Below, one piece after another: positions 1 to 64,000 of a DNA stretch of 64,000 bases; positions within the stretch are counted from its first letter, which is position 1, and the number at the start of each line of letters is the position of its first letter. The stretch comes from Peristeroidobacter agariperforans (lineage in GTDB: Bacteria > Pseudomonadota > Gammaproteobacteria > Steroidobacterales > Steroidobacteraceae), in assembly GCF_004138335.1 (NCBI RefSeq), contig NZ_RYFW01000001.1, forward strand, positions 2,811,244 to 2,875,243, in the 5' to 3' direction. Under the pieces are notes generated by a model that was not told the DNA's origin, made no database searches, and was given only the letters and a program-made list of their open reading frames with translations. The position numbers and the translations under genes were made by a program.

Positions 1-962
1 TGCGTTACGCGCGCGGCCTGATCTGTCTCACGCTGACTCGCGAGCGCTGCAAACAACTGCGCCTGCCGCTGATGGTGAGCGAGACGCACATCGATCATCG
101 CACCAATTTCACGTTGTCCATCGAAGCGGCTGAAGGCGTGACTACCGGCATTTCGGCGCACGATCGGGCTGCGACGATTCGCGCGGCCGTGCGCAAGGAC
201 GCGAAGCCGGAAGATCTGCGTCAGCCGGGTCATATCTTTCCCATCATGGCGCAGCTCGGCGGCGTGCTCACGCGCGCCGGTCACACCGAAGCGGGCTGCG
301 ATCTCACGCGCCTGGCGGGTCTGGAGCCGGCGGCCGCCATTGTCGAGATCTTGAATGACGACGGCACCATGGCGCGTCGTCCGGATCTGGAGAAGTTCGC
401 CCAGCAACACAATCTCAAGATCGGCACCATCGCCGACTTGATCCGCTACCGGCTGGAGAAGGAACGTTCGGTGGAGCGCATCGCCGAGCAGCAGGTGCAG
501 ACCGAGTTCGGTCCGTTCCGCATGTTCTGCTACGAAGATCACGTGAATCGCACCGTGCACCTGGCGCTGGTGGCGGGGGAGTTGTCCAACGGCAAGCCGC
601 CGCTGGTGCGCGTGCACTTGAAGAACACGCTGGGCGATGTGGTGGGCATCCACGATCCGGCGCTCGGCTGGCCGCTGCGCTCGGCCATGGCCCGCGTCGC
701 GAAGGAAGGCAACGGCGTGATCGTCATCTTGCGGCCCGACGAAACGGCTCGCGACCTGATGGACGCCGTGCAGGCTATCAACCACGCCGACCCGGCCAGC
801 GCGCCGCGTCGTGTCGGCCCCGAAGTGCTGCGAACCTACGGCATTGGCGCCCAGATCCTGCGCGATCTGGGCGTGAGCCGGATGCGGGTGCTGTCGGCGC
901 CGAAGCAGATGCAGGGCTTGTCGGGTTTCGACCTGGAAGTGGTCGAGTACGTCCACGACTAG
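1..962 (+). CDS. ribBA: RibBA-type protein: 3,4-dihydroxy-2-butanone-4-phosphate synthase with degenerate GTP cyclohydrolase II domain (5' end outside window)
   Basis: The reading frame is open from base 3 to the TAG at 960-962, giving 319 visible residues; the N-terminus lies outside the window. The first half is the RibB fold, which makes the four-carbon unit of riboflavin from ribulose 5-phosphate: motifs VSETHIDHRTNFTLSIEA, TGISAHDRA and GGVLTRAGHTEA are intact. The second half aligns with GTP cyclohydrolase II, ending in YGIGAQILRDLGV. However, the zinc-binding stretch that normally reads SECLTGD...RCDCG is replaced by HLKNTLGDVVG with no cysteine. GTP cyclohydrolase II activity is therefore probably lost, as in the RibA-homolog domain of Pseudomonas RibBA-like proteins, and a separate ribA should exist elsewhere. 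It lies 112 bp upstream of ribH. The RibB call is firm; the loss of the second activity is inferred from the missing ligands. Confidence 0.93.
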   Translation, partial: RYARGLICLTLTRERCKQLRLPLMVSETHIDHRTNFTLSIEAAEGVTTGISAHDRAATIRAAVRKDAKPEDLRQPGHIFPIMAQLGGVLTRAGHTEAGCDLTRLAGLEPAAAIVEILNDDGTMARRPDLEKFAQQHNLKIGTIADLIRYRLEKERSVERIAEQQVQTEFGPFRMFCYEDHVNRTVHLALVAGELSNGKPPLVRVHLKNTLGDVVGIHDPALGWPLRSAMARVAKEGNGVIVILRPDETARDLMDAVQAINHADPASAPRRVGPEVLRTYGIGAQILRDLGVSRMRVLSAPKQMQGLSGFDLEVVEYVHD

Positions 963-994
963 CAGGCGACGCCCGACCGCCATCCGCGAAAGAG

Positions 995-1016
995 GGGCCT
1001 AGCGCATCCTAGGCCC
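995..1016. other. Perfect hairpin between ribBA and ribH
   Basis: GGGCCTAG (995-1002) and CTAGGCCC (1009-1016) form a perfect 8-bp stem with a six-base loop. No U-run follows, so it is at most a weak terminator or pause site after ribBA. I see no FMN-riboswitch-like structure here. Confidence 0.5.
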
Positions 1017-1032
1017 GGATGGCCTATTTCCG

Positions 1033-1038
1033 TATACT
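1033..1038 (+). promoter_or_regulatory. Candidate -10 element upstream of ribH
   Basis: TATACT matches the sigma-70 -10 consensus at five of six positions and lies 37 bp before the ribH ATG. No good -35 is visible at the expected distance, so this is tentative. Confidence 0.35.
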
Positions 1039-1074
1039 TCGCCCCCCATCTCCGGCGCCGTCCGCGTGTATTCC

Positions 1075-1551
1075 ATGGATTCCATCAAGACCCTCGAGGG
1101 CGACCTGCAGTGTCGCGAGCTGCGCTTTGCCATCCTGGCATCGCGCTTCAACGAGTTCATCGTCGATCAGCTGGTGAAGGGCGCGGTCGACTCGTTGCGT
1201 CGCCATGGCGCCAGCGACAAGCAGATCGAGATCGTGCGCGCGCCGGGTGCGTTCGACCTGCCGGTCGTGGCCCGCAAGCTGGCGCTGAGCAAGCGCTATG
1301 ACGCCATCATCGCGCTCGGCGCCGTGATCAAGGGCGCTACTGCGCACTTCGATTATGTCGCAGGTGAATGCGCTGGCGGCCTCGCCCGGGTAGCAAACGA
1401 CACCGGCATTCCCGTCTCGTTCGGCGTGCTCACGACCGACACGATCGAGCAGGCCGTGGAGCGCGCCGGAACCAAGGCAGGTAACAAGGGTAGCGATGCG
1501 GCCGTGACCGCGATCGAGCTCGCCAATCTGTTACGTAAGATCGAAGCTTGA
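1075..1551 (+). CDS. ribH: 6,7-dimethyl-8-ribityllumazine synthase
   Basis: A 158-residue protein that condenses the RibB product with the ribityl-pyrimidine to form lumazine, the penultimate step of riboflavin synthesis; the family forms icosahedral or pentameric shells in the cytosol. Visible motifs are ASRFNEFI (substrate aromatic), VPGAFDLP-type segment [29 protein letters not shown] with the catalytic histidine, and [27 protein letters not shown]. Length is normal. ATG at 1075 is preferred over the GTG at 1066 because it puts the N-terminus where homologs begin; neither has a clear Shine-Dalgarno. Its TGA overlaps the nusB ATG (TGATG), indicating translational coupling. Confidence 0.96.
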
Positions 1552-2009
1552 TGACTGACGAGGCACCCAAACAAATCGCTCGTGGCACTGGCTCTCGCGC
1601 GCGCTCGCTCGCCCGCAAGCTGGCGATGCAGGCGCTGTATCAATGGCAGCTGACGCAGCAGGACGCCGTCGAGATCAAGCAGCAGTATCTGGAAAGCGAG
1701 GATTCGGCGGGCGTCGACGAGGATCATTTCGTCGAGCTCGTCACGCAGACGATTGCGCGGCATGAAGAGATCACGACCGCGTTGAAGCCGTTCGTCGATC
1801 GCCCGCTGGAGCAGCTCGACCCGGTCGAAGCCGCGATCCTGATGATCGGCATGTATGAGTTGCAGCGGCGCCTGGATATTCCTTATCGGGTGGTGATCAA
1901 CGAGGGCGTCGACCTGTGCAAGCGCTTCGGCGCCACCGATGCGCACAAGTACATCAACGCCGTGCTCGATCGCGCCGCGCGCGAGATCCGCGCCGCCGAA
2001 CGGCAATAG
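1551..2009 (+). CDS. nusB: Transcription antitermination factor NusB
   Basis: A 152-residue all-helical RNA-binding protein that joins NusE (S10) on boxA RNA for rRNA antitermination. The sequence shows the family start RSLARKLAMQALYQWQLT and the end IPYRVVINEGVDLCKRFGATDAHKYINAVLDR. The ATG at 1551 overlaps the ribH stop by one base. The ribH-nusB-thiL order is the usual proteobacterial arrangement. Confidence 0.97.
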   Translation: MTDEAPKQIARGTGSRARSLARKLAMQALYQWQLTQQDAVEIKQQYLESEDSAGVDEDHFVELVTQTIARHEEITTALKPFVDRPLEQLDPVEAAILMIGMYELQRRLDIPYRVVINEGVDLCKRFGATDAHKYINAVLDRAAREIRAAERQ

Positions 2010-2041
2010 CCGCCACTTCGAACTGAGGCTACTCTTTCGGT

Positions 2042-3016
2042 ATGGGCCTCGGAGAGTTCGACATTATCGCTCGTTATTTTGCGCGCAGCAGCGGGCGAGG
2101 CGACGTCTTGCTCGGTGTCGGCGACGATGCGGCCGTGCTCGATACGCACGCGGGCCGCAAGCTCGTGGTTGCGATGGACACCATCGTCGAGGGCGTTCAT
2201 TTTCTGGCCGACAGCGATGCCGCCGACGTGGGTTATCGCGCGCTCGCCGTGAACCTGAGCGACCTCGCCGCGATGGGGGCCGAGCCCGCCTGGATGACGC
2301 TGTCCTTGTCTCTGCCTCGTGCCAATGAACAGTGGCTCACCGGTTTCGCGACCGGTCTGTTCGAGCTGGCAGATGAATACAACGTCGCGCTGGTTGGCGG
2401 CGACACCGTGCGCGGGCCGTTGGTGATCACCGTGCAGGTCGGTGGCTGGGTGGAATCCCAGGCATGGCTCACGCGGTCGGGCGCGAAGCCCGGTGATCTG
2501 TTGTTTGTTTCAGGAATCCCGGGCGAGGCGGCTGCCGGTCTCGGGGTGATTCAGCGACGCATCCTGGGCGGCGAATCCGCAGCGTTTCTCACTCATCGTT
2601 TCCTACGGCCACGGCCGCGAATCGAATTGGGCCGGCAGTTGCGAACCGTAGCAACAGCGGCCATGGATGTTTCCGATGGCCTGCTGACCGATCTGAAGAA
2701 ACTATGTGCTGCGAGTGGAGTGGGGGCGCAGCTGAATGTCGATCTATTGCCTGAGTCCGCGGCCATGCGCGAGTTGTTCGAAGCAGACGATGGATTGCAG
2801 TACGCCCTCGCCGGCGGCGACGACTATGAGTTGCTGTTCACTTTGCCGGCCGAGCGGGCCGCCGCCGTGTTGAGCACGCTGCAGCTTCAGCAACGAGTGA
2901 CGCAAATTGGCGTCATTACGGGCGATACGGACGTCGTGTGCTTGCGCAACGGCCAGCCGTTCAGAATCAAGCGAGCCGGGTATGACCATTTCGCCTCGGG
3001 CGATACGGGCGGTTGA
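2042..3016 (+). CDS. thiL: Thiamine-monophosphate kinase
   Basis: A 324-residue kinase that phosphorylates thiamine monophosphate to thiamine diphosphate with ATP. It starts with GEFDIIARYF and has the GVGDDAAVL metal-binding loop, AMDTIVEGVHF, NLSDLAAMGAEPAW, GGDTVRGP, MDVSDGLLTDL and LAGGDDYELLF, all typical of the PurM-like ThiL family. Length is normal. Gap to nusB is 32 bp and to pgpA is 3 bp, so it belongs to one transcription unit with both. Confidence 0.97.
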   Translation: MGLGEFDIIARYFARSSGRGDVLLGVGDDAAVLDTHAGRKLVVAMDTIVEGVHFLADSDAADVGYRALAVNLSDLAAMGAEPAWMTLSLSLPRANEQWLTGFATGLFELADEYNVALVGGDTVRGPLVITVQVGGWVESQAWLTRSGAKPGDLLFVSGIPGEAAAGLGVIQRRILGGESAAFLTHRFLRPRPRIELGRQLRTVATAAMDVSDGLLTDLKKLCAASGVGAQLNVDLLPESAAMRELFEADDGLQYALAGGDDYELLFTLPAERAAAVLSTLQLQQRVTQIGVITGDTDVVCLRNGQPFRIKRAGYDHFASGDTGG

Positions 3017-3019
3017 TCC

Positions 3020-3517
3020 ATGACCCAGGCCTCTGCGGAGCTGAAGTGGACGGCGGATCCGGCGCTGATGCGCCACCCCGTGCATCTCTTCGCATTTGGC
3101 TTCGGCAGCGGCCTTGTGCCGATCGCGCCGGGCACGGCGGGCACGCTGATCGCAATCCCAATCGTGCTTTTTGTGATGCAGTTTGGATTCGCCGTGCATC
3201 TAGCTTTTGCCATCCTGGCCGCTATCTTCGGTATCTACGTGTGCGGCGAGAGCGCGAAGCGGCTCGGCGTGCACGATCATCCTGGTATCGTGTGGGATGA
3301 GATCACCGGCTTCGCCGTCACGATGTTGACGGTGCCGGCCAAGACGTCCTGGGTGGTGGCCGGTTTCGCTTTGTTCCGGCTGTTCGATATCTGGAAACCC
3401 TGGCCGATCCGCGAGGCTGATCACAGTCTCTCCGGGGGGCTGGGAATTATGCTTGATGACGTTATTGCAGGCATTTTCGCAGCAGCGATCCTGCTAGGTA
3501 TTCGACACATCCTTTGA
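3020..3517 (+). CDS. pgpA: Phosphatidylglycerophosphatase A
   Basis: A 165-residue inner-membrane protein that dephosphorylates phosphatidylglycerol phosphate in phospholipid synthesis. GSGLVPIAPGTAGTL, the acidic VWDEITGF and FRLFDIWKPWPI are the PgpA signature regions; three or four hydrophobic segments are visible. It follows thiL by 3 bp, the standard arrangement in this group. Confidence 0.96.
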   Translation: MTQASAELKWTADPALMRHPVHLFAFGFGSGLVPIAPGTAGTLIAIPIVLFVMQFGFAVHLAFAILAAIFGIYVCGESAKRLGVHDHPGIVWDEITGFAVTMLTVPAKTSWVVAGFALFRLFDIWKPWPIREADHSLSGGLGIMLDDVIAGIFAAAILLGIRHIL

Positions 3518-3591
3518 TACACGGCGCCCTTGGGGGGCTGTGTAGTAACGACGAACAAGTCAGTGAGCCCGAAGTGAGCCCGAGCAGTGAG

Positions 3592-4887
3592 ATGGGCAGT
3601 CTGATGGCACAGCGCAGCGCCACACGCGAACAGCGCATTCCCGAGAAGATCGGGAAATATGTCATCGTCAAGGAAGTCGGTCGCGGCAGCACCGGCGTCG
3701 TCTACCTTTCTCACGATCCTTACTACCGTCGCGACGTGGCGATCAAGGTCTACAACCTCGAGTCGCACGACGAGGATCGCGCGCGCGTCACGCGCAAGAT
3801 GTTCCTTTCCGAAGCGCACATGGTCGGTATGCTCCAGCATCCGAACATCCTGCCCATCTTCGACGCCGGCGAGGAAAACGGCCACTACTATATCGTCACC
3901 GAGCACGTGCACGGCGCGCGCACGCTGTCGGCTTACTGCAAACCGGACAATCTGCTGCCCGTCGATGACGTGGCGGAGATCATGTACAAGTGCGCCAAGG
4001 CGCTGCACTACGCCCACAGCCGCGGCGTCATTCATCGCGACATCAAGCCGTCGAATATCATGCTCACGCAGGCCAACGACGTGCGCATCATCGACTTCGG
4101 CATCGCACTGGTCGCCGATTCCGATATCTCGCGCATCGAAGGCATCGCGGGCAGTCCGTCGTATATGTCGCCCGAGCAGGTGCAGTCGTTGGAGATCACC
4201 AACCGTTCCGATCTGTATTCGCTCGGCGCGGTGCTGTACGAAATGTTGACGGGCTTTCGTCCGTTCCGCGGCGGCAATCTTTCCAAGCTGTTGCACCAGA
4301 TCGTTTACGCCACCGCGCAGCCGATTCACGCGTTGCGCCCGGACATTCCGGAAGTGCTGGAGACTTCGGTCGCCAAGGCGCTGCAGAAGGATCCGGCCAA
4401 GCGTTATCGCAACGGTCTGGAGCTGGCGGCCGATCTCACTCGCGTCCACCAGGCGCTGCGCGATGGCACGTCGAAGCTGGATCGTCAGGAACAGTTTTCG
4501 ATTCTGCGTACGCTCAAGTTCTTCCATGATTTCTCGCAGTCCGAGATTCTCGAAGTGCTGCGCGCGAGCACATGGCAGGACTACGACCAGGGCGAGGAGA
4601 TCGTCAAGGAAGGCGAGATGGACGATCGCTTCTACGTCATCGTTTCCGGCAGCGTCGCCGTGATGCGCGCCGGCAATCTCGTCGGCCAGCTCGAAGCGGG
4701 CGATTGTTTCGGCGAGACCAGCTATGTGCGCGGCGCCAAGCGTCTCGCGACGATCAAGGCGCTGAGCGGTGTGACACTGATGAAAGTGAGCTCGACGCTG
4801 CTGGAGCAGAGCTCGGCGGCGTGTCAGCTGCGCTTCAACAAGGTGTTCTTGCGCAGCTTGATCAGCCGACTGCAAAGCGCCAGCTGA
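3592..4887 (+). CDS. Serine/threonine protein kinase fused to a C-terminal cyclic-nucleotide-binding domain
   Basis: About 431 residues. A complete Hanks-type kinase domain occupies roughly residues 20-290: glycine loop GRGSTGVVY, lysine in VAIKVY (about 52), HRDIKPSN (about 148), DFG (about 168), and SPSYMSPEQ. Residues about 314-404 form a CAP/PKA-type cyclic-nucleotide domain with a phosphate-binding cassette FGETSYVRGAKRLAT in which the Gly-Glu and the Arg followed by Ala are kept, so ligand binding is plausible. No membrane segment is seen, so it is probably cytosolic. It follows pgpA within 75 bp. The start is uncertain: TTG at 3514, GTG at 3574, ATG at 3592 and ATG at 3604 are all in frame; 3592 has a short GAG upstream. 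Substrate unknown. Confidence 0.9.
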   Translation: MGSLMAQRSATREQRIPEKIGKYVIVKEVGRGSTGVVYLSHDPYYRRDVAIKVYNLESHDEDRARVTRKMFLSEAHMVGMLQHPNILPIFDAGEENGHYYIVTEHVHGARTLSAYCKPDNLLPVDDVAEIMYKCAKALHYAHSRGVIHRDIKPSNIMLTQANDVRIIDFGIALVADSDISRIEGIAGSPSYMSPEQVQSLEITNRSDLYSLGAVLYEMLTGFRPFRGGNLSKLLHQIVYATAQPIHALRPDIPEVLETSVAKALQKDPAKRYRNGLELAADLTRVHQALRDGTSKLDRQEQFSILRTLKFFHDFSQSEILEVLRASTWQDYDQGEEIVKEGEMDDRFYVIVSGSVAVMRAGNLVGQLEAGDCFGETSYVRGAKRLATIKALSGVTLMKVSSTLLEQSSAACQLRFNKVFLRSLISRLQSAS

Positions 4888-4892
4888 TTCAT

Positions 4893-5435
4893 CTACAGCC
4901 CCGCGGCCTTCATCAACGAAGGCACGACGCGCTCCAGATGCTGGCTGACGATGGGTTCCGCCCGGAACAGCCGAGGCTCGCGAGCAAACATCCCTTCGAG
5001 CGTGTGGGCCACTTCTTCCAGGGGATTGTTCTCGTAGCCACCGCCGGCCAGATGGCCGAGCGCGTACGCAAGGATGAAACGTTCGGTCCCCAGGAGCTGC
5101 CACTGGATCGTGTGCACGAGCTCATGGAAGTGCAACGACTCATCCCTCGCTCGTGACCTTTCGACGAAATAGATGTCGCCATACGTCACGCCGGCGCCAT
5201 TCATCTGTTCGAACTCGGAGAACTGGTGCAGCCCAAGCGCAGTGAGCGGCGGCTTCGGCACCGCATCCACCTCGACCACCGACGCTCGCTTCAGCGTCTC
5301 GGTATCGAAGTAATGCGCAAGCCTCGAGAACCCCAGCGAGATCAGCGGCCGCGCCGTCGGGCGATACTCCTCGACCGTGGTATCGATCCACTTGCGGATG
5401 GCAGGCAGGCGGCTCTGAAGCGCTGAGATGTCCAT
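4893..5435 (-). CDS. Hypothetical protein with HExxH zinc-peptidase-like motif
   Basis: 180 residues; family not recognised. The centre reads LHFHELVHTIQWQ, an HExxH motif (H104, E105, H108) as in gluzincin-type zinc peptidases. Thirty residues on, ENNPLEEVAHTLE (about 136-147) offers glutamates that could be the third zinc ligand. No signal peptide or membrane segment is evident. The preceding segment GVTYGDIYFVERSRARDE is reminiscent of the strand before the motif in such enzymes. It ends 5 bp from the convergent kinase gene and lies 57 bp downstream of folE2 on the same strand, so it may be the last gene of that unit. Peptidase activity is a suggestion, not a call. Confidence 0.75.
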   Translation of the reverse strand: MDISALQSRLPAIRKWIDTTVEEYRPTARPLISLGFSRLAHYFDTETLKRASVVEVDAVPKPPLTALGLHQFSEFEQMNGAGVTYGDIYFVERSRARDESLHFHELVHTIQWQLLGTERFILAYALGHLAGGGYENNPLEEVAHTLEGMFAREPRLFRAEPIVSQHLERVVPSLMKAAGL

Positions 5436-5492
5436 CCAGGGTTTATGCCCTGTGAGGAAACGGCTTACAAGGCGCTAACGTCCAGTGGCGCG

Positions 5493-6326
5493 TTACAGGC
5501 CGACCACTTCGTCCTTGTCTTTTTCGATCAGCGCGTATGCCGAGTGATTGTGGATGGACTCGAAGTTCTCCGCTTCGACGACATAGGCGCGCACGCGGTC
5601 TTCGTTGTTCATGCGGACGGCGACGTCGCGCACGATGTCTTCGACGAACTTGGGATTCTCGTAGGCGCGTTCGGTGACGTGCTTTTCGTCGGCGCGCTTC
5701 AAGATGCCGTAGACCTCGCACGAGGCTTCCGACTCGGCGATGTCGATCAGTTCTTCCAGCCACATGTGACCATCGACCTTGGCCTTGATGGTGATGTGCG
5801 AGCGCTGGTTGTGGGCGCCGTACTTGGAAATGTCTTTGGAGCAGGGACAGAGACTGGTGGCGGCCACGACGACCTTGAGCCACAGCTCGGACACGCCGTT
5901 GTGCAGCTCGCCGATCAAGGATGCCTGATAGTTCATCAGGCTCTCGACCCCCGACACCGGCGCCTTCTTCATCACGAAGAACGGAAATTCCATTTCGATG
6001 TGACCGGTCTGCGCGTTCAGCTTCTCGGTCATCTGGGCGAGGATGTCGCGGAACGATTCGACGGAGATTTCACGTTCGTTGCCGTGGAGCAGCTCGACGA
6101 AGCGTGACATGTGCGTGCCCTTGAAGTTGTGGGGCAGGGCCACGTACATGTTGAAGTTCGCGATCGTGTGCTGTTCGCCCGCGGAGCGGTCCTTCACCCG
6201 CACCGGGTGATAGACGTCCTTGATGCCGACCTTGTTGATCGGAATGCGGCGGGAATCGGCGCGGGCCTGCACGTCCTCGATGGAGGTTGGGGGCGGCGAG
6301 GCGACGCTTTTGGGCAATGTCGACAT
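5493..6326 (-). CDS. folE2: GTP cyclohydrolase I type 2 (FolE2/GCYH-IB)
   Basis: 277 residues. FolE2 opens the GTP ring to give dihydroneopterin triphosphate for folate (and queuosine) synthesis, and works with metals other than zinc. The active-site segment [25 protein letters not shown] is present, with the nucleophilic/metal-ligand cysteine at 160, and [14 protein letters not shown] and [14 protein letters not shown] are family segments. ATG at 6326 is chosen because it gives MSTLPKS; upstream in-frame codons reach 6398 but encode nothing conserved. FolE2 is often used under zinc limitation; no Zur box is obvious upstream. Confidence 0.95.
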
Positions 6327-6449
6327 ACAGGATTTCCGGACCGGGCCGGAGCACCGGCCTAAGGGCTCATCGATTTGGTCGGCCGCAGTATAGATCAAGG
6401 GGCGGGAATGCCGTTCCCCCGCCCTGGAAATACTGAAATGCCGAAAATG

Positions 6450-6540
6450 AAGCGGTTAGCGGATGGCGGTTCGCGGTTGGCGGTTAGTTCGGAGATTCCG
6501 GAGTCTTCACCAACCGCTAACCGCCAACCGCCAACCGCTT
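6450..6540. repeat. 31-bp imperfect inverted repeat built of GCGGTTG/A units, overlapping the end of dxs
   Basis: Left arm 6450-6480 and right arm 6510-6540 pair over 31 positions with three mismatches, around a 29-base centre. Each arm is itself made of GCGGTT(A/G)-type heptamer-like units. It looks like a REP/mobile-palindrome insertion. The right arm encodes the last seven residues and TAG of dxs. Confidence 0.8.
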
Positions 6541-8406
6541 CTCCCCGTGCCACCAGCGGGTGATGGCGCTTTCCACCGACGCCAGGTCCAGCCCGGCTGC
6601 TGCCAGGCAGTCCTCGCGGGAGCCGTGCTCCATGAAGCGGTCCGGGATGCCCAGATTGAGGGTCGGTGGGATATGGCCGTGCGCGGCCAGGCATTCGGTA
6701 ATGGCCGAGCCGGCGCCGCCCGCCACGACATTCTCTTCAACTGTCACGATCGCGCGGTGATTGGCCGCGACTCGCACGATCAGCTCCTCATCCAGCGGTT
6801 TGATGAAGCGCAGGTTCACGACGGTCGCGTCGATCTTCTCGGCAATCCGTTCGCAGAGCGGGACCATGGCGCCGACGGCGAAGATCGCCAGCCCACTGCG
6901 GCCCTCGCGGCGGATCTGAGCCTTGCCGATCGGCAGGGCACGCATGGTCTGTTCGATTGCCGCGCCCGTTCCCTGGCCGCGCGGATAGCGAACCGCGGCC
7001 GGGACATTCGACTGCACGGCGGTGTACAGCATCTGACGGCATTCATTCTCGTCGGCCGGCGCCATCACGATCAGGTTCGGAATACAGCGCATGAACGACA
7101 GGTCATAGCTGCCCTGGTGCGTGGCGCCGTCGCCGCCGACCAGGCCGGCGCGATCGATCGCAAATGTCACGGGCAGGTTTTGAATCGCTACGTCGTGAAT
7201 CAATTGATCGTACGCACGCTGCAGAAATGTCGAATAGATCGCGACCACCGGCCGCAGCCCTTCGCACGCCATGCCCGCAGCCAGCGTCACCGCATGCTGT
7301 TCGGCAATCGCGACGTCGAAGTAACGCGCGGCGAAACGTTTGGAATATTCGACCAGGCCGGAGCCCTCGCGCATCGCCGGCGTGATCGCGACCACTTTCG
7401 GATCGGCCGCCGCCATATCGCACAGCCACTGGCCGAACACTTGAGAGTAGCTCGGGCCGCTGGCCTTCTCTTTGAAGATCACGCCGCTCTTGGGATCGAA
7501 CGGACCCGGGCCGTGCCATTTGATCGGATCGGCTTCGGCAGGCGCATAGCCTTTGCCCTTGCGTGTGATCACGTGCAGGAACTGCGGACCTTTCAGACCA
7601 CGCAGGTTGCGCAGCGTCGCGACCAGCGCGTTCACATCGTGGCCGTCGATGGGCCCGATGTAGTTGAAGCCCATTTCCTCGAAGATCGTGCCCGGCAACA
7701 CCATGCCTTTCATGTGCTCTTCGGAGCGGCGTGCCAGCTCCCACACGGTCGGCATGCGGCTCAGCACTTTCTTGCTGCCTTCACGCAGCGTTGCATACAA
7801 CTTGCCGGACAGCACGCGCGCGAAGTAATTCGAGAACGCGCCGACGTTCTCCGAGATCGACATGTCGTTGTCGTTCAGGATGACGAGCATGTCGACATCG
7901 AGGCTGCCGGCATGATTGAGCGCTTCGAACGCCATGCCGGCGCTCATCGCGCCATCGCCGATCACGGCAACGACGCGGCGATCTTCTTTCTTCGCAGCGG
8001 CGCCGATGGCCATACCGAGCGCAGCGCTGATCGAGGTGCTGGAATGCCCGACGCCGAATGTGTCGTATTCACTTTCGCTGCGGGTTGGGAACGGCGCGAG
8101 GCCGTCTTTTTGTTTGATGGTGTGCAGCTGATCGCGACGGCCCGTCAGCACCTTGTGCGGATAGGCCTGATGACCCACGTCCCATACCAGCCGGTCGTTC
8201 GGCGTATCGAATACATAATGCAGAGCGACCGTGAGCTCGACCGTGCCGAGGCCGGCGGCGAAATGGCCGCCCATCTGGCTGACGGTATCGATCAGATATT
8301 GGCGCAGCTCCGTGGCGACCTGCGGCAGTTCGCTGGCCGCAAGCTTGCGCAGATCGGCCGGTGAGCCGATCGCTGCCAGCAACGGGTGAGGCGTGGCTGA
8401 ATTCAT
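6517..8406 (-). CDS. dxs: 1-deoxy-D-xylulose-5-phosphate synthase
   Basis: 629 residues. This thiamine-diphosphate enzyme condenses pyruvate and glyceraldehyde 3-phosphate, the first step of the MEP isoprenoid pathway. Motifs: [23 protein letters not shown], the ThDP/metal site [20 protein letters not shown]...NDNDMSIS, the transketolase-like [14 protein letters not shown], and [15 protein letters not shown]. Length is normal except that the final KRLAVGG and stop come from a palindromic repeat. It lies 82 bp downstream of ispA; with ispA and xseB it forms the common isoprenoid-precursor cluster. Confidence 0.97.
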
Positions 8407-8488
8407 GGCCGGCGAAGTCTACAGGAAACAGGGTGGGCGATTGCTGGCGCAGTCGGGGCAGGCGATGGATGAATTGTGGCGCCCAAGA

Positions 8489-9439
8489 TCAGTATTTCCG
8501 CAGGACCAGCCAGTCCGACATCGCGGCGAGCGGCGCGCTCTGCAGGCCGGCGGCATCCAGCCTGGCCAGTGCCGACAGCGCTCGAGTGTGCAGCTCGTGC
8601 ATGCGTTGACGTGACGGTTCGACGCCGGCGACAGAGGGATAGGTTGGTTTGTCGAGCGCGCGATCCGCGCCGGTGGCTTTGCCAATGACGGCGACATCGC
8701 CTTCGACGTCCAGCAGATCGTCCTGAATCTGAAATGCCAGGCCGATGGCGCGAGCATATTCATCCAAGGCGCGCGTGATGTTTTCGGGGAGCTGTGGAGC
8801 GCAAGCCGCGCCCATCATCACGCAGGCATGGATCAGCGCGCCGGTTTTGCGGACGTGCATTTCCTCGACTTCGGCCAGCGAGAGCTTGCGACCGATCGCG
8901 GCTAGATCGAGCGCCTGTCCGCCCGCCATGCCACCGGTGCCGCTGGCGATTGCGAGCAAGCGAACCAGCTTCAGTCGCACGCTGGGATCGGCCGGCAAGC
9001 CGGGACCCTCGGCGAGCAACTCGAACGCCAGACATTGCAGCGAGTCGCCCACCAGGATCGCCGTCGCTTCATCGAACTGTTTGTGACATGTCGGTCGCCC
9101 GCGGCGCAGGTCGTCGTTGTCCATGGCGGGCAGGTCGTCATGGACCAGCGAATAGGCATGGATCAATTCGACCGCACACGCAGCGCCGTCGAGTATCGAT
9201 TCGGGAACGCCGATTGCCGCGCCGGTCGCATAGACGAGCGCCGGGCGCACGCGTTTGCCGCCGCCGAGCACGCTGTAGCGGATCGCTGCGTGCAGACGGT
9301 TCGGTTGAACATCGACCGCCGGCAGCCGGGCCGACAGTTCACGCTCGATGCGGGCCTGCCATTGTTGGAGCTGAGCGGCGAAATCGGGGTGCCGGCCCGC
9401 GGTGGGCGAGGGCTGGATTGCGCTGGATTGGACCGCCAT
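8489..9439 (-). CDS. ispA: Farnesyl/geranyl diphosphate synthase (short-chain polyprenyl synthase)
   Basis: 316 residues. It condenses DMAPP/GPP with IPP to farnesyl diphosphate. Motifs: GGGKRVRPALVY, the first aspartate-rich motif LVHDDLPAMDNDDLRRGRPT, KTGALI, and the second motif FQIQDDLLDVEGD. Start at 9439 (MAVQSS) leaves 4 bp to the xseB stop; longer in-frame starts would run into xseB. Co-translated with xseB and followed by dxs. Confidence 0.97.
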   Translation of the reverse strand: MAVQSSAIQPSPTAGRHPDFAAQLQQWQARIERELSARLPAVDVQPNRLHAAIRYSVLGGGKRVRPALVYATGAAIGVPESILDGAACAVELIHAYSLVHDDLPAMDNDDLRRGRPTCHKQFDEATAILVGDSLQCLAFELLAEGPGLPADPSVRLKLVRLLAIASGTGGMAGGQALDLAAIGRKLSLAEVEEMHVRKTGALIHACVMMGAACAPQLPENITRALDEYARAIGLAFQIQDDLLDVEGDVAVIGKATGADRALDKPTYPSVAGVEPSRQRMHELHTRALSALARLDAAGLQSAPLAAMSDWLVLRKY

Positions 9440-9443
9440 GCGG

Positions 9444-9743
9444 TTAACGCTCGTCGTCCGTGTCCGTATCGAACGGGGCTGCCGCGAACTCGCCCTCGGC
9501 GCCGCTGCGTCGAAGGAGAATCTCCACTTTCTGCTCGGCCTGCTTGAGAGCACTCTGGCACGAGCGCGTCAGTTGTACGCCGCGCTCGAAGTGACGCAGC
9601 GAGTCATCCAGCGACAGATCGCCGTGCTCGAGCTTGTCGACGATGGCTTCGAGCTCGGCAAGCGAGCGTTCGAAGTCGGCGGTAGGCTCGACGGCGGTTT
9701 CGGCGGGAGTGGTTTTGCTGGTCACGATGGGCGTGGGCGTCAT
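9444..9743 (-). CDS. xseB: Exodeoxyribonuclease VII small subunit
   Basis: 99 residues. The core [43 protein letters not shown] is the XseB helical hairpin that binds the large nuclease subunit XseA. The N-terminal 22 and C-terminal 20 residues are extra, low-complexity and acidic at the end (DTDTDDER). First gene of the xseB-ispA-dxs unit. Confidence 0.95.
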
Positions 9744-9799
9744 TGGCGGCGCGGCAAGCTTATAGCTTCTTGGTCGGCTGCGACAGTTGCTCCCGACCG

Positions 9800-9825
9800 T
9801 GCTCGCGGCGTTGACTCCGCGAGCA
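9800..9825. other. 9-bp stem-loop in the xseB/rubrerythrin divergent region
   Basis: TGCTCGCGG (9800-9808) and CCGCGAGCA (9817-9825) are perfect complements around an 8-base loop. It sits between two divergent genes and lacks a U-tract, so a regulatory or supercoiling role is as likely as termination. Confidence 0.45.
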
Positions 9826-9837
9826 GCCAGGACTAGA

Positions 9838-9866
9838 TTGACATTGATTAGACTATGTCTAATGGA
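9838..9866 (+). promoter_or_regulatory. Promoter with 17-bp palindromic operator upstream of rubrerythrin
   Basis: TTGACA (9838-9843) is a perfect -35; TAATGG at 9860-9865 is a possible -10 at 16 bp. Between and over them lies ATTAGACTATGTCTAAT (9847-9863), a perfect 7-3-7 inverted repeat. A repressor bound there would block the polymerase. The TTAGA-N-TCTAA shape is reminiscent of Fur-family Irr/PerR boxes, which fits a peroxide/iron-stress unit, but the regulator is not in the window. Confidence 0.65.
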
Positions 9867-9961
9867 GCTTGTTCAGTGACCCTCGTTGAAGACGCAGGTC
9901 AGAACCCTACCGACAACGAGTTTCGCCACTTCCTACCCGCCGGCAATTGAGGTGAGCTGCA

Positions 9962-10378
9962 ATGAAGAGTCTGAAAGGTACGAGCACCGAAAAGAATCTG
10001 AAGGACGCGTTTGCGGGCGAATCCCAGGCAAACCGTCGCTATCTTTATTTCGCAGCCAAGGCGGACGTCGAAGGCTTCAACGATGTTGCCGCGGTATTCC
10101 GCTCGACTGCCGAAGGTGAGACCGGCCATGCGCACGGCCACCTGGAATATCTCGAGGCGGTGGGCGATCCGGCCACGGGCCTGCCGATCGGGCCGACTGG
10201 TGCGAATCTGAAGGCGGCAATCGCCGGCGAGACGCACGAGTACACCGACATGTACCCGGGCATGGCCAAGCAGGCCCGCGACGAAGGCTTCGAGGAAATC
10301 GCCGACTGGTTCGAGACGCTGGCCAAGGCCGAGCGCTCGCACGCCAATCGCTTCCAGAAGGCGCTCGACACGCTGTAG
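9962..10378 (+). CDS. Rubrerythrin-type diiron protein without rubredoxin domain
   Basis: 138 residues. A four-helix ferritin-like protein likely to reduce hydrogen peroxide or otherwise act in oxidative stress. The diiron ligands are visible as [25 protein letters not shown] and AERSHANRF (two ExxH-type pairs). The CxxC rubredoxin tail of classical rubrerythrin is absent, so electrons must come from another protein; the Fe-S protein encoded next is an obvious candidate. A good AGGTGA ribosome site lies 6 bp before the ATG. Confidence 0.92.
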
Positions 10379-10411
10379 TCGCCCGAGCGCGAGTGCGGTT
10401 GATTCAATAAA

Positions 10412-10449
10412 GCCGGCCGGCAGGGAGAACTCTGCCGGCCGTTGGCTTT
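10412..10449 (+). terminator. GC-rich hairpin after rubrerythrin
   Basis: GCCGGCCGGCAG and CTGCCGGCC form a strong stem (about 10412-10440) around GGAGAACT, followed by GTTGGCTTTA. The U-tract is short, so it may only attenuate read-through into the Fe-S gene. Confidence 0.6.
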
Positions 10450-10514
10450 ACGGATCATTCATTTCACGCGTTTCATTTGCTTCACTCAGTCCCAGCCAGT
10501 CGCCAGGTAACTGC

Positions 10515-11897
10515 GTGTCCGAACCAAAAAACACAACGGCCGCCCGCGAAGGCAGCCTCGAAGCGCCGACGCGCCATCCGATCGCCTGGAAGGATCCTGA
10601 GTTCGGCAACGAGGCCTCGCTGTTCAAAGAACTGGAGCGCGTCTTCGATATCTGCCACGGCTGTCGGCGCTGCTTCAGCCTGTGCAATTCGTTTCCCACC
10701 TTGTTCGACGCGGTCGATGAGTCTTCGACCGGTGAAGTCGATGGCGTCGACAAGAAGGTCTATTGGGACGTGGTCGACCATTGTTACCTGTGCGACATGT
10801 GCTACATGACCAAGTGTCCGTACGTGCCGCCGCACCCCTGGAACGTCGACTTCCCGCACTTGATGCTCAGAGCCAAGGCATTCAAGTTCAACAATGCGCC
10901 TGAAGGCTCCAAGCCAATCACGGCGCGCGACAAGATTCTGAGCTCGACCGATCTGGTCGGCAGCATCGCCGGCATTCCGGTGGTGGCCGAGGCGGTCAAC
11001 GCCATCAACAAGACCGAATTCGGTCGCAAGATGCTGGATAAGACGCTCGGCGTGCATCCGAAGGCGCCGGTGCCGGAATATCACAGCAACACCTATCGCA
11101 AACGCCACGCGGCGAATGAACATCCGACGTTCGACCCGAAGCCGGCCGGTGACACCCGCGGCAAAGTGGTGTTGTTTGCTACCTGTTACGGCAATCGCAA
11201 CGAGCCGCAGCTCGGCGAAGATCTGACCGCAATCTTCGAGCACAACGGCATCCCGGTCCGGCTCGCCGGCCGCGAGAAATGTTGTGGCATGCCGAAGCTC
11301 GAGCTGGGCGATCTGAAAGCCATAGAACAGCTGAAGAACGAGAACATTCCGGAACTGGCGAAATTGGTGGACCAGGGCTGGGACATCGTCACGCCCGTGC
11401 CTTCCTGCACGCTGATGTTCAAGCAGGAGCTGCCGCTGATGTTTCCGGATGATCCGGAAGTCATCAAAGTGCGCGACGCGATGTTCGATCCCTTCGAATA
11501 TCTGTGGGCCCGCTACCGAGAGAACCTGCTGAGCACCGACTTCCCGCACAAGCTCGGCAAGATCAGTTATCACGTGCCGTGTCACTTGCGCGTGCAGAAT
11601 CTCGGGTTGAAGACGCGCGATGTGCTCATGCTGGTGCCAGAGACGCAGGTCGAGGCGATCGAGCGCTGCTCGGGGCACAACGGCACGTACGGGGTGAAAA
11701 AGGAATATCGCGACGTGTCGATGAAGATCGGCAAGCCGGTGATCCGGCGCGTCAGCGACTCGGGCGCCGACTATTACTCCAGCGACTGTCCGATGGCCGG
11801 CCACCAGATCGAGTCCGGTCTCCCCGGCGCAGACGCGGGCACGGCCACGCCGCCAGTACATCCCCTCACTCTGTTGCGGAGGGCCTATGGGATCTGA
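10515..11897 (+). CDS. Heterodisulfide-reductase-like Fe-S oxidoreductase (GlpC/HdrD type)
   Basis: 460 residues. Two ferredoxin-type cluster motifs near the N-terminus, CHGCRRCFSLCNSFP (about 47-61) and CYLCDMCYMTKCPYVPPHP (about 90-108), should bind 4Fe-4S clusters. Two CCG-domain-like regions follow: CYGNRNEP...EKCCGMP and PCHLRVQN...CSGHNGTYG with a last cysteine in SSDCPMAGH. No membrane segment. Start is GTG at 10515. It lies between rubrerythrin and a DUF3501 gene, a three-gene set found in many proteobacteria; electron delivery to the rubrerythrin is a reasonable inference. It overlaps the next gene by 11 bp. Confidence 0.9.
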   Translation: MSEPKNTTAAREGSLEAPTRHPIAWKDPEFGNEASLFKELERVFDICHGCRRCFSLCNSFPTLFDAVDESSTGEVDGVDKKVYWDVVDHCYLCDMCYMTKCPYVPPHPWNVDFPHLMLRAKAFKFNNAPEGSKPITARDKILSSTDLVGSIAGIPVVAEAVNAINKTEFGRKMLDKTLGVHPKAPVPEYHSNTYRKRHAANEHPTFDPKPAGDTRGKVVLFATCYGNRNEPQLGEDLTAIFEHNGIPVRLAGREKCCGMPKLELGDLKAIEQLKNENIPELAKLVDQGWDIVTPVPSCTLMFKQELPLMFPDDPEVIKVRDAMFDPFEYLWARYRENLLSTDFPHKLGKISYHVPCHLRVQNLGLKTRDVLMLVPETQVEAIERCSGHNGTYGVKKEYRDVSMKIGKPVIRRVSDSGADYYSSDCPMAGHQIESGLPGADAGTATPPVHPLTLLRRAYGI

Positions 11898-12489
11898 TTC
11901 CGTGCAGCGCGGCCGCTTGAGCCGCGCCGATTTGATGAGCCTCGAACAGTACTCGACGGCAAGGAAGGATTTTCGCGACCGCGTGCTCGATCACAAGCGC
12001 AATCGGTTGATTGCCATCGGGCCGAATGTGACTTGGGCGTTCGAGGACCGGCTCACCATTCAGTATCAAGTGCAGGAGATGCTGCGCGTCGAGCGCATCT
12101 TCGAGGCGGCTGGCATTCAGGATGAGCTGGATGCTTACAACCCGCTGATCCCGGATGGCTCGAACTGGAAGGTGACGTTTCTGATCGAGTTTCCGGATCC
12201 GGAAGAGCGCAAGCAGCGGCTCGCCGTAATGAAGGGGATTGAGGATCGGTGCTGGGTTCAGGTCGAGGGCCTGGATCGCTCATTTGCGATCGCGGATGAA
12301 GACCTCGAGCGCGAGAACGACGAGAAGACCTCGTCGGTCCACTTCCTCCGGTTCGAGCTGAGTGCGGAGATGGCTTCCAAAGTTAAGTCCGGCTCTCCAG
12401 TCAAAGTCGGCATCGATCATCCGCAGTACACCTTTGAAGTTCAGCTAAGTTCGGCTCAGCGCGATTCGCTGGCTCGGGACCTGGCTTAA
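11887..12489 (+). CDS. DUF3501 family protein
   Basis: 200 residues of unknown function. The sequence LSRADLMSLEQY, RNRLIAIGPNVTWAFEDRLTIQYQVQEMLRVERIFE and LNPLIPDGSNWK-like YNPLIPDGSNWKVTFLIEF mark the DUF3501 family, which travels with rubrerythrin and the HdrD-like Fe-S protein. It has no cysteine cluster motif. Starts inside the preceding gene, so translation is coupled. Confidence 0.9.
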   Translation: MGSDSVQRGRLSRADLMSLEQYSTARKDFRDRVLDHKRNRLIAIGPNVTWAFEDRLTIQYQVQEMLRVERIFEAAGIQDELDAYNPLIPDGSNWKVTFLIEFPDPEERKQRLAVMKGIEDRCWVQVEGLDRSFAIADEDLERENDEKTSSVHFLRFELSAEMASKVKSGSPVKVGIDHPQYTFEVQLSSAQRDSLARDLA

Positions 12490-12535
12490 CTCGAGAGTCA
12501 CGCGCGAATGTGCAGCTGACGTTTGCGGCGACGAC

Positions 12536-12673
12536 GGGAGCGACCTACCTCCTTCCGGCAGCTTTTCGGACACAGGGACGGGCCCGAAACAGCAGGGCTC
12601 ATCATGGACGTGACGCGAGGAGCGCGCTGCGCTCCGGCGGGCGCCTGGTGCCGGAAGGAGGTAGGTCGCTCCC
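12536..12673. mobile_element. 138-bp element with perfect 25-bp terminal inverted repeats (MITE-like)
   Basis: The 337-bp gap between the DUF3501 gene and parE (12490-12826) holds no credible gene. Within it, 12536-12560 and 12649-12673 are perfect reverse complements over 25 bp, enclosing 88 bp. There is no room for a transposase. GGCGACG occurs just outside both ends, but two bases off on the left, so a target duplication is not proven. Could also be a long regulatory hairpin; a MITE-type element is my preference. Confidence 0.65.
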
Positions 12674-12688
12674 GGCGACGCGGACCAC
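12672..12688 (+). repeat. 17-bp repeat core shared with 48976-48992
   Basis: CCGGCGACGCGGACCAC here is identical to the reverse complement of 48976-48992, with weaker similarity on both sides (GGT.GGT upstream, CCTCC downstream). It overlaps the right end of the inverted-repeat element. Suggests a dispersed intergenic repeat family. Confidence 0.6.
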
Positions 12689-12753
12689 TGGGCCCTCCGA
12701 TGGGGCGAAGCACCGTCGCACCCCGCCGACCCTGAAGAAAAACGCTGGGTGGA

Positions 12754-12780
12754 TGTACAGCCGACCCTGCGTGCTATGAT
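12754..12780 (+). promoter_or_regulatory. Candidate parE promoter
   Basis: TATGAT (12775-12780) is a good -10; TGTACA (12754-12759) is a possible -35 but the spacer is only 15 bp. It lies 46 bp before the parE ATG. Confidence 0.4.
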
Positions 12781-12826
12781 CCGCCGCCTCCAATTTCCGC
12801 CCCTAACGAAATCAGCTCGTTACCCG

Positions 12827-14716
12827 ATGGCACAATCGTATAACGCGTCCGACATTGAAGTTCTCAGCGGTCTCGACCCCGTACGCCGGCGTCCCGGCAT
12901 GTACACGGACACGAGTCGCCCCAACCATCTCGCCCATGAAGTCATCGACAACTCCGTCGATGAAGCCATGTCCGGCCATGCCAAGCGCATCGACGTCAAG
13001 GTGTACAAGGATGGCTCGCTGGAGGTCGCCGACGACGGTCGCGGCATGCCGGTCGACATCCATCCGAAGGAGAAGGTCAGCGGCGTCGAGCTGATCCTGA
13101 CCAAGCTGCACGCGGGCGGTAAGTTCAACGACCAGAACTACAAGTTCGCCGGCGGCTTGCACGGCGTCGGCGTGTCGGTCGTGAACGCGCTCTCCAAGAA
13201 GCTGGAGACGTGGGTCAAGCGCGGCGGCAAGGAGTACCACATCGGTTTCGCCTCCGGTAAGGCGACCTCCAAGCTCAAAGTCGTCGGCGATGTCGGCGGT
13301 CGCAACACGGGCACGCGCGTGCGCTTCTGGCCGGACGCCAGCTATTTCGACTCCGCGGTGTTCTCGGTTCCGAAACTGAAGCACGTGCTCAAGGCCAAGG
13401 CGGTGTTGTGTCCCGGCCTGCACGTCACGCTGGAAGTCGAAGGCGGCGAGAAGGAAGAGTGGCAGTACTCAGGCGGCCTGAAGGAGTACCTGACCGAATC
13501 GCTCGGCCAGGGCGAGTGGCTGCCGCAGGAATTGTTCGTCGGCAGCATCGAGGGCGAGAAGGAAGCCGTCGAATGGGCGTTGGGCTGGCGCGTCGATGAA
13601 GGCACGCGCATCGAAGAAAGCTACGTCAACCTCATTCCGACCGAGCAGGGCGGCACGCACGTCAACGGCCTGCGCGTCGGCCTCACCGACGCCATCCGCG
13701 AGTTCTGCGAGTTCCGCAACCTGCTGCCCAAGGGCTTGAAGCTGGCGCCCGAAGACGTCTGGGACGGCGTCACTTACGTGCTGTCGATGAAGATGAAAGA
13801 GGCGCAGTTCGCCGGCCAGACCAAGGAGCGTCTGTCCTCACGCGAGGCGGCCGCATTCGTGTCCGGCATCGTCAAGGATCAGTTCGGCCATTGGCTGAAC
13901 CAGCATCCGGAATCGGGCGAGAAGATTGCACAGCTGGCAATCCAGAGTGCCCAGACTCGCTTGAAAGCTTCCAAGGCCGTCGCGCGTAAGCGCGTGACCT
14001 CCGGGCCGGCGTTGCCGGGCAAGCTCGCGGACTGTTCTTCGGAGCAGCCCGAGCGCGGCGAATTGTTTCTGGTCGAAGGTGATTCCGCAGGCGGCTCGGC
14101 CAAGCAGGCGCGCGATCGCGAGTTCCAGGCTGTCATGCCCTTGCGCGGCAAAATCCTGAACACCTGGGAAGTCGATGCCAGCGACGTGCTTTCGTCTCAG
14201 GAAGTGCACCACATCGCCATCGCGCTGGGCGTCGATCCGGGTTCGGACAAGCTCGACGGCCTGCGCTATCACAAGGTTTGCATCCTCGCGGACGCCGACT
14301 CCGACGGTCAGCACATCGCCACGCTGCTGTGCGCGCTGTTCCTGCGTCACTTCCGCCCGCTGGTGCTGGCGGGGCACGTGTACGTCGCGATGCCGCCGTT
14401 GTATCGCATCGACCTGGGCAAACAGGTGTACTACGCGCTCGACGACGCCGAGCGTCAGGGCGTGATCGATCGGCTCGCGGCCGAGCATCCGCGCGGCAAG
14501 CCGACGGTGACTCGATTCAAAGGTCTCGGTGAAATGAGCGCTCTGCAGTTGCGCGAAACAACGATGGCGCCGGAAACGCGCCGGCTGGTGCAGCTCACCG
14601 TCGATGCCAAGGACGAGGCCGACTCGACGATGGACATGCTGCTGGCGAAAAAGCGCGCAAGCGACCGCCGCGAATGGCTGGAGACGAAGGGCAACCTTGC
14701 CGAAGTCGTGCCCTGA
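12827..14716 (+). CDS. parE: DNA topoisomerase IV subunit B
   Basis: 629 residues. ParE is the ATPase subunit that with ParC decatenates daughter chromosomes. Features: GHKL ATP site HEVIDNSVDEAMSGHA, DDGRGMPVDIHP, GLHGVGVSVVNALS; transducer YVNLIPTEQGGTHVNGLR; TOPRIM LVEGDSAGGSAKQARDR, PLRGKILN and DADSDGQHIATLL. The short length and the LLCALFLRHFRPLV segment indicate ParE rather than GyrB. ATG at 12827 gives MAQSYNASDIEVLSGLDPVRRRPGMY, the usual start. ParC follows after 43 bp. Confidence 0.96.
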   Translation: MAQSYNASDIEVLSGLDPVRRRPGMYTDTSRPNHLAHEVIDNSVDEAMSGHAKRIDVKVYKDGSLEVADDGRGMPVDIHPKEKVSGVELILTKLHAGGKFNDQNYKFAGGLHGVGVSVVNALSKKLETWVKRGGKEYHIGFASGKATSKLKVVGDVGGRNTGTRVRFWPDASYFDSAVFSVPKLKHVLKAKAVLCPGLHVTLEVEGGEKEEWQYSGGLKEYLTESLGQGEWLPQELFVGSIEGEKEAVEWALGWRVDEGTRIEESYVNLIPTEQGGTHVNGLRVGLTDAIREFCEFRNLLPKGLKLAPEDVWDGVTYVLSMKMKEAQFAGQTKERLSSREAAAFVSGIVKDQFGHWLNQHPESGEKIAQLAIQSAQTRLKASKAVARKRVTSGPALPGKLADCSSEQPERGELFLVEGDSAGGSAKQARDREFQAVMPLRGKILNTWEVDASDVLSSQEVHHIAIALGVDPGSDKLDGLRYHKVCILADADSDGQHIATLLCALFLRHFRPLVLAGHVYVAMPPLYRIDLGKQVYYALDDAERQGVIDRLAAEHPRGKPTVTRFKGLGEMSALQLRETTMAPETRRLVQLTVDAKDEADSTMDMLLAKKRASDRREWLETKGNLAEVVP

Positions 14717-14759
14717 TCCGCGCGCTTGCCCGTCATTCAATAAAACATAGTTTGGACAT

Positions 14760-17003
14760 ATGCCCACGCAACCTCCTTTGAACTTCGAAGGCGTCGAGCG
14801 CCAGCCGCTCCGCACGTTCACCGAGAAGGCGTATCTCGACTATTCGATGTACGTCATTCTCGACCGCGCATTGCCCCACATCGGCGACGGCTTGAAGCCG
14901 GTGCAGCGTCGCATCGTTTACGTCATGAGCGAGCAGGGCTCGTGGCAGGCCGCGAAACACAAGAAAGCGGCGCGTGCGATCGGCGACGTGATCGGCAAGT
15001 ACCACCCTCATGGCGACTCTGCCTGCTATGAGGCGATGGTGCTGATGGCGCAACCCTTCTCCTACCGCTATCCCTTGGTGGATGGACAGGGCAACTTCGG
15101 CTCCTCCGACGATCCGAAGTCGTTCGCCGCCTATCGGTACACCGAAGCGCGCCTGACCCGATATTCCGAGCTGCTGCTGTCCGAGCTGGGACAGGGCACG
15201 GTCGAGTGGGTCCCGAATTTCGACGGCACGATGGAAGAGCCGCGATTGTTGCCCGCGCGCGTGCCGAACATCTTGTTGAATGGCGCGACCGGCATCGCGG
15301 TCGGCATGGCCACCGACATTCCGCCGCACAACCTGCGCGAAGTCGTGAATGCCTGCATCAAGTTGCTCGAAGATCCGGACACGCCGCTGCGCGAGCTGAT
15401 GAAGGATGTGAAGGGCCCGGACTTTCCGACCGGCGCCGAGATCATTTCGCCCAAAGCCGATCTGAAACAAATCTACGAGACTGGCAACGGCACATTCCGC
15501 GCGCGTGCGACTTATGAGCTGGAAGATGGCGAGATCGTCATCACCGAGCTGCCCTACCAGGTCTCGGGCTCGAAGATCCAGGAGCAGGTCGCGGCGCAGA
15601 TCACCGCCAAGAAGCTGCCGATGGTCGAGAACATTCGCGACGAGTCCGACCATGAGCACCCGACGCGCATCGTGATCGTGCCGAAGTCGAACCGGGTGGA
15701 CCTGGTGCAGGTGATGAATCACCTGTTCGCGACCACCGATCTCGAGCGCACCTATCGCGTCAACCTGAACATCATCGGCCTCGACGGCAAGCCGCGGGTG
15801 ATGGGGTTGAAGGATCTGCTCGAGGAATGGCTCAAGTACCGCATCGACACCGTCACGCGCCGCTTGCAGTGGCGCCTGGAGAAGGTGAAGTCGCGCCTGC
15901 ATATCTTGGAAGGCTTGCTGGTCGCGTTTCTGAATCTCGACGAAGTGATCCGCATCATTCGTCGCGAGGACGAGCCGAAGCCGGTCTTGATGAAGCGCTT
16001 CAAGATCACCGAGATCCAGGCCGATGCGATTCTCGACACGCGTCTGCGCCACCTCGCCAAGCTGGAAGAAATGAAGATCCGCGGCGAGCAGGACGAATTG
16101 GCGGCGGAGCAGGACCGGCTCGATAAGCTGCTCGGCAGCAAGGCCAAGCTGAAGAAGCTGGTGCGCGACGAGTTGGAAGCAGCCGCGAAGGAATTCGGCG
16201 ACGACCGTCGCACCAAGATCGTCGAGCGCGCGGCCGCCGTTGCGATCGACGAGACCGAGCTGGTGACGACCGAGCCGACGACGGTGATCCTGTCCGAGCG
16301 TGGCTGGGTGCGCGCCGCGAAGGGCCACGAAATCGATCCGACGTCGATTTCGTACAAGACCGGCGACGCGTTCCTCGCCGCTGCGAGGGGCAAGAACACG
16401 CAGCAGGCAGTGTTCCTGGATAGCACCGGCCGCACGTACACGTTGATCGCGCATTCGTTACCGTCGGCGCGTGGTAACGGCGAGCCGTTGTCCGGCCGGC
16501 TCGATCCGCCGGAAGGTGCGACGTTCTCGGGCGTGCTCATCGGCGAAGCGGAAGAGAAGTGCGTGCTGGCTTCGGACGCGGGTTATGGCTTCGTCGTGAA
16601 TCTCGGCGAGCTGCACTCTCGTAACAAAGCCGGCAAGGCGGTGCTCAAGGTGCCCGATGGCAGCAAGGCGCTCGCGCCGGCGCTCGTGCCAGCCGATGAA
16701 AAAGCGTTGATTTGCGCGACCAGCAGCGAAGGCAAGATGCTGGTGTTCCCGGTGAAGGATCTGCCCGAGCTGCCGAAGGGCAAGGGCAACAAGATCTTCG
16801 GTGTTTCCGGCAAGGGCGACGAGACCATGACCGCCATCGCGGTCATCACCTCGACGCAGAACCTGGTGGTCTATTCCGGCGAGCGCAAGATGACCATCAA
16901 GTACGCCGACCTCAAGGAATACAAGGGCGAGCGTGCTCAGCGCGGCGCGGTGTTGCCGCGCGGCTGGAGAAAGGTGGATAAGCTGGACGTCGAGCCAGCG
17001 TAG
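14760..17003 (+). CDS. parC: DNA topoisomerase IV subunit A
   Basis: 747 residues. The breakage-reunion subunit: catalytic tyrosine Y127 in [10 protein letters not shown]. The quinolone-resistance region reads [14 protein letters not shown] with S87 and E91, the susceptible-type residues corresponding to E. coli S80 and E84. Winged-helix and tower region follow, then a C-terminal beta-pinwheel with degenerate repeats ([51 protein letters not shown]). Paired with parE. Its stop faces the lipoprotein gene across 27 bp. Confidence 0.97.
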
Positions 17004-17030
17004 GATCGACGACTTCCAGCGCCGCTTGCG

Positions 17031-18905
17031 TCACTTCAAGTTCAAGGCGGTGAGGAAGTCGGCGTTCTGGATATACAACACACCATTGGCGGAGAGCGCC
17101 AGTTTCCCGGCGGCGGGATAGCTGAACACGGGCCGGTGTGTCTCGAGATCGACCGCGTAGGTGGCGCGATCCGTACTGACGAACGCCAGGTTGTTGGTAA
17201 CGATGACCTCGCTGACGAAGGCGGTGTCACCGACTGCGGTCGAGGGCGACCATTCCCACAGCAAGTCACCGTCGCTTTCGGCACGGGCCTCCAGCCGGAA
17301 GGGCATATTGTTGGTTGCGTAAACGACGCCTGCGCGGTAGCCAGGCGTCGTCGGATACGCCCCAGTGCTGCGCCAGGCGATCGTGCCATCGCTGACGCGA
17401 AAATTGATCAGAGAGTTGCCCGTCGAGGAAGCGAGCACGGCGCGAGAGTAGTGAGCCACGGTGATCGAACCGTCGCTGCCGAGCACTGGCGAGCCCAGAT
17501 GTTCCCCAACGTGCTCCATGTACATCGGGTCGACGATTTCGCGAGCCAGAGAGCCGGTGAGCACGTCATGGACTCGCAGCACGCCGCCGGTGTACGAGTA
17601 GGCGTAGTTCGCATCGACTGCCGGGCTCCAGTTCGAAACCTGGGCCTGGTAGACGAAGAACAATTGGTTGCCCGCGGGGTTGAAAGCGTACATTCCGCCG
17701 TAGGTGCCACCGTTCGCGTACACCATGCCGTTCGGGCCGATGGTGGGCGCGAAGTATGTCTCCCATTGTGACGTCATCGGCGCGCTGAACAGGACCGAGC
17801 CGTCGTTCGCGGCAAGGCCGAACATCTGGGTGTATTCCTGGTGACCGGTTGCCAGATACACGGCGCCGTTCTTGACCGCCGGCGGATTCGCCGGATCGGC
17901 GAAAGCACGGCGCCACACCTCGCTGCCGTCATGCTCTCGTTTCGCATAGAGCACGCCGCCGTCCATGTAGTTCGAAGTCACTGCGTAGAACAAGCCGTCC
18001 GCGGTGGCGAGATTCGCTCGATAGGGCGTCCACGTGCTCGGCACCTGATATCCCGCAGATCGCCATCGCGGCGTCACCGCGTCCGGATCCACCGTCGCCG
18101 GTACGAAGCCGGTGTGAGAGGCATTTCCTTGGAACATGGCCCAGTCGCTCACGCCTTCCCACGCCGTCAGCGTGGTGGTGTGATCTCCCGGCCACTCGGA
18201 GTTCGAGCCGAGCACGCGCACTTCGAATGGCACCGACACGGACGGCTCTTCCAGCGGGGTGGTGCAAGCGGTGTCGCGGCATAAATTCAACGTCACCGCG
18301 CCCGAAAACGAACCGGGCGAGACGCTCGGGTTGCTGGTCAATAGCAGCGTGTAGCGGCCATCGTCACCAGCAATCACCTGTACCTCCGGCAGAATGAAGC
18401 CAGCCGTGTCCACCGCACGGGCGGTCAGGATGCCCACATCGATGTTGATCGGTCGGACGATGACGCCAGGGTTGATCGACACTCCGTTGGCGGCCAGACG
18501 AACGATATTGTCGGTCTGCACAGCGAGGGTGAATACCCGCAACGACAATACAAACGTCGATGTGCCTGAGGCGTTGCGCGCTGTGATGGTGTAGTTCGTC
18601 TGCGCCACGGGCTCAGTGGGCGTGCCGGAGATCACGCCCGTGGTCGCGTTCAGGTTCAGGCCCGGGGGTAGCGACGGGTTCACGCTGTACGAGGTGACCG
18701 TCCCGCTCACGGAGGGCGAGAGCGAATTCATCGGCGTGTTCATCCGCAAACCTGGCGGAGGGCTGTAACTCAGACCTGAGGGCGCGGGTGCCGGGGTCCC
18801 GCCACCGCCACCCCCACCGTCACCGCCACCGCCACCGCAGGCAGAGAGCAGGAGGACGAACGATAGGATTGCCGCGCGCGCAGCGGTGATCTTGAACAGG
18901 TCCAT
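17031..18905 (-). CDS. Secreted lipoprotein with putative-Ig domain and PQQ-like beta-propeller
   Basis: 624 residues. Signal peptide with lipobox LLSAC (C23) followed by a glycine tract and a Pro/Ala linker. Residues about 40-125 match the He_PIG bacterial Ig fold (LPPGLNLNATTGVISGTPTEP...NYTITARNASGTSTF). From about 260 to the end there are repeated propeller-like blades such as GLFYAVTSNYMDGGVLYAKREHDGSEVWRR and GTIAWRSTGAYPTTPGYRAGVVYATNN, typical of PQQ-like repeats. Probably anchored in the outer membrane or periplasm as a binding protein; no PQQ-binding active site or enzymatic residues are evident. It lies 138 bp downstream of fimX on the same strand. Confidence 0.85.
   Translation of the reverse strand: MDLFKITAARAAILSFVLLLSACGGGGGDGGGGGGGTPAPAPSGLSYSPPPGLRMNTPMNSLSPSVSGTVTSYSVNPSLPPGLNLNATTGVISGTPTEPVAQTNYTITARNASGTSTFVLSLRVFTLAVQTDNIVRLAANGVSINPGVIVRPINIDVGILTARAVDTAGFILPEVQVIAGDDGRYTLLLTSNPSVSPGSFSGAVTLNLCRDTACTTPLEEPSVSVPFEVRVLGSNSEWPGDHTTTLTAWEGVSDWAMFQGNASHTGFVPATVDPDAVTPRWRSAGYQVPSTWTPYRANLATADGLFYAVTSNYMDGGVLYAKREHDGSEVWRRAFADPANPPAVKNGAVYLATGHQEYTQMFGLAANDGSVLFSAPMTSQWETYFAPTIGPNGMVYANGGTYGGMYAFNPAGNQLFFVYQAQVSNWSPAVDANYAYSYTGGVLRVHDVLTGSLAREIVDPMYMEHVGEHLGSPVLGSDGSITVAHYSRAVLASSTGNSLINFRVSDGTIAWRSTGAYPTTPGYRAGVVYATNNMPFRLEARAESDGDLLWEWSPSTAVGDTAFVSEVIVTNNLAFVSTDRATYAVDLETHRPVFSYPAAGKLALSANGVLYIQNADFLTALNLK
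18800..18840. repeat. CCACCG simple repeat in lipoprotein gene
   Basis: A run of imperfect CCACCG/CCACCC units encodes the glycine tract just after the lipobox cysteine. In-frame hexamer slippage would change linker length without breaking the gene. Confidence 0.6.
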
Positions 18906-19043
18906 GTCAAAACCTTCTGCGTGTTCGTCTGCGGCAAGTAATGTGAGAAGTGTCGCCGCGAGCGCTGACTATATCGCGTGCAAATCAAGGAACGAAGGCT
19001 GTCCTTCGATCATCCGGCGGCAGCGCGCTCAAGCTGCCCATCC

Positions 19044-21095
19044 TTAGCCCATCACCACCTGCTCGGGCTCGTTCACGAAGTAGCCCTGAATGAACTCGAT
19101 GCCGAGCTGCCACAGCACGGCCATCGTGTTCGCATCTTCCACGCGCTCCGCAATCGTGCCGATGTTTCGGCCCTTGGCCTGATCGACCAGTTCGCGCACG
19201 CGGCCCTGCAATGCTTGATCCACGGCGAGACCTTGCATCAGCGTGCCGTCGACCTTGAGATAGTCGATGGGCAGATGCGCGATCAGTCGTTGCGGATCGC
19301 GGCCGGTGCCGAAGTGTTCGATGGCGAAGCGGTAGCCGATCTTGCGCAGGCCGTTCGCCAGTTCGCTGGTGTCGGCCAGATATTCGGTCGCGATCTGCTC
19401 GCTGACCTGGAAGGCGAGGCGGCCCGGTTCGATGCGCGATGACTTGAGCTGATTCAACAGCCACTGCAGCAGCGACTTGTCGCGCACCGAGTCTTTCGAC
19501 AGGCGCACGAACAACTGTTTTACCGGGCGGCTGGCAATGAAGGTCATGGATGCGCCGATGACCCAGCGATCGATGTTCTTCATTAAATCGTTGCGTTCGG
19601 CGGCGGCCATGAATTCGCCGGGCAGCAGCTCTTCGCCTTGCTCATCGACCATGCGCACCAGCACGTCGAACATGCCCTTGTCTTCGCCGAGCAGGCTGGC
19701 GATGGGCTGTTGCATCAGGCGGAAGCGATTTTCCATGAGCGCGGCGCGGATGCGCTTGACCCACAGCTCGTCTGCCGCTTCGCGTTTGGTGTCTTCCTCG
19801 CGATGATCGACGATGTTCACTCGCGCGCCGCCGGCAGTTTCGGCAGCACGGCGAGCGGACAGCGCATCGGCGATCGCGCTGCTGGCGTTGGGCGAGCGGG
19901 CATCGATCAGGCCGACGCCGACGCTGCAGGTGCAGGAGATTTGTTTCTCACCGAGACGGAACACCTGCGTGCCGACTTTGCGGATCAGGTTCGTTGCCCA
20001 CACTTCGACGTCGCGGGCGGTGCCGCGCTCCATCAGCAACACCAACGTGCCGTCGCCGAAGCGGCCCACCAGATCGGACGCCTGACGCGTCTCGGAGACC
20101 AGGCCGGCGAACTGGGCAATGAAATCTTCGACGACCAGCGGGCCGATGTCCTCGGCGATGGCGTCGAGCTTGTCGGCTTGAATCGCAACCAGCTCGCGCA
20201 CGCCCGCCTTGATGGGCTGCGCCAGCGCTTTCTTCAGATGCTCGATGAAGAACTTGCGCTGCAAGGCGCCGGTGCTGGCGTCGCGCTCCAGCGCTTCGGT
20301 GAGCTGATCGTTGAGATTGCCGGACTCACGTTTGCGCGCAGCGAAACACAGGCGCACGGCCGGTTCGCCTTCGAACTCCGTGCGCGACAGCTCCATTTCC
20401 AGCGGCACACTCGAGCCATCGTTCAACAGCGCATTCGCTTTGAGCGTGTGATTGGACCATTTGCCTTGCAGGCAGGCGACCAGCGCTCCCTTGAGCGCAG
20501 CGTGCACTTCGGCTTCGAACGCATCCATCAACGGCGTGCCGACCAGCGCATCGGCATCTTTGAATCCATACAGATCCAGCCATGCCGGATTGGCGTCGAC
20601 GATGATGCCTTCCTGCACGTGGGCAATGGCGTCGGCGGAGCCGGCCATGAAAGATTTCAATTGATCGCGATACTCACGCGCCGAGCTGATGGTGCTGTTG
20701 AGCGCGCGGGCCTGGCGATTCGCTTCGAGCTCGCGGGCGACGACGCCCCGCAAGCGACTGGGATTCATCAACGTGACGACGTCGCGCGCGCCCTGTTGCA
20801 TGGCGTTGGAGATGATCTCCTCGTCGACCTGATCGCGCGCGAACAGCACCGGCACATCGGCGCCGTACTGTTTGGCCACCGTCATGACTTTGGTCATGTC
20901 GGCCGGGTCCGGCCCGACGAACGCGACCAGCATGTGCGCATTGATCTGCTGCAAGGCTTCGCCGAGGTCGGTCAGCTCCTTGATCCAATTGCAACGCACG
21001 GCCATGCCGGCATTACGCAGGTTGCTGTTGATCGCCTCGACGTTGTCCTGATGACGGGTCAGGACGATCATCGGCACGGCGCTAGATTCGGCCAA
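19044..21095 (-). CDS. fimX: FimX-like degenerate GGDEF/EAL c-di-GMP receptor
   Basis: 683 residues with the FimX domain order: receiver-like domain (about 8-125) lacking the phosphoacceptor (AHMLVAFVGPDPAD), PAS (about 140-255), GGDEF with the catalytic motif degraded to GDGTL (347-351), and EAL with the signature changed to DVL in FDVLVRM (476-482). It is thus probably a c-di-GMP binding regulator, not an enzyme. P. aeruginosa FimX (691 residues, motif EVL) controls type IV pilus assembly at the pole. Its location between parE-parC and psd matches P. aeruginosa (parE, parC, fimX, psd nearby). Overlaps epmB by 14 bp. Confidence 0.8.
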   Translation of the reverse strand: MAESSAVPMIVLTRHQDNVEAINSNLRNAGMAVRCNWIKELTDLGEALQQINAHMLVAFVGPDPADMTKVMTVAKQYGADVPVLFARDQVDEEIISNAMQQGARDVVTLMNPSRLRGVVARELEANRQARALNSTISSAREYRDQLKSFMAGSADAIAHVQEGIIVDANPAWLDLYGFKDADALVGTPLMDAFEAEVHAALKGALVACLQGKWSNHTLKANALLNDGSSVPLEMELSRTEFEGEPAVRLCFAARKRESGNLNDQLTEALERDASTGALQRKFFIEHLKKALAQPIKAGVRELVAIQADKLDAIAEDIGPLVVEDFIAQFAGLVSETRQASDLVGRFGDGTLVLLMERGTARDVEVWATNLIRKVGTQVFRLGEKQISCTCSVGVGLIDARSPNASSAIADALSARRAAETAGGARVNIVDHREEDTKREAADELWVKRIRAALMENRFRLMQQPIASLLGEDKGMFDVLVRMVDEQGEELLPGEFMAAAERNDLMKNIDRWVIGASMTFIASRPVKQLFVRLSKDSVRDKSLLQWLLNQLKSSRIEPGRLAFQVSEQIATEYLADTSELANGLRKIGYRFAIEHFGTGRDPQRLIAHLPIDYLKVDGTLMQGLAVDQALQGRVRELVDQAKGRNIGTIAERVEDANTMAVLWQLGIEFIQGYFVNEPEQVVMG

Positions 21096-22191
21096 CGTTC
21101 TGCTCCAACAAAAACTTCGCTTCAGGGCCTACCACCGCGGTCTTCGCGGCAGCGCCGGCGACCTCCCGCACCAGCTTCGGCACGAGATACCCGGGGAGCT
21201 GTGTCGTCAGCTCCCGGTGAAGCTGTAGCGCCCGGGCTTCGGGCAGGTCGAAATGCGCGGCGCCCCGCACCTTGTCCAATACATGGAGGTAATAAGGAAG
21301 GACGTGCGTCTCGAATAGCGCTTCACTTAATTCGGCCAGGGTGTCGACGTTGTCGTTCACCCCTTGGAGCAGCACCGACTGGTTCAGGAGTGTGACTCCG
21401 GCCGCCGACAATTTCGCGCAGGCGTCACGGACCGAGGCGTCGATTTCTCGGGCGTGATTGGCGTGCATGACCACTACTTTCTGCAGCCGTAGCCCCTGCA
21501 GCCAGTCGAGCAAGCCGTAATCGACGCGTTCTGGCAGCACGATGGGGTAGCGGGTATGGACGCGCAGGCGGCGGATATGAGGGATTGCCTGAAGCGCATC
21601 GGTCAGTTGCTTGAGCCTGCGATCGCTCAGGCTCCAGGGGTCGCCGCCGCTCAGGATCACCTCGCTGATGGTCGGGTCGGCGCGCAGGTGCTCGATGGCG
21701 CCGAGCCAGCCCTGTTGTAAGGCTGACTCTTCGCCATAGGGGAAATGTCGGCGAAAACAGTAGCGGCAATGCACGGCGCAGGCGCCGGTGGCCACGAGCA
21801 GCGCCCGGCCCCGGTATTTATGCAGTAATCCCTGAGCGGCACGGCGGTCCATGTCGCCGACCGGGTCGGTGACGAAGCCCTCGACGACCTCGGTTTCCGC
21901 GCCAACCGGCAGGATTTGCAGCAGCAACGGATCGTTCGGATCGCCCTTGCGCATGCGGGCCACATAGCTGCGGGGCACGCGCAGAGCGAAGTCTTTCGCG
22001 GCGTCCACCGCGGGCAGGACCAGCGCCGGATCGAGCTCCAGCAGGGTGCACAGCTCCTGAGGATCGGTCACCGCGTCCGCCAGCAATTGCTGCCAGCCGG
22101 GTCCATCCGACCCTTTTCGGGCCGCGGAAGCGAACGGAATGGGGTCGGCCGAATGGGCCAACTGGTTTGCGTAGGAGGTTGCGGCTATCAT
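21082..22191 (-). CDS. epmB: EF-P (R)-beta-lysylation protein EpmB, lysine 2,3-aminomutase family
   Basis: 369 residues. Radical-SAM/PLP enzyme that converts lysine to beta-lysine for attachment to EF-P. Radical-SAM cysteines C138, C142, C145 lie in [30 protein letters not shown] and the PLP-binding tail region follow; [20 protein letters not shown] is typical. The C-terminus lacks the extension of true KamA. ATG at 22191 chosen; a more distant in-frame start at 22281 would overlap efp. Divergent from efp by 74 bp. Confidence 0.95.
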
Positions 22192-22265
22192 CTGCGCCCT
22201 TTGCCGGGGACCCCGTTGGATCACGGGGCCGGTCCATTTTCGCAGACTTTCAGCCGCGGTGCCCA

Positions 22266-22841
22266 ATGGCCAGTTACTCAACCAATGAATTCAAGTCGGG
22301 CGTCAAGATCTTGCTCGAGGGTGTCCCGTACTCCATCGTCGAGAACGAGATGGTCAAGCCCGGCAAGGGCCAGGCGTTCAATCGCGTCAAAGTGCGCAAT
22401 CTGAAGAACGGCAAGGTGACCGAGCGCACGTTCAAGTCCGGCGACACCGCCGAGGCCGCGGACGTGGTCGAAACCGAAATGCAATATCTCTACACGGACG
22501 GCGAGTTCTGGACCTTCATGAATCCGGAGTCGTTCGAGCAGTACACCGCCGGCAAGGAAGCGCTGGGCGACGGCGCGATCTGGCTGAAGGACGGCATGAA
22601 CTGCACCGTCATGCTGTGGAACGGCGAGCCGCTCAACGTGACGCCGCCGGCTCACGTCGAGCTGAAAATTGTCCAAACCGACCCGGGCCTGCGCGGTGAC
22701 ACCGCAACCGGCGGCGGCAAGCCCGCCAAGCTGGAGACCGGCGCCACGGTGCGCGTCCCGTTGTTCATCGACGAAGGCGAGTACATCCGCGTCGACACCC
22801 GCACCGGCGAGTACATCGCTCGCGCCAAGGCGCCCACCTAA
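22266..22841 (+). CDS. efp: Translation elongation factor P
   Basis: 191 residues. EF-P relieves ribosome stalling at polyproline. Three beta-barrel domains are visible. The modification loop reads VKPGKGQAF with lysine exactly at position 34, the site of beta-lysylation, consistent with epmB next door and epmA 5 kb away. ATG at 22266 gives [12 protein letters not shown]. Confidence 0.97.
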
Positions 22842-22871
22842 GCGTCAGCAGTTTCCCGCCGAAAGCAAAGA

Positions 22872-23354
22872 TCACGTGGCGGCGAGCAGCGCCGCCACGA
22901 AAGCTTCCAGTCCCTGTCGATCTTCCTGATCGAATCGCGCCAGGCTCGGGCTGTCGAGGTCGAGCACGCCGAGCAACTCGCCGTTGCGAATCATCGGCAC
23001 GACGATTTCCGAATTCGACGCTGAATCACACGCAATGTGGCCAGGGAACTCGTGCACGTCGCGGACGACCTGCGTCTTGCGTTGAGCCGCGGCGGTTCCG
23101 CACACGCCTTTCCCCATCGCGATGCGCACGCACGCGGGTTTTCCCTGAAATGGACCGACCACCAGCTCGCCGTCCTTGAGCAGATAGAAACCCGCCCAGT
23201 TCAAATCCGGCAGCGAGTGATAGATCAACGCGGCGCTGTTGGCCAGATTCGCAATCCAATCCGGCTCGCCGGCGATCAAACCGCGCAGCTCCTCGACTAG
23301 TTGCCGATAAAGCACTGACTTTGGTTGGGTCGGGTCGATGTGGCTCTCGTGCAT
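22872..23354 (-). CDS. msrC: Free methionine-(R)-sulfoxide reductase (GAF domain)
   Basis: 160 residues forming a single GAF domain. The three cysteines of the fRMsr family are present at C75 (GKPACVRI), C85 (GKGVCGTAA) and C109 (HIACDSASNSEIVVP). The product reduces free methionine-R-sulfoxide with thioredoxin. NWAGFYLLKDGELVVGPFQG is family-typical. Convergent with efp (30-bp gap), divergent from the kinase gene at 23477. Confidence 0.93.
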   Translation of the reverse strand: MHESHIDPTQPKSVLYRQLVEELRGLIAGEPDWIANLANSAALIYHSLPDLNWAGFYLLKDGELVVGPFQGKPACVRIAMGKGVCGTAAAQRKTQVVRDVHEFPGHIACDSASNSEIVVPMIRNGELLGVLDLDSPSLARFDQEDRQGLEAFVAALLAAT

Positions 23355-23476
23355 GGCGCGGCTCGAAGATTACAAGTGAGCCCATTGTACTCCGCAGTGT
23401 GATCCTGCTTCTTCAGCAAAGCAGTCCACGCGTGTACGCTGCGCGAGGCTCAGTAACAAACATCAGCGGACGAACT

Positions 23477-26077
23477 ATGGAGCCGGGAGTCAGCCCCGAG
23501 CCTGCGCCGCCCAGCGCGGCCCTCGATCCCACAATAGATCATCCGGATTCCGCCGGAATCGTGCGACGCGATCTGCCGCCTGGAGAGATCATCGGGCGCT
23601 ATCGGATTGTGCGCCTGCTCGGACGCGGCGGCATGGGGTCGGTGTATTTCGCCGAGCGCGCCGATGAAGAGTATCAACAGTCGGTGGCGTTGAAGGTCGT
23701 CGAGTGGTGTCCCGCTGTCACGGATCTCGCCGGGCGCTTTCGCGCAGAGCGCCAGATTCTCGCTCGCCTTTCGCACGAGAACATCGCACGCCTGCTCGAT
23801 GGCGGGCAGATGCCGAACGGCACGCCGTATCTGGTGATGGAGCACATCGCTGGCACGCGCATCGATCATTACTGCAAGCTCGGCAGGCTCAGCACCGAAG
23901 CCAAGCTCAAGTTGATGCAGCAGGTCTGCGCGAGCGTGCAGTACGCGCACCAGAACCTGGTGATCCATCGCGACCTGAAGCCGTCGAACATCCTGGTGAC
24001 CGATGAAGGCGTTGTGAAGCTGCTGGATTTCGGTGTCGCCAAGCTGCTGAGCGCGGATCAGGGCGCCGATCATTCGATGACCCAACAGATCGACCGCGTG
24101 TTGACGCCGGATCACGCCAGCCCCGAGCAGTTGCTCGGCCAACCGGTGGGCACGACATCCGACATCTATGCGCTGGGCGTGTTGATGTATGAGCTGTTGA
24201 GTGGCAAGCGCCCGTTCGAGTTCGCAAACCTGTCGTTGAGCGAGATCACGCGAATCGTCGGGCTCACCAGCCCCGCACCGCCGAGTGCACGGATTCGCAC
24301 CGAGCCGGACAGACGCGGACTCGCTGCTGAATTGCGTGGCGATCTCGACAACATCGTACTCAAAGCCATGCACCGCGATCCGAACCGCCGATATGCGTCC
24401 GCGGCAGCGCTCGCGGCGGATATTCAGAATTATCTCAATGGCAGGCCGGTGCACGCCCGGCCGGACACCTGGACGTATCGCACCCGCAAGTTCTTGCGTC
24501 GAAACGTCTGGGCCGTCAGCGGCGCGGCGGCGTCGGTGTTGATGTTCGCCACTGTCATTGCTTTCTACACCGAGCGGCTTTCAGAAGAGCGCGATATCGC
24601 GCAACGCGAGCGCAAGGCCGCCGACACTGTCGCCGAATTCATGATCGACGTGTTCCGTCGGGCCAATCCGAACGAAACGCGCGGCGCTGAAGTCACAGCG
24701 CGCGATGCGCTCGACGCCGCCGCCGCTCGCGTCGATCGGGATCTCACGAACGAGCCGCGACTGCGGCTGGCGCTCATGCGCAAGATGGGGCAGTCGTACA
24801 GCGGCTTGGGATTGATGCCGGAAGCGCTGGGCTTGATGGAGCGGCAAGTCAGTGTCGCGCGGGAGCTGTTCGGCGAGACCGATGTCGAGTTGGCGCGAGC
24901 GTTGGAAGCGCTCGGCCATGTGCATCACTCGATGTCGAAGTTCACGCTCGCCGAGCAGGCCTTTGGTGAAGCCGAGCTGATCCGAATTCGCCTGGGTCTG
25001 GAGCACGATGCCGAATGGGCTCGCTTGCTGCACTCCATCGCGGCGAACCTGCGCGCCGAACAGCGCTTTCAGGACGCGATCAAATATCACTTGCGAGCCG
25101 AGGAGGGCGCGCGAGCGCTGCCCGAGTCTGAGCGCGCAACGCTTGGCAACGTGTTGCAAGGTCTTGCGTTTACGTACGGCGAGTCGGGTGATTACGCGAA
25201 TGCCGAGCGCTACGCGCGCGAAGCCTTGCCGCTGCTCGAAGGCGCGGTCTATGAAGGTCATGACCTGTACGCCAATGGCCTGAATACGCTGGCTCACATC
25301 CTGCGTCGGCAGTTCAAACTCGAGGAGGCCGAGCCGTTGTTTCGTCGCTTCGTCCAGCGGCAGACCGAGATGCTCGGCAAGAATCATTTCCTGGTAGCGC
25401 GTGCGCAGAACAATCTCGCGACGCTGTTGCGAGCGAAGGCTGACTACGACGGCGCCGAGAACGCGCTGCTGGAGGCACTGCGCATTTACCATTCGGGTCG
25501 CGAGCCGGATCAGCTCGACCTCGCCATCTCGCACCACAATCTCGCGGGCGTCTACCGCGAGGCAGGCGATTTCGCGCGTGCGTTGGAGCAGGCAGATCGG
25601 GCGGTTGCGCTGAAGCGTGATGCGGTCGGGCCGGGTAGTCCACAGCTGGTCAGCTCGTTGCTCGAGAAATCGGGAGCCCTGCGCGAACTAGAAAGATTTG
25701 CGGAAGCGCGCGTCGCGCTGGCGGAAGCGGAAACGATTGCGGCTCAGCGCTTCGATCAGAAGGATCGGCGTCACGTGATGATTACTATCGAACGGGGTCG
25801 CTTGAATCTCGCCAGCGGAAAAACCACGGAAGCGAGCAAGGATCTCGAAGACGCTGTTGCGAGCCTGCGCAAGCAGGACGAACCAGTACGACTGGCCGAA
25901 GCACTCTGCACATTGGCTGAGATTCGCTCGAACGCCGGTGACGGTGACGGCGCACGAGTGTTGCTCGACGAGGCCGAGACTTTGCGTAGAAAGATCATGC
26001 CGCCGGCGCATCCTGCACTGGCAGCAGTACAACGTCAGTTGCGGGCCCTGGACTTAACTCAGTCTGTCGCCCCGTAA
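23477..26077 (+). CDS. Transmembrane serine/threonine kinase with C-terminal TPR repeats
   Basis: 866 residues. Kinase domain about 41-320: GRGGMGSVYFAE, lysine K73 in ALKVV, HRDLKPSN (164-170), DFG (184-186), and HASPEQ in place of the usual APE. A single membrane helix at about 344-364 (VWAVSGAAASVLMFATVIAF) is followed by a long helical region (about 430-850) of tetratricopeptide repeats (for example EALGLMERQVSVARELFGE, AEPLFRRFVQRQTEMLGKNH, ALEQADRAVALKRDAVGPG). With a cytosolic kinase, the TPR part would be periplasmic and act as sensor. This kinase-TPR architecture is common in Steroidobacter and Acidobacteria. Start ATG 23477 chosen over upstream in-frame codons for lack of conserved sequence there. 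Confidence 0.92.
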   Translation: MEPGVSPEPAPPSAALDPTIDHPDSAGIVRRDLPPGEIIGRYRIVRLLGRGGMGSVYFAERADEEYQQSVALKVVEWCPAVTDLAGRFRAERQILARLSHENIARLLDGGQMPNGTPYLVMEHIAGTRIDHYCKLGRLSTEAKLKLMQQVCASVQYAHQNLVIHRDLKPSNILVTDEGVVKLLDFGVAKLLSADQGADHSMTQQIDRVLTPDHASPEQLLGQPVGTTSDIYALGVLMYELLSGKRPFEFANLSLSEITRIVGLTSPAPPSARIRTEPDRRGLAAELRGDLDNIVLKAMHRDPNRRYASAAALAADIQNYLNGRPVHARPDTWTYRTRKFLRRNVWAVSGAAASVLMFATVIAFYTERLSEERDIAQRERKAADTVAEFMIDVFRRANPNETRGAEVTARDALDAAAARVDRDLTNEPRLRLALMRKMGQSYSGLGLMPEALGLMERQVSVARELFGETDVELARALEALGHVHHSMSKFTLAEQAFGEAELIRIRLGLEHDAEWARLLHSIAANLRAEQRFQDAIKYHLRAEEGARALPESERATLGNVLQGLAFTYGESGDYANAERYAREALPLLEGAVYEGHDLYANGLNTLAHILRRQFKLEEAEPLFRRFVQRQTEMLGKNHFLVARAQNNLATLLRAKADYDGAENALLEALRIYHSGREPDQLDLAISHHNLAGVYREAGDFARALEQADRAVALKRDAVGPGSPQLVSSLLEKSGALRELERFAEARVALAEAETIAAQRFDQKDRRHVMITIERGRLNLASGKTTEASKDLEDAVASLRKQDEPVRLAEALCTLAEIRSNAGDGDGARVLLDEAETLRRKIMPPAHPALAAVQRQLRALDLTQSVAP

Positions 26078-26209
26078 GCTCGAGCGAGTTGTCGCGGGCT
26101 GCGTCGAGTTGCGCTTTCAGGCAATCATCGTGCGGCTTCGGGCACCCTGTGCCGCAGCCCATCGGCAATAATGCTCAGCGATGATTCGTTGAGTATCGAG
26201 GTCACCACC

Positions 26210-27193
<984 letters not shown>

Positions 27194-28150
27194 TCAGGCC
27201 CGATCGAACGGGAACGCGAGCACGGCGTCGATATGTTTGGCGCCGGTCGCGCACATCACCAGGCGGTCGAAGCCCAAGGCGACGCCGGAACACTCCGGCA
27301 GCCCGTGTTCGAGCGCCGCGAGGAAACGTTCATCGATCGGCATCGGCGGCAGGCCGCGTTTGGCGCGCTCGGCGAGATCGCGTTCGAACCGGGTGCGCTG
27401 CTCGGCTGCATTCGCCAGCTCGTGAAAGCCATTGCACAGCTCGAGCCCGTCCATATATGCCTCGAAACGGGAGGCGACGGGTCCGCGAATTTGCGCAAGC
27501 GCCGCTTGCGAAGCGGGATAGTCGTAAATAAAGGTCAAACGATCGTGACCGAGCTGCGGCCCGACCAGGATGCCCATGATCAGGTCCAGGCACGCGTCGC
27601 GATCGTTCTTCACATCGCGCGGCACTTCGATTTCGGCGCTTTCCAGCCGTGCGATCAGCACCGCGAGCGGATCGTCGAACGGATCGATGCCAGCGTGCAA
27701 ATGCACCGCTTCCCGATAGGTGAGCCGTTCGGACCGATCGAACGCGCGCGACGGCGGCAGCATCGTACCGATCAAGCGCTCGACATCCGACATCAAGGCG
27801 TGATGGTCCATGCCGAGCCGATACCACTCGATCATGGTGAACTCGGGATTGTGCGAGCGGCCGCTCTCGCCGTCGCGATACACCTTGCAGATCTGCCAGA
27901 TGTCGCCGCAGCCCGCGGCGAGCAGGCGTTTCATCGCGTACTCGGGCGATGTCTGCAGGAAGGTCTGGCGGCCGATGGTGGTTGCGGCGACGCTGGCCAG
28001 ATGCACATCTGTGACGGCAGCTGAGCTGATTGTCGGCGTGTCCACTTCTAGCGCACGAGTGGCCGTGAAGTATTCGCGCGCGGCTCGCAGCATCGAGGCG
28101 CGAATTTCGAGCGTCGCAATGGCCGCGGTCGGACGCCAGTGCTTGTTCAT
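27194..28150 (-). CDS. epmA: EF-P lysine lysyltransferase EpmA (GenX/PoxA)
   Basis: 318 residues: a class II lysyl-tRNA synthetase catalytic core without the anticodon-binding domain. Motif 2 ICKVYRDGESGRSHNPEFTMIEWYR and motif 3 SGVALGFDRLVMCATGA are clear. It activates beta-lysine and joins it to EF-P lysine 34. The start overlaps the psd stop by 4 bp, so it is translated with psd and SCO1. Confidence 0.96.
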   Translation of the reverse strand: MNKHWRPTAAIATLEIRASMLRAAREYFTATRALEVDTPTISSAAVTDVHLASVAATTIGRQTFLQTSPEYAMKRLLAAGCGDIWQICKVYRDGESGRSHNPEFTMIEWYRLGMDHHALMSDVERLIGTMLPPSRAFDRSERLTYREAVHLHAGIDPFDDPLAVLIARLESAEIEVPRDVKNDRDACLDLIMGILVGPQLGHDRLTFIYDYPASQAALAQIRGPVASRFEAYMDGLELCNGFHELANAAEQRTRFERDLAERAKRGLPPMPIDERFLAALEHGLPECSGVALGFDRLVMCATGAKHIDAVLAFPFDRA

Positions 28151-29028
28151 TGCAGGACTCGAGCAATGGGGCGGCCGAGCTGCACGGTCGTGTTCGGGTG
28201 CAGCGACGAATCCCAGTGGATCCGGCCGCGCTCGAACAGCAGCACGACGGTCGAGCCCATGTTGAAGCGGCCGAGCTCTTCGCCTTTGTCGAACTCGCGG
28301 CCGACACCCTTGGCGACGATCTCCGGACGTTTGTTTCGTCGCGGCGGCGGATTCACTTCCCCACAGTGCACGGTCTCGATGCTGCCGACGTGCAGCGCGC
28401 CGACCAGAATGACGGCGACTCGACCGACCGGCGTCGTGAACTCACAGATCAGACGCTCGTTACGAGCGAACACTCGGGGCACCGCGCGCGCGGTCGATGC
28501 GTTCACGCTGAACAATTCGCCCGGCACGTAGATGTTCTTGACGGCCTCGCCCGCGTACGGCATGTGAATGCGATGATAGTTGTACGGCGCGAGATAGATG
28601 CACGCAAAGCTGCCGTTGCGATAGGTCGTGATGGATTCCTCATCGCCGGCCAGCAGTTCCTGCAGCGTGTAGTGCTGGCCCTTGGCCTGCAGGATCGATT
28701 CGTTCAGCAGCTCGCCGACCTGGCTCACCGTGCCATCGACCGGACTGACGATGAATTCCTGCTCGATGGCGATCGGGCGGGCGCCGGGCTTGAGCGCGCG
28801 AGTGAAGAAATCGTTGAACGTGCGATAAGCAAATGGATCGGGCTGCGCCGCCTCGGCCATGTTGATATCGAACAGGTTCAGGAAGATGCGCAGGAACGTG
28901 TTCTTGACGAACGTCGACTGGCTGCGCGTGATCGCATAGATCGCGCGTGACATCAGATGTTTGGGCAGGACGTACTGAAGCGCGGCGAACAGCCGGTCGC
29001 CAGTACTGACGGCGGGGACTTCTGTCAT
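28147..29028 (-). CDS. psd: Phosphatidylserine decarboxylase proenzyme
   Basis: 293 residues. Makes phosphatidylethanolamine at the inner membrane using a pyruvoyl group formed by self-cleavage. The cleavage motif, usually LGST, is here NMGST (cut expected between G258 and S259). Triad candidates D98 (SPVDGT) and H155 (YHRIHMPY) are present. Start overlaps the SCO1 stop by 4 bp. Confidence 0.96.
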   Translation of the reverse strand: MTEVPAVSTGDRLFAALQYVLPKHLMSRAIYAITRSQSTFVKNTFLRIFLNLFDINMAEAAQPDPFAYRTFNDFFTRALKPGARPIAIEQEFIVSPVDGTVSQVGELLNESILQAKGQHYTLQELLAGDEESITTYRNGSFACIYLAPYNYHRIHMPYAGEAVKNIYVPGELFSVNASTARAVPRVFARNERLICEFTTPVGRVAVILVGALHVGSIETVHCGEVNPPPRRNKRPEIVAKGVGREFDKGEELGRFNMGSTVVLLFERGRIHWDSSLHPNTTVQLGRPIARVLQ

Positions 29029-29663
29029 GAGACTGGCTGGGCGGCGACGATGCTGCGGTAGTCTTCGGCAATGATGGACACTTCGTGCGGCGTCGAGGAC
29101 AAGGCTCGTAGTGCGCCGTTCGGATCGACCACGAAAATCGCCGCGGAATGATCGACGGTGTAATTGCCGCCGGGCTGCTCCGAGATCGCCACCGGCACGC
29201 CCAACTTGAGCGCGAATTCTTCAACGGCCGCCTGGTCGCCGGCGGTGATGCCGGTGAACGTCGGGCTGAACGATTTCACGTACTGCGCCAGTCTCTCGGG
29301 CGTGTCGCGCTTGGCATCGACGGACACGAGCACGATGTGCGGCCGCTGCTCAGCCGGCAGATCGGTGAGCTTCTTTTCGACCTGGGCCAGCAGCGCGAGC
29401 GTCGTTGGACAGATGTCGGGGCAGTAGGTGAAGCCGAAAAACAAAATGCTCCAGTGGCCGCGCAGCTGCTCCGGCCCGAACGACTGACCGTTCTGATCGA
29501 CGAACGCCATCGGCGGCAGCGGCCGGGCCGGATCGATCAACGTGGCCTTGGCCAGGGTCGGTCCCCCGGAGCGATCCAGCAGCGCGCGCGACAACAGCAT
29601 GCCTGCCGCTATCGCTACAATAGCGACCAACGCCGCGAGTCCTATCGATTTTGCTCGACTCAT
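29025..29663 (-). CDS. SCO1/SenC family copper chaperone or thiol-disulfide protein
   Basis: 212 residues. N-terminal membrane anchor (LAALVAIVAIAAGMLL) then a thioredoxin-like domain with the copper-binding FTYCPDICPTTL (C81, C85) and distal histidine H172 (VDHSAAIFVV). SCO proteins load the CuA site of cytochrome oxidase or act in redox defence. No oxidase gene is nearby; it heads the SCO1-psd-epmA unit. A strong GAGGAG ribosome site precedes the ATG. Only 27 bp separates it from the divergent prmB start. Confidence 0.93.
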   Translation of the reverse strand: MSRAKSIGLAALVAIVAIAAGMLLSRALLDRSGGPTLAKATLIDPARPLPPMAFVDQNGQSFGPEQLRGHWSILFFGFTYCPDICPTTLALLAQVEKKLTDLPAEQRPHIVLVSVDAKRDTPERLAQYVKSFSPTFTGITAGDQAAVEEFALKLGVPVAISEQPGGNYTVDHSAAIFVVDPNGALRALSSTPHEVSIIAEDYRSIVAAQPVS

Positions 29664-29690
29664 TTGTCTCCTCGTGGTGCGAAGTATCGC

Positions 29691-30665
29691 ATGCCCGCCA
29701 AGAAATCCGCCTCCAGGAAGTCCACCCCGAAACTGCGCGCCGTCCCGGCACGATCGAAAGCGACCTCGCCGGTCGCCGGCGCGCCGGAGCCTGCAACAGT
29801 TGCACAGCTGATCAGCTTCGCCGCCGAACGCTTTGCGCACGCCGAGCTTTGGTTCGGGCACGGCACCGACAATGCCGTCGACGAGGCCGCCGAGCTGGTG
29901 TTTTTCGCGGCCGGACTGCGGCACGACGAAGCCGAAGAAGTGTACGGCCAGACGCTCAAAGCTGCGCAGCGAACCAAGGCCCTGGGCCTGATCGAGCGGC
30001 GCATTCGCGAGCGCGTACCGGCCGCTTATCTCACGCATCGCATGTGGTTCGCGGGCCATGAGTTCTATGTCGACGATCGTGTGCTGGTGCCGCGCTCGCC
30101 GATCGCGGAGCTGATCCAAGCGCGCTTTCGTCCCTGGATCGATCCCGGCAAGGTCCGCCGTATTCTGGATATCGGTACGGGCTCGGGCTGTATCGCAATC
30201 GCGAGCGCGCTGGAATTTCCCAAGGCCAAGGTCGACGCGGCAGATCTGTCGCCCGAGGCGCTCACGGTGACGCGCAAGAACATCGAGCGTCATGCCGTTC
30301 AGGAGCGCGTGCGGGCGGTGAAGTCGGACGTGTTCGACGGGTTGAAGGGCGAGCGCTACGACGTGATCGTTTCCAATCCGCCGTATGTGGGCGACGAAGA
30401 GCTGGCGGGCTTGCCCGAGGAATATCGCCGCGAGCCGGCGATGGGCTTGCACGGCGGGCGCGACGGGCTCGACATCGTGCACCGGATCATCGATCAGGCG
30501 GCGGCGCACCTGCAGCCGCACGGAATATTGATCGTCGAAGTGGGCAATACCGAGGATGTGCTGGTCGAAGCGCGGCCTCGAATGCCGTTCACCTGGCTCG
30601 AATTCGAGCGCGGCGGCGGCGGGGTCTTCCTGCTTACCAGAGAACAACTCGTCGCAAAGTCATAA
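29691..30665 (+). CDS. prmB: 50S ribosomal protein L3 N5-glutamine methyltransferase
   Basis: 324 residues. SAM-dependent methyltransferase: motif I LDIGTGSGCIAIASALEFP, and the substrate-glutamine motif VSNPPYVGDEE. FWFGHG-like segment LWFGHGTDNAVDEAAELVF and MWFAGHEFYVDDRVLVPRSP identify PrmB rather than PrmC. The N-terminal 35 residues are Lys/Ala-rich and not part of the family core. aroC follows after 97 bp, a common arrangement. Confidence 0.94.
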   Translation: MPAKKSASRKSTPKLRAVPARSKATSPVAGAPEPATVAQLISFAAERFAHAELWFGHGTDNAVDEAAELVFFAAGLRHDEAEEVYGQTLKAAQRTKALGLIERRIRERVPAAYLTHRMWFAGHEFYVDDRVLVPRSPIAELIQARFRPWIDPGKVRRILDIGTGSGCIAIASALEFPKAKVDAADLSPEALTVTRKNIERHAVQERVRAVKSDVFDGLKGERYDVIVSNPPYVGDEELAGLPEEYRREPAMGLHGGRDGLDIVHRIIDQAAAHLQPHGILIVEVGNTEDVLVEARPRMPFTWLEFERGGGGVFLLTREQLVAKS

Positions 30666-30762
30666 AAAAGTCTGTAAATCGCGCGCAGGGCGCAGCGCGG
30701 GCCGGTGCGGTCTGTGGGTAGAATCACGGCTTGCTCAAATTTGACGAACGCGCGCGCTTCCC

Positions 30763-31869
30763 ATGTCCGGCAACACCTTAGGCAAGCTCTTCACTGTCAC
30801 CACTTTCGGCGAAAGCCACGGGCCCGCGCTCGGTTGCATCGTCGATGGCTGCCCGCCGGGACTGGAATTGTCGGAAGCCGACATTCAGCCGGAGTTGGAG
30901 CGACGCCGCACCGGCACCTCGCGTCACACCAGCCAGCGCAAGGAGCCGGATCAGGTGAAGATCCTGTCCGGCGTGTTCGAAGGCCGCACCACCGGCACGC
31001 CGATCGGGCTGCTGATCGAGAACGCCGATCAGCGCTCGCGCGACTACGAAAAGATCAAAGATCGTTTCCGCCCCGGGCACGCGGACTACACCTATCAGCA
31101 GAAATACGGTTTTCGTGACTATCGCGGCGGCGGACGCTCCTCGGCCCGCGAGACGGTCATGCGTGTCGCCGCCGGCGCGATTGCTCGCAAATATCTGCGC
31201 GAGCGCCTCGGTGTGAGCATTCAGGGATACCTCGCGCAGCTCGGACCGCTGGTGCTCGAGCCGAAGTCGTTGGCGACGGTTTACGACAATCCGTTCTTCA
31301 GCCCCGACCCGTCGCGGTTGGAAGAGCTGGAGGAGTACATGGTCGCCCTGCGTCGCGAAGGCGATTCCGTCGGCGCGCGAGTCAACGTGATCGCGAGCGG
31401 TGTGCCGGCGGGGCTCGGCGAGCCGGTATTCGACCGCCTGGACGCCGAGATCGCCTTCGCCATGATGAGCATCAACGCGGTGAAGGGCGTGGAGATCGGC
31501 GCCGGCTTTGCGAGCGTGAGCCAGAAGGGCAGCGAGCATCGCGACGAGATCACGCCGCAGGGCTTTCTCTCCAACAATGCCGGCGGCGTGTTGGGCGGCA
31601 TCTCCTCGGGCCAGGACATCCTGGTGAGCATCGCGCTCAAGCCCACGTCCAGCATCATCGTGCCGGGGCGCTCGATCGATGTGGATGGCAATCCGGTCGA
31701 GGTGGTCACGACCGGGCGCCACGACCCGTGTGTAGGACTGCGTGCCACGCCCATCGCCGAGGCCATGCTGGCGCTGGTGCTCATCGATCATTACCTCCGA
31801 CAGCGCGCGCAGAATGCCGACGTGCGCTCCAAATTCGCGCTCGGGACGCTGCTTCCGGGCGGCGATTGA
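30763..31869 (+). CDS. aroC: Chorismate synthase
   Basis: 368 residues. Converts 5-enolpyruvylshikimate 3-phosphate to chorismate with reduced FMN. Signatures [43 protein letters not shown]-type segment and [15 protein letters not shown]-type [20 protein letters not shown] are intact. A -10-like TAGAAT at 30719-30724 lies 39 bp upstream. Confidence 0.97.
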
Positions 31870-31961
31870 GGTAGTGTGCGCGGCCCTATTTACTGAACGT
31901 AATACTGGCCATTCGGCATGGGGCGGGATGGCAGCATTGGCGAGCAACTGAGTCTGGAGTC

Positions 31962-32984
31962 ATGAGCAAGCGTTGGAATGTGGCGGTTTTGGGTGCGACT
32001 GGTCTGGTCGGCAGCAACATGCTGTCGATTCTGGAACAGCGCAATTTTCCCGTGGGCGAGCTGTATCCCCTGGCGAGCGCCAAATCCGTCGGCAAAACCA
32101 TTCGCTTCAAAGGCAAAGACATTCCAGTGCTGGACGTCGAAACATTCGACTTCAGCAAGGCGCAGGTCGGGCTGTTCTCGGCGGGCGCCAGTGTTTCCAA
32201 GGTGCATGCCGTGCGCGCCGGCCAGGCCGGCTGCGTCGTGGTCGATAACACCTCGCAGTTCCGCTATCAGGATGACATCCCGCTGGTGGTCACCGAGGTG
32301 AATCCGCACGCGATCGCGGGCTACAAGAAGCACAACATCATCGCCAACCCGAACTGCTCGACCATGCAGATGCTGGTGGCGCTGAAGCCGTTGCACGATG
32401 CCGCCGGCATCGAGCGCATCAATGTGGCGACCTATCAGTCGGTATCGGGCGGCGGCCAGAAGGCCATCGACGAGCTGCAGGGCCAGACCGAGACCCTGCT
32501 CAAGGGCGGCGCCGTGACCCCGAAAGTGATTGCCAAGCAGATCGCGTTCAACTGCGTGCCGCAGATCGACGTGTTCCTGGACAACGGCTACACCAAAGAA
32601 GAGATGAAGATGTTCTGGGAGACCCAGAAGATCCTCGAAGACAAGAGCATCAAGGTGAATGCCACGGCGGTGCGGGTGGGCGTGTTCGTCGGCCACTCCG
32701 AAGCGGTCAGCATCGAGACCAAGCGGAAGCTGACCGAGGGCGAAGCCAGGGAATTGCTGAGCAAGGCGCCTGGGGTGGTGCTGATGGACGAGCGCAAGCC
32801 GGGCGGGTATCCAACACCCGTCACCGAGGCCGCCGGGACCGATCCGGTGTTCGTGGGACGCATCCGGGAGGACATCAGTCACGACCGGGGTCTAAATCTG
32901 TGGATTGTGTCCGATAACGTTCGCAAGGGAGCAGCGTTAAATAGCGTCCAAATCGCCGAGATTTTGGTGAAAGAGTATTTGTAA
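31962..32984 (+). CDS. asd: Aspartate-semialdehyde dehydrogenase
   Basis: 340 residues. Reduces aspartyl phosphate to the semialdehyde for lysine, threonine, methionine and diaminopimelate. NADP site VLGATGLVGSNML, catalytic cysteine C132 in NPNCSTMQM, SGGGQKAIDEL and the catalytic histidine in VRVGVFVGHSEAV. The compact form matches the ASD of Gram-positives and some Proteobacteria more than the E. coli form. Directly upstream of fimV, as in Pseudomonas. Confidence 0.95.
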   Translation: MSKRWNVAVLGATGLVGSNMLSILEQRNFPVGELYPLASAKSVGKTIRFKGKDIPVLDVETFDFSKAQVGLFSAGASVSKVHAVRAGQAGCVVVDNTSQFRYQDDIPLVVTEVNPHAIAGYKKHNIIANPNCSTMQMLVALKPLHDAAGIERINVATYQSVSGGGQKAIDELQGQTETLLKGGAVTPKVIAKQIAFNCVPQIDVFLDNGYTKEEMKMFWETQKILEDKSIKVNATAVRVGVFVGHSEAVSIETKRKLTEGEARELLSKAPGVVLMDERKPGGYPTPVTEAAGTDPVFVGRIREDISHDRGLNLWIVSDNVRKGAALNSVQIAEILVKEYL

Positions 32985-33157
32985 GCTATAGTTGCACGCC
33001 TAAGGTCAAGAAGCACATGAGCTTTTCATGGTCTTCGAGGCGCGGCGTGCTAGTCATCTGTAGCAAGGGCGCTTGTCATAAGGTCGTTGCATAACGTCTT
33101 GGGGCAAGCTCCCTAAAATAGCTAAAGGATGCTTCGGGACACGTACCGGGAGTGCTG

Positions 33158-36100
33158 ATGAGAAGACACCTGCCGCGCCTGCTGCTGACGGGCGCCCTGC
33201 TGTCCCCTGCGACGCTGTATGCGCTGGGTCTGGGGGAGATCCGCCTCAATTCCGCCCTGAATCAGCCTTTCGATGCGGAAATCGAGCTGCTGGCTCCGAC
33301 CGCGGAGGAACTGGGCAGCCTGAAGGTCACGCTCGCTAGCAACGACGTGTTCTCCCGCTATGGCATCGACCGTCCCGCGTACCTGAGCAACTTCGACTTC
33401 TCGGTCAGCCGCAACCGCGACGGCAAGGCCGCCATCAAGGTCACCTCGAATCGATCGGTTACCGAGCCGTATGTGACATTGCTGGTCGAGGCGAGCTGGG
33501 CCCGAGGTCGGCTGGTTCGCGAGTACACCGTACTGCTCGATCCGCCGGTGTTCATGCCATCGCAGAACCAGGCGCCTGCTCCGGTCACGACGCCGCAGTC
33601 GGCGACCACCGCGGAAGGTCGCATCGAGCGTGCTCCGACTCCCGCACCCGAACAAGCTCCTGCGCCGACGCCGCGCGCCACGACGCCGGCTCCCGAGCGC
33701 ACGCCTGAGCCAACGGCTCAGCGCACCGAAGAACCATCGGGCGATCAGCAGGTCATTGCATCGCCGGGTAGCGAATACACCGTTCAGCGCAACGACACGT
33801 TGTCGAAGATCGCGGCCGCCGCGAATCCCGGCAACCGTCGCGTCAACAACCGCACGATGATCGCGTTGTTCCGCGCGAACCCAGACGCGTTCAGCGGCAA
33901 CAACATCAATCGTCTGCGCGCCGGCAGCGTGCTGCGCATTCCTGAATTGGCCGAGATCGAAGCGATCTCCACCGACGAGGCCTCCGCCGAAGTGGCGCGG
34001 CAGACGGCGGAGTGGAGCGGCGGCGTTGTCGCCGACACCACGCCCGAAGCCGATCGCCTGCGCCTGGTGACGCCGCAAGAAACCCCGACTCCGCCGACGC
34101 CGGCGCCGAGCTCGCAGACGCAGGCTCAACAGCAGCCGTCGCAGTCGGCCGCTCCGGGCGCGCCGGCAGCCTCGGATCGTCGTCTCGAAGTCGAAAACCC
34201 TGGCTTGGCCCAGGCTCAACGCAATGTCGAGCCGACGCCTGCCGAGCAGCCGCCGGTCGAGCAGACGCCGCCGACGGAAGCTCAGGCACCGACGCCCGCC
34301 GAAGAGCCGACCCCGACTGCTGAAGAGCCGGCTGCTGCCGCGGAACCGGCGCCGCAAGCGCCGCGCGCTGAGGCTCCGGCTGCTCCCGAGCCGACGCTGG
34401 CAGAACGTATCGGCGAATACGCGTGGGCGCTGGTCGTGCTCGGCCTGGCCATCGTGGGCGGCTTGTTCTTCATGCGCCGCCGTCGTGAGGCCGAAGAGGA
34501 ATCGCTCGATTCGTTGGATTCGCCGCTCGCCTTCGAGCCGCCGTCGGAGCGTCCGGCCCGTGCGCTCGCGCCGTCGAGCAAAGGTGGTCGCGCCGATGCG
34601 TTCCTCGTGGAAGGCGAGGACGACGCTGGTCTGGTGAAGACCAACCTCGACGAGGATCTGGACTTCGACGCGCCCGCTCCGACCACACGTCGCGAGCCGG
34701 GTCGTGGCTTCGAGCCTGCGGCTGCCGCGGCTCCGGCCGCTGCTCGTGCTGTCGAAGACACGATGAGCAGCGAGTCCGCGGTCCGCTTCGATCAGCAGGA
34801 CGCGCTCGCCGAGGCCGACTTCCACATGGCGTACGGTCTGTACGACCAGGCCGCAGATCTGGTGAAGATCGCCATCGATCGCGAGCCGGCGCGCCGCGAC
34901 CTGAAGTTGAAGCTGCTCGAGATCTACTTCGTCTGGGGCAACAAGGATCTGTTCCTCGACACCGCGCGCGATCTGTACGAGTCGCGTGCCGAAGCGGCGC
35001 CCGGCGAGTGGGACAAGGTCGCGATCATGGGCAAGCAGATCGCCGCCGAGAACGAGATGTTCCAGGGCGAGGCCAGCCCGGTCGATCTGGTCGACGTGAA
35101 CCTCGAAGGCGGCGAGAACCGCGTCGATGTCGATCTGTTCGCCGAGCCGAATGGCGAAGAGCGCCAGGGCCTGGATCTGGAGTTCGCAAGCGGCGAGCGC
35201 CGTGGCCCGAACGACGCCACGCAGGTCGCCAGCGAGCTGGACTTCCTGCTCGATGAGCCGAACGACGACGACACGCAGGAACAGCGCACGCGTGAAATCG
35301 ACGCGCTGGCCCGCACGCAGGAAACGCCGACCATCGAATCGCCGATGATCGATCGCAGCGCGCAGACCGTGCGCGAGAAGATCGACCTTGCGCTGTCCAA
35401 CAAGGGCTCCAGCACCGGCGATACCGCCGAGCTGTCGATCGACGATCTGGGCCTGGATGCCGATTCGCTCGACCAAGGCCGCGCGCTGGAAGACACGCAT
35501 TCCCTCGACAAGGACACGATCGAAGACGTGCGTCCGTTGCGCGACGACGAGATGACGCAGCTGGCGCCGTCGCTGAGCAGCTTCGATCGCACCATGGAAG
35601 CGCCGCGAGTCGCGGAGCGCTTCGATGGCGACATCGAGAGCACCGGCACGATCTATATCGATCAAGTGGATCTGAGCGGCGCCGGTGGCGACACCGCCGA
35701 GCATCCGCGCCCCGACATCGACTCGACGGCGTCGCTGAAGAAGCCGCTGGCGATGACCGACATCGACCTGGATCTGGAGGATCTGAGCGATGCGCGTCCG
35801 GGCTCCGATACCGTGCGTGATGTGCGCAAGGACGAGGATATTTTCTCGAGCGACGTGTTCGGCAACGACGAGCGCACGCGGGAAGTGTCGCGCGGCGGCG
35901 GTCTCGATCTCGACGTGGGCGACCCGCTCGGCGGCGACGATCACGAGCCCACGCAGCGTCAGGCCACCCACGCGCTGACCACGGAAATGGAGCTGTCCGA
36001 GCTCGAGCCGGTGACCATGAGCGAAGTCGGCACCAAGCTCGACCTGGCTCGCGCCTACATGGACATGGGCGACCCGGACGGCGCCCGCAGCATCCTCGAT

Positions 36101-36169
36101 GAGGTGCTCTCGGAAGGTAATCCGAGCCAGAAGCAGGAAGCCCAGCGGCTGATGGACTCGATCCGCTAG
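33158..36169 (+). CDS. fimV: FimV/HubP-type polar peptidoglycan-binding protein
   Basis: About 1003 residues. Signal peptide (LLLTGALLSPATLYALGLGEI), the conserved FimV N-terminal domain (RLNSALNQPFDAEIELL), a Pro/Ala/Glu-rich linker, a LysM domain (about 207-260, YTVQRNDTLSKIA), a single membrane helix (about 421-440) and a long acidic cytoplasmic part with TPR-like segments ending in the FimV C-terminal motif (about 960-1003, LARAYMDMGDPDGARSILDEVL). It organises the cell pole and supports type IV pilus function. ATG at 33158 has GGGAG five bases upstream and is preferred to GTG at 33152. The 173-bp upstream gap has no clear promoter beyond a TAAAAT. Confidence 0.95.
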   Translation: MRRHLPRLLLTGALLSPATLYALGLGEIRLNSALNQPFDAEIELLAPTAEELGSLKVTLASNDVFSRYGIDRPAYLSNFDFSVSRNRDGKAAIKVTSNRSVTEPYVTLLVEASWARGRLVREYTVLLDPPVFMPSQNQAPAPVTTPQSATTAEGRIERAPTPAPEQAPAPTPRATTPAPERTPEPTAQRTEEPSGDQQVIASPGSEYTVQRNDTLSKIAAAANPGNRRVNNRTMIALFRANPDAFSGNNINRLRAGSVLRIPELAEIEAISTDEASAEVARQTAEWSGGVVADTTPEADRLRLVTPQETPTPPTPAPSSQTQAQQQPSQSAAPGAPAASDRRLEVENPGLAQAQRNVEPTPAEQPPVEQTPPTEAQAPTPAEEPTPTAEEPAAAAEPAPQAPRAEAPAAPEPTLAERIGEYAWALVVLGLAIVGGLFFMRRRREAEEESLDSLDSPLAFEPPSERPARALAPSSKGGRADAFLVEGEDDAGLVKTNLDEDLDFDAPAPTTRREPGRGFEPAAAAAPAAARAVEDTMSSESAVRFDQQDALAEADFHMAYGLYDQAADLVKIAIDREPARRDLKLKLLEIYFVWGNKDLFLDTARDLYESRAEAAPGEWDKVAIMGKQIAAENEMFQGEASPVDLVDVNLEGGENRVDVDLFAEPNGEERQGLDLEFASGERRGPNDATQVASELDFLLDEPNDDDTQEQRTREIDALARTQETPTIESPMIDRSAQTVREKIDLALSNKGSSTGDTAELSIDDLGLDADSLDQGRALEDTHSLDKDTIEDVRPLRDDEMTQLAPSLSSFDRTMEAPRVAERFDGDIESTGTIYIDQVDLSGAGGDTAEHPRPDIDSTASLKKPLAMTDIDLDLEDLSDARPGSDTVRDVRKDEDIFSSDVFGNDERTREVSRGGGLDLDVGDPLGGDDHEPTQRQATHALTTEMELSELEPVTMSEVGTKLDLARAYMDMGDPDGARSILDEVLSEGNPSQKQEAQRLMDSIR

Positions 36170-36180
36170 TCGACCGTACG

Positions 36181-36212
36181 ACACCGGCCCCCGCTCGTGG
36201 GGCCGGTGTTGA
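36181..36212 (+). terminator. Intrinsic-type terminator after fimV
   Basis: ACACCGGCCCC (36181-36191) and GGGGCCGGTGT (36199-36209) form a perfect 11-bp stem with a seven-base loop, followed by TGATTT. Confidence 0.75.
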
Positions 36213-36268
36213 TTTCGCTATCCTTCGCCTTCCGAGCCGCTTTCTCGCGGCTGACACGACTTTCCTGA

Positions 36269-37081
36269 ATGCCCCGAATCGCCCTCGGCATCGAATATGA
36301 CGGTAGCAGCTTCGCCGGCTGGCAATCGCAGGAGCACGCCTGCGGTGTCCAGTCCGTGGTGGAGAAGGGCTTGTCTGTGGTTGCCGATCATCCGGTGGAA
36401 GTGGTTGCGGCCGGCCGCACCGATGCCGGCGTGCACGCGGCGATGCAAGTCGTTCATTTCGATACGCCGGCCGAGCGCACCGAGCGCTCCTGGATGCTGG
36501 GCGCTGTCTCGAACATGCCGAAGACGGTCAGCGTCCTCTGGGCGCGCGAAGTACCGGAAGGATTCCACGCCCGATACTCAGCAGTGGCGCGTCGCTATCG
36601 ATACGTGATTCTGAACCGCGTGCCGCGGCCGGCGCTGAACGCCGAGCGAGTGGCCTGGATCCGCGAGCCGCTGGACGAGCGGCGGATGCACGAGGCCGCT
36701 CAATACCTGGTCGGCGAGCACGATTTCTCTTCGTTTCGCGCCGCGCAGTGCCAGGCGCGGACGCCGATGCGCAACCTGCATGAAATCGCAGTGACGCGGC
36801 ATGGCGAACTGGTCGTTCTGACGGTCTGCGCGAACGCCTTCCTGCACCACATGGTGCGGAACATCGCGGGCGTGCTGATGGCGATCGGCACCGGCGAGCG
36901 GCCGTTGGACTGGACCGCGCAGGTTCTGGCGTACAAGGATCGGAAGCTGGGCGGCGTCACCGCCGTGCCGAACGGGCTGTACCTGGCGGGCATCCGGTAT
37001 GCCCCGGCCTTGAATCTGCCCAGTGAGCCGGAATTCAGTGTTTTGGCGCCTACGGAAGCTGGGAGCAGTCGAGTTCCCTGA
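36269..37081 (+). CDS. truA: tRNA pseudouridine synthase A (positions 38-40)
   Basis: 270 residues. Catalytic aspartate D52 in AAGRTDAGVHA, with EYDGSSFAGWQ, RYRYVILNR and FLHHMVRNIAGVLM typical of TruA. Follows fimV as in Pseudomonas. The expected neighbour trpF is not present before accD. Confidence 0.96.
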   Translation: MPRIALGIEYDGSSFAGWQSQEHACGVQSVVEKGLSVVADHPVEVVAAGRTDAGVHAAMQVVHFDTPAERTERSWMLGAVSNMPKTVSVLWAREVPEGFHARYSAVARRYRYVILNRVPRPALNAERVAWIREPLDERRMHEAAQYLVGEHDFSSFRAAQCQARTPMRNLHEIAVTRHGELVVLTVCANAFLHHMVRNIAGVLMAIGTGERPLDWTAQVLAYKDRKLGGVTAVPNGLYLAGIRYAPALNLPSEPEFSVLAPTEAGSSRVP

Positions 37082-37165
37082 CCTCAGCCGGTTTGCCGCT
37101 GCAGCTGGATGCTCCGATAAACGAAGTTGCCGACTTTGAGGGTTGGCAGTCGATCGGCGAGTTCT

Positions 37166-37202
37166 CCGGCAACTTGCCGGCAGGTTCCGGACCAAGTATA
37201 GA
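37166..37202 (+). promoter_or_regulatory. Candidate accD promoter with palindromic operator over the -35
   Basis: TTGCCG (37174-37179), 17 bp, TATAGA (37197-37202) forms a plausible sigma-70 promoter 29 bp before accD. CCGGCAACTTGCCGG (37166-37180), a perfect 7-1-7 palindrome, covers the -35. A repressor of fatty-acid synthesis could act here; none is identified. Confidence 0.5.
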
Positions 37203-37230
37203 TGCACCCCTCTAAATTCAGGCTGTCACC

Positions 37231-38106
37231 ATGACCTGGTTCGAAAAGATCATGCCTTCGCGGATCAAGACCGAGCGCCGTACGCGCTCCGTCCCCGAAG
37301 GCCTGTGGATGAAGTGCTCCGCCTGCGACGCGGTCCTGTACCGCGCCGAGCTGGAGCGCAATCTCCACGTTTGTCCGAAATGCGGTCATCACATGCGCAT
37401 TGGCGCGCGCGATCGCCTGGAAGCGTTCCTCGATCCGGAAGGGCAGGTGGAGCTGGCCGACAACATCGAGCCGGAAGATCCGCTCAAATTCCGCGACACC
37501 AAGAAGTACCGCGACCGCGTGCAGGCCGCGCAGAAGACCACGCAGGAGAAGGACGCGCTGATCGTCATGACCGGCACGTTGATGGGCGAGCCCGTGGTGG
37601 CGTGCGCGTTCGAGTTCTCGTTCCTCGGCGGCTCGATGGGCTCCGTTGTCGGCGAACGTTTCGTGCGCGCGGCCGAGCATTGTCTCGAGCATCGCAAGCC
37701 GCTCATTTGTTTCTCGGCCAGCGGCGGCGCGCGTATGCAGGAAGCCCTGTTGTCGCTGCTGCAGATGGCGAAGACCAGCTCCGCGCTGGCGCGCATGGCG
37801 AAGGAGCGCTTGCCGTACATCTCCGTGCTGACGGACCCGACGACCGGTGGCGTTTCCGCCAGCCTCGCGATGCTCGGCGATGTGAACATCGGCGAGCCCA
37901 AGGCGCTGATCGGTTTTGCCGGTGCGCGCGTCATTCAACAAACCGTGCGCGAGACGCTGCCGGAAGGTTTCCAACGCAGCGAGTTCCTGCTCGAGCATGG
38001 CGCGCTGGACATGATCGTCGACCGTCGCGACATGCGTGAGCGCATCGCCGGTCTGCTGACCATCTTCTTGCACAAGCCCGCACCGCAGCCCAAGGTCGCT
38101 GCCTGA
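37231..38106 (+). CDS. accD: Acetyl-CoA carboxylase carboxyltransferase subunit beta
   Basis: 291 residues. Zinc ribbon C29, C32, C48, C51 in [10 protein letters not shown]...VCPKCGHH, then the crotonase-fold carboxyltransferase domain with [23 protein letters not shown]-type segment and [18 protein letters not shown]. Commits acetyl-CoA to fatty acids together with AccA. First gene of accD-folC-dedD. Confidence 0.97.
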
Positions 38107-38180
38107 GCATCGTTTGATTCCGATCGGCGGCGTCACCGGATGCCGCCGATATTTTCCGTTGGCACGGTGGCAGTTCCGCA

Positions 38181-39455
38181 ATGAGATCCTTGGCCGATTG
38201 GCTGCGCTGGCAGGAAACGCTGCACCCGAGCGCTATCGACCTCGGTCTGGAGCGCATGCACCGCACGTTGCAGCGGCTGCAGTGGCGGCAGCCGTCCTGC
38301 CCGGTAATCACGGTCGCAGGCACCAACGGCAAAGGCTCCACGGTCGCGCTCACCTCGCAGATTCTTCGTGCCGCCGGCTATCGCGTCGGCACGTTCACCT
38401 CGCCGCATCTGATTCGCTACAACGAGCGCATCGTCATCGACGGGCGCGAGGCGTCCGATGAGTCGCTGGTCGCCGCGTTCGAGCGCATCGATGCGGCGCG
38501 CGGCAGCGACACGCTTACCTTCTTCGAATTCAACACCCTCGCCGCACTGCTGGTGTTCGAAACCGAGCGTGTCGATGCGATGGTGCTCGAAGTGGGGCTC
38601 GGCGGACGTCTCGACAGCGTCAACGCGGTCGATGCCGACGTAGCCATCGTCACCTCGATTGCGCTCGATCATTGCGACTGGCTGGGCTCGGATGTGGAAA
38701 GCATCGGTCGCGAGAAGGCTGGCATTTTCCGTGCGGGAAAGCCCGCGATCTTCGGCTCGCGCGACATGCCGGCGTCCATCGATGCGGTCGCGGGCGATCT
38801 CGGCACACCGTTGTACCGCCTCGGTCGGGACTTCAACTGGCGGCCTGAGGGCGAAGGCTGGTTCTGGCGCGGCCGGCACTCGAGTTACAGCAAGCTCCCA
38901 CGACCCGCGCTTCACGGCGAGCTGCAGTTCGACAACGCGGCTGCCGTGTTGTGCGCGATGGAATGCTTATCGTCGCAGCTGCCGATCACGCGCGAAGCGA
39001 TCGAGACGGGTCTGCAGAAAGTGACACTGCCCGGTCGCTTTCAAGTGGTGCGCAGGCGCGAGCCAGCGGATGTCGAGTGGATTCTCGATGTCGCACACAA
39101 TCCCGCCGCGGCACAGGCGCTCGCCGGGCAACTCGCATCGCGGCCCTCGAGCGGACGAACCATCGCCGTGTGCGGCATTCTCGGCGACAAGGACATCGAA
39201 GGCATTGCGACCACGCTGCGCGATTCGTTCGATGCGTGGGTCATCGTGGGGCTGCAAAGCGCTCGGTCGGTGCCGGTCGACGACTTGGCGTCGCGACTTG
39301 CCAATACGGGCGCGAGAATTGCGAAGACCGCCGCAACTGTCGCAGAAGGCTGCGAAGTCGCGCAGACGATGGCGAGCGCCGGCGATCGCATCGTCGTATT
39401 CGGCTCGTTTCTCACCGTCGGCCCGGCGCTGGAATGGTTGCAAGCGAGAAGTTGA
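38181..39455 (+). CDS. folC: Bifunctional dihydrofolate synthase / folylpolyglutamate synthase
   Basis: 424 residues of the Mur-ligase fold. P-loop VAGTNGKGSTVA, TSPHLIRYNERIVIDG, LEVGLGGRLDSVNAVD, and DVAHNPAAAQAL at the C-domain. Adds glutamate to dihydropteroate and folates. Standard place after accD. Confidence 0.96.
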   Translation: MRSLADWLRWQETLHPSAIDLGLERMHRTLQRLQWRQPSCPVITVAGTNGKGSTVALTSQILRAAGYRVGTFTSPHLIRYNERIVIDGREASDESLVAAFERIDAARGSDTLTFFEFNTLAALLVFETERVDAMVLEVGLGGRLDSVNAVDADVAIVTSIALDHCDWLGSDVESIGREKAGIFRAGKPAIFGSRDMPASIDAVAGDLGTPLYRLGRDFNWRPEGEGWFWRGRHSSYSKLPRPALHGELQFDNAAAVLCAMECLSSQLPITREAIETGLQKVTLPGRFQVVRRREPADVEWILDVAHNPAAAQALAGQLASRPSSGRTIAVCGILGDKDIEGIATTLRDSFDAWVIVGLQSARSVPVDDLASRLANTGARIAKTAATVAEGCEVAQTMASAGDRIVVFGSFLTVGPALEWLQARS

Positions 39456-39523
39456 CGTTCAGGCGTTGACTTAAATGTAGTTGGCCGTGTCGTTCGCACG
39501 CCGCGCCTTTTATACTTCGCGCC

Positions 39524-40231
39524 GTGGAACGCCCTGTTAAAGAACGCTTGATCGGCGCGGCTGTGTTGATGGCCGCGGCCATCATCCTGATTCCCGAGAT
39601 GCTCTCGGGACCCGGCCGCGATTCCGCCGAGCAACCGGCGCAGGCGGCGTCAGAGGGTGAGGGCAGCGGCGAGGCCGCGATCAAGACCTACACCATCGAT
39701 CTGAACAAGGCCCCCGGCTCGCAGCCGCCGACGCCGGTCGAGCAAACGGACAACCGCGCGCCACCGCCTGAAGAAACACCGCCGGTTGAAATGCCCGCGC
39801 AACTGCCTGCGGAGCCGCCAGCCGTGACTCAGGCTTCCCCTGAACCGTCTGCGCAGATAACACCTGCACCCGCCGAAACCCCGAAGCCGGCGCCGCGCGA
39901 GACGCCGCCGAAACCTGAGCCAAAACCTGAATCGCCCAAACCGGAGCCGCGAGCCGTTGCTTCTGCCCCGGTCGCCCCCAAGTCGGCCGTTCCCACGGGC
40001 AAAGGCTGGGCGGTCCAATTGGCAAGTTATGCCAGCGAGGCGACGGCGGAACGGGTCATGAATGAATGGCGCGGCAAGGGTCAAAGCGCATTCGTCATGC
40101 CGGTAACTACGGGCGGCAAGACGCTTTACCGAGTCCGTATCGGCCCCACCAAGGATCGCGCCAGCGCCGACGCGGTATTGAAGGTGGTAAGAGCTTCCAT
40201 ACCGAGCGCCGCCGTGGTGGCGCATCCGTGA
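39524..40231 (+). CDS. dedD: DedD-like SPOR-domain cell-division protein
   Basis: 235 residues, GTG start. A short cytosolic N-terminus (ERPVKERLIGAAVLMAAAIILIPEML) contains one membrane helix; a long Pro/Glu/Ala linker (about 40-155) reaches across the periplasm to a C-terminal SPOR domain (about 157-232, WAVQLASYASEATAERVMNEWRG...YRVRIGPTKDRASADAV) that binds denuded septal peptidoglycan. Position between folC and cvpA is that of dedD. Confidence 0.9.
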   Translation: MERPVKERLIGAAVLMAAAIILIPEMLSGPGRDSAEQPAQAASEGEGSGEAAIKTYTIDLNKAPGSQPPTPVEQTDNRAPPPEETPPVEMPAQLPAEPPAVTQASPEPSAQITPAPAETPKPAPRETPPKPEPKPESPKPEPRAVASAPVAPKSAVPTGKGWAVQLASYASEATAERVMNEWRGKGQSAFVMPVTTGGKTLYRVRIGPTKDRASADAVLKVVRASIPSAAVVAHP

Positions 40232-40318
40232 GGAAAAACGGCCGGGAAGGCTGTGCGCGTGAAATGAGCACGGCTGCGGTCATCCGGCGGGACCGCTCTT
40301 GTGATTGTGCGCAGGCCG

Positions 40319-40349
40319 TTGTTTCCAAACTGCGCCGCGCTGATAGAAT
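40319..40349 (+). promoter_or_regulatory. Candidate cvpA promoter
   Basis: TAGAAT (40344-40349) with a poor TTGTTT (40319-40324) 19 bp upstream. Similar TAGAAT boxes precede aroC and gltX. Weak evidence. Confidence 0.3.
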
Positions 40350-40392
40350 CCGCGCGCCCCAGGTCGCGAGGCCGTAAATCGTTGTTGCGCTT

Positions 40393-40920
40393 ATGAATGG
40401 TGCTGACTACCTGATTCTCGGCGTGCTGTTTCTTTCGATGTTATTGGGGTTCATCCGCGGATTCGTCCGAGAAGCCATTGGCGTGATCGCCTGGCTGGGC
40501 GGTCTGTGGCTCGCCTGGCGTTATGCTCCGATGGTGGAGCCGCTGCTCGCCGGCAGGGTCGGCGATCCACCGGTAAGCACCTGGGCCGCGCGCACGCTGA
40601 TCGTGCTCGCAGTGTTGATCGTTGGCTGGATCGTGGCGGGCCTGCTCAGTTACCTGCTGAGGCATTCGGGCCTGAGCATCATGGTGGACCGCCTGCTCGG
40701 GCTGGTCACCGGCTTCGTGCGCGGCGCGGTGGTCGTCGCGGTGTTCGTGTTGTTGGGACAGTTCGTGCAGCTCACCAGCACCAGCTGGTGGAAAAGCTCG
40801 CAGCTGATCCCATACGCATCGGAAGCGGCGGGTTGGCTGCAGTCGTTTGCGGAGACCGGCATGAGCGTGCTCGATAAGCAGGCTCAGAAGGGTTCCGCGT
40901 TGAGCAAAGCAGGAGTCTGA
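40393..40920 (+). CDS. cvpA: CvpA family inner-membrane protein
   Basis: 175 residues with four hydrophobic helices; the start [35 protein letters not shown] is the CvpA signature. In E. coli required for colicin V production; its general role in envelope homeostasis is poorly known. It ends 2 bp before purF. Confidence 0.95.
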
Positions 40921-40922
40921 GC

Positions 40923-42428
40923 ATGTGTGGCATCGTTGGCATCGTCGGACACAGTCCGGTCAATCAACAGATCTACGACGCGCTCACGGTCTTGCAGCAC
41001 CGTGGTCAGGATGCCGCGGGCATCATGACGTACCACGACGGCGAGCTGTTCATGCGCAAGAAGACCGGCCTGGTGCGCGATGTCTTCCAGGAACAGCACA
41101 TGCTGAAACTGAAAGGCAACGTCGGCATCGGCCACGTGCGCTATCCCACTGCGGGCTGCGATAGCGCCTCCGAAGCGCAACCGTTCTTCGTCAATTCTCC
41201 CTACGGCATCTGCCTCGGCCACAACGGCAATCTCACCAACACCGCGGAGCTCGCCGAAGTCCTGACGCGTGAAGATCTGCGTCACCTGAATACCACCTCG
41301 GACTCCGAAGTCCTGCTCAATGTGCTCGCGAGCGAGTTGTCGCGTGTGCGCACGCCGCGTGCTTCGGCTGCGGACATTTTCTCCGCCCTCAGCGCTGTTT
41401 ATCGCCGCGTACGTGGCGGTTTCGCTGTAGTCACGATGATCGTCGGTCACGGCCTGCTCGGCTTCCGCGATCCGCACGGCATTCGTCCGCTGGTGCTCGG
41501 CAAGCGCGATTCCGCGCAGGGCCCTGAGTACATGCTGGCGTCCGAGAGCGTGGCGCTCGACATGCTGGGCTTCACGCTGGAGCGCGATGTGAATCCGGGC
41601 GAGGCGGTGTTCATCGATGAGCACGGTCGCTTGTACTCGCAGCAGTGCGCGCCGGCGGCGAAACATACGCCGTGCATTTTCGAATACGTTTACTTCGCGC
41701 GGCCCGATTCGAAGATGGACAATATCTCCGTGCACAAAGCGCGGCTGCGCATGGGCGATCTGCTCGCGGAGAAGATCAAGCGTGTCTGGGCGGATCACGA
41801 CATCGACGTGGTCATCCCGATTCCGGACACGAGCCGCACGGCAGCCGTGCAGGTCGCGCAATTGCTCGGCGTGAAGTACCGCGAAGGCTTCGTGAAGAAT
41901 CGCTACATCGGCCGTACGTTCATCATGCCGGGACAGGAGCAGCGTAAGAAGTCCGTGCGTTCCAAGTTGAACGTCATCGACCTCGAGTTCCGCGGCAAGA
42001 ATGTGCTGCTGATCGACGACTCCATCGTGCGAGGCACGACGTCCGCGCAGATCATCGATCTGGCGCGCGAGGCCGGTGCTCGCCGCGTGTATTTCGCGTC
42101 GGCCGCCCCGCCGGTGCGCCACGCCAACGTCTATGGCATCGACATGCCGACCGCCTCCGAGCTGGTCGCCAGCAACAAGACCGAAGAGGAAGTCGCCAAG
42201 TCCATCGGCGCCGACAAGCTGATCTATCAGGACCTCGACGACCTGGTACGCGCATGCTTGCACCACGACTCTCACATCGAGCAGTTCGATACTTCGTGCT
42301 TCTCGGGCGAGTACGTCACGGGCGACATCACGCCGGCGTATCTGCAGCGCCTGGAAGACGAGCGTTCGGATCAGGCCAAGGCAAAGCGTCGTGCGTCGCC
42401 TTCGCTGAAAGCCATCCGCGCAGTGTGA
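40923..42428 (+). CDS. purF: Amidophosphoribosyltransferase
   Basis: 501 residues. First committed step of purine synthesis: moves glutamine nitrogen to PRPP. N-terminal nucleophile Cys2 in MCGIVGIVG (exposed after Met removal), glutaminase motifs RYPTAG and HNGNLTN, and the PRPP-binding [17 protein letters not shown]. No cysteine-ligated Fe-S pattern as in the Bacillus enzyme. Coupled to cvpA. Confidence 0.97.
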
Positions 42429-42457
42429 TCGACTGGCCGGCAATGTGAGCTGACATC

Positions 42458-43756
42458 ATGGCTCTGCCTGCCGGCCCGGCCTCCCGACCGCTCGCAGCGG
42501 CGTCCGCTACGCTGGCGCCGCGTCTCATGATCGTCACCGATCACATCGAGCTGGCGCGCGCGCTCGAGCACCACATTTCCATCGTCTGGTCGGATGCCGA
42601 GTGCCGCATTCACGCGCCGCTCATTTCCGGGCGCTTGCACTCGGGGTTCACGGCCGTGGGTTATGACGCCGTATTGCTCGACGGCCGCAGCGAGCGTGGG
42701 CGAGGCGAGGAGTGGTTGGAGAACTTCCTCTATCGTCCCGGTTTTCCGCCCGTGATCTATCTCGCGCCAGGCGACGATCCTGCGCTCGCTGGGCGCGTTG
42801 TCGAACGAGGCGCTGTCGAATGTGTCGTGCGTGAGCGCATCGATCATCGACTATTGGCGAACTCACTCCGCGATGCCGTTCAGCGTCGTCGCCAGGAGCT
42901 GGCGTTGAGGCGTACCAGCGCGCAGGCTCAGCAGCTGTCGCGCTTCGGGCCGGTGAGCATTCTCGGCCATCGTTTCATTCGCGAGCTCGCCATCGGCGGC
43001 ACGTCGATGGTTTATCTCGCCGAGAGCGAGCGTGCCGGCGAGCTGGTCGTGTTGAAGGTGCTGCGCGATGCGCCGGAAACGGGCGATCAGCACATGCAGT
43101 TCTCGCGTTTCCTGCAGGAATACGAGCTGATCTCGAAGATCCGCCATCCCAACGTGGTGCGCATCTACGACCTGGGCATTTCCGACGATCACGCCTACAT
43201 CGCCATGGAATATTTCCAACGCGGCGATTTGCGTGGGCACATCGCGAAAGGCATCGAGCCGCGGCAGGCGCTGCAGTATCTGTCGGAAATGGCGGCGGCG
43301 TTGCAGGTGGTGCACGAGGTCGGTGTGCTGCACCGGGATCTGAAGCCGGGCAACATCATGGAGCGCGCCGACGGCTCGCTCGCCATCATCGACTTCGGGC
43401 TCGCCAAACACACCGAGGTCAATGTGGAGATGACGGGCACGGGCGAAATCTTCGGCACGCCGTACTACATGAGCCCGGAGCAGGGCCACGGCCAGTCGCT
43501 GGACGAGCGCAGCGACCTGTATAGTCTGGGCGTGATTTTCTACGAGATGCTGACGGGCAAGAAACCGTTCCTCGCGCCGACGCCGATGGGTGTGATCTAT
43601 CTCCACGGCAATGCGCCGCGCCCCGAACTGAGCGGGGAGCTTGGTATTTATCAGCCGCTGCTGAGCAAGCTGCTGGCCACCGAGCCGGCGGAGCGGTTTG
43701 CGTCTGCGCGCGAGTTGTTGGCTGAGATACAGCAGCTCGAGGCTGCGCACGCATGA
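42458..43756 (+). CDS. Serine/threonine kinase with N-terminal receiver-like domain
   Basis: 432 residues. Residues about 21-142 look like a response-regulator fold: RLMIVTDHIELARALEHH, a strand YDAVLLDGRS with aspartate D75 where a phosphoacceptor would sit, PVIYLAPGDDP and a final helix LLANSLRDAVQRRRQ. The usual acidic pair near the N-terminus is reduced to D28, so phosphorylation is doubtful. Kinase domain about 170-430: IGGTSMVYLAE, K200, HRDLKPGN (292-298), DFG (312-314), GTPYYMSPEQ. Soluble. It lies 29 bp after purF and overlaps miaE by 4 bp, so it may be expressed with them. Confidence 0.9.
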   Translation: MALPAGPASRPLAAASATLAPRLMIVTDHIELARALEHHISIVWSDAECRIHAPLISGRLHSGFTAVGYDAVLLDGRSERGRGEEWLENFLYRPGFPPVIYLAPGDDPALAGRVVERGAVECVVRERIDHRLLANSLRDAVQRRRQELALRRTSAQAQQLSRFGPVSILGHRFIRELAIGGTSMVYLAESERAGELVVLKVLRDAPETGDQHMQFSRFLQEYELISKIRHPNVVRIYDLGISDDHAYIAMEYFQRGDLRGHIAKGIEPRQALQYLSEMAAALQVVHEVGVLHRDLKPGNIMERADGSLAIIDFGLAKHTEVNVEMTGTGEIFGTPYYMSPEQGHGQSLDERSDLYSLGVIFYEMLTGKKPFLAPTPMGVIYLHGNAPRPELSGELGIYQPLLSKLLATEPAERFASARELLAEIQQLEAAHA

Positions 43757-44463
43757 ACGCCGCGACCAGAGATAACAAGATTGTGGCTGCGCGTAACGGT
43801 GGCGAAGAAGCGTTGCGTGCAGCCGATAGTGCGGCTCACGATGAGACCGGCGTATCTGGCGCGCCGACGCGCTTTGCTGGCGTCCTGCTGGCTGCGACTC
43901 CGGCTCGTTGGTTCGAGGTTGCGTGCGAGCGCTGGCGCGAGCTGCTGGTCGATCATGCCAATTGTGAGAAGAAGGCTGCGTCCACCGCGCTGAGCTTGAT
44001 CTTCTCCTATCCCGAAGACATGGCGCTGACAGACAAGCTGTCTCGCTTGGCCCGCGAAGAGCTGCGCCACTTCGAGCAGGTGCAGAAGCTGATGCAAGAG
44101 CTGAATGTTCCGTTCGCACGCATGCAGCCGTCACGTTACGCAGAAGGTTTGCGATCGGCCATCAGTCGCGCCGAGCCGGCGAGGTTGCTGGATTTGTTGT
44201 TGTGTGGTGCGCTCATCGAAGCCCGCTCCTGCGAGCGCTTCGAAGGACTGGGGCCGATGTTGTCCGAGCCGCTGCGTGGCTTCTATACAGGTCTCGCTGT
44301 TTCAGAGGCGAGGCATCAAAGTTTGTATCTGCGCCTCGCAGAACAACGAGCCAACGACATCGACTGGCGCGCTCGCCTGCAGCAACTGGCAACTATTGAA
44401 GCTGAGCTCGCAACATCGCCGGACCCGCAGTTCCGCTTCCACTCCGGCCTGCCCGCAACCTGA
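43753..44463 (+). CDS. miaE: tRNA-(ms2io6A37) hydroxylase MiaE
   Basis: 236 residues. Diiron monooxygenase that hydroxylates ms2i6A at tRNA position 37. Ligands visible in a ferritin-like fold: E72 (HANCEKKAAST), E103 and H106 (REELRHFEQV), E156 (GALIEARSCERFE), E185 and H188 (SEARHQSLY). The first 40 residues are extra and variable. Translationally coupled to the upstream kinase. Confidence 0.93.
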   Translation: MNAATRDNKIVAARNGGEEALRAADSAAHDETGVSGAPTRFAGVLLAATPARWFEVACERWRELLVDHANCEKKAASTALSLIFSYPEDMALTDKLSRLAREELRHFEQVQKLMQELNVPFARMQPSRYAEGLRSAISRAEPARLLDLLLCGALIEARSCERFEGLGPMLSEPLRGFYTGLAVSEARHQSLYLRLAEQRANDIDWRARLQQLATIEAELATSPDPQFRFHSGLPAT

Positions 44464-44640
44464 GTAAAGCAAGCGCTGCAAACGGACAAGAAGTTCAGCA
44501 AGGGAAGAAGAGCCCGCATCTACACCGACCTTGCGGCGGCGCTCCCGCGACGCAGCCCACCGAACCTCTGATATTCCTACTCCGGATCGGACCAGCGACG
44601 CAGGCAAAGAACAAACTGCTGTATCCGAAGCGCGCCGACG

Positions 44641-45384
44641 TCAGCGTCCCAATCCCGCCAGCTCGAACCCCTGCTCATTCCACCTGAGCACGCTCCCTTG
44701 CTCATACCAATCGCCCAGCACAATGCGCTTGGCGACATGGCCGCCGACCGTAACATCGTGAATCGCCGGCCGGTGCGTGTGCCCGTGCACGATCACATCC
44801 GCACGTTCCTGCTCGAACGTGCGACACACCGCCCCTTGATTCACGTCCATGATCTGCGGCTGCGTCCGATCCATCGACTCGATGTGCTTCTTGCTGCCCG
44901 CCCGCATCTTCGCCGCCAGCTTCTGCCTCTGCCCCAGCGACAAACATCGCAAGACAAACTGCACGAGCGGATTTCGAACGATCCGCCGCAGCCGCTGATA
45001 GTCCGGATCGTCGATACACAGCGTATCGCCGTGCATGAGCAGGACGCGCTTGCCGTACAGCTCGATCATCGTGCCATCCGGTAGCAGCTTCACGCCGGTT
45101 TCCCTGGCGAAGCGGCGCCCGATCAGAAAATCACGATTGCCGTGGATGAAATAGACCGGCACCCCGCTGCTAGTCAGTGACTTCAGCGCGGCAACGACGC
45201 GTTGTTTATCCGGGTCCGGATCGTCATCGCCAATCCAGGCCTCGAACAGATCGCCCAGGATGTACAGCCCAGCCGCGCGCCGGGCCTCGTGTTCGAGGAA
45301 GCAAAGGAATTGCGCCGTGATGTCGGGCCGCTCGCCATCCAGGTGCAGATCGGAAATGAACAGCGTCGGCGCGCCAGCGCTCAT
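44641..45384 (-). CDS. lpxH: UDP-2,3-diacylglucosamine diphosphatase
   Basis: 247 residues. Calcineurin-like phosphoesterase of lipid A synthesis: FISDLHLDGERP, ILGDLFEAWIGDDD, FIHGNRDFLIG, LMHGDTLCIDD and HGHTHRPAIHD carry the metal ligands. Overlaps the upstream cyclophilin gene by 4 bp. The 177 bp between its stop and miaE hold no gene I can see. Confidence 0.95.
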   Translation of the reverse strand: MSAGAPTLFISDLHLDGERPDITAQFLCFLEHEARRAAGLYILGDLFEAWIGDDDPDPDKQRVVAALKSLTSSGVPVYFIHGNRDFLIGRRFARETGVKLLPDGTMIELYGKRVLLMHGDTLCIDDPDYQRLRRIVRNPLVQFVLRCLSLGQRQKLAAKMRAGSKKHIESMDRTQPQIMDVNQGAVCRTFEQERADVIVHGHTHRPAIHDVTVGGHVAKRIVLGDWYEQGSVLRWNEQGFELAGLGR

Positions 45385-45959
45385 TGCAACACTTCGACTC
45401 GCTTGATCATGATCGGCTGCAGCGGCGCGTCGCGATCGAACGGTCCGAGAGTGCCAGTCGCCACGGCGCCAATGTCATCGACCACGTTCATGCCGTCGAC
45501 GACGTGCCCGAACACGGTGTAACCCCAGCGGCTGGGCTGCGGATCGAGCGCCGCGTTATCGGCCAGGTTCACATAGAACTGAGCCGTGCCGCTGTGAGGT
45601 TCGCCCGTGCGCGCGAGGCCGACTGTGCCGCGACGGTTCGACAGGCCGTTGCCGGACTCGTTGGGCGTGCCGGGGCGAGTGGGCTTTTCGACATATTTGG
45701 CGTCGTAACCGCCACCCTGGACCACGAAATTACCGATCACCCGATGGAACACCGTGTCGGTGTAGTGGCCGGCTTTCACGTATTCGAGGAACGAGGCCAC
45801 CGTCAGCGGCGCGCGCTGCGGATCCAACTCGATGACGAAGTTGCCCAGGGACGTCTCGACCCGGACGCGCGGCGCAGATTGGGCCAGAGCCAGCGAGGAG
45901 AAACCGAACAGCAGGGCCGCCGACAGGGCGAGGAGGCGAGCAAATCCAGGAATGCGCAT
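45381..45959 (-). CDS. Periplasmic cyclophilin-type peptidyl-prolyl isomerase
   Basis: 192 residues. Signal peptide (LLALSAALLFGFSSLALAQS) then a cyclophilin domain with FHRVIGNFVVQGGGY, SGTAQFYVNLADN and GYTVFGHVVDGMNVVD. Most like PpiA. ATG at 45959 starts the signal peptide; longer starts have no support. Co-transcribed with lpxH, as in several gammaproteobacteria. Confidence 0.94.
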   Translation of the reverse strand: MRIPGFARLLALSAALLFGFSSLALAQSAPRVRVETSLGNFVIELDPQRAPLTVASFLEYVKAGHYTDTVFHRVIGNFVVQGGGYDAKYVEKPTRPGTPNESGNGLSNRRGTVGLARTGEPHSGTAQFYVNLADNAALDPQPSRWGYTVFGHVVDGMNVVDDIGAVATGTLGPFDRDAPLQPIMIKRVEVLQ

Positions 45960-46006
45960 AGTGACCGCCGTAGGGATAAGGCCGGCGATCTTATCAAAAC
46001 CCGGTC

Positions 46007-46036
46007 TTACAGCACTGACCGCGGCGGCCGTATAGA
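46007..46036 (+). promoter_or_regulatory. Candidate gltX promoter
   Basis: TTACAG (46007-46012), 18 bp, TATAGA (46031-46036); start codon 31 bp downstream. Acceptable but unproven. Confidence 0.4.
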
Positions 46037-46066
46037 ATGCGCGGCTACATGGACGCAAGTCCTTAA

Positions 46067-47509
46067 ATGTCCTCGGATTCGATGGCTTCAGATACCCCTG
46101 ATCCGCTCGTCACGCGCTTCGCCCCCAGTCCTACTGGGTACCTGCACTTAGGCAATGCACGCACCGCGCTGCTGAGTTATCTCGCGGCCCGCAAGGCCGG
46201 CGGGCGCTTCATCCTGCGCGTCGAGGATACCGACGAGGCGCGCTCCAGCGAAGAATTCATGGTCGCGCTGTTTGCCGACCTGAAATGGCTGGGCATGGAC
46301 TGGGACGAAGGACCGGACATTGGCGGCCCGCACGCGAGCTACCGCCAGCAGCAGCGCCGCTCCATATATGACGAGTATCTGTCGCGGCTGGACGCGGCGG
46401 GGCTGACGTATCCGTGTTTCTGCACGCCCGCCGAGCTGAGTATTTCTCGCAAGCGCCAGCTCGGTGCCGGTCAGCCGCCGCGTTATGCGGGCACCTGCCG
46501 GAACCTCACGACCGAGGAGCGCAGCGAACGTTTGGCTCGAGGCTTGCCCGCAGCGCTGCGCTTTCGCGTGCCGGAGGGGCAGGTGGTGTCGTTCGTGGAT
46601 GTGGTCCACGGCGAGCAGCGTTTCAACAGCGACGACATCGGCGACTTCATCATTCGCCGCACCGACGGCAGCACCGCGTTCTTTTTCTCGAATGCGGTGG
46701 ACGATGCGTTGATGGGCGTGACACTGGTGCTGCGTGGCGACGATCACATGACCAACACACCGCGTCAGATCCTGATTCTGCAGGCGCTGAACCTGCGAAT
46801 TCCTCAGTACGCGCACGTCGCACTCTTGCTCGGCATGGATGGCGCGCCGCTGTCCAAGCGTCATGGCGACACGAGCTTGCGAGACCTGCGCGAGCACGGG
46901 TATTTGCCGGGCGCGCTGCGCAATCATCTGGTGCGACTGGGGCATTCCTGCGTGAGCGATGGCTGGCTGGACGATGCCGCACTGATCGCGGACTTCGACC
47001 TGAACCGCCTGGGCCGCGCCGCCGCCAAGTTCGACGAGGCGCAGCTGCGCCACTGGCAGAAAGAAACGGTCGCGCACCTGTCGACGGAAGAATTCGTGAA
47101 CTGGATTGCAGCCGAGTTGCCGCCGGGACTGGACCCGCAGCAGCAGGCGCAGTTCGTCAGCGTCGTGCGAGCGAACATCGAGCTGCCGTCGGACGCCCGG
47201 ACCTGGGCGAAAGTCGTTTTCGGCAAGCTCGACGAATTCGAGCCCGCCGCTCATGCGGCGATCCGCGAAGCGGGCGAGGGCTTTTTCACCGAGGCGCTGA
47301 AGGTCATCGGCCACCCGGGCTCGGAATTCAAACAGGCCGTGAAAGCGCTGGGGCAGGCCGCCGGCAAGAAAGGCCCGGCGTTGTTCATGCCGTTACGCGC
47401 CGCGTTGACGGGCTTCACCCACGGGCCGGAACTGGCCCCCATGCTGTCATTGCTGCCGTTCGCCGAGGTGCAGGCGCGTCTCGAGCATGCCCGCCGGCTC
47501 GCGGTCTGA
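46067..47509 (+). CDS. gltX: Glutamyl-tRNA synthetase
   Basis: 480 residues. Class Ib synthetase: RFAPSPTGYLHLGNARTAL (HIGH motif), LRVEDTDEARSSEE, IIRRTDGSTAF, LRGDDHMTNTPRQ and the KMSKS equivalent PLSKRHGD. It differs from the E. coli enzyme in many places and looks like the divergent GluRS subtype of some gammaproteobacteria; a second gltX elsewhere is possible. ATG 46067 used; ATG 46082 also fits. Confidence 0.93.
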   Translation: MSSDSMASDTPDPLVTRFAPSPTGYLHLGNARTALLSYLAARKAGGRFILRVEDTDEARSSEEFMVALFADLKWLGMDWDEGPDIGGPHASYRQQQRRSIYDEYLSRLDAAGLTYPCFCTPAELSISRKRQLGAGQPPRYAGTCRNLTTEERSERLARGLPAALRFRVPEGQVVSFVDVVHGEQRFNSDDIGDFIIRRTDGSTAFFFSNAVDDALMGVTLVLRGDDHMTNTPRQILILQALNLRIPQYAHVALLLGMDGAPLSKRHGDTSLRDLREHGYLPGALRNHLVRLGHSCVSDGWLDDAALIADFDLNRLGRAAAKFDEAQLRHWQKETVAHLSTEEFVNWIAAELPPGLDPQQQAQFVSVVRANIELPSDARTWAKVVFGKLDEFEPAAHAAIREAGEGFFTEALKVIGHPGSEFKQAVKALGQAAGKKGPALFMPLRAALTGFTHGPELAPMLSLLPFAEVQARLEHARRLAV

Positions 47510-47521
47510 CAGAATCAGGCT

Positions 47522-48916
47522 ATGCAGATATTCAACTCACTGACCGGTCGCAAGGACGAGCTCCACACTCACCAGCCGAACGTCGTTCGCATGTATGTGT
47601 GCGGCGATACGGTTTATGACTTCTGCCACATCGGCCATGCGCGCTCCAAGGTCGCCTTCGACATCGTGCGCCGGTACCTCGAGTACCGCGGCTACCAGGT
47701 GGTCTTCGTTCGTAACATCACGGACATCGACGACAAGATCATCAAGCGGGCGGCGGAGAACGGTGAGTCGATTCAGTCGCTGACGGACCGCTTCACCAAA
47801 TACATGCACGAGGACTACGACCGCCTCGGCATTCTGCGCCCGACGCACGAGCCGAAGGCTACGGAGCACATCGCGGGCATCATCGCGATGACGCAGCAGC
47901 TCATCGACAAGGGGTACGCGTACCTCGCAAGCAATGGTGACGTTCTGTATTCGGTGTCGAAATTTGCGCCGTATGGAAAGCTGTCGGGTCGTGACCTGGA
48001 GGATATGCGAGCGGGTGCGCGCGTGGCGGTCGACGAGGCGAAGCACGATCCGGCGGACTTCGTTTTATGGAAGCGCGCCAAGCCGGGCGAGCCGTTCTGG
48101 CCCTCGCCGTGGGGCGATGGCCGGCCGGGCTGGCACATCGAGTGCTCGGCAATGTCGCTCGATCTGCTCGGCTCGCACTTCGACATCCACGGCGGCGGCA
48201 TGGACTTGAAGTTCCCGCACCACGAAAACGAGATCGCGCAGTCGTGCGCGGCGACGGGCGATACGTTTGCGACGTTCTGGATGCACAACGGCTTCGTGAA
48301 CGTCGACGACGAGAAGATGTCGAAGTCGCTCAACAATTTCTTCCGCATTCGAGATGTGCTCGACTCGGGCAAGCTGCGCGATCCGGAAGTGCTGCGGTTC
48401 TTCCTCGTATCGAGCCAGTATCGGGGCCCGATCAATTATTCGCTGGTGCAGATCGAGCAGGCGGATGCGGCGCTGGGTCGGCTCTATACGGCGCTACGCG
48501 ATGTGACGCCGGCTGCTGGCTTCGAGCCGAGCGAGGCGACGAGGCGCTTCGAAGCGGCAATGGATGACGACTTCAACACGCCCGACGCGATTGCCGCGTT
48601 ACAAACATTGGCGACGGAGATCAACCGGGCGAAGAGCTCCGGCGACGCCGCTGTCGCGAGCTCGCTTGCCGCTGAGCTGAAGAAGTTGGCCGGCGTGCTT
48701 GGGCTGTTGCGGCTCGCGCCAGAAGAGTTTCTGCAGAAGGGCGTCGGTGCCTCGTCGCTCGGCGACGCTGACATCGAGCAACTCATCGCTGATCGCAAGG
48801 CTGCGCGCGCCGGACGGAACTTCAAAGAGGCGGATCGGATCAGGCAGCAATTGTCTGATGCGGGCATTGTTTTGGAAGACAAGCCGGACGGGACGACTAC
48901 CTGGCGGCGCAGCTGA
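47522..48916 (+). CDS. cysS: Cysteinyl-tRNA synthetase
   Basis: 464 residues. [18 protein letters not shown] (HIGH region with the first zinc cysteine), [18 protein letters not shown] (zinc ligands) and [11 protein letters not shown] replaces the common CGP/CGM at the active site. Follows gltX by 12 bp. Confidence 0.96.
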
Positions 48917-48971
48917 GAATCCGGCGGTCTTTGTCGGCGGGAAGTTGTAGCTCCACGTTGTTGCCGGAGGC

Positions 48972-49005
48972 GTCGGTGGTCCGCGTCGCCGGAAGGACCA
49001 CCGAC
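48972..49005. repeat. Hairpin repeat downstream of cysS containing the shared 17-bp core
   Basis: GTCGGTGGTCC (48972-48982) and GGACCACCGAC (48995-49005) are perfect 11-bp complements. Just outside, GCCGGAGGCGTCGG and CCGACGCTCCGGC almost pair, making a larger cruciform to about 49044. Bases 48976-48992 are identical (reverse strand) to 12672-12688. May serve as cysS terminator. Confidence 0.65.
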
Positions 49006-49091
49006 CCCTCGAGGCGGCGCGAACCGCCGACGCTCCGGCCGGCTCCGAGGACCACGACCCCACACCCCAAAAAACACCGCGAAAAATAGCC

Positions 49092-49119
49092 CTTGAACCC
49101 CATTTGAGCGCCCCTAAAT
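49092..49119 (+). promoter_or_regulatory. Sigma-32 (RpoH) heat-shock promoter of hsp20
   Basis: CTTGAAC (49092-49098), 12 bp, CCCCTAAAT (49111-49119) fits the RpoH consensus CTTGAAA / CCCCATNT with the spacing of the E. coli groE promoter. Transcription would start near 49126, leaving a leader of about 65 nt. Confidence 0.75.
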
Positions 49120-49164
49120 AGCTCTCGCGCGGCCGCTGAGCTACTCGGGGCCGTGAAATGTTTT

Positions 49165-49188
49165 CCATTTCGCTCATTGAGGATATGG
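49165..49188 (+). ncRNA. ROSE-type RNA thermometer in hsp20 leader
   Basis: CCATTTCGCTC (49165-49175) pairs with GAGGATATGG (49179-49188) around an AUU loop, with a U-U mismatch and one bulged G (49172). This hides the Shine-Dalgarno GAGGA (49179-49183). The anti-SD strand contains UCGCU, matching the ROSE consensus U(U/C)GCU with its bulged G. ROSE elements melt on heating and control small heat-shock genes. Confidence 0.75.
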
Positions 49189-49190
49189 CT

Positions 49191-49667
49191 ATGAGAACTG
49201 CATTCGATTTTTCCCCTCTGTTCCGTTCCACCGTCGGTTTCGACCGCATTTTCGATCTGCTCGACAACGCTCAGCGCGTTTCTACGATCGATAACTGGCC
49301 TCCGTATGACATCGTCAAGACCGGTGAGGACCAGTACCGCGTCACGCTCGCCGTGGCCGGCTTCGGTGAGAGCGAGCTGAACGTCACCCAGGAGCGCAAC
49401 CTGCTGCTGGTGAGCGGCGAGAAGGCTGCGAGCGAGGACACTCAGTATCTGCACCGTGGCATCGCCGGGCGTTCGTTCCAGCGTCGCTTCGAGCTCGCGG
49501 ATCATGTTCGCGTCGCTGGCGCCAATCTCGCCAATGGTTTGCTGACCATCGACCTGAAGCGTGAGATCCCCGAGGCGATGAAGCCGCGTCGGATCGACAT
49601 CAAGGGCGATCTCAGCTTGCCGAAGGCCGATGCGCCGAAGATCGAGTCGGGCGTCAAAGCCGCCTAA
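49191..49667 (+). CDS. Small heat-shock protein, Hsp20/IbpA family
   Basis: 158 residues. Alpha-crystallin domain (about 35-130): YDIVKTGEDQYRVTLAVAGFGESELNV, GIAGRSFQRRFELADHVRV and NGLLTIDLKREIPE. N-terminal FDFSPLFRSTVGFDRIFDLL matches IbpA. ATG at 49191 is chosen because the GAGGA site lies 7 bp upstream; ATG 49158 and 49185 lack usable sites. Its TAA overlaps the convergent stop of the next gene. Confidence 0.95.
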   Translation: MRTAFDFSPLFRSTVGFDRIFDLLDNAQRVSTIDNWPPYDIVKTGEDQYRVTLAVAGFGESELNVTQERNLLLVSGEKAASEDTQYLHRGIAGRSFQRRFELADHVRVAGANLANGLLTIDLKREIPEAMKPRRIDIKGDLSLPKADAPKIESGVKAA

Positions 49668-50476
49668 CTGAGGTCTTCAGCTAGCTGTAAAGCCGGAACG
49701 CCGGGGCGGTGCTGCCGCCTCGGCGCTCTCCTTTTGTCTTCGGTCAGGCAATCGTCGAACGCCGCGCTCATATAGTGGTAGCTCTTCACGATCGCCGATC
49801 TGACGTTCGCGATGTCGCGTGCTTGCGGCTGGTGGCCGAGCAGGGTGGCGATGATCTCGAGCGCTTCCCACGGATGAGTGTCGTCGTAGTGCGCGTGAAC
49901 GCGCAGCCATTTCATCGCCTGCTTGCGCACGTCGTCCGGAAACCCATTTTCGTACGCTGACGAGCCGCACACGAATGCGGCCCACTCGCCCGTCGCGCCT
50001 TCGATCGCATAGTTCGTCGCCGCCATCGCAATGGCCAGCGGGTCGCGCTCGCAGGTGTGCCAGCACCAGTGGCTGAGCGCATCGGCTGAATCGGAACGCC
50101 AGCCCGAGAGCAGGTTGTCGCGCGTCAGGCCGTGGCCCTGCGACCAGTCGATCCAGTATTCGACGTGATTCTGCTCCACGCGAATATTTCGGATCAGATA
50201 TTTCCTCGCCATCGCATGTCCCGCGCCGAGGCCGTACTGCACCTTGAGCAGATTCATCGCCATGTACTGCGGGAACTGCTCGATGACCGGCCAGAAACTG
50301 GCGAGGAAGCATCGCATCGCCGTCGCCGGCAACACGCCGGCGTGCATCTGCTGAAAGATCTCGTGAGCGATCACGGTGTGTCGCGCGTCATCGCATTCCG
50401 AAACGATTTCCTGCAGCCACTGCGGGTAGCTGGTCAGCGCCAGCAACGGGCCGGTTCTCACAAACAGACTTTCCAT
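49664..50476 (-). CDS. Haem-oxygenase-like (TenA/PqqC/CADD fold) diiron oxidase, function unknown
   Basis: 270 residues, all-helical. The pattern E66 (PVIEQFPQYM), E101 and H104 (VEQNHVEYWIDW), E160 (YAIEGATGEW) and H196..D199/H201 (HYDDTHPWEAL) resembles the ligand set of haem-oxygenase-like diiron oxidases. TenA or PqqC itself is unlikely given this metal-ligand pattern. No pyrroloquinoline quinone or thiamine gene is next to it. Stands alone between hsp20 and the FAD/Rieske gene, divergent from the latter. Confidence 0.75.
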   Translation of the reverse strand: MESLFVRTGPLLALTSYPQWLQEIVSECDDARHTVIAHEIFQQMHAGVLPATAMRCFLASFWPVIEQFPQYMAMNLLKVQYGLGAGHAMARKYLIRNIRVEQNHVEYWIDWSQGHGLTRDNLLSGWRSDSADALSHWCWHTCERDPLAIAMAATNYAIEGATGEWAAFVCGSSAYENGFPDDVRKQAMKWLRVHAHYDDTHPWEALEIIATLLGHQPQARDIANVRSAIVKSYHYMSAAFDDCLTEDKRRAPRRQHRPGVPALQLAEDLS

Positions 50477-50602
50477 GTCGACACGCTCCCTGATGTCATT
50501 GTCCCTGACCGGAGCATGAGTGCCGCTCGACCACCCGTGCTTGCGGCGACAGCGCGCATGCGCGTCAATAGTTCATGTTGCACGTTGATTTGCCTTGCAG
50601 TT

Positions 50603-50621
50603 GCATTGCTAAAAGCAATGC
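50603..50621. other. Perfect 8-bp inverted repeat in divergent intergenic region
   Basis: GCATTGCT (50603-50610), AAA, AGCAATGC (50614-50621). It lies in the 245-bp gap between two divergent genes and is a good operator candidate; no other feature is seen in that gap. Confidence 0.5.
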
Positions 50622-50721
50622 GCACTACAGCGGTGACAGAGTTGCGATGTTGTATGTGCGTGAATGCCGCACGGCCGCCCGGCGGCGCGGAACTTGCCGA
50701 AAACAGGCACGTTCCTGAGCT

Positions 50722-52251
50722 ATGTCATCGGCCCCCACGCATCAGTCGCTCTGGATGAACGTCACGCTGCCGGAATTTCCGGCGCTACAGCGGGACATCG
50801 ATGTCGACGTGCTGATCGTCGGGGCGGGCGTCACAGGTATCACGACGGCCTATCTCCTGGGCCAGGAAGGCGTTCGCGTCGCGTTGATCGAGCGCGAAAA
50901 AGTCGCCAGTGCGGACTCGGCGCGCACGACTGCACATCTCACCTACGTAACTGACGAACGTCTGCATCACCTGGCAGGTAAATTTGGGGTGGAAGCGGCG
51001 CGTAAGTTCTGGGAAGGCGGTATCGTCGCGATCGATGCCATCGAGCGCATCACCGAGGAGATCGGCAGTGACGCCGAGTTCGTGCGCGTGCCGGGATATT
51101 TGCACGCTCGCATCGGTCAGCCATTGGATCCCAAGGATGTCGAGGGGCTGCGCAAGGACGCCGAGCTGGCGCAGTCATTCGGCATCGACGCCACTTTTGC
51201 CGACCGCACCGCTTACAGCAACATGCCTGGCGTGCGCTTTGCGCAGCAGGCGAAGTTTCATCCGCGTCGGTATCTCGCAGGCCTGTTGACTGTGATCCAG
51301 CAGCAAGGCGGCCTGGTGTTCGAGAACACCGCGTTCGAGTCGGTGGATGACGGCGACCCGATGACGGCGCACGCGAACGGACACAAGATCCGTTGCAAGT
51401 ATCTGGTCATCGCCACTCACAATCCCCGGATGGGCAAGAAGGGTGCGGTGACCGCGACCCTGTTTCAAACCAAGCTCGCGCTCTATACGAGTTATGTGCT
51501 CGGTGCTCGCGTGCCAGACGGTGCGGTGCCCGAGGGCGTGTATTGGGATACCGGCGATCCGTATGAGTACCTGCGCATCGAGCAGCGCGACGATCATCAG
51601 TACGCAATCTTCGGCGGCCAGGACGTCAAGACCGGGCAGGAAGACGATCCCGAGCGTGTGTTCGACCGATTGACCGCGCGCTTGCGTGAGGTGCTGCCGC
51701 AGGCGCAGGTCGAGCGGCGCTGGCTGGGTCAAGTCGTCGAAACAGATGATGGCATGCCTTTCATCGGCGAGAACGAGGAACGGGAGTTCGTTGCGACCGG
51801 CTTCAGTGGCAACGGTTGGACGCTCGGCACGCTGAGCGCGCTAATGGCGCGGGATCGATTCCTCGGCCGCGACAACCCGTGGCGCAGCCTGCTCGCCGTC
51901 GGACGCTCGCCATTCCATGGCGGCGCATGGCGGTACGTGCAAGAGAATGCCGACTTCCCCTATTATTTCGTGCGTGACCGGTTGCGACGGCCCGAGCTCG
52001 ATTCGCCCGACCAGGTGGGCAGGGGCGAAGGCCGGATCGTCAGCTATCAAAGCAAGAAAGTCGCCGCGTATCGCGACGACTCGGGCCAGTTGACGTTGTT
52101 GGCGCCTCAATGCACGCACCTGAAATGTCTGGTCAAATGGAACAGTGCAGACCGCACTTGGGATTGTCCTTGCCATGGCTCGCGCTTCCGCCCGACCGGC
52201 GAAGTGCTGGGCGGGCCGGCAGAACAGCCCTTGAAGCGGTTGCATGAGTAG
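50722..52251 (+). CDS. FAD-dependent oxidoreductase (DAO family) with C-terminal Rieske domain
   Basis: 509 residues. FAD site LIVGAGVTGITTAYLLGQEG, DAO-type core, and FSGNGWTLGTLSALMA near the FAD tail. The last 75 residues are a Rieske 2Fe-2S domain with C464, H466, C482, H485 in CTHLKC and CPCHGSRF. Proteins of this build are known as FAD-Rieske fusions (YhfW-like); substrate unknown, probably an amine or amino acid. Overlaps the next gene by 8 bp. Confidence 0.9.
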   Translation: MSSAPTHQSLWMNVTLPEFPALQRDIDVDVLIVGAGVTGITTAYLLGQEGVRVALIEREKVASADSARTTAHLTYVTDERLHHLAGKFGVEAARKFWEGGIVAIDAIERITEEIGSDAEFVRVPGYLHARIGQPLDPKDVEGLRKDAELAQSFGIDATFADRTAYSNMPGVRFAQQAKFHPRRYLAGLLTVIQQQGGLVFENTAFESVDDGDPMTAHANGHKIRCKYLVIATHNPRMGKKGAVTATLFQTKLALYTSYVLGARVPDGAVPEGVYWDTGDPYEYLRIEQRDDHQYAIFGGQDVKTGQEDDPERVFDRLTARLREVLPQAQVERRWLGQVVETDDGMPFIGENEEREFVATGFSGNGWTLGTLSALMARDRFLGRDNPWRSLLAVGRSPFHGGAWRYVQENADFPYYFVRDRLRRPELDSPDQVGRGEGRIVSYQSKKVAAYRDDSGQLTLLAPQCTHLKCLVKWNSADRTWDCPCHGSRFRPTGEVLGGPAEQPLKRLHE

Positions 52252-53563
52252 AGCGAAGGACGAATACGACGTCATCGTCGTAGGAGCGGGTGCAGCGGGC
52301 CTGGCAGCGGCTGCGCATCTCAGTCGCAACGGCAAATCCGTTTGCGTTCTCGAAGCGCGCGATCGCATCGGCGGTCGCATTCTCACCGTGCGTCCGCGCG
52401 GCGCGGCGATTCCGCTGGAGCTCGGCGCCGAATTCATCCATGGAGAATCGCCGGCAATCTTCGAGCAGTTGCGCTTGGCCGGTGACGTCGCGGTCGACAC
52501 CGTGCAGACGCGCTATCGCGTGCCGCAGCCCGGTCGGATGAAACGCAGCGAAGATTTATTCGAAACCATGAAGCAGCGGCTGGAGCGCATTCCCAAGCCG
52601 CGCGTCGATCTGCCGTTCGCCGAGTTCCTGGAGAAACATCGACGGCAGTTGTCGCCGACGGTCCGGGCGTTTGCCACCATGCTGGTGGAAGGGTTCGACG
52701 CTGCCGACTCGACCCGGGCGAGCGCCATCGAAATATTGAAGGAATGGGCCGGCGGAAGTGCAGCGGATGCGCCGACGTTCCGGCCGCAGCGAGGCTATGG
52801 CGCGTTGATGGATTCGCTGGCCGGTAGTCTCGATCCTGCGAAGACGTGTGTGCAGTTGGAATGTGCGGTCCATGAGGTGCGCTGGCGACGTGGCGAGGTC
52901 AACGTTTCGTACAGTCGGCATGGAGAGCCCGGCGCTGTCCGCGCGGCTCGAGCGATCATCACGTTGCCGCTATCGGTGTTGCAGCTGCCGGCAATGACGC
53001 CCGGAAGTGTTCTGTTTACCCCCACGTTGCCGCGGCGGCAGGTGCCGCTGTCGCGGTTGTTGATGGGGCCGGTGGTGAAGTTGGTGCTGTGTTTCTCCAG
53101 ACCGTTCTGGTCGGAGATCGACGAAGGCCGGCATCGTGATGTCGCGTTCTTCCATGCGCAGGGCGCACCGTTCCCGACGTTCTGGACGACGCTGCCGGTG
53201 CGAGCGCCGGTAATCACGGCGTGGAGTGGTGGGCCGAAAGCAGCGCAGCTCCTTTCGCGAAGTACGGACGAAGTTCTGCGGGCGGCGTTGTCGAGTGTGA
53301 CGGAGATATTCGGCAAGCGGCGCGATTATCGGAAGATGCTCGAAGCGGTCTATTGGCACGATTGGCAGAGCGATCCGTATTCGAGCGGTGCTTACAGTTA
53401 CTCAGGCGTCGGCGGCGGCCCGGCTAAAAAGCAGTTGGCGAAATCGGTGGAGCAAACCTTGTTTTTCGCGGGCGAGGCGCTGGATGTAGAGGAGTCCTCG
53501 AGCGTGGGCGGCGCACTAAGCACCGGACAGAGAGCGGCGAAGGAGCTACTGAACGGCTCATAG
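52244..53563 (+). CDS. Flavin-containing amine oxidase
   Basis: 439 residues. VVGAGAAGLAAAAHLSRNGKSVCVLEARDRIGGRI binds FAD; LGAEFIHGE and the C-terminal FFAGEALDVEESSSVGGALSTGQRAA complete the monoamine-oxidase fold. No signal peptide. Substrate not predictable. Coupled to the FAD-Rieske gene, suggesting the two act in one pathway. Confidence 0.92.
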   Translation: MSRAKDEYDVIVVGAGAAGLAAAAHLSRNGKSVCVLEARDRIGGRILTVRPRGAAIPLELGAEFIHGESPAIFEQLRLAGDVAVDTVQTRYRVPQPGRMKRSEDLFETMKQRLERIPKPRVDLPFAEFLEKHRRQLSPTVRAFATMLVEGFDAADSTRASAIEILKEWAGGSAADAPTFRPQRGYGALMDSLAGSLDPAKTCVQLECAVHEVRWRRGEVNVSYSRHGEPGAVRAARAIITLPLSVLQLPAMTPGSVLFTPTLPRRQVPLSRLLMGPVVKLVLCFSRPFWSEIDEGRHRDVAFFHAQGAPFPTFWTTLPVRAPVITAWSGGPKAAQLLSRSTDEVLRAALSSVTEIFGKRRDYRKMLEAVYWHDWQSDPYSSGAYSYSGVGGGPAKKQLAKSVEQTLFFAGEALDVEESSSVGGALSTGQRAAKELLNGS

Positions 53564-53590
53564 CGCAGCTCAAAATAAGCTGCTGCTGCG

Positions 53591-54709
53591 TTATTCGTTG
53601 TCCTCAGATTCGTCCTCTTCTTCTTGCTTCTCATCCTCACTGAACCGATTGGTAAACCGGGCGTTTCCCAGCCCGGTGCCGATCGTGAGCGCGCCCCAGT
53701 GCTCGTACTCGCGCATCATCGGCACCTCGCTGAGTCCCTGCACGACCGCGTCGTTGTGCATCACGATGACGGTTTCGTGATCGCCGATCTTGGGAATGGC
53801 GGCGCACAGTTTCTCCGGCAGGTTGAAACTCTTGTGCTCCCAATCGCCCGGCAAGTTCTGGCCGCCGCGCTCGATCGAGCCATCCGCGTCAATCACGCCC
53901 GGGCAGCCGATGCCGATGAACGGCGCCAGATTCGCCCCTTCTTTCTCGGCCCGCTTGATCAGCCCGATCAACATATCGATCAGGCGCTGGACGGCGTCTT
54001 CGCGCTCCGGCTCGTCGTCGCGGTGACGCCAGAGCTCGAAGTGCTTGACCGCGGCCTGTGAAAGGTCCGCGCTCTTCCTGCGTCGAAGCTCGACGATTCC
54101 GGCGCGGATATTCGTGCCGCCGATATCGACGGCGAGGATGCTGTCATGCCCCGTCAGGATCCATGACGGCACCAGCTGGATGCAGCCGATCAATCCCGCA
54201 TGGTCGGAGTGATTGCGAATCGGCTTGATGTCCAGATCGATGCCGTCGGCCTTGAGCAGCACCGAGGTGCGACCGATCGCCAGCTCGCCGATGCGACTGG
54301 TGCGGAAGCCGCCGCCGATCACCAGGGCTTCGGTGTCTTTCCAGTCCTTCAGTTTCAGGAAGCGCCGGATGACCTGAGCGAATTCCTGCGCGAATTCCTC
54401 GATCGCGCCGTGAATCACGCCGGCGGCTTCGGCGTCGCCCTCGACCAGTAGTTTGTCGAGTTGTTTCTTACCGATTTGTTCGCTAGGCGCGTCGCCCAGC
54501 GGATCGTCCCCAGCGCGGCTGACTCGATCGCGCCAATCGTCCAGGATGGCCTGGAAGGCGCGGCGACTGGCGCGATCGCCGAGGAAACCCTCGGGGCTGC
54601 GCATCTCCGCGTTGTAAGCATCTACGGTCACCAGGCTCAACACCTTGCCGCCATGGGCAAGCAGCGGCGTTGGCGTCTCGTCGGTCTTCTTCGCGGTCTT
54701 CTTGGCCAT
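53591..54709 (-). CDS. ROK-family kinase-like protein with circularly permuted domain order
   Basis: 372 residues. Normal ROK sugar kinases begin with the ATP-binding DIGGT motif and end with IGGG and a GDAGLxGAA segment. Here the order is reversed. Residues about 37-180 match the usual C-terminal half: SPEGFLGDRASRRAF, LVEGDAEAAGVIH, ALVIGGG (128-134), NHSDHAGLIGCIQL (166-179). Then a linker leads to the usual N-terminal half: LAVDIGGTNIRAGI (192-205), IGIGCPGVIDADGS (265-278), catalytic aspartate D320 in VMHNDAVVQG, LTIGTGLGNA (341-350). The ROK zinc-binding His/Cys loop is missing, at the point where the chain has been cut. It ends in an acidic tail (357-372). ATG 54709 (MAKKTAKK) chosen. 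Glucokinase-like activity is possible but unproven. Confidence 0.85.
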   Translation of the reverse strand: MAKKTAKKTDETPTPLLAHGGKVLSLVTVDAYNAEMRSPEGFLGDRASRRAFQAILDDWRDRVSRAGDDPLGDAPSEQIGKKQLDKLLVEGDAEAAGVIHGAIEEFAQEFAQVIRRFLKLKDWKDTEALVIGGGFRTSRIGELAIGRTSVLLKADGIDLDIKPIRNHSDHAGLIGCIQLVPSWILTGHDSILAVDIGGTNIRAGIVELRRRKSADLSQAAVKHFELWRHRDDEPEREDAVQRLIDMLIGLIKRAEKEGANLAPFIGIGCPGVIDADGSIERGGQNLPGDWEHKSFNLPEKLCAAIPKIGDHETVIVMHNDAVVQGLSEVPMMREYEHWGALTIGTGLGNARFTNRFSEDEKQEEEDESEDNE

Positions 54710-54791
54710 CCAGTAATGCTCGAATCCAGCTCGTGTAAAGCAAACACGCGGCGCGGCATTACGTTCCCGCGAGAATGGTTGTTGCTGACTT

Positions 54792-55892
54792 CTACACGCC
54801 GATGCGCGCCCCTTGATCGGGCAGGTTGCTGAGTTTGGTGGCCAGCTCGAAACGCAAGCCCTCCGGCGCGTAGCACAGGCTGACTTTGCCGCCAAAGTCA
54901 TCGGCCAGCACTTGTTCGATCAGCCGCGAGCCGAAGCCGCGGCGCTCAGGAGGCGCAACTCGAGGTCCGCCCGATTCGGTCCAGCGCAGCCGCAAACATT
55001 GGTCGCCGTTGATCGGCTCGAGCCGCCAGCGCACCGTGACTTCGCCGCCGGCCATGGACAACGCGCCATACTTCATCGAGTTGGTGGCGAGCTCGTGTAT
55101 CGCCATGCTCAGCGAGAGCGCCTGGCGCGCCGACAGATTCACCGGCGGCCCCTGTGCGCATATTTCACCCGGCGCGGTGCTGTGTGGAAGCAGCGCGCCT
55201 TCTATGATCGCCGCCATCGGCGCGCTGATCCAGCTCGACTGCGTCAGTACGATGTGAGCCTGACCGAGCGCTTTGAGGCGGCGAGCGAAGGTGACGCGCG
55301 CTTCATCGAGCGAGGTTGCTGCACGGAACGTTTGATCGAAGATGGAGTTGACGATGGCGAGCGTGTTCTGGATGCGATGGGCCAGTTCCGCGTTGATCAA
55401 TCTCGCCTGTTGTTGCGCTTGCACCTTCGACGTCGTTTCGATCACCGTGTCCAGCATGCCGGCGATGCGACCATCGTCGTCGCGGATCGGGCTGTAGCAG
55501 AACGTGAAGTATGCCTGCTCCAGACGGCCGCCGCGGTGGATGACGAGCGGATAATCCTCGATGAACGTAGGCTCGCCTCCATATGCGCGCTCCACGAGGG
55601 GCTCGATCATGTGCCACGCTTCCGCCCACACCACCTCGAAGGGTTGCCCGATCGCAGGCGGCTTGTTGCCGAGGATCGGCAAAAAAGCATCGTTGTGAAT
55701 CGTGATGTGTTGTGGACCCCACAACAGACACTGCGGGAACGCGGAATCGAGAATGGCGCCGACCACGGTGCGCAGGGAGTGCGACCAGCCATCGATCGGT
55801 CCGAGCGGAGTGCGGGCCCAGTCCAAGCGTCGAACGGCCTGCCCGCAGGCGCTGTGGCCAAGGAATAGATGCAGGGCGTCCGTCATCGTCAT
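54792..55892 (-). CDS. HWE-family sensor histidine kinase with PAS domain
   Basis: 366 residues, no membrane segment. A PAS-like domain (about 50-155; FLPILGNKPPAIGQPFEVVW...YFTFCYSPIRDDDGRIAGMLD) precedes the HWE-type phosphoacceptor region ELAHRIQNTLAIVNSIF and an HATPase with HELATNSMKYGAL, LRWTESGG (the W-x-E of HWE kinases) and RGFGSRLIEQ. Two close starts exist (55892 and 55886); the first has AGGA 8 bp upstream. It lies divergent to an ECF sigma gene and 82 bp upstream of the ROK gene on the same strand. No response regulator is adjacent. Confidence 0.88.
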   Translation of the reverse strand: MTMTDALHLFLGHSACGQAVRRLDWARTPLGPIDGWSHSLRTVVGAILDSAFPQCLLWGPQHITIHNDAFLPILGNKPPAIGQPFEVVWAEAWHMIEPLVERAYGGEPTFIEDYPLVIHRGGRLEQAYFTFCYSPIRDDDGRIAGMLDTVIETTSKVQAQQQARLINAELAHRIQNTLAIVNSIFDQTFRAATSLDEARVTFARRLKALGQAHIVLTQSSWISAPMAAIIEGALLPHSTAPGEICAQGPPVNLSARQALSLSMAIHELATNSMKYGALSMAGGEVTVRWRLEPINGDQCLRLRWTESGGPRVAPPERRGFGSRLIEQVLADDFGGKVSLCYAPEGLRFELATKLSNLPDQGARIGV

Positions 55893-56080
55893 GCGCACCG
55901 TCCTGAAGATGCGGAGCGGGGCTGTCGTTGGAATAGAGCGACGCTCTAGCGCGTTCAATTCGTGGTGTGGGCAATTGTTCCCGGATTGCCGCGCAACCGT
56001 CACGAAACCGTCAAACGCCTGACTTACTCTGGCGCGCCCGCAACGTGGGTGTAGTGGCAATTGGGGTTCGTGGCGAAGCG

Positions 56081-56575
56081 ATGTTTTCCGAGAAGCCTGG
56101 CGTAGCGAAGGACCGGGCCGTGTGGAGCCGCCTGTTGCGGCAGATCGCCACGTTGTCCGGCCGGCCGCAGGATGCGAGCGATTACTTGAACGATGCCTAT
56201 GTTCGCATGTCCGAGCACGGCGGCTCGTCCATCCGCAACTTCGAAGCGTTCGTGGTGCGCATCGCCGTCAATCTGGCGCGCGACGACCATCGCCGCCAGC
56301 GTCGCCGCAACGTCAGCGGCGACGAGGACTTGAACGCGATCGCCGATGCAGGTCCCACGCCCGAGGAAATGCTCGATGTGCGGCAACGTCTCAGCGCCGT
56401 GCAAGCCACGCTGTCCCGCCTGCATCCACGCACGCGGCAGATTCTGCTGATGCATCGGCTGGATGGATTGCGTTACCGCGAGATCGCCGAACGCTTGGGC
56501 ATAAGCGAAAGCGCCGTTGAGAAGCACGTAGCGAAGGCCGCGCTGGGGTTGCTGCGCGCGAGCAAGGCATTCTGA
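56081..56575 (+). CDS. ECF sigma factor, FecI-like
   Basis: 164 residues. Region 2 (ATLSGRPQDASDYLNDAYVRMSE...FEAFVVRIAVNLARDDHRRQRRR) and region 4 (LSRLHPRTRQILLMHRLDGLRYREIAERLGISESAVEKHVAKAALGLL) are complete. The Asp-Asp-x-His after region 2 and the following FecR and TonB genes place it in the iron-starvation-type group. Its TGA overlaps the FecR ATG (TGATG). Confidence 0.93.
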   Translation: MFSEKPGVAKDRAVWSRLLRQIATLSGRPQDASDYLNDAYVRMSEHGGSSIRNFEAFVVRIAVNLARDDHRRQRRRNVSGDEDLNAIADAGPTPEEMLDVRQRLSAVQATLSRLHPRTRQILLMHRLDGLRYREIAERLGISESAVEKHVAKAALGLLRASKAF

Positions 56576-57525
56576 TGGTGGTGAGAAACATCATCGAACG
56601 CGTCGCACTAGCCTGGCTCGAACGGGAGGCCGCTCGCTGGCTGGCCCGGTTGCACGCCGACGATTGCGATGAGCGCGAACGTGTGCGGTTCAGACAGTGG
56701 CTGCGAGTCGATCCGAAACATGCGACGGTGTTCGAAGAACTGACAGCAGTGTGGGAGTTGGTCGGCGCGCGTGTTCCGGTCCACGCGCCTCGGCCGATGC
56801 AAGTTACACGCAGACGCTTGCTTCTCGGTGGTGGCGCAACGCTGACCGCAGTTGCTGGCGGATTCTTTGCGCAAAGCGCCGGTGCTGAGGTTTATCGAAC
56901 CGACGTCGGCGAGCTTCGCTCGCTCGTGCTCGCCGACCGGTCGAAAGTCTTGCTGGATGCGGACTCGGAACTGCGTGTGCGCAATCGAGACACCGGATGT
57001 GAAGCAACGCTCGAACGCGGCCGTGCCCACTTCGATCTTCAAGCTCGGACGACAGGTTCGCTCGTGGTGCGCGCCGGCAACTGCCATCTGAGCATCGAGC
57101 GTGGGACCTTCGAGATCGAAACGGGCGAGGGCAGCGCCGCTCGCATCCTGATGCTGTCGGGCGCCGGCGCCGTGCGCCAGAGCGAAAGTCAGATCAAGAC
57201 CTTGGCAACCGGGCATCTGTTCGACGAGACATCGACCAGCGTAGCGCCGATGCCAGCAACGGAAGTGGAGCGCCTGACAGCGTGGCAGGATGGGCGAGCG
57301 ATCTTCAACAACGACAGTCTGGCCGCGGCCGTTCAGATCATGAACCGTTACGACCGTCAGCGGCTCACCCTTGAAGATGCGGGCACGGTCGACTTGCGAA
57401 TCAGCGGCACGTTCCGTGTCGGCGACAACGCGGCGTTCGCCGAAGCATTGAAAGCGATGCTGCCTCTGGAGGTCGAAGCGAGCGACGAGATCCTGCATCT
57501 GACCCCCCGCGGGTCGGCGTCATAA
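56575..57525 (+). CDS. FecR-type anti-sigma/sigma regulator
   Basis: 316 residues. N-terminal cytosolic DUF4880-type domain (about 15-60, ARWLARLHADDCDERERVRFRQWLRVDPKHATVFEEL) binds sigma; a membrane segment at about 83-105 is preceded by twin arginines (VTRRRLLLGGGATLTAVAGG), fitting the reported Tat-dependent insertion of FecR proteins; the FecR domain (about 105-200) and a C-terminal STN-like segment (about 245-312) are periplasmic. It would relay substrate binding at the TonB receptor to the sigma factor. Confidence 0.93.
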   Translation: MVVRNIIERVALAWLEREAARWLARLHADDCDERERVRFRQWLRVDPKHATVFEELTAVWELVGARVPVHAPRPMQVTRRRLLLGGGATLTAVAGGFFAQSAGAEVYRTDVGELRSLVLADRSKVLLDADSELRVRNRDTGCEATLERGRAHFDLQARTTGSLVVRAGNCHLSIERGTFEIETGEGSAARILMLSGAGAVRQSESQIKTLATGHLFDETSTSVAPMPATEVERLTAWQDGRAIFNNDSLAAAVQIMNRYDRQRLTLEDAGTVDLRISGTFRVGDNAAFAEALKAMLPLEVEASDEILHLTPRGSAS

Positions 57526-57612
57526 AACATTCATGAAACTCCTCTGAGGAATTCGCACGCGGCGTCGTCGAGTGCGTGACCGGCCAGCACGGCCAGCCAA
57601 CTTCGGAACATC

Positions 57613-60506
57613 ATGCAGCTGTCTCTTTATCGCTCCGGCCTGCCCGCGCTCGTCGCGGCCATTGCCATCGGTCTTTCGGCTCCCTCTCAGGCGCAGACGG
57701 AAGCGATCAGCATCTCGACGTCGATTCAGGCACTCGACTCGGCGCTGAACGCCATCGCTCAGCAGAGCGGCGTAGACATTCTGTTCAGCCCGACAGACGT
57801 GGCTGGGCAGCAGGCGCCGGCGCTGAACGGCGAGATGAGCGCCTTGCAAGCAGTGCAGATGCTCATTGCCGGCACGCCGTTGGAAGTCGTAACGACGTCT
57901 TCTCGCGCTTTGATTGTGCGTCGGAAGGAGATGCTGCGAGTGGCGCTTGCGGCGGATGCCGCGGCGGCTACGTCGTCCGCGGCGAGCGAGGTGGAGGAGG
58001 TCGTTGTCACTGGCACAGCCCTGCAAAATCAGGAAGCCGTCGCGAATCGGCGCAACTCGCTGACCATCGTCGACACGCTGACTCAGGACGACACCGGCGA
58101 CCTGGCCGACAAGTCGCTTGCAGATGCGCTCAGTCGCGTGTCCGGCGTGAGCACGATGCAGGTGTTGTACGGTGAGCAGGAAAGCCAATACGTCGCCGTG
58201 CGCGGCATCACGCCCGATCTGAACTACGTGTCGGTGGACGGTATCGGCATGATCTCGGTGGCCAACCAAGGCTCCGGCCAGCGCCGTATCGACCTGGCGC
58301 TCATTCCGAGCCAGGCGGCGCGCACTACTGAAGTATTCAAGACGTTCACCGCCGATCTGGATTCGGGCGCCATCGGCGGCATCATCAACATCGTGCCTTA
58401 CAGTGCGTTCGACGGTGACGACAAGTTCTACGTCGACACGTTCGCCAGCTACAGCACTTACGACAAAGTTCCCGGTGGCAATAGCCCCGGCGGCTACGAC
58501 GATACGCCGTGGGGCGGCGGCATCAAGCAGCTGTGGTCGAGGCGGCTCGGTTCGAACGATCAGTTCGGCGTCGTCATCAGCAGCGTGTACCAGCAGCGCA
58601 CCTATGACGAAACCAAGCGCAATCCGAACGGCCGCACGTATTACACGGCCATGGGCGCCGCCACGACGCCAATCAGCCCTGACTACAACGGCTACGACGC
58701 CGCGCCACAGGCGTTCGTCAGCTATGACTTCACCAGTTTCGTGGAGAACTACGGCGGCTCGGCGCTGCTCGAGTTCTCGCCGTCCTCGTCGTGGTACAGC
58801 TCGCTGATGCTGTATGACTATCGGCAGAAGGAAGATCAGACGACGAACGGCCCGACGCTGCGCGCCTTTACCGGATTGAGCGACCAGACGCAGCACACCG
58901 GCACGCTGCGTATTCCAGATGCGCGCGCCATATTCTGGTACGACCGCTTCGAGACGGAGAGCCGCGGCATCATCTTCAAATCCCGCTACGAGTTCCAGAA
59001 CGAGTCGCGGCTGGAGTTCCGGACGGGCTATAACGACAACACCTTCGACAATCCGGAAAACCTGGTCAGCTACCAATACAAGCCCACGAATTCTTTCGTG
59101 AGCTACGATACCTCCGGCGATTCGGTGTCGTTTACGCTGTCCGATCCGCAGGCTTTGATGGTGCCGGGCAACTATTCGTTGTATCAGGCGACCGACATCA
59201 CCACGAGCGCCAAGGGCGAGTCGGCCGAAGCGCGTCTCGATTACTCGTTGAACTTCGACCCGGATAGTCTCGGCTGGGGCTTGAAGGCTGGTCTCGGTCT
59301 GCGTGACTTCAACATGGAGCGAGACCTCACGAACATAACGTACAACGTCGACAAGTCTTCGCTCGCACTCGCGGCCTACGATCCGCACTACACACCGTGG
59401 ATGTGGGGCTATCCGGTGCTGTGGGTCGACTATGATGCTTACAACGCTTACGTTCGACCGCATCAGACTGTCAACACCGCGACGTCGGCGTCGAGCTCGC
59501 TGAGCTCGGACTACTCATACGATGAGACGGTGACCTATGGTTATGTCTCGGGCACGTATGCGACCGAGAGCACGCGCGTGATCGCAGGCTTGCGCGCGGA
59601 CTCGGCGGATTACCAAGCGGACGTGCCGGTGAGCCTGGGCGGCGTGTTCCAGAACGCCTTCCAACACTACTCGGGCGACTATGCCTATCTGTTGCCGTCC
59701 CTCAATGTGCTGCACGACCTGAGCGATCAGTGGCGCTTGAAGGCGGGCTACAGCCGCACGCTGGGTCGCCCAGCGCCGGAGGATATCGCGCAGGCGGAGA
59801 CTCGCAACGACACATCGTTCACCATCGGCCGTGGCAACCCGACGCTCGCTCCACGCATCGCCGACAACATCGACCTGGCGCTCGAGTACTACACGGAAAA
59901 CGGCAGCGGCATGGTCAGCCTCGGCGGCTTCATGAAGAAGATCAAGGACGACATCTATGAGTTGAAGGAGGAGCAGCTCATCGATGGATTCACGTACGTC
60001 GTCAGCACGCCGATGAATGCCAACGAGTCGAAGCTGCGCGGCCTGGAGTTCCAGTACATCGAAAACAGCCTGCCCGGCATGCCCGGTTTCCTTGCCGGCA
60101 AGCTGGGGGCGTCGATCAATGTGTCCCGCATGTGGGGCGAGATGGATTACATCGTGGACGGTGCGCCCTTGCATGTCGATCGTCTGCTGTTCCAGCGCGA
60201 TTGGCTCGCCAACGGCGCGCTGTTCTATCAGCTGCCGCGCGGCGGCGAAGTGCGCGTCGCGTACAACTACGGCGATGAGTACTACGACGGCATTGGCGCC
60301 AGCCCCTGGCTGCATCGTGGCCCGCAAGAGCGGGGACAATTGGATTTCACGGTTCGTTATCGCGTGCTCGACGATTGGATCGTCAAGCTGAGCGCCGTGA
60401 ACCTGCTCGACGACAATCTGAACCTGGGCTATGGCGAAGATCTCAGCATGCGTCGCGCCGAGATGAAGAAAGGCCTGACGTTCTACTTCAACATCATCTA
60501 CAAGCC

Positions 60507-60510
<4 letters not shown>
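57613..60510 (+). CDS. TonB-dependent receptor with N-terminal signalling (STN) domain
   Basis: 965 residues. Signal peptide to about A27, STN domain about 33-104 (IQALDSALNAIAQQSGVDILFSP...LIAGTPLEVVTTSSRALIV) that touches FecR, TonB box EEVVVTG (128-134), plug domain (DALSRVSGVSTMQV...YVAVRGITPDLNYVSVDGIGM...GAIGGIINIVPY) and a 22-strand-type barrel ending in aromatic FYFNIIYKP. Belongs to the TonB-receptor group that imports bulky organic ligands in Caulobacter, Sphingomonas and Xanthomonas. The ligand is unknown. Stop overlaps the PhoD start (ATGA). The 87-bp gap after fecR contains the palindrome TCCTCTGAGGA. Confidence 0.93.
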
Positions 60511-63371
<2,861 letters not shown>

Positions 63372-63429
63372 CGAACACCTGTGATTCAATGTCGAAAATT
63401 CTAGTCCAGAGCATGGCATTCCGTACACT

Positions 63430-63447
63430 GCGAGAGAATCGTCTCGC
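63430..63447. promoter_or_regulatory. 18-bp palindrome between racemase and thiolase genes
   Basis: GCGAGAGAATCGTCTCGC has perfect 6-bp arms around a 6-bp spacer, in the 132-bp divergent gap. TetR-like regulators of fatty-acid and sterol breakdown bind sites of this size. Confidence 0.5.
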
Positions 63448-63503
63448 GACAGATGCTGTGCTTGCCGATTGAAACTCAGTTAGCAGTCAATGAGAGAAGC
63501 ACT

Positions 63504-64000
63504 ATGGGCGAAGCATATATCGTAGCGGCGGTGCGCACGGCCGGTGGCCGGCGCAATGGCAAGCTCTCCACCTGGCATCCCGCCGATATGGGCGGTGAAG
63601 TTCTCAACGCGCTGGTCGATCGCACTGGCATCGATCCGCGCGCTGTCGAGGACGTGATCGTGGGTTGTGTCAGTCAGGTGGGCGAACAGAGCTTTCACGT
63701 CGGTCGAAACGTCGTGCTGGCTTCCAAGCTGCCGGACAGCGTGCCCGCCGTTTCCATCGACCGTCAGTGCGGCTCTTCGCAGCAAGCGGTGCATTTCGCC
63801 GCGCAGGCTGTGATGTCCGGTACGCAAGACGTAGTGATTGCTGCGGGCGTTGAAAGCATGAGCCGCGTGCCGATGGGTTCGCCAGTTGCGTTGGCCGAGA
63901 CAGCGGGCGTGGGCACGGGCCCTTGGAGTGAGCGCATTCGCAAGCGTTATGGCGTGCAGCAGTTCAGTCAGTTCACGGGGGCGCAGATGCTCGCCGAGAA
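63504..64000 (+). CDS. Acetyl-CoA acetyltransferase / thiolase (3' end outside window)
   Basis: 165 visible residues. The thiolase start EAYIVAAVRTAGGRRNGKLS and the acylated cysteine C89 in SIDRQCGSSQQAVHFAAQAV are clear; VIAAGVESMSRVPMG follows. Catalyses thiolytic cleavage at the end of beta-oxidation. Divergent from the methylacyl-CoA racemase, so probably the first gene of a catabolic cluster to the right. Confidence 0.93.
   Translation, partial: MGEAYIVAAVRTAGGRRNGKLSTWHPADMGGEVLNALVDRTGIDPRAVEDVIVGCVSQVGEQSFHVGRNVVLASKLPDSVPAVSIDRQCGSSQQAVHFAAQAVMSGTQDVVIAAGVESMSRVPMGSPVALAETAGVGTGPWSERIRKRYGVQQFSQFTGAQMLAE

Follow-up and report, generated by a model that had tools for sequence, protein, structure and literature searches.

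A circularly permuted ROK-like kinase gene, with an EcfG-type promoter-like element, in Peristeroidobacter agariperforans

The DNA analysed here (the window) is a stretch of 64,000 nucleotides of Peristeroidobacter agariperforans, positions 2,811,244 to 2,875,243 of contig NZ_RYFW01000001.1. One minus-strand open reading frame of this window (53594-54709 without its stop codon) encodes a protein of 372 amino acids starting from an ATG at 54709. Along this protein the segments GDAEAAGVIH (residues 91-100), IGGG (131-134) and HSDHAGLIG (167-175) come first, followed by DIGGT, the aspartate D320 and GTGLG (Table 1), and a charged tail closes the protein 24 residues beyond GTGLG. The frame is open from as far upstream as 54901, which would give 436 amino acids, and we favour the ATG at 54709 because of the start positions in relatives and the promoter-like element listed in Table 1. 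Upstream of the gene and on the same strand lies a gene for an HWE histidine kinase (54792-56060); such a gene lies 1.2 to 2.2 kb from the permuted gene in five Steroidobacter-group neighbourhoods, with two of these being the same contig. On the plus strand, at 50722-53563, there is a gene for an FAD oxidoreductase with a C-terminal Rieske domain, overlapping a flavin amine oxidase gene by 8 bases; relatives of the oxidoreductase occur at about 7 kb or less from the permuted gene in eight neighbourhoods, of which two are again the same contig.

Table 1. Features of the permuted ROK-like gene and its upstream region (window coordinates; residues refer to the 372-residue protein)
Feature	Coordinates	Strand	Basis
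Permuted ROK-like kinase gene, 372 aa, stop included	53591..54709	-	ORF; homologues
Residues 1-76, without ROK counterpart by profile-profile comparison; invariant H19, G44, D45	54482..54709	-	half test, alignment
Residues 77-178, ROK C-terminal part (helix, GGG, D-x-x-GLIG)	54176..54481	-	profile tests, alignment, phmmer
GGG 132-134, invariant	54308..54316	-	38-row alignment
Residues 179-188, new join from native C terminus to native N terminus	54146..54175	-	inferred from alignment
Residues 189-349, ROK N-terminal part	53663..54145	-	Pfam, phmmer, profile tests, alignment
DIGGT 195-199, phosphate loop 1	54113..54127	-	D195, G197, G198, N200 invariant in 38 rows; position 199 T or S
D320, predicted catalytic base, HND motif	53750..53752	-	invariant in 38 rows
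GTGLG 344-348, phosphate loop 2	53666..53680	-	invariant in 38 rows
Residues 355-372, charged low-confidence tail, variable across the family	53594..53647	-	relatives, AlphaFold2 model
EcfG-type promoter-like element GGAAC-N16-TGTT, 33 nt 5' of the ATG	54743..54767	-	upstream scan

The original prediction, made from the letters of the window, was that the protein carries the segments of a ROK-family kinase in rotated order, and three kinds of profile comparison bear this out. A permuted set of 38 distinct rows was compared with a canonical set of 30 sequences, the latter obtained from 32 ROK loci of whole genomes after L069 and L078, which had been read on the wrong strand, had been dropped. 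The permuted set excludes L025, L026 and L027, which repeat L049, the window and L003, and two of the 15 loci confirmed by the genome scan described below were kept out of the alignments, L013 for a run of N and L015 for a broken frame. Against the unrotated ROK profile, hhalign returned two local alignments, scoring 84.1 (query 188-345 on ROK 2-135) and 53.8 (74-178 on 200-297). Upon rotation of ROK after GTGxG these gave way to a single collinear alignment that scored 129.0 over 232 columns, with 23% identity to ROK. When the point of rotation was moved in 5-column steps, the score stayed at 129.0 for all cuts tried between columns 135 and 195 and was lower elsewhere. Both profiles were also split in halves and all four pairings scored, with 60 column shuffles for each. 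The N-terminal half scored 54.7 against the C-terminal part of ROK (shuffles: mean 13.2, maximum 20.6) and 15.9 against the N-terminal part, which is within the null (maximum 18.6), while the C-terminal half scored 81.9 against the ROK N-terminal part (maximum 20.6) and 17.5, again within the null, against the C-terminal part (maximum 21.9).

The third comparison was the one that the original prediction had itself proposed, namely a hidden Markov model of ROK with its halves exchanged. With the ROK alignment cut at 138 and the best single domain taken as the score, the rotated model outscored the native one in all 38 permuted proteins (medians 31.5 vs 15.3 bits) and in none of the 30 canonical ROKs (212.6 vs 402.7). 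Two other rotations gave medians of 25.5 and 26.6 on the permuted proteins, and 38 shuffled proteins produced no score above zero with either model, the rotated one being ahead in 7 of them. We thus regard the circular permutation of a ROK kinase as established at the level of sequence: in the alignments the native C-terminal lobe stands first and the native N-terminal lobe second, with a new link of about 10 residues between them.

The break had been predicted to fall at the zinc-binding loop of ROK, and this holds in so far as it lies in or next to that segment; its exact placing fails, as ROK positions 137 to about 179 have no detectable counterpart. The C-terminal half stops at ROK profile position 137 and the N-terminal half resumes at about 179; between these positions ROK carries the GExGH motif, the zinc loop and the strand that follows GTGxG. 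When columns 9-95 of the permuted family were compared with ROK 131-216, the score was 11.6, inside the range of 40 shuffles (mean 9.7, maximum 14.6), and in three relatives a Pfam ROK match reaches into residues 1-76, from the AS of GDxAS (ROK position 179). The alignments thus place the new chain ends at the segment of the GExGH motif and zinc loop. The predicted loss of the zinc ligands was confirmed: the CxCGxxGC motif is found in 0 of 38 permuted members, while a slightly looser pattern, CxCGxx[GA]C, is found in 27 of 30 canonical ROKs, and a cysteine occurs within the N-terminal 100 or so residues of just 4 of the 38 members, one in each. A GExGH-type motif is likewise present in 0/38 members vs 28/30 canonical ROKs. 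As two substrate-side motifs are missing in all 38 members, the substrate may differ and sugar-kinase activity is not assured.

Fifteen distinct loci were confirmed in a scan of GTDB species genomes, which was the only search to cover phyla beyond Pseudomonadota, and they belong to Steroidobacter and its relatives, Acetobacteraceae, Tardiphaga, Roseomonas, Xanthobacteraceae and other Proteobacteria. The permuted gene was found in 22 of 398 genomes of the phylum Pseudomonadota, in 2 of 369 of the class (by single-sequence search) and in 3 of 100 of the family. Plasmid records with a homologue number 206 (111 named Rhizobium and 79 Sinorhizobium), where, among the rows listed, the product is called 'ROK family protein', once 'glucokinase', and sometimes 'hypothetical protein' or nothing at all; phage records gave no homologue match. 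The family is widespread in bacteria yet unstudied. A rapidly built tree of 46 rows (rooted at the midpoint, with 13 of 43 inner branches weak) has the Steroidobacter group next to Acetobacteraceae within the alphaproteobacterial rows and places five further rows from the window's class elsewhere, a topology that suggests gene transfer between classes. Two genomes hold two permuted copies each (L097 and L098 in G664, L100 and L101 in G648), with an EcfG-type element on L098 and L100 only. On a Bradyrhizobium barranii plasmid (L059:6001-6366) there is a partial relative covering residues 228-352 at 37% identity, with no full-length gene annotated there, which is probably a decayed piece. As for the locus tag of the Sinorhizobium gene, SMb20484 was considered and rejected, since excerpts of two papers give this tag to the SupA transporter; no paper was found for the candidates SMb20464-66, and the pSymB record has no features there.

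No constant partner gene or operon was found in 49 neighbourhoods, and the context varies by lineage. Steroidobacter neighbourhoods contain FAD oxidoreductases, and Rhizobium and Shinella records contain otsB (trehalose-phosphatase). In 4 of the 49 neighbourhoods (L052, L058, L060 and L105) the midpoints of otsB and the permuted gene are about 1.1 kb or less apart, and in L011 otsB lies 5.7 kb away. Sinorhizobium has an osmoprotectant-system peptidase as neighbour. In ten neighbourhoods (nine of genus g385 and one of g456) a gene read as rplU lies within about 1 kb, or 5 kb in one case.

The element upstream of the window's gene conforms to GGAAC-N16/17-[CT]GTT, which we take to be the consensus of EcfG-type (general stress) promoters. 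In the 47 distinct upstream regions (49 loci minus one without an anchor and one duplicate) this pattern occurs 16 times, against 47 of 6190 background windows (0.8%), a comparison in which related loci share ancestry, so that the counts are not independent. The elements come from several lineages, at offsets of 88 to 158 in a 240-base region ending near the start codon. Among them are those at L001, L003, L005 and L007, while L002, L004 and L014, which are closely related to the window, carry a variant form that does not match the pattern. PhyR-NepR-EcfG is a stress system known from Alphaproteobacteria. The window's genome, Steroidobacter-like and gammaproteobacterial by kin, has a PhyR-NepR-sigma set, its NepR being matched at E 1e-13; PhyR, NepR, an ECF sigma factor and a HisKA_2/HWE kinase stand side by side at L119:6874-10543 (G000:C9:1506873-1510542). 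NepR was found in 7 of 8 genomes of the window's genus and in 0 of the 92 other sampled genomes of the family. As the permuted gene is present in just 2 of these 8, the regulator can occur without it. Among the sampled genomes of the phylum, NepR is found in 16 of the 22 carriers vs 73 of 376 other genomes, where both figures are taken as coming from the same draw of 398, as its size and handles agree, and where shared ancestry again makes the counts non-independent.

On the one hand, these observations make stress control of the window's gene plausible to likely, and EcfG, the sigma factor of the general stress response, probably activates many members of the family, including this one. On the other hand, the pattern is missing from 31 of the 47 upstream regions, and it might be argued that the protein is an active kinase with a housekeeping role, the GGAAC elements being leftovers of particular lineages. 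That none of the ten copies near the rplU-like gene has the element, and that six of the 22 carriers lack NepR, would fit such a role. It is rather doubtful, in our opinion, given the enrichment over background in several lineages, the offsets at which the elements lie and the PhyR-NepR-sigma set in the window's own genome. Of 7 loci whose genomes gave no NepR match at E 1e-6, none has the element.

The original suggestion that the fold could still be active, all elements of the ATP site being kept, is supported by the alignment, in which D195, G197, G198, N200, P270, G271, N285, N319, D320, G344-G348 and G132-G134 are invariant across the 38 rows. DIGGS replaces DIGGT in part of the rows. Invariant in the new N-terminal segment are H19 and G44-D45. 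We assume that the invariant residues hold ATP and the catalytic base by the ROK mechanism, and because they are invariant, the protein is likely an active kinase. The side of the ROK pocket that GExGH and the residues following the zinc loop presumably form is, in turn, replaced in the permuted family. Together with tails that are charged and variable and a metabolic partner gene that is not constant, the loss of GExGH and of the zinc motif in every member might also indicate a permuted ROK fold that has lost kinase function and acts instead as a nucleotide-gated sensor or partner-binding protein. Such a pseudokinase seems unlikely to us, since HND320, QN285LPG and both phosphate loops are invariant in the 38 rows, and an inactive enzyme would have no need of them. 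Moreover, Pfam detects no DNA-binding domain in the window's protein (up to E 10 it reports just ROK and a sub-threshold Hexokinase_1), nor the winged helix of ROK repressors of the NagC/Mlc type. An active kinase is thus the reading that we retain, although probably not the glucokinase of its genome, as the latter holds three full-length canonical ROKs.

Searches with single sequences are less telling for the N-terminal half. The Pfam ROK family (PF00480) matches residues 192-350 with profile positions 2-137 of 294 at 30.1 bits (cut-off 22.9; in a six-frame search the permuted gene scores 23.1), and the NCBIfam BglK model matches residues 98-177 with positions 210-282 of 291. In phmmer, staphylococcal NanK (6q26) aligns in two pieces, 192-356 on 4-145 and 94-178 on 204-286, with an overall E of 0.013, the second piece scoring just 0.4 bits by itself. 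It could be assumed, then, that nothing is permuted and that the N-terminal lobe of ROK has been fused to an unrelated N-terminal domain, and whether the N-terminal half belongs to another family was checked with Pfam on ten N-terminal halves of the family. Seven have no PF00480 match: five, including the window's own, are blank, and two gave solely other family names, at E 0.033 to 0.36. A profile search of the PDB with the N-terminal half found no match at E 1. The remaining three halves match the C-terminal end of PF00480, from profile position 179 to 291 or 292, at E 4.8e-4, 0.0066 and 0.17, all under the family cut-off, and one of them also has an equally weak KfrA_N match (E 0.15). These three matches, the score of the N-terminal half far above all shuffles against the ROK C-terminal part and within the null against the N-terminal part, the collinear rotated alignment of 232 columns and the preference of all 38 proteins for the rotated model make a fusion very improbable.

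AlphaFold2, run with 14 rows and no templates, produced a compact model (mean pLDDT 85.3, pTM 0.83), whose best PDB match in Foldseek was human ManNAc kinase 2yhy (167 columns, 2.3 A, E 4.6e-5; the aligned residues were not specified). This alignment covers less than half of the model, which is what one would expect of a sequential aligner faced with a permutant. Residues 17-190 folded alone reached pLDDT 72.8 and pTM 0.73; the top Foldseek match of this model was a ROK GlcNAc kinase (88 columns, 2.8 A, probability 0.99) at a non-significant E of 0.24, and the next ranks mixed other ROK and hexokinase entries with unrelated ones, none significant. Finally, an artefact of the gene model or assembly (a frameshift or rearranged assembly), to which the longer frame open from 54901 and the cut gene in 2 of 49 neighbourhoods (L013 and L015) might point, is refuted by independent genomes, as the other 47 neighbourhoods, from many genera and sequencing projects and with L003 and L115 being the same contig, have a single ORF of at least 355 amino acids that clusters with the window's protein.

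Taken together, the best explanation, to which we assign a probability of about two in three, is that the gene encodes an active, often stress-induced, permuted ROK-fold kinase. In this scenario, the chain would fold into the usual two-lobed actin-like kinase, where DIGGT, GTGLG and GGG would bind Mg-ATP, D320 would activate a substrate hydroxyl as in ROK kinases, and the altered end segment, with its invariant H19 and G44-D45, would reshape the substrate pocket. Because of this reshaping, the protein probably acts on a hexose, or a compound derived from one, that differs from the substrates of canonical ROKs. The stress promoter and the otsB and osmoprotectant genes adjacent in some Rhizobiaceae suggest a role in osmolyte or trehalose-related sugar metabolism. 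A more far-reaching account is tentative, and we would not expect it to hold in every part: a permutation within the actin-fold (ASKHA) sugar kinases may have given rise to a separate widespread clade, in which the zinc/GExGH site was replaced by a new one around the new N terminus. Members of this clade would have passed between Alpha- and Gammaproteobacteria, and their role in the general stress response would be to phosphorylate a sugar that is related to osmolytes and is not a substrate of any canonical ROK.

These findings bear on how such genes are named. Profile matches that name ROK proteins ignore the order of segments, and here a whole clade under the ROK name has exchanged its lobes and lost substrate-side motifs, so that naming its members ROK kinases or glucokinases is unsafe. 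The clade is also a natural experiment on how a kinase that closes its two lobes about a hinge copes with new chain ends at the substrate site, and it provides an unstudied candidate gene for the general stress response in rhizobia and their relatives. We found no description of a permuted ROK kinase in the open-licence papers searched, including excerpts of PMC1079889, PMC1976428, PMC2213659 and PMC7701253, and a report elsewhere is possible; searches for ROK together with otsB, osmoprotectants or general stress returned general papers only.

Several known systems may be compared with this family. Circularly permuted ATP-grasp proteins are a natural permutant kept as a family of its own, with a fold unrelated to ROK. 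Presumably, ADP-dependent glucokinase and 2-keto-3-deoxygluconokinase have a ribokinase-like fold, unlike ROK. According to an excerpt of PMC2213659, these two differ by a segment swap between sugar kinases, which resembles our case in that sugar kinases are related by a changed segment order and differs from it in being a small swap rather than a rotation of whole halves. The name of the permuted ATP-grasp proteins appears in a table of PMC7701253, and an excerpt of PMC1079889 states that circular permutation of the nucleotide-binding core may distinguish kinase families of the same fold group. Among solved structures, the first relative is staphylococcal NanK/glucokinase 6q26 by phmmer, at its weak E, and human ManNAc kinase 2yhy by profile search and Foldseek, with a likewise weak sequence E of 0.0051; both have the canonical order, and just a part of each aligns to the permuted protein per pass. 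NCBIfam gives weak matches to several ROK subfamilies without singling out a nearest one: BglK (NF042998) and ROK glucokinase TIGR00744 score 18.4 and 23 bits against cut-offs of 550 and 260.35, so the permuted protein is a member of neither. With canonical ROKs (PF00480) it shares both lobes by profile, a score over the gathering threshold, DxGGT, the catalytic Asp of the ND motif, GTGxG and GGG; it differs from them in its swapped lobes and in having neither CxCGxxGC nor GExGH. Because of its lobe order and these two motifs it should not be filed as a canonical ROK and, as far as its sequence tells, it is a relative with permuted lobes whose mode of action is probably the same.
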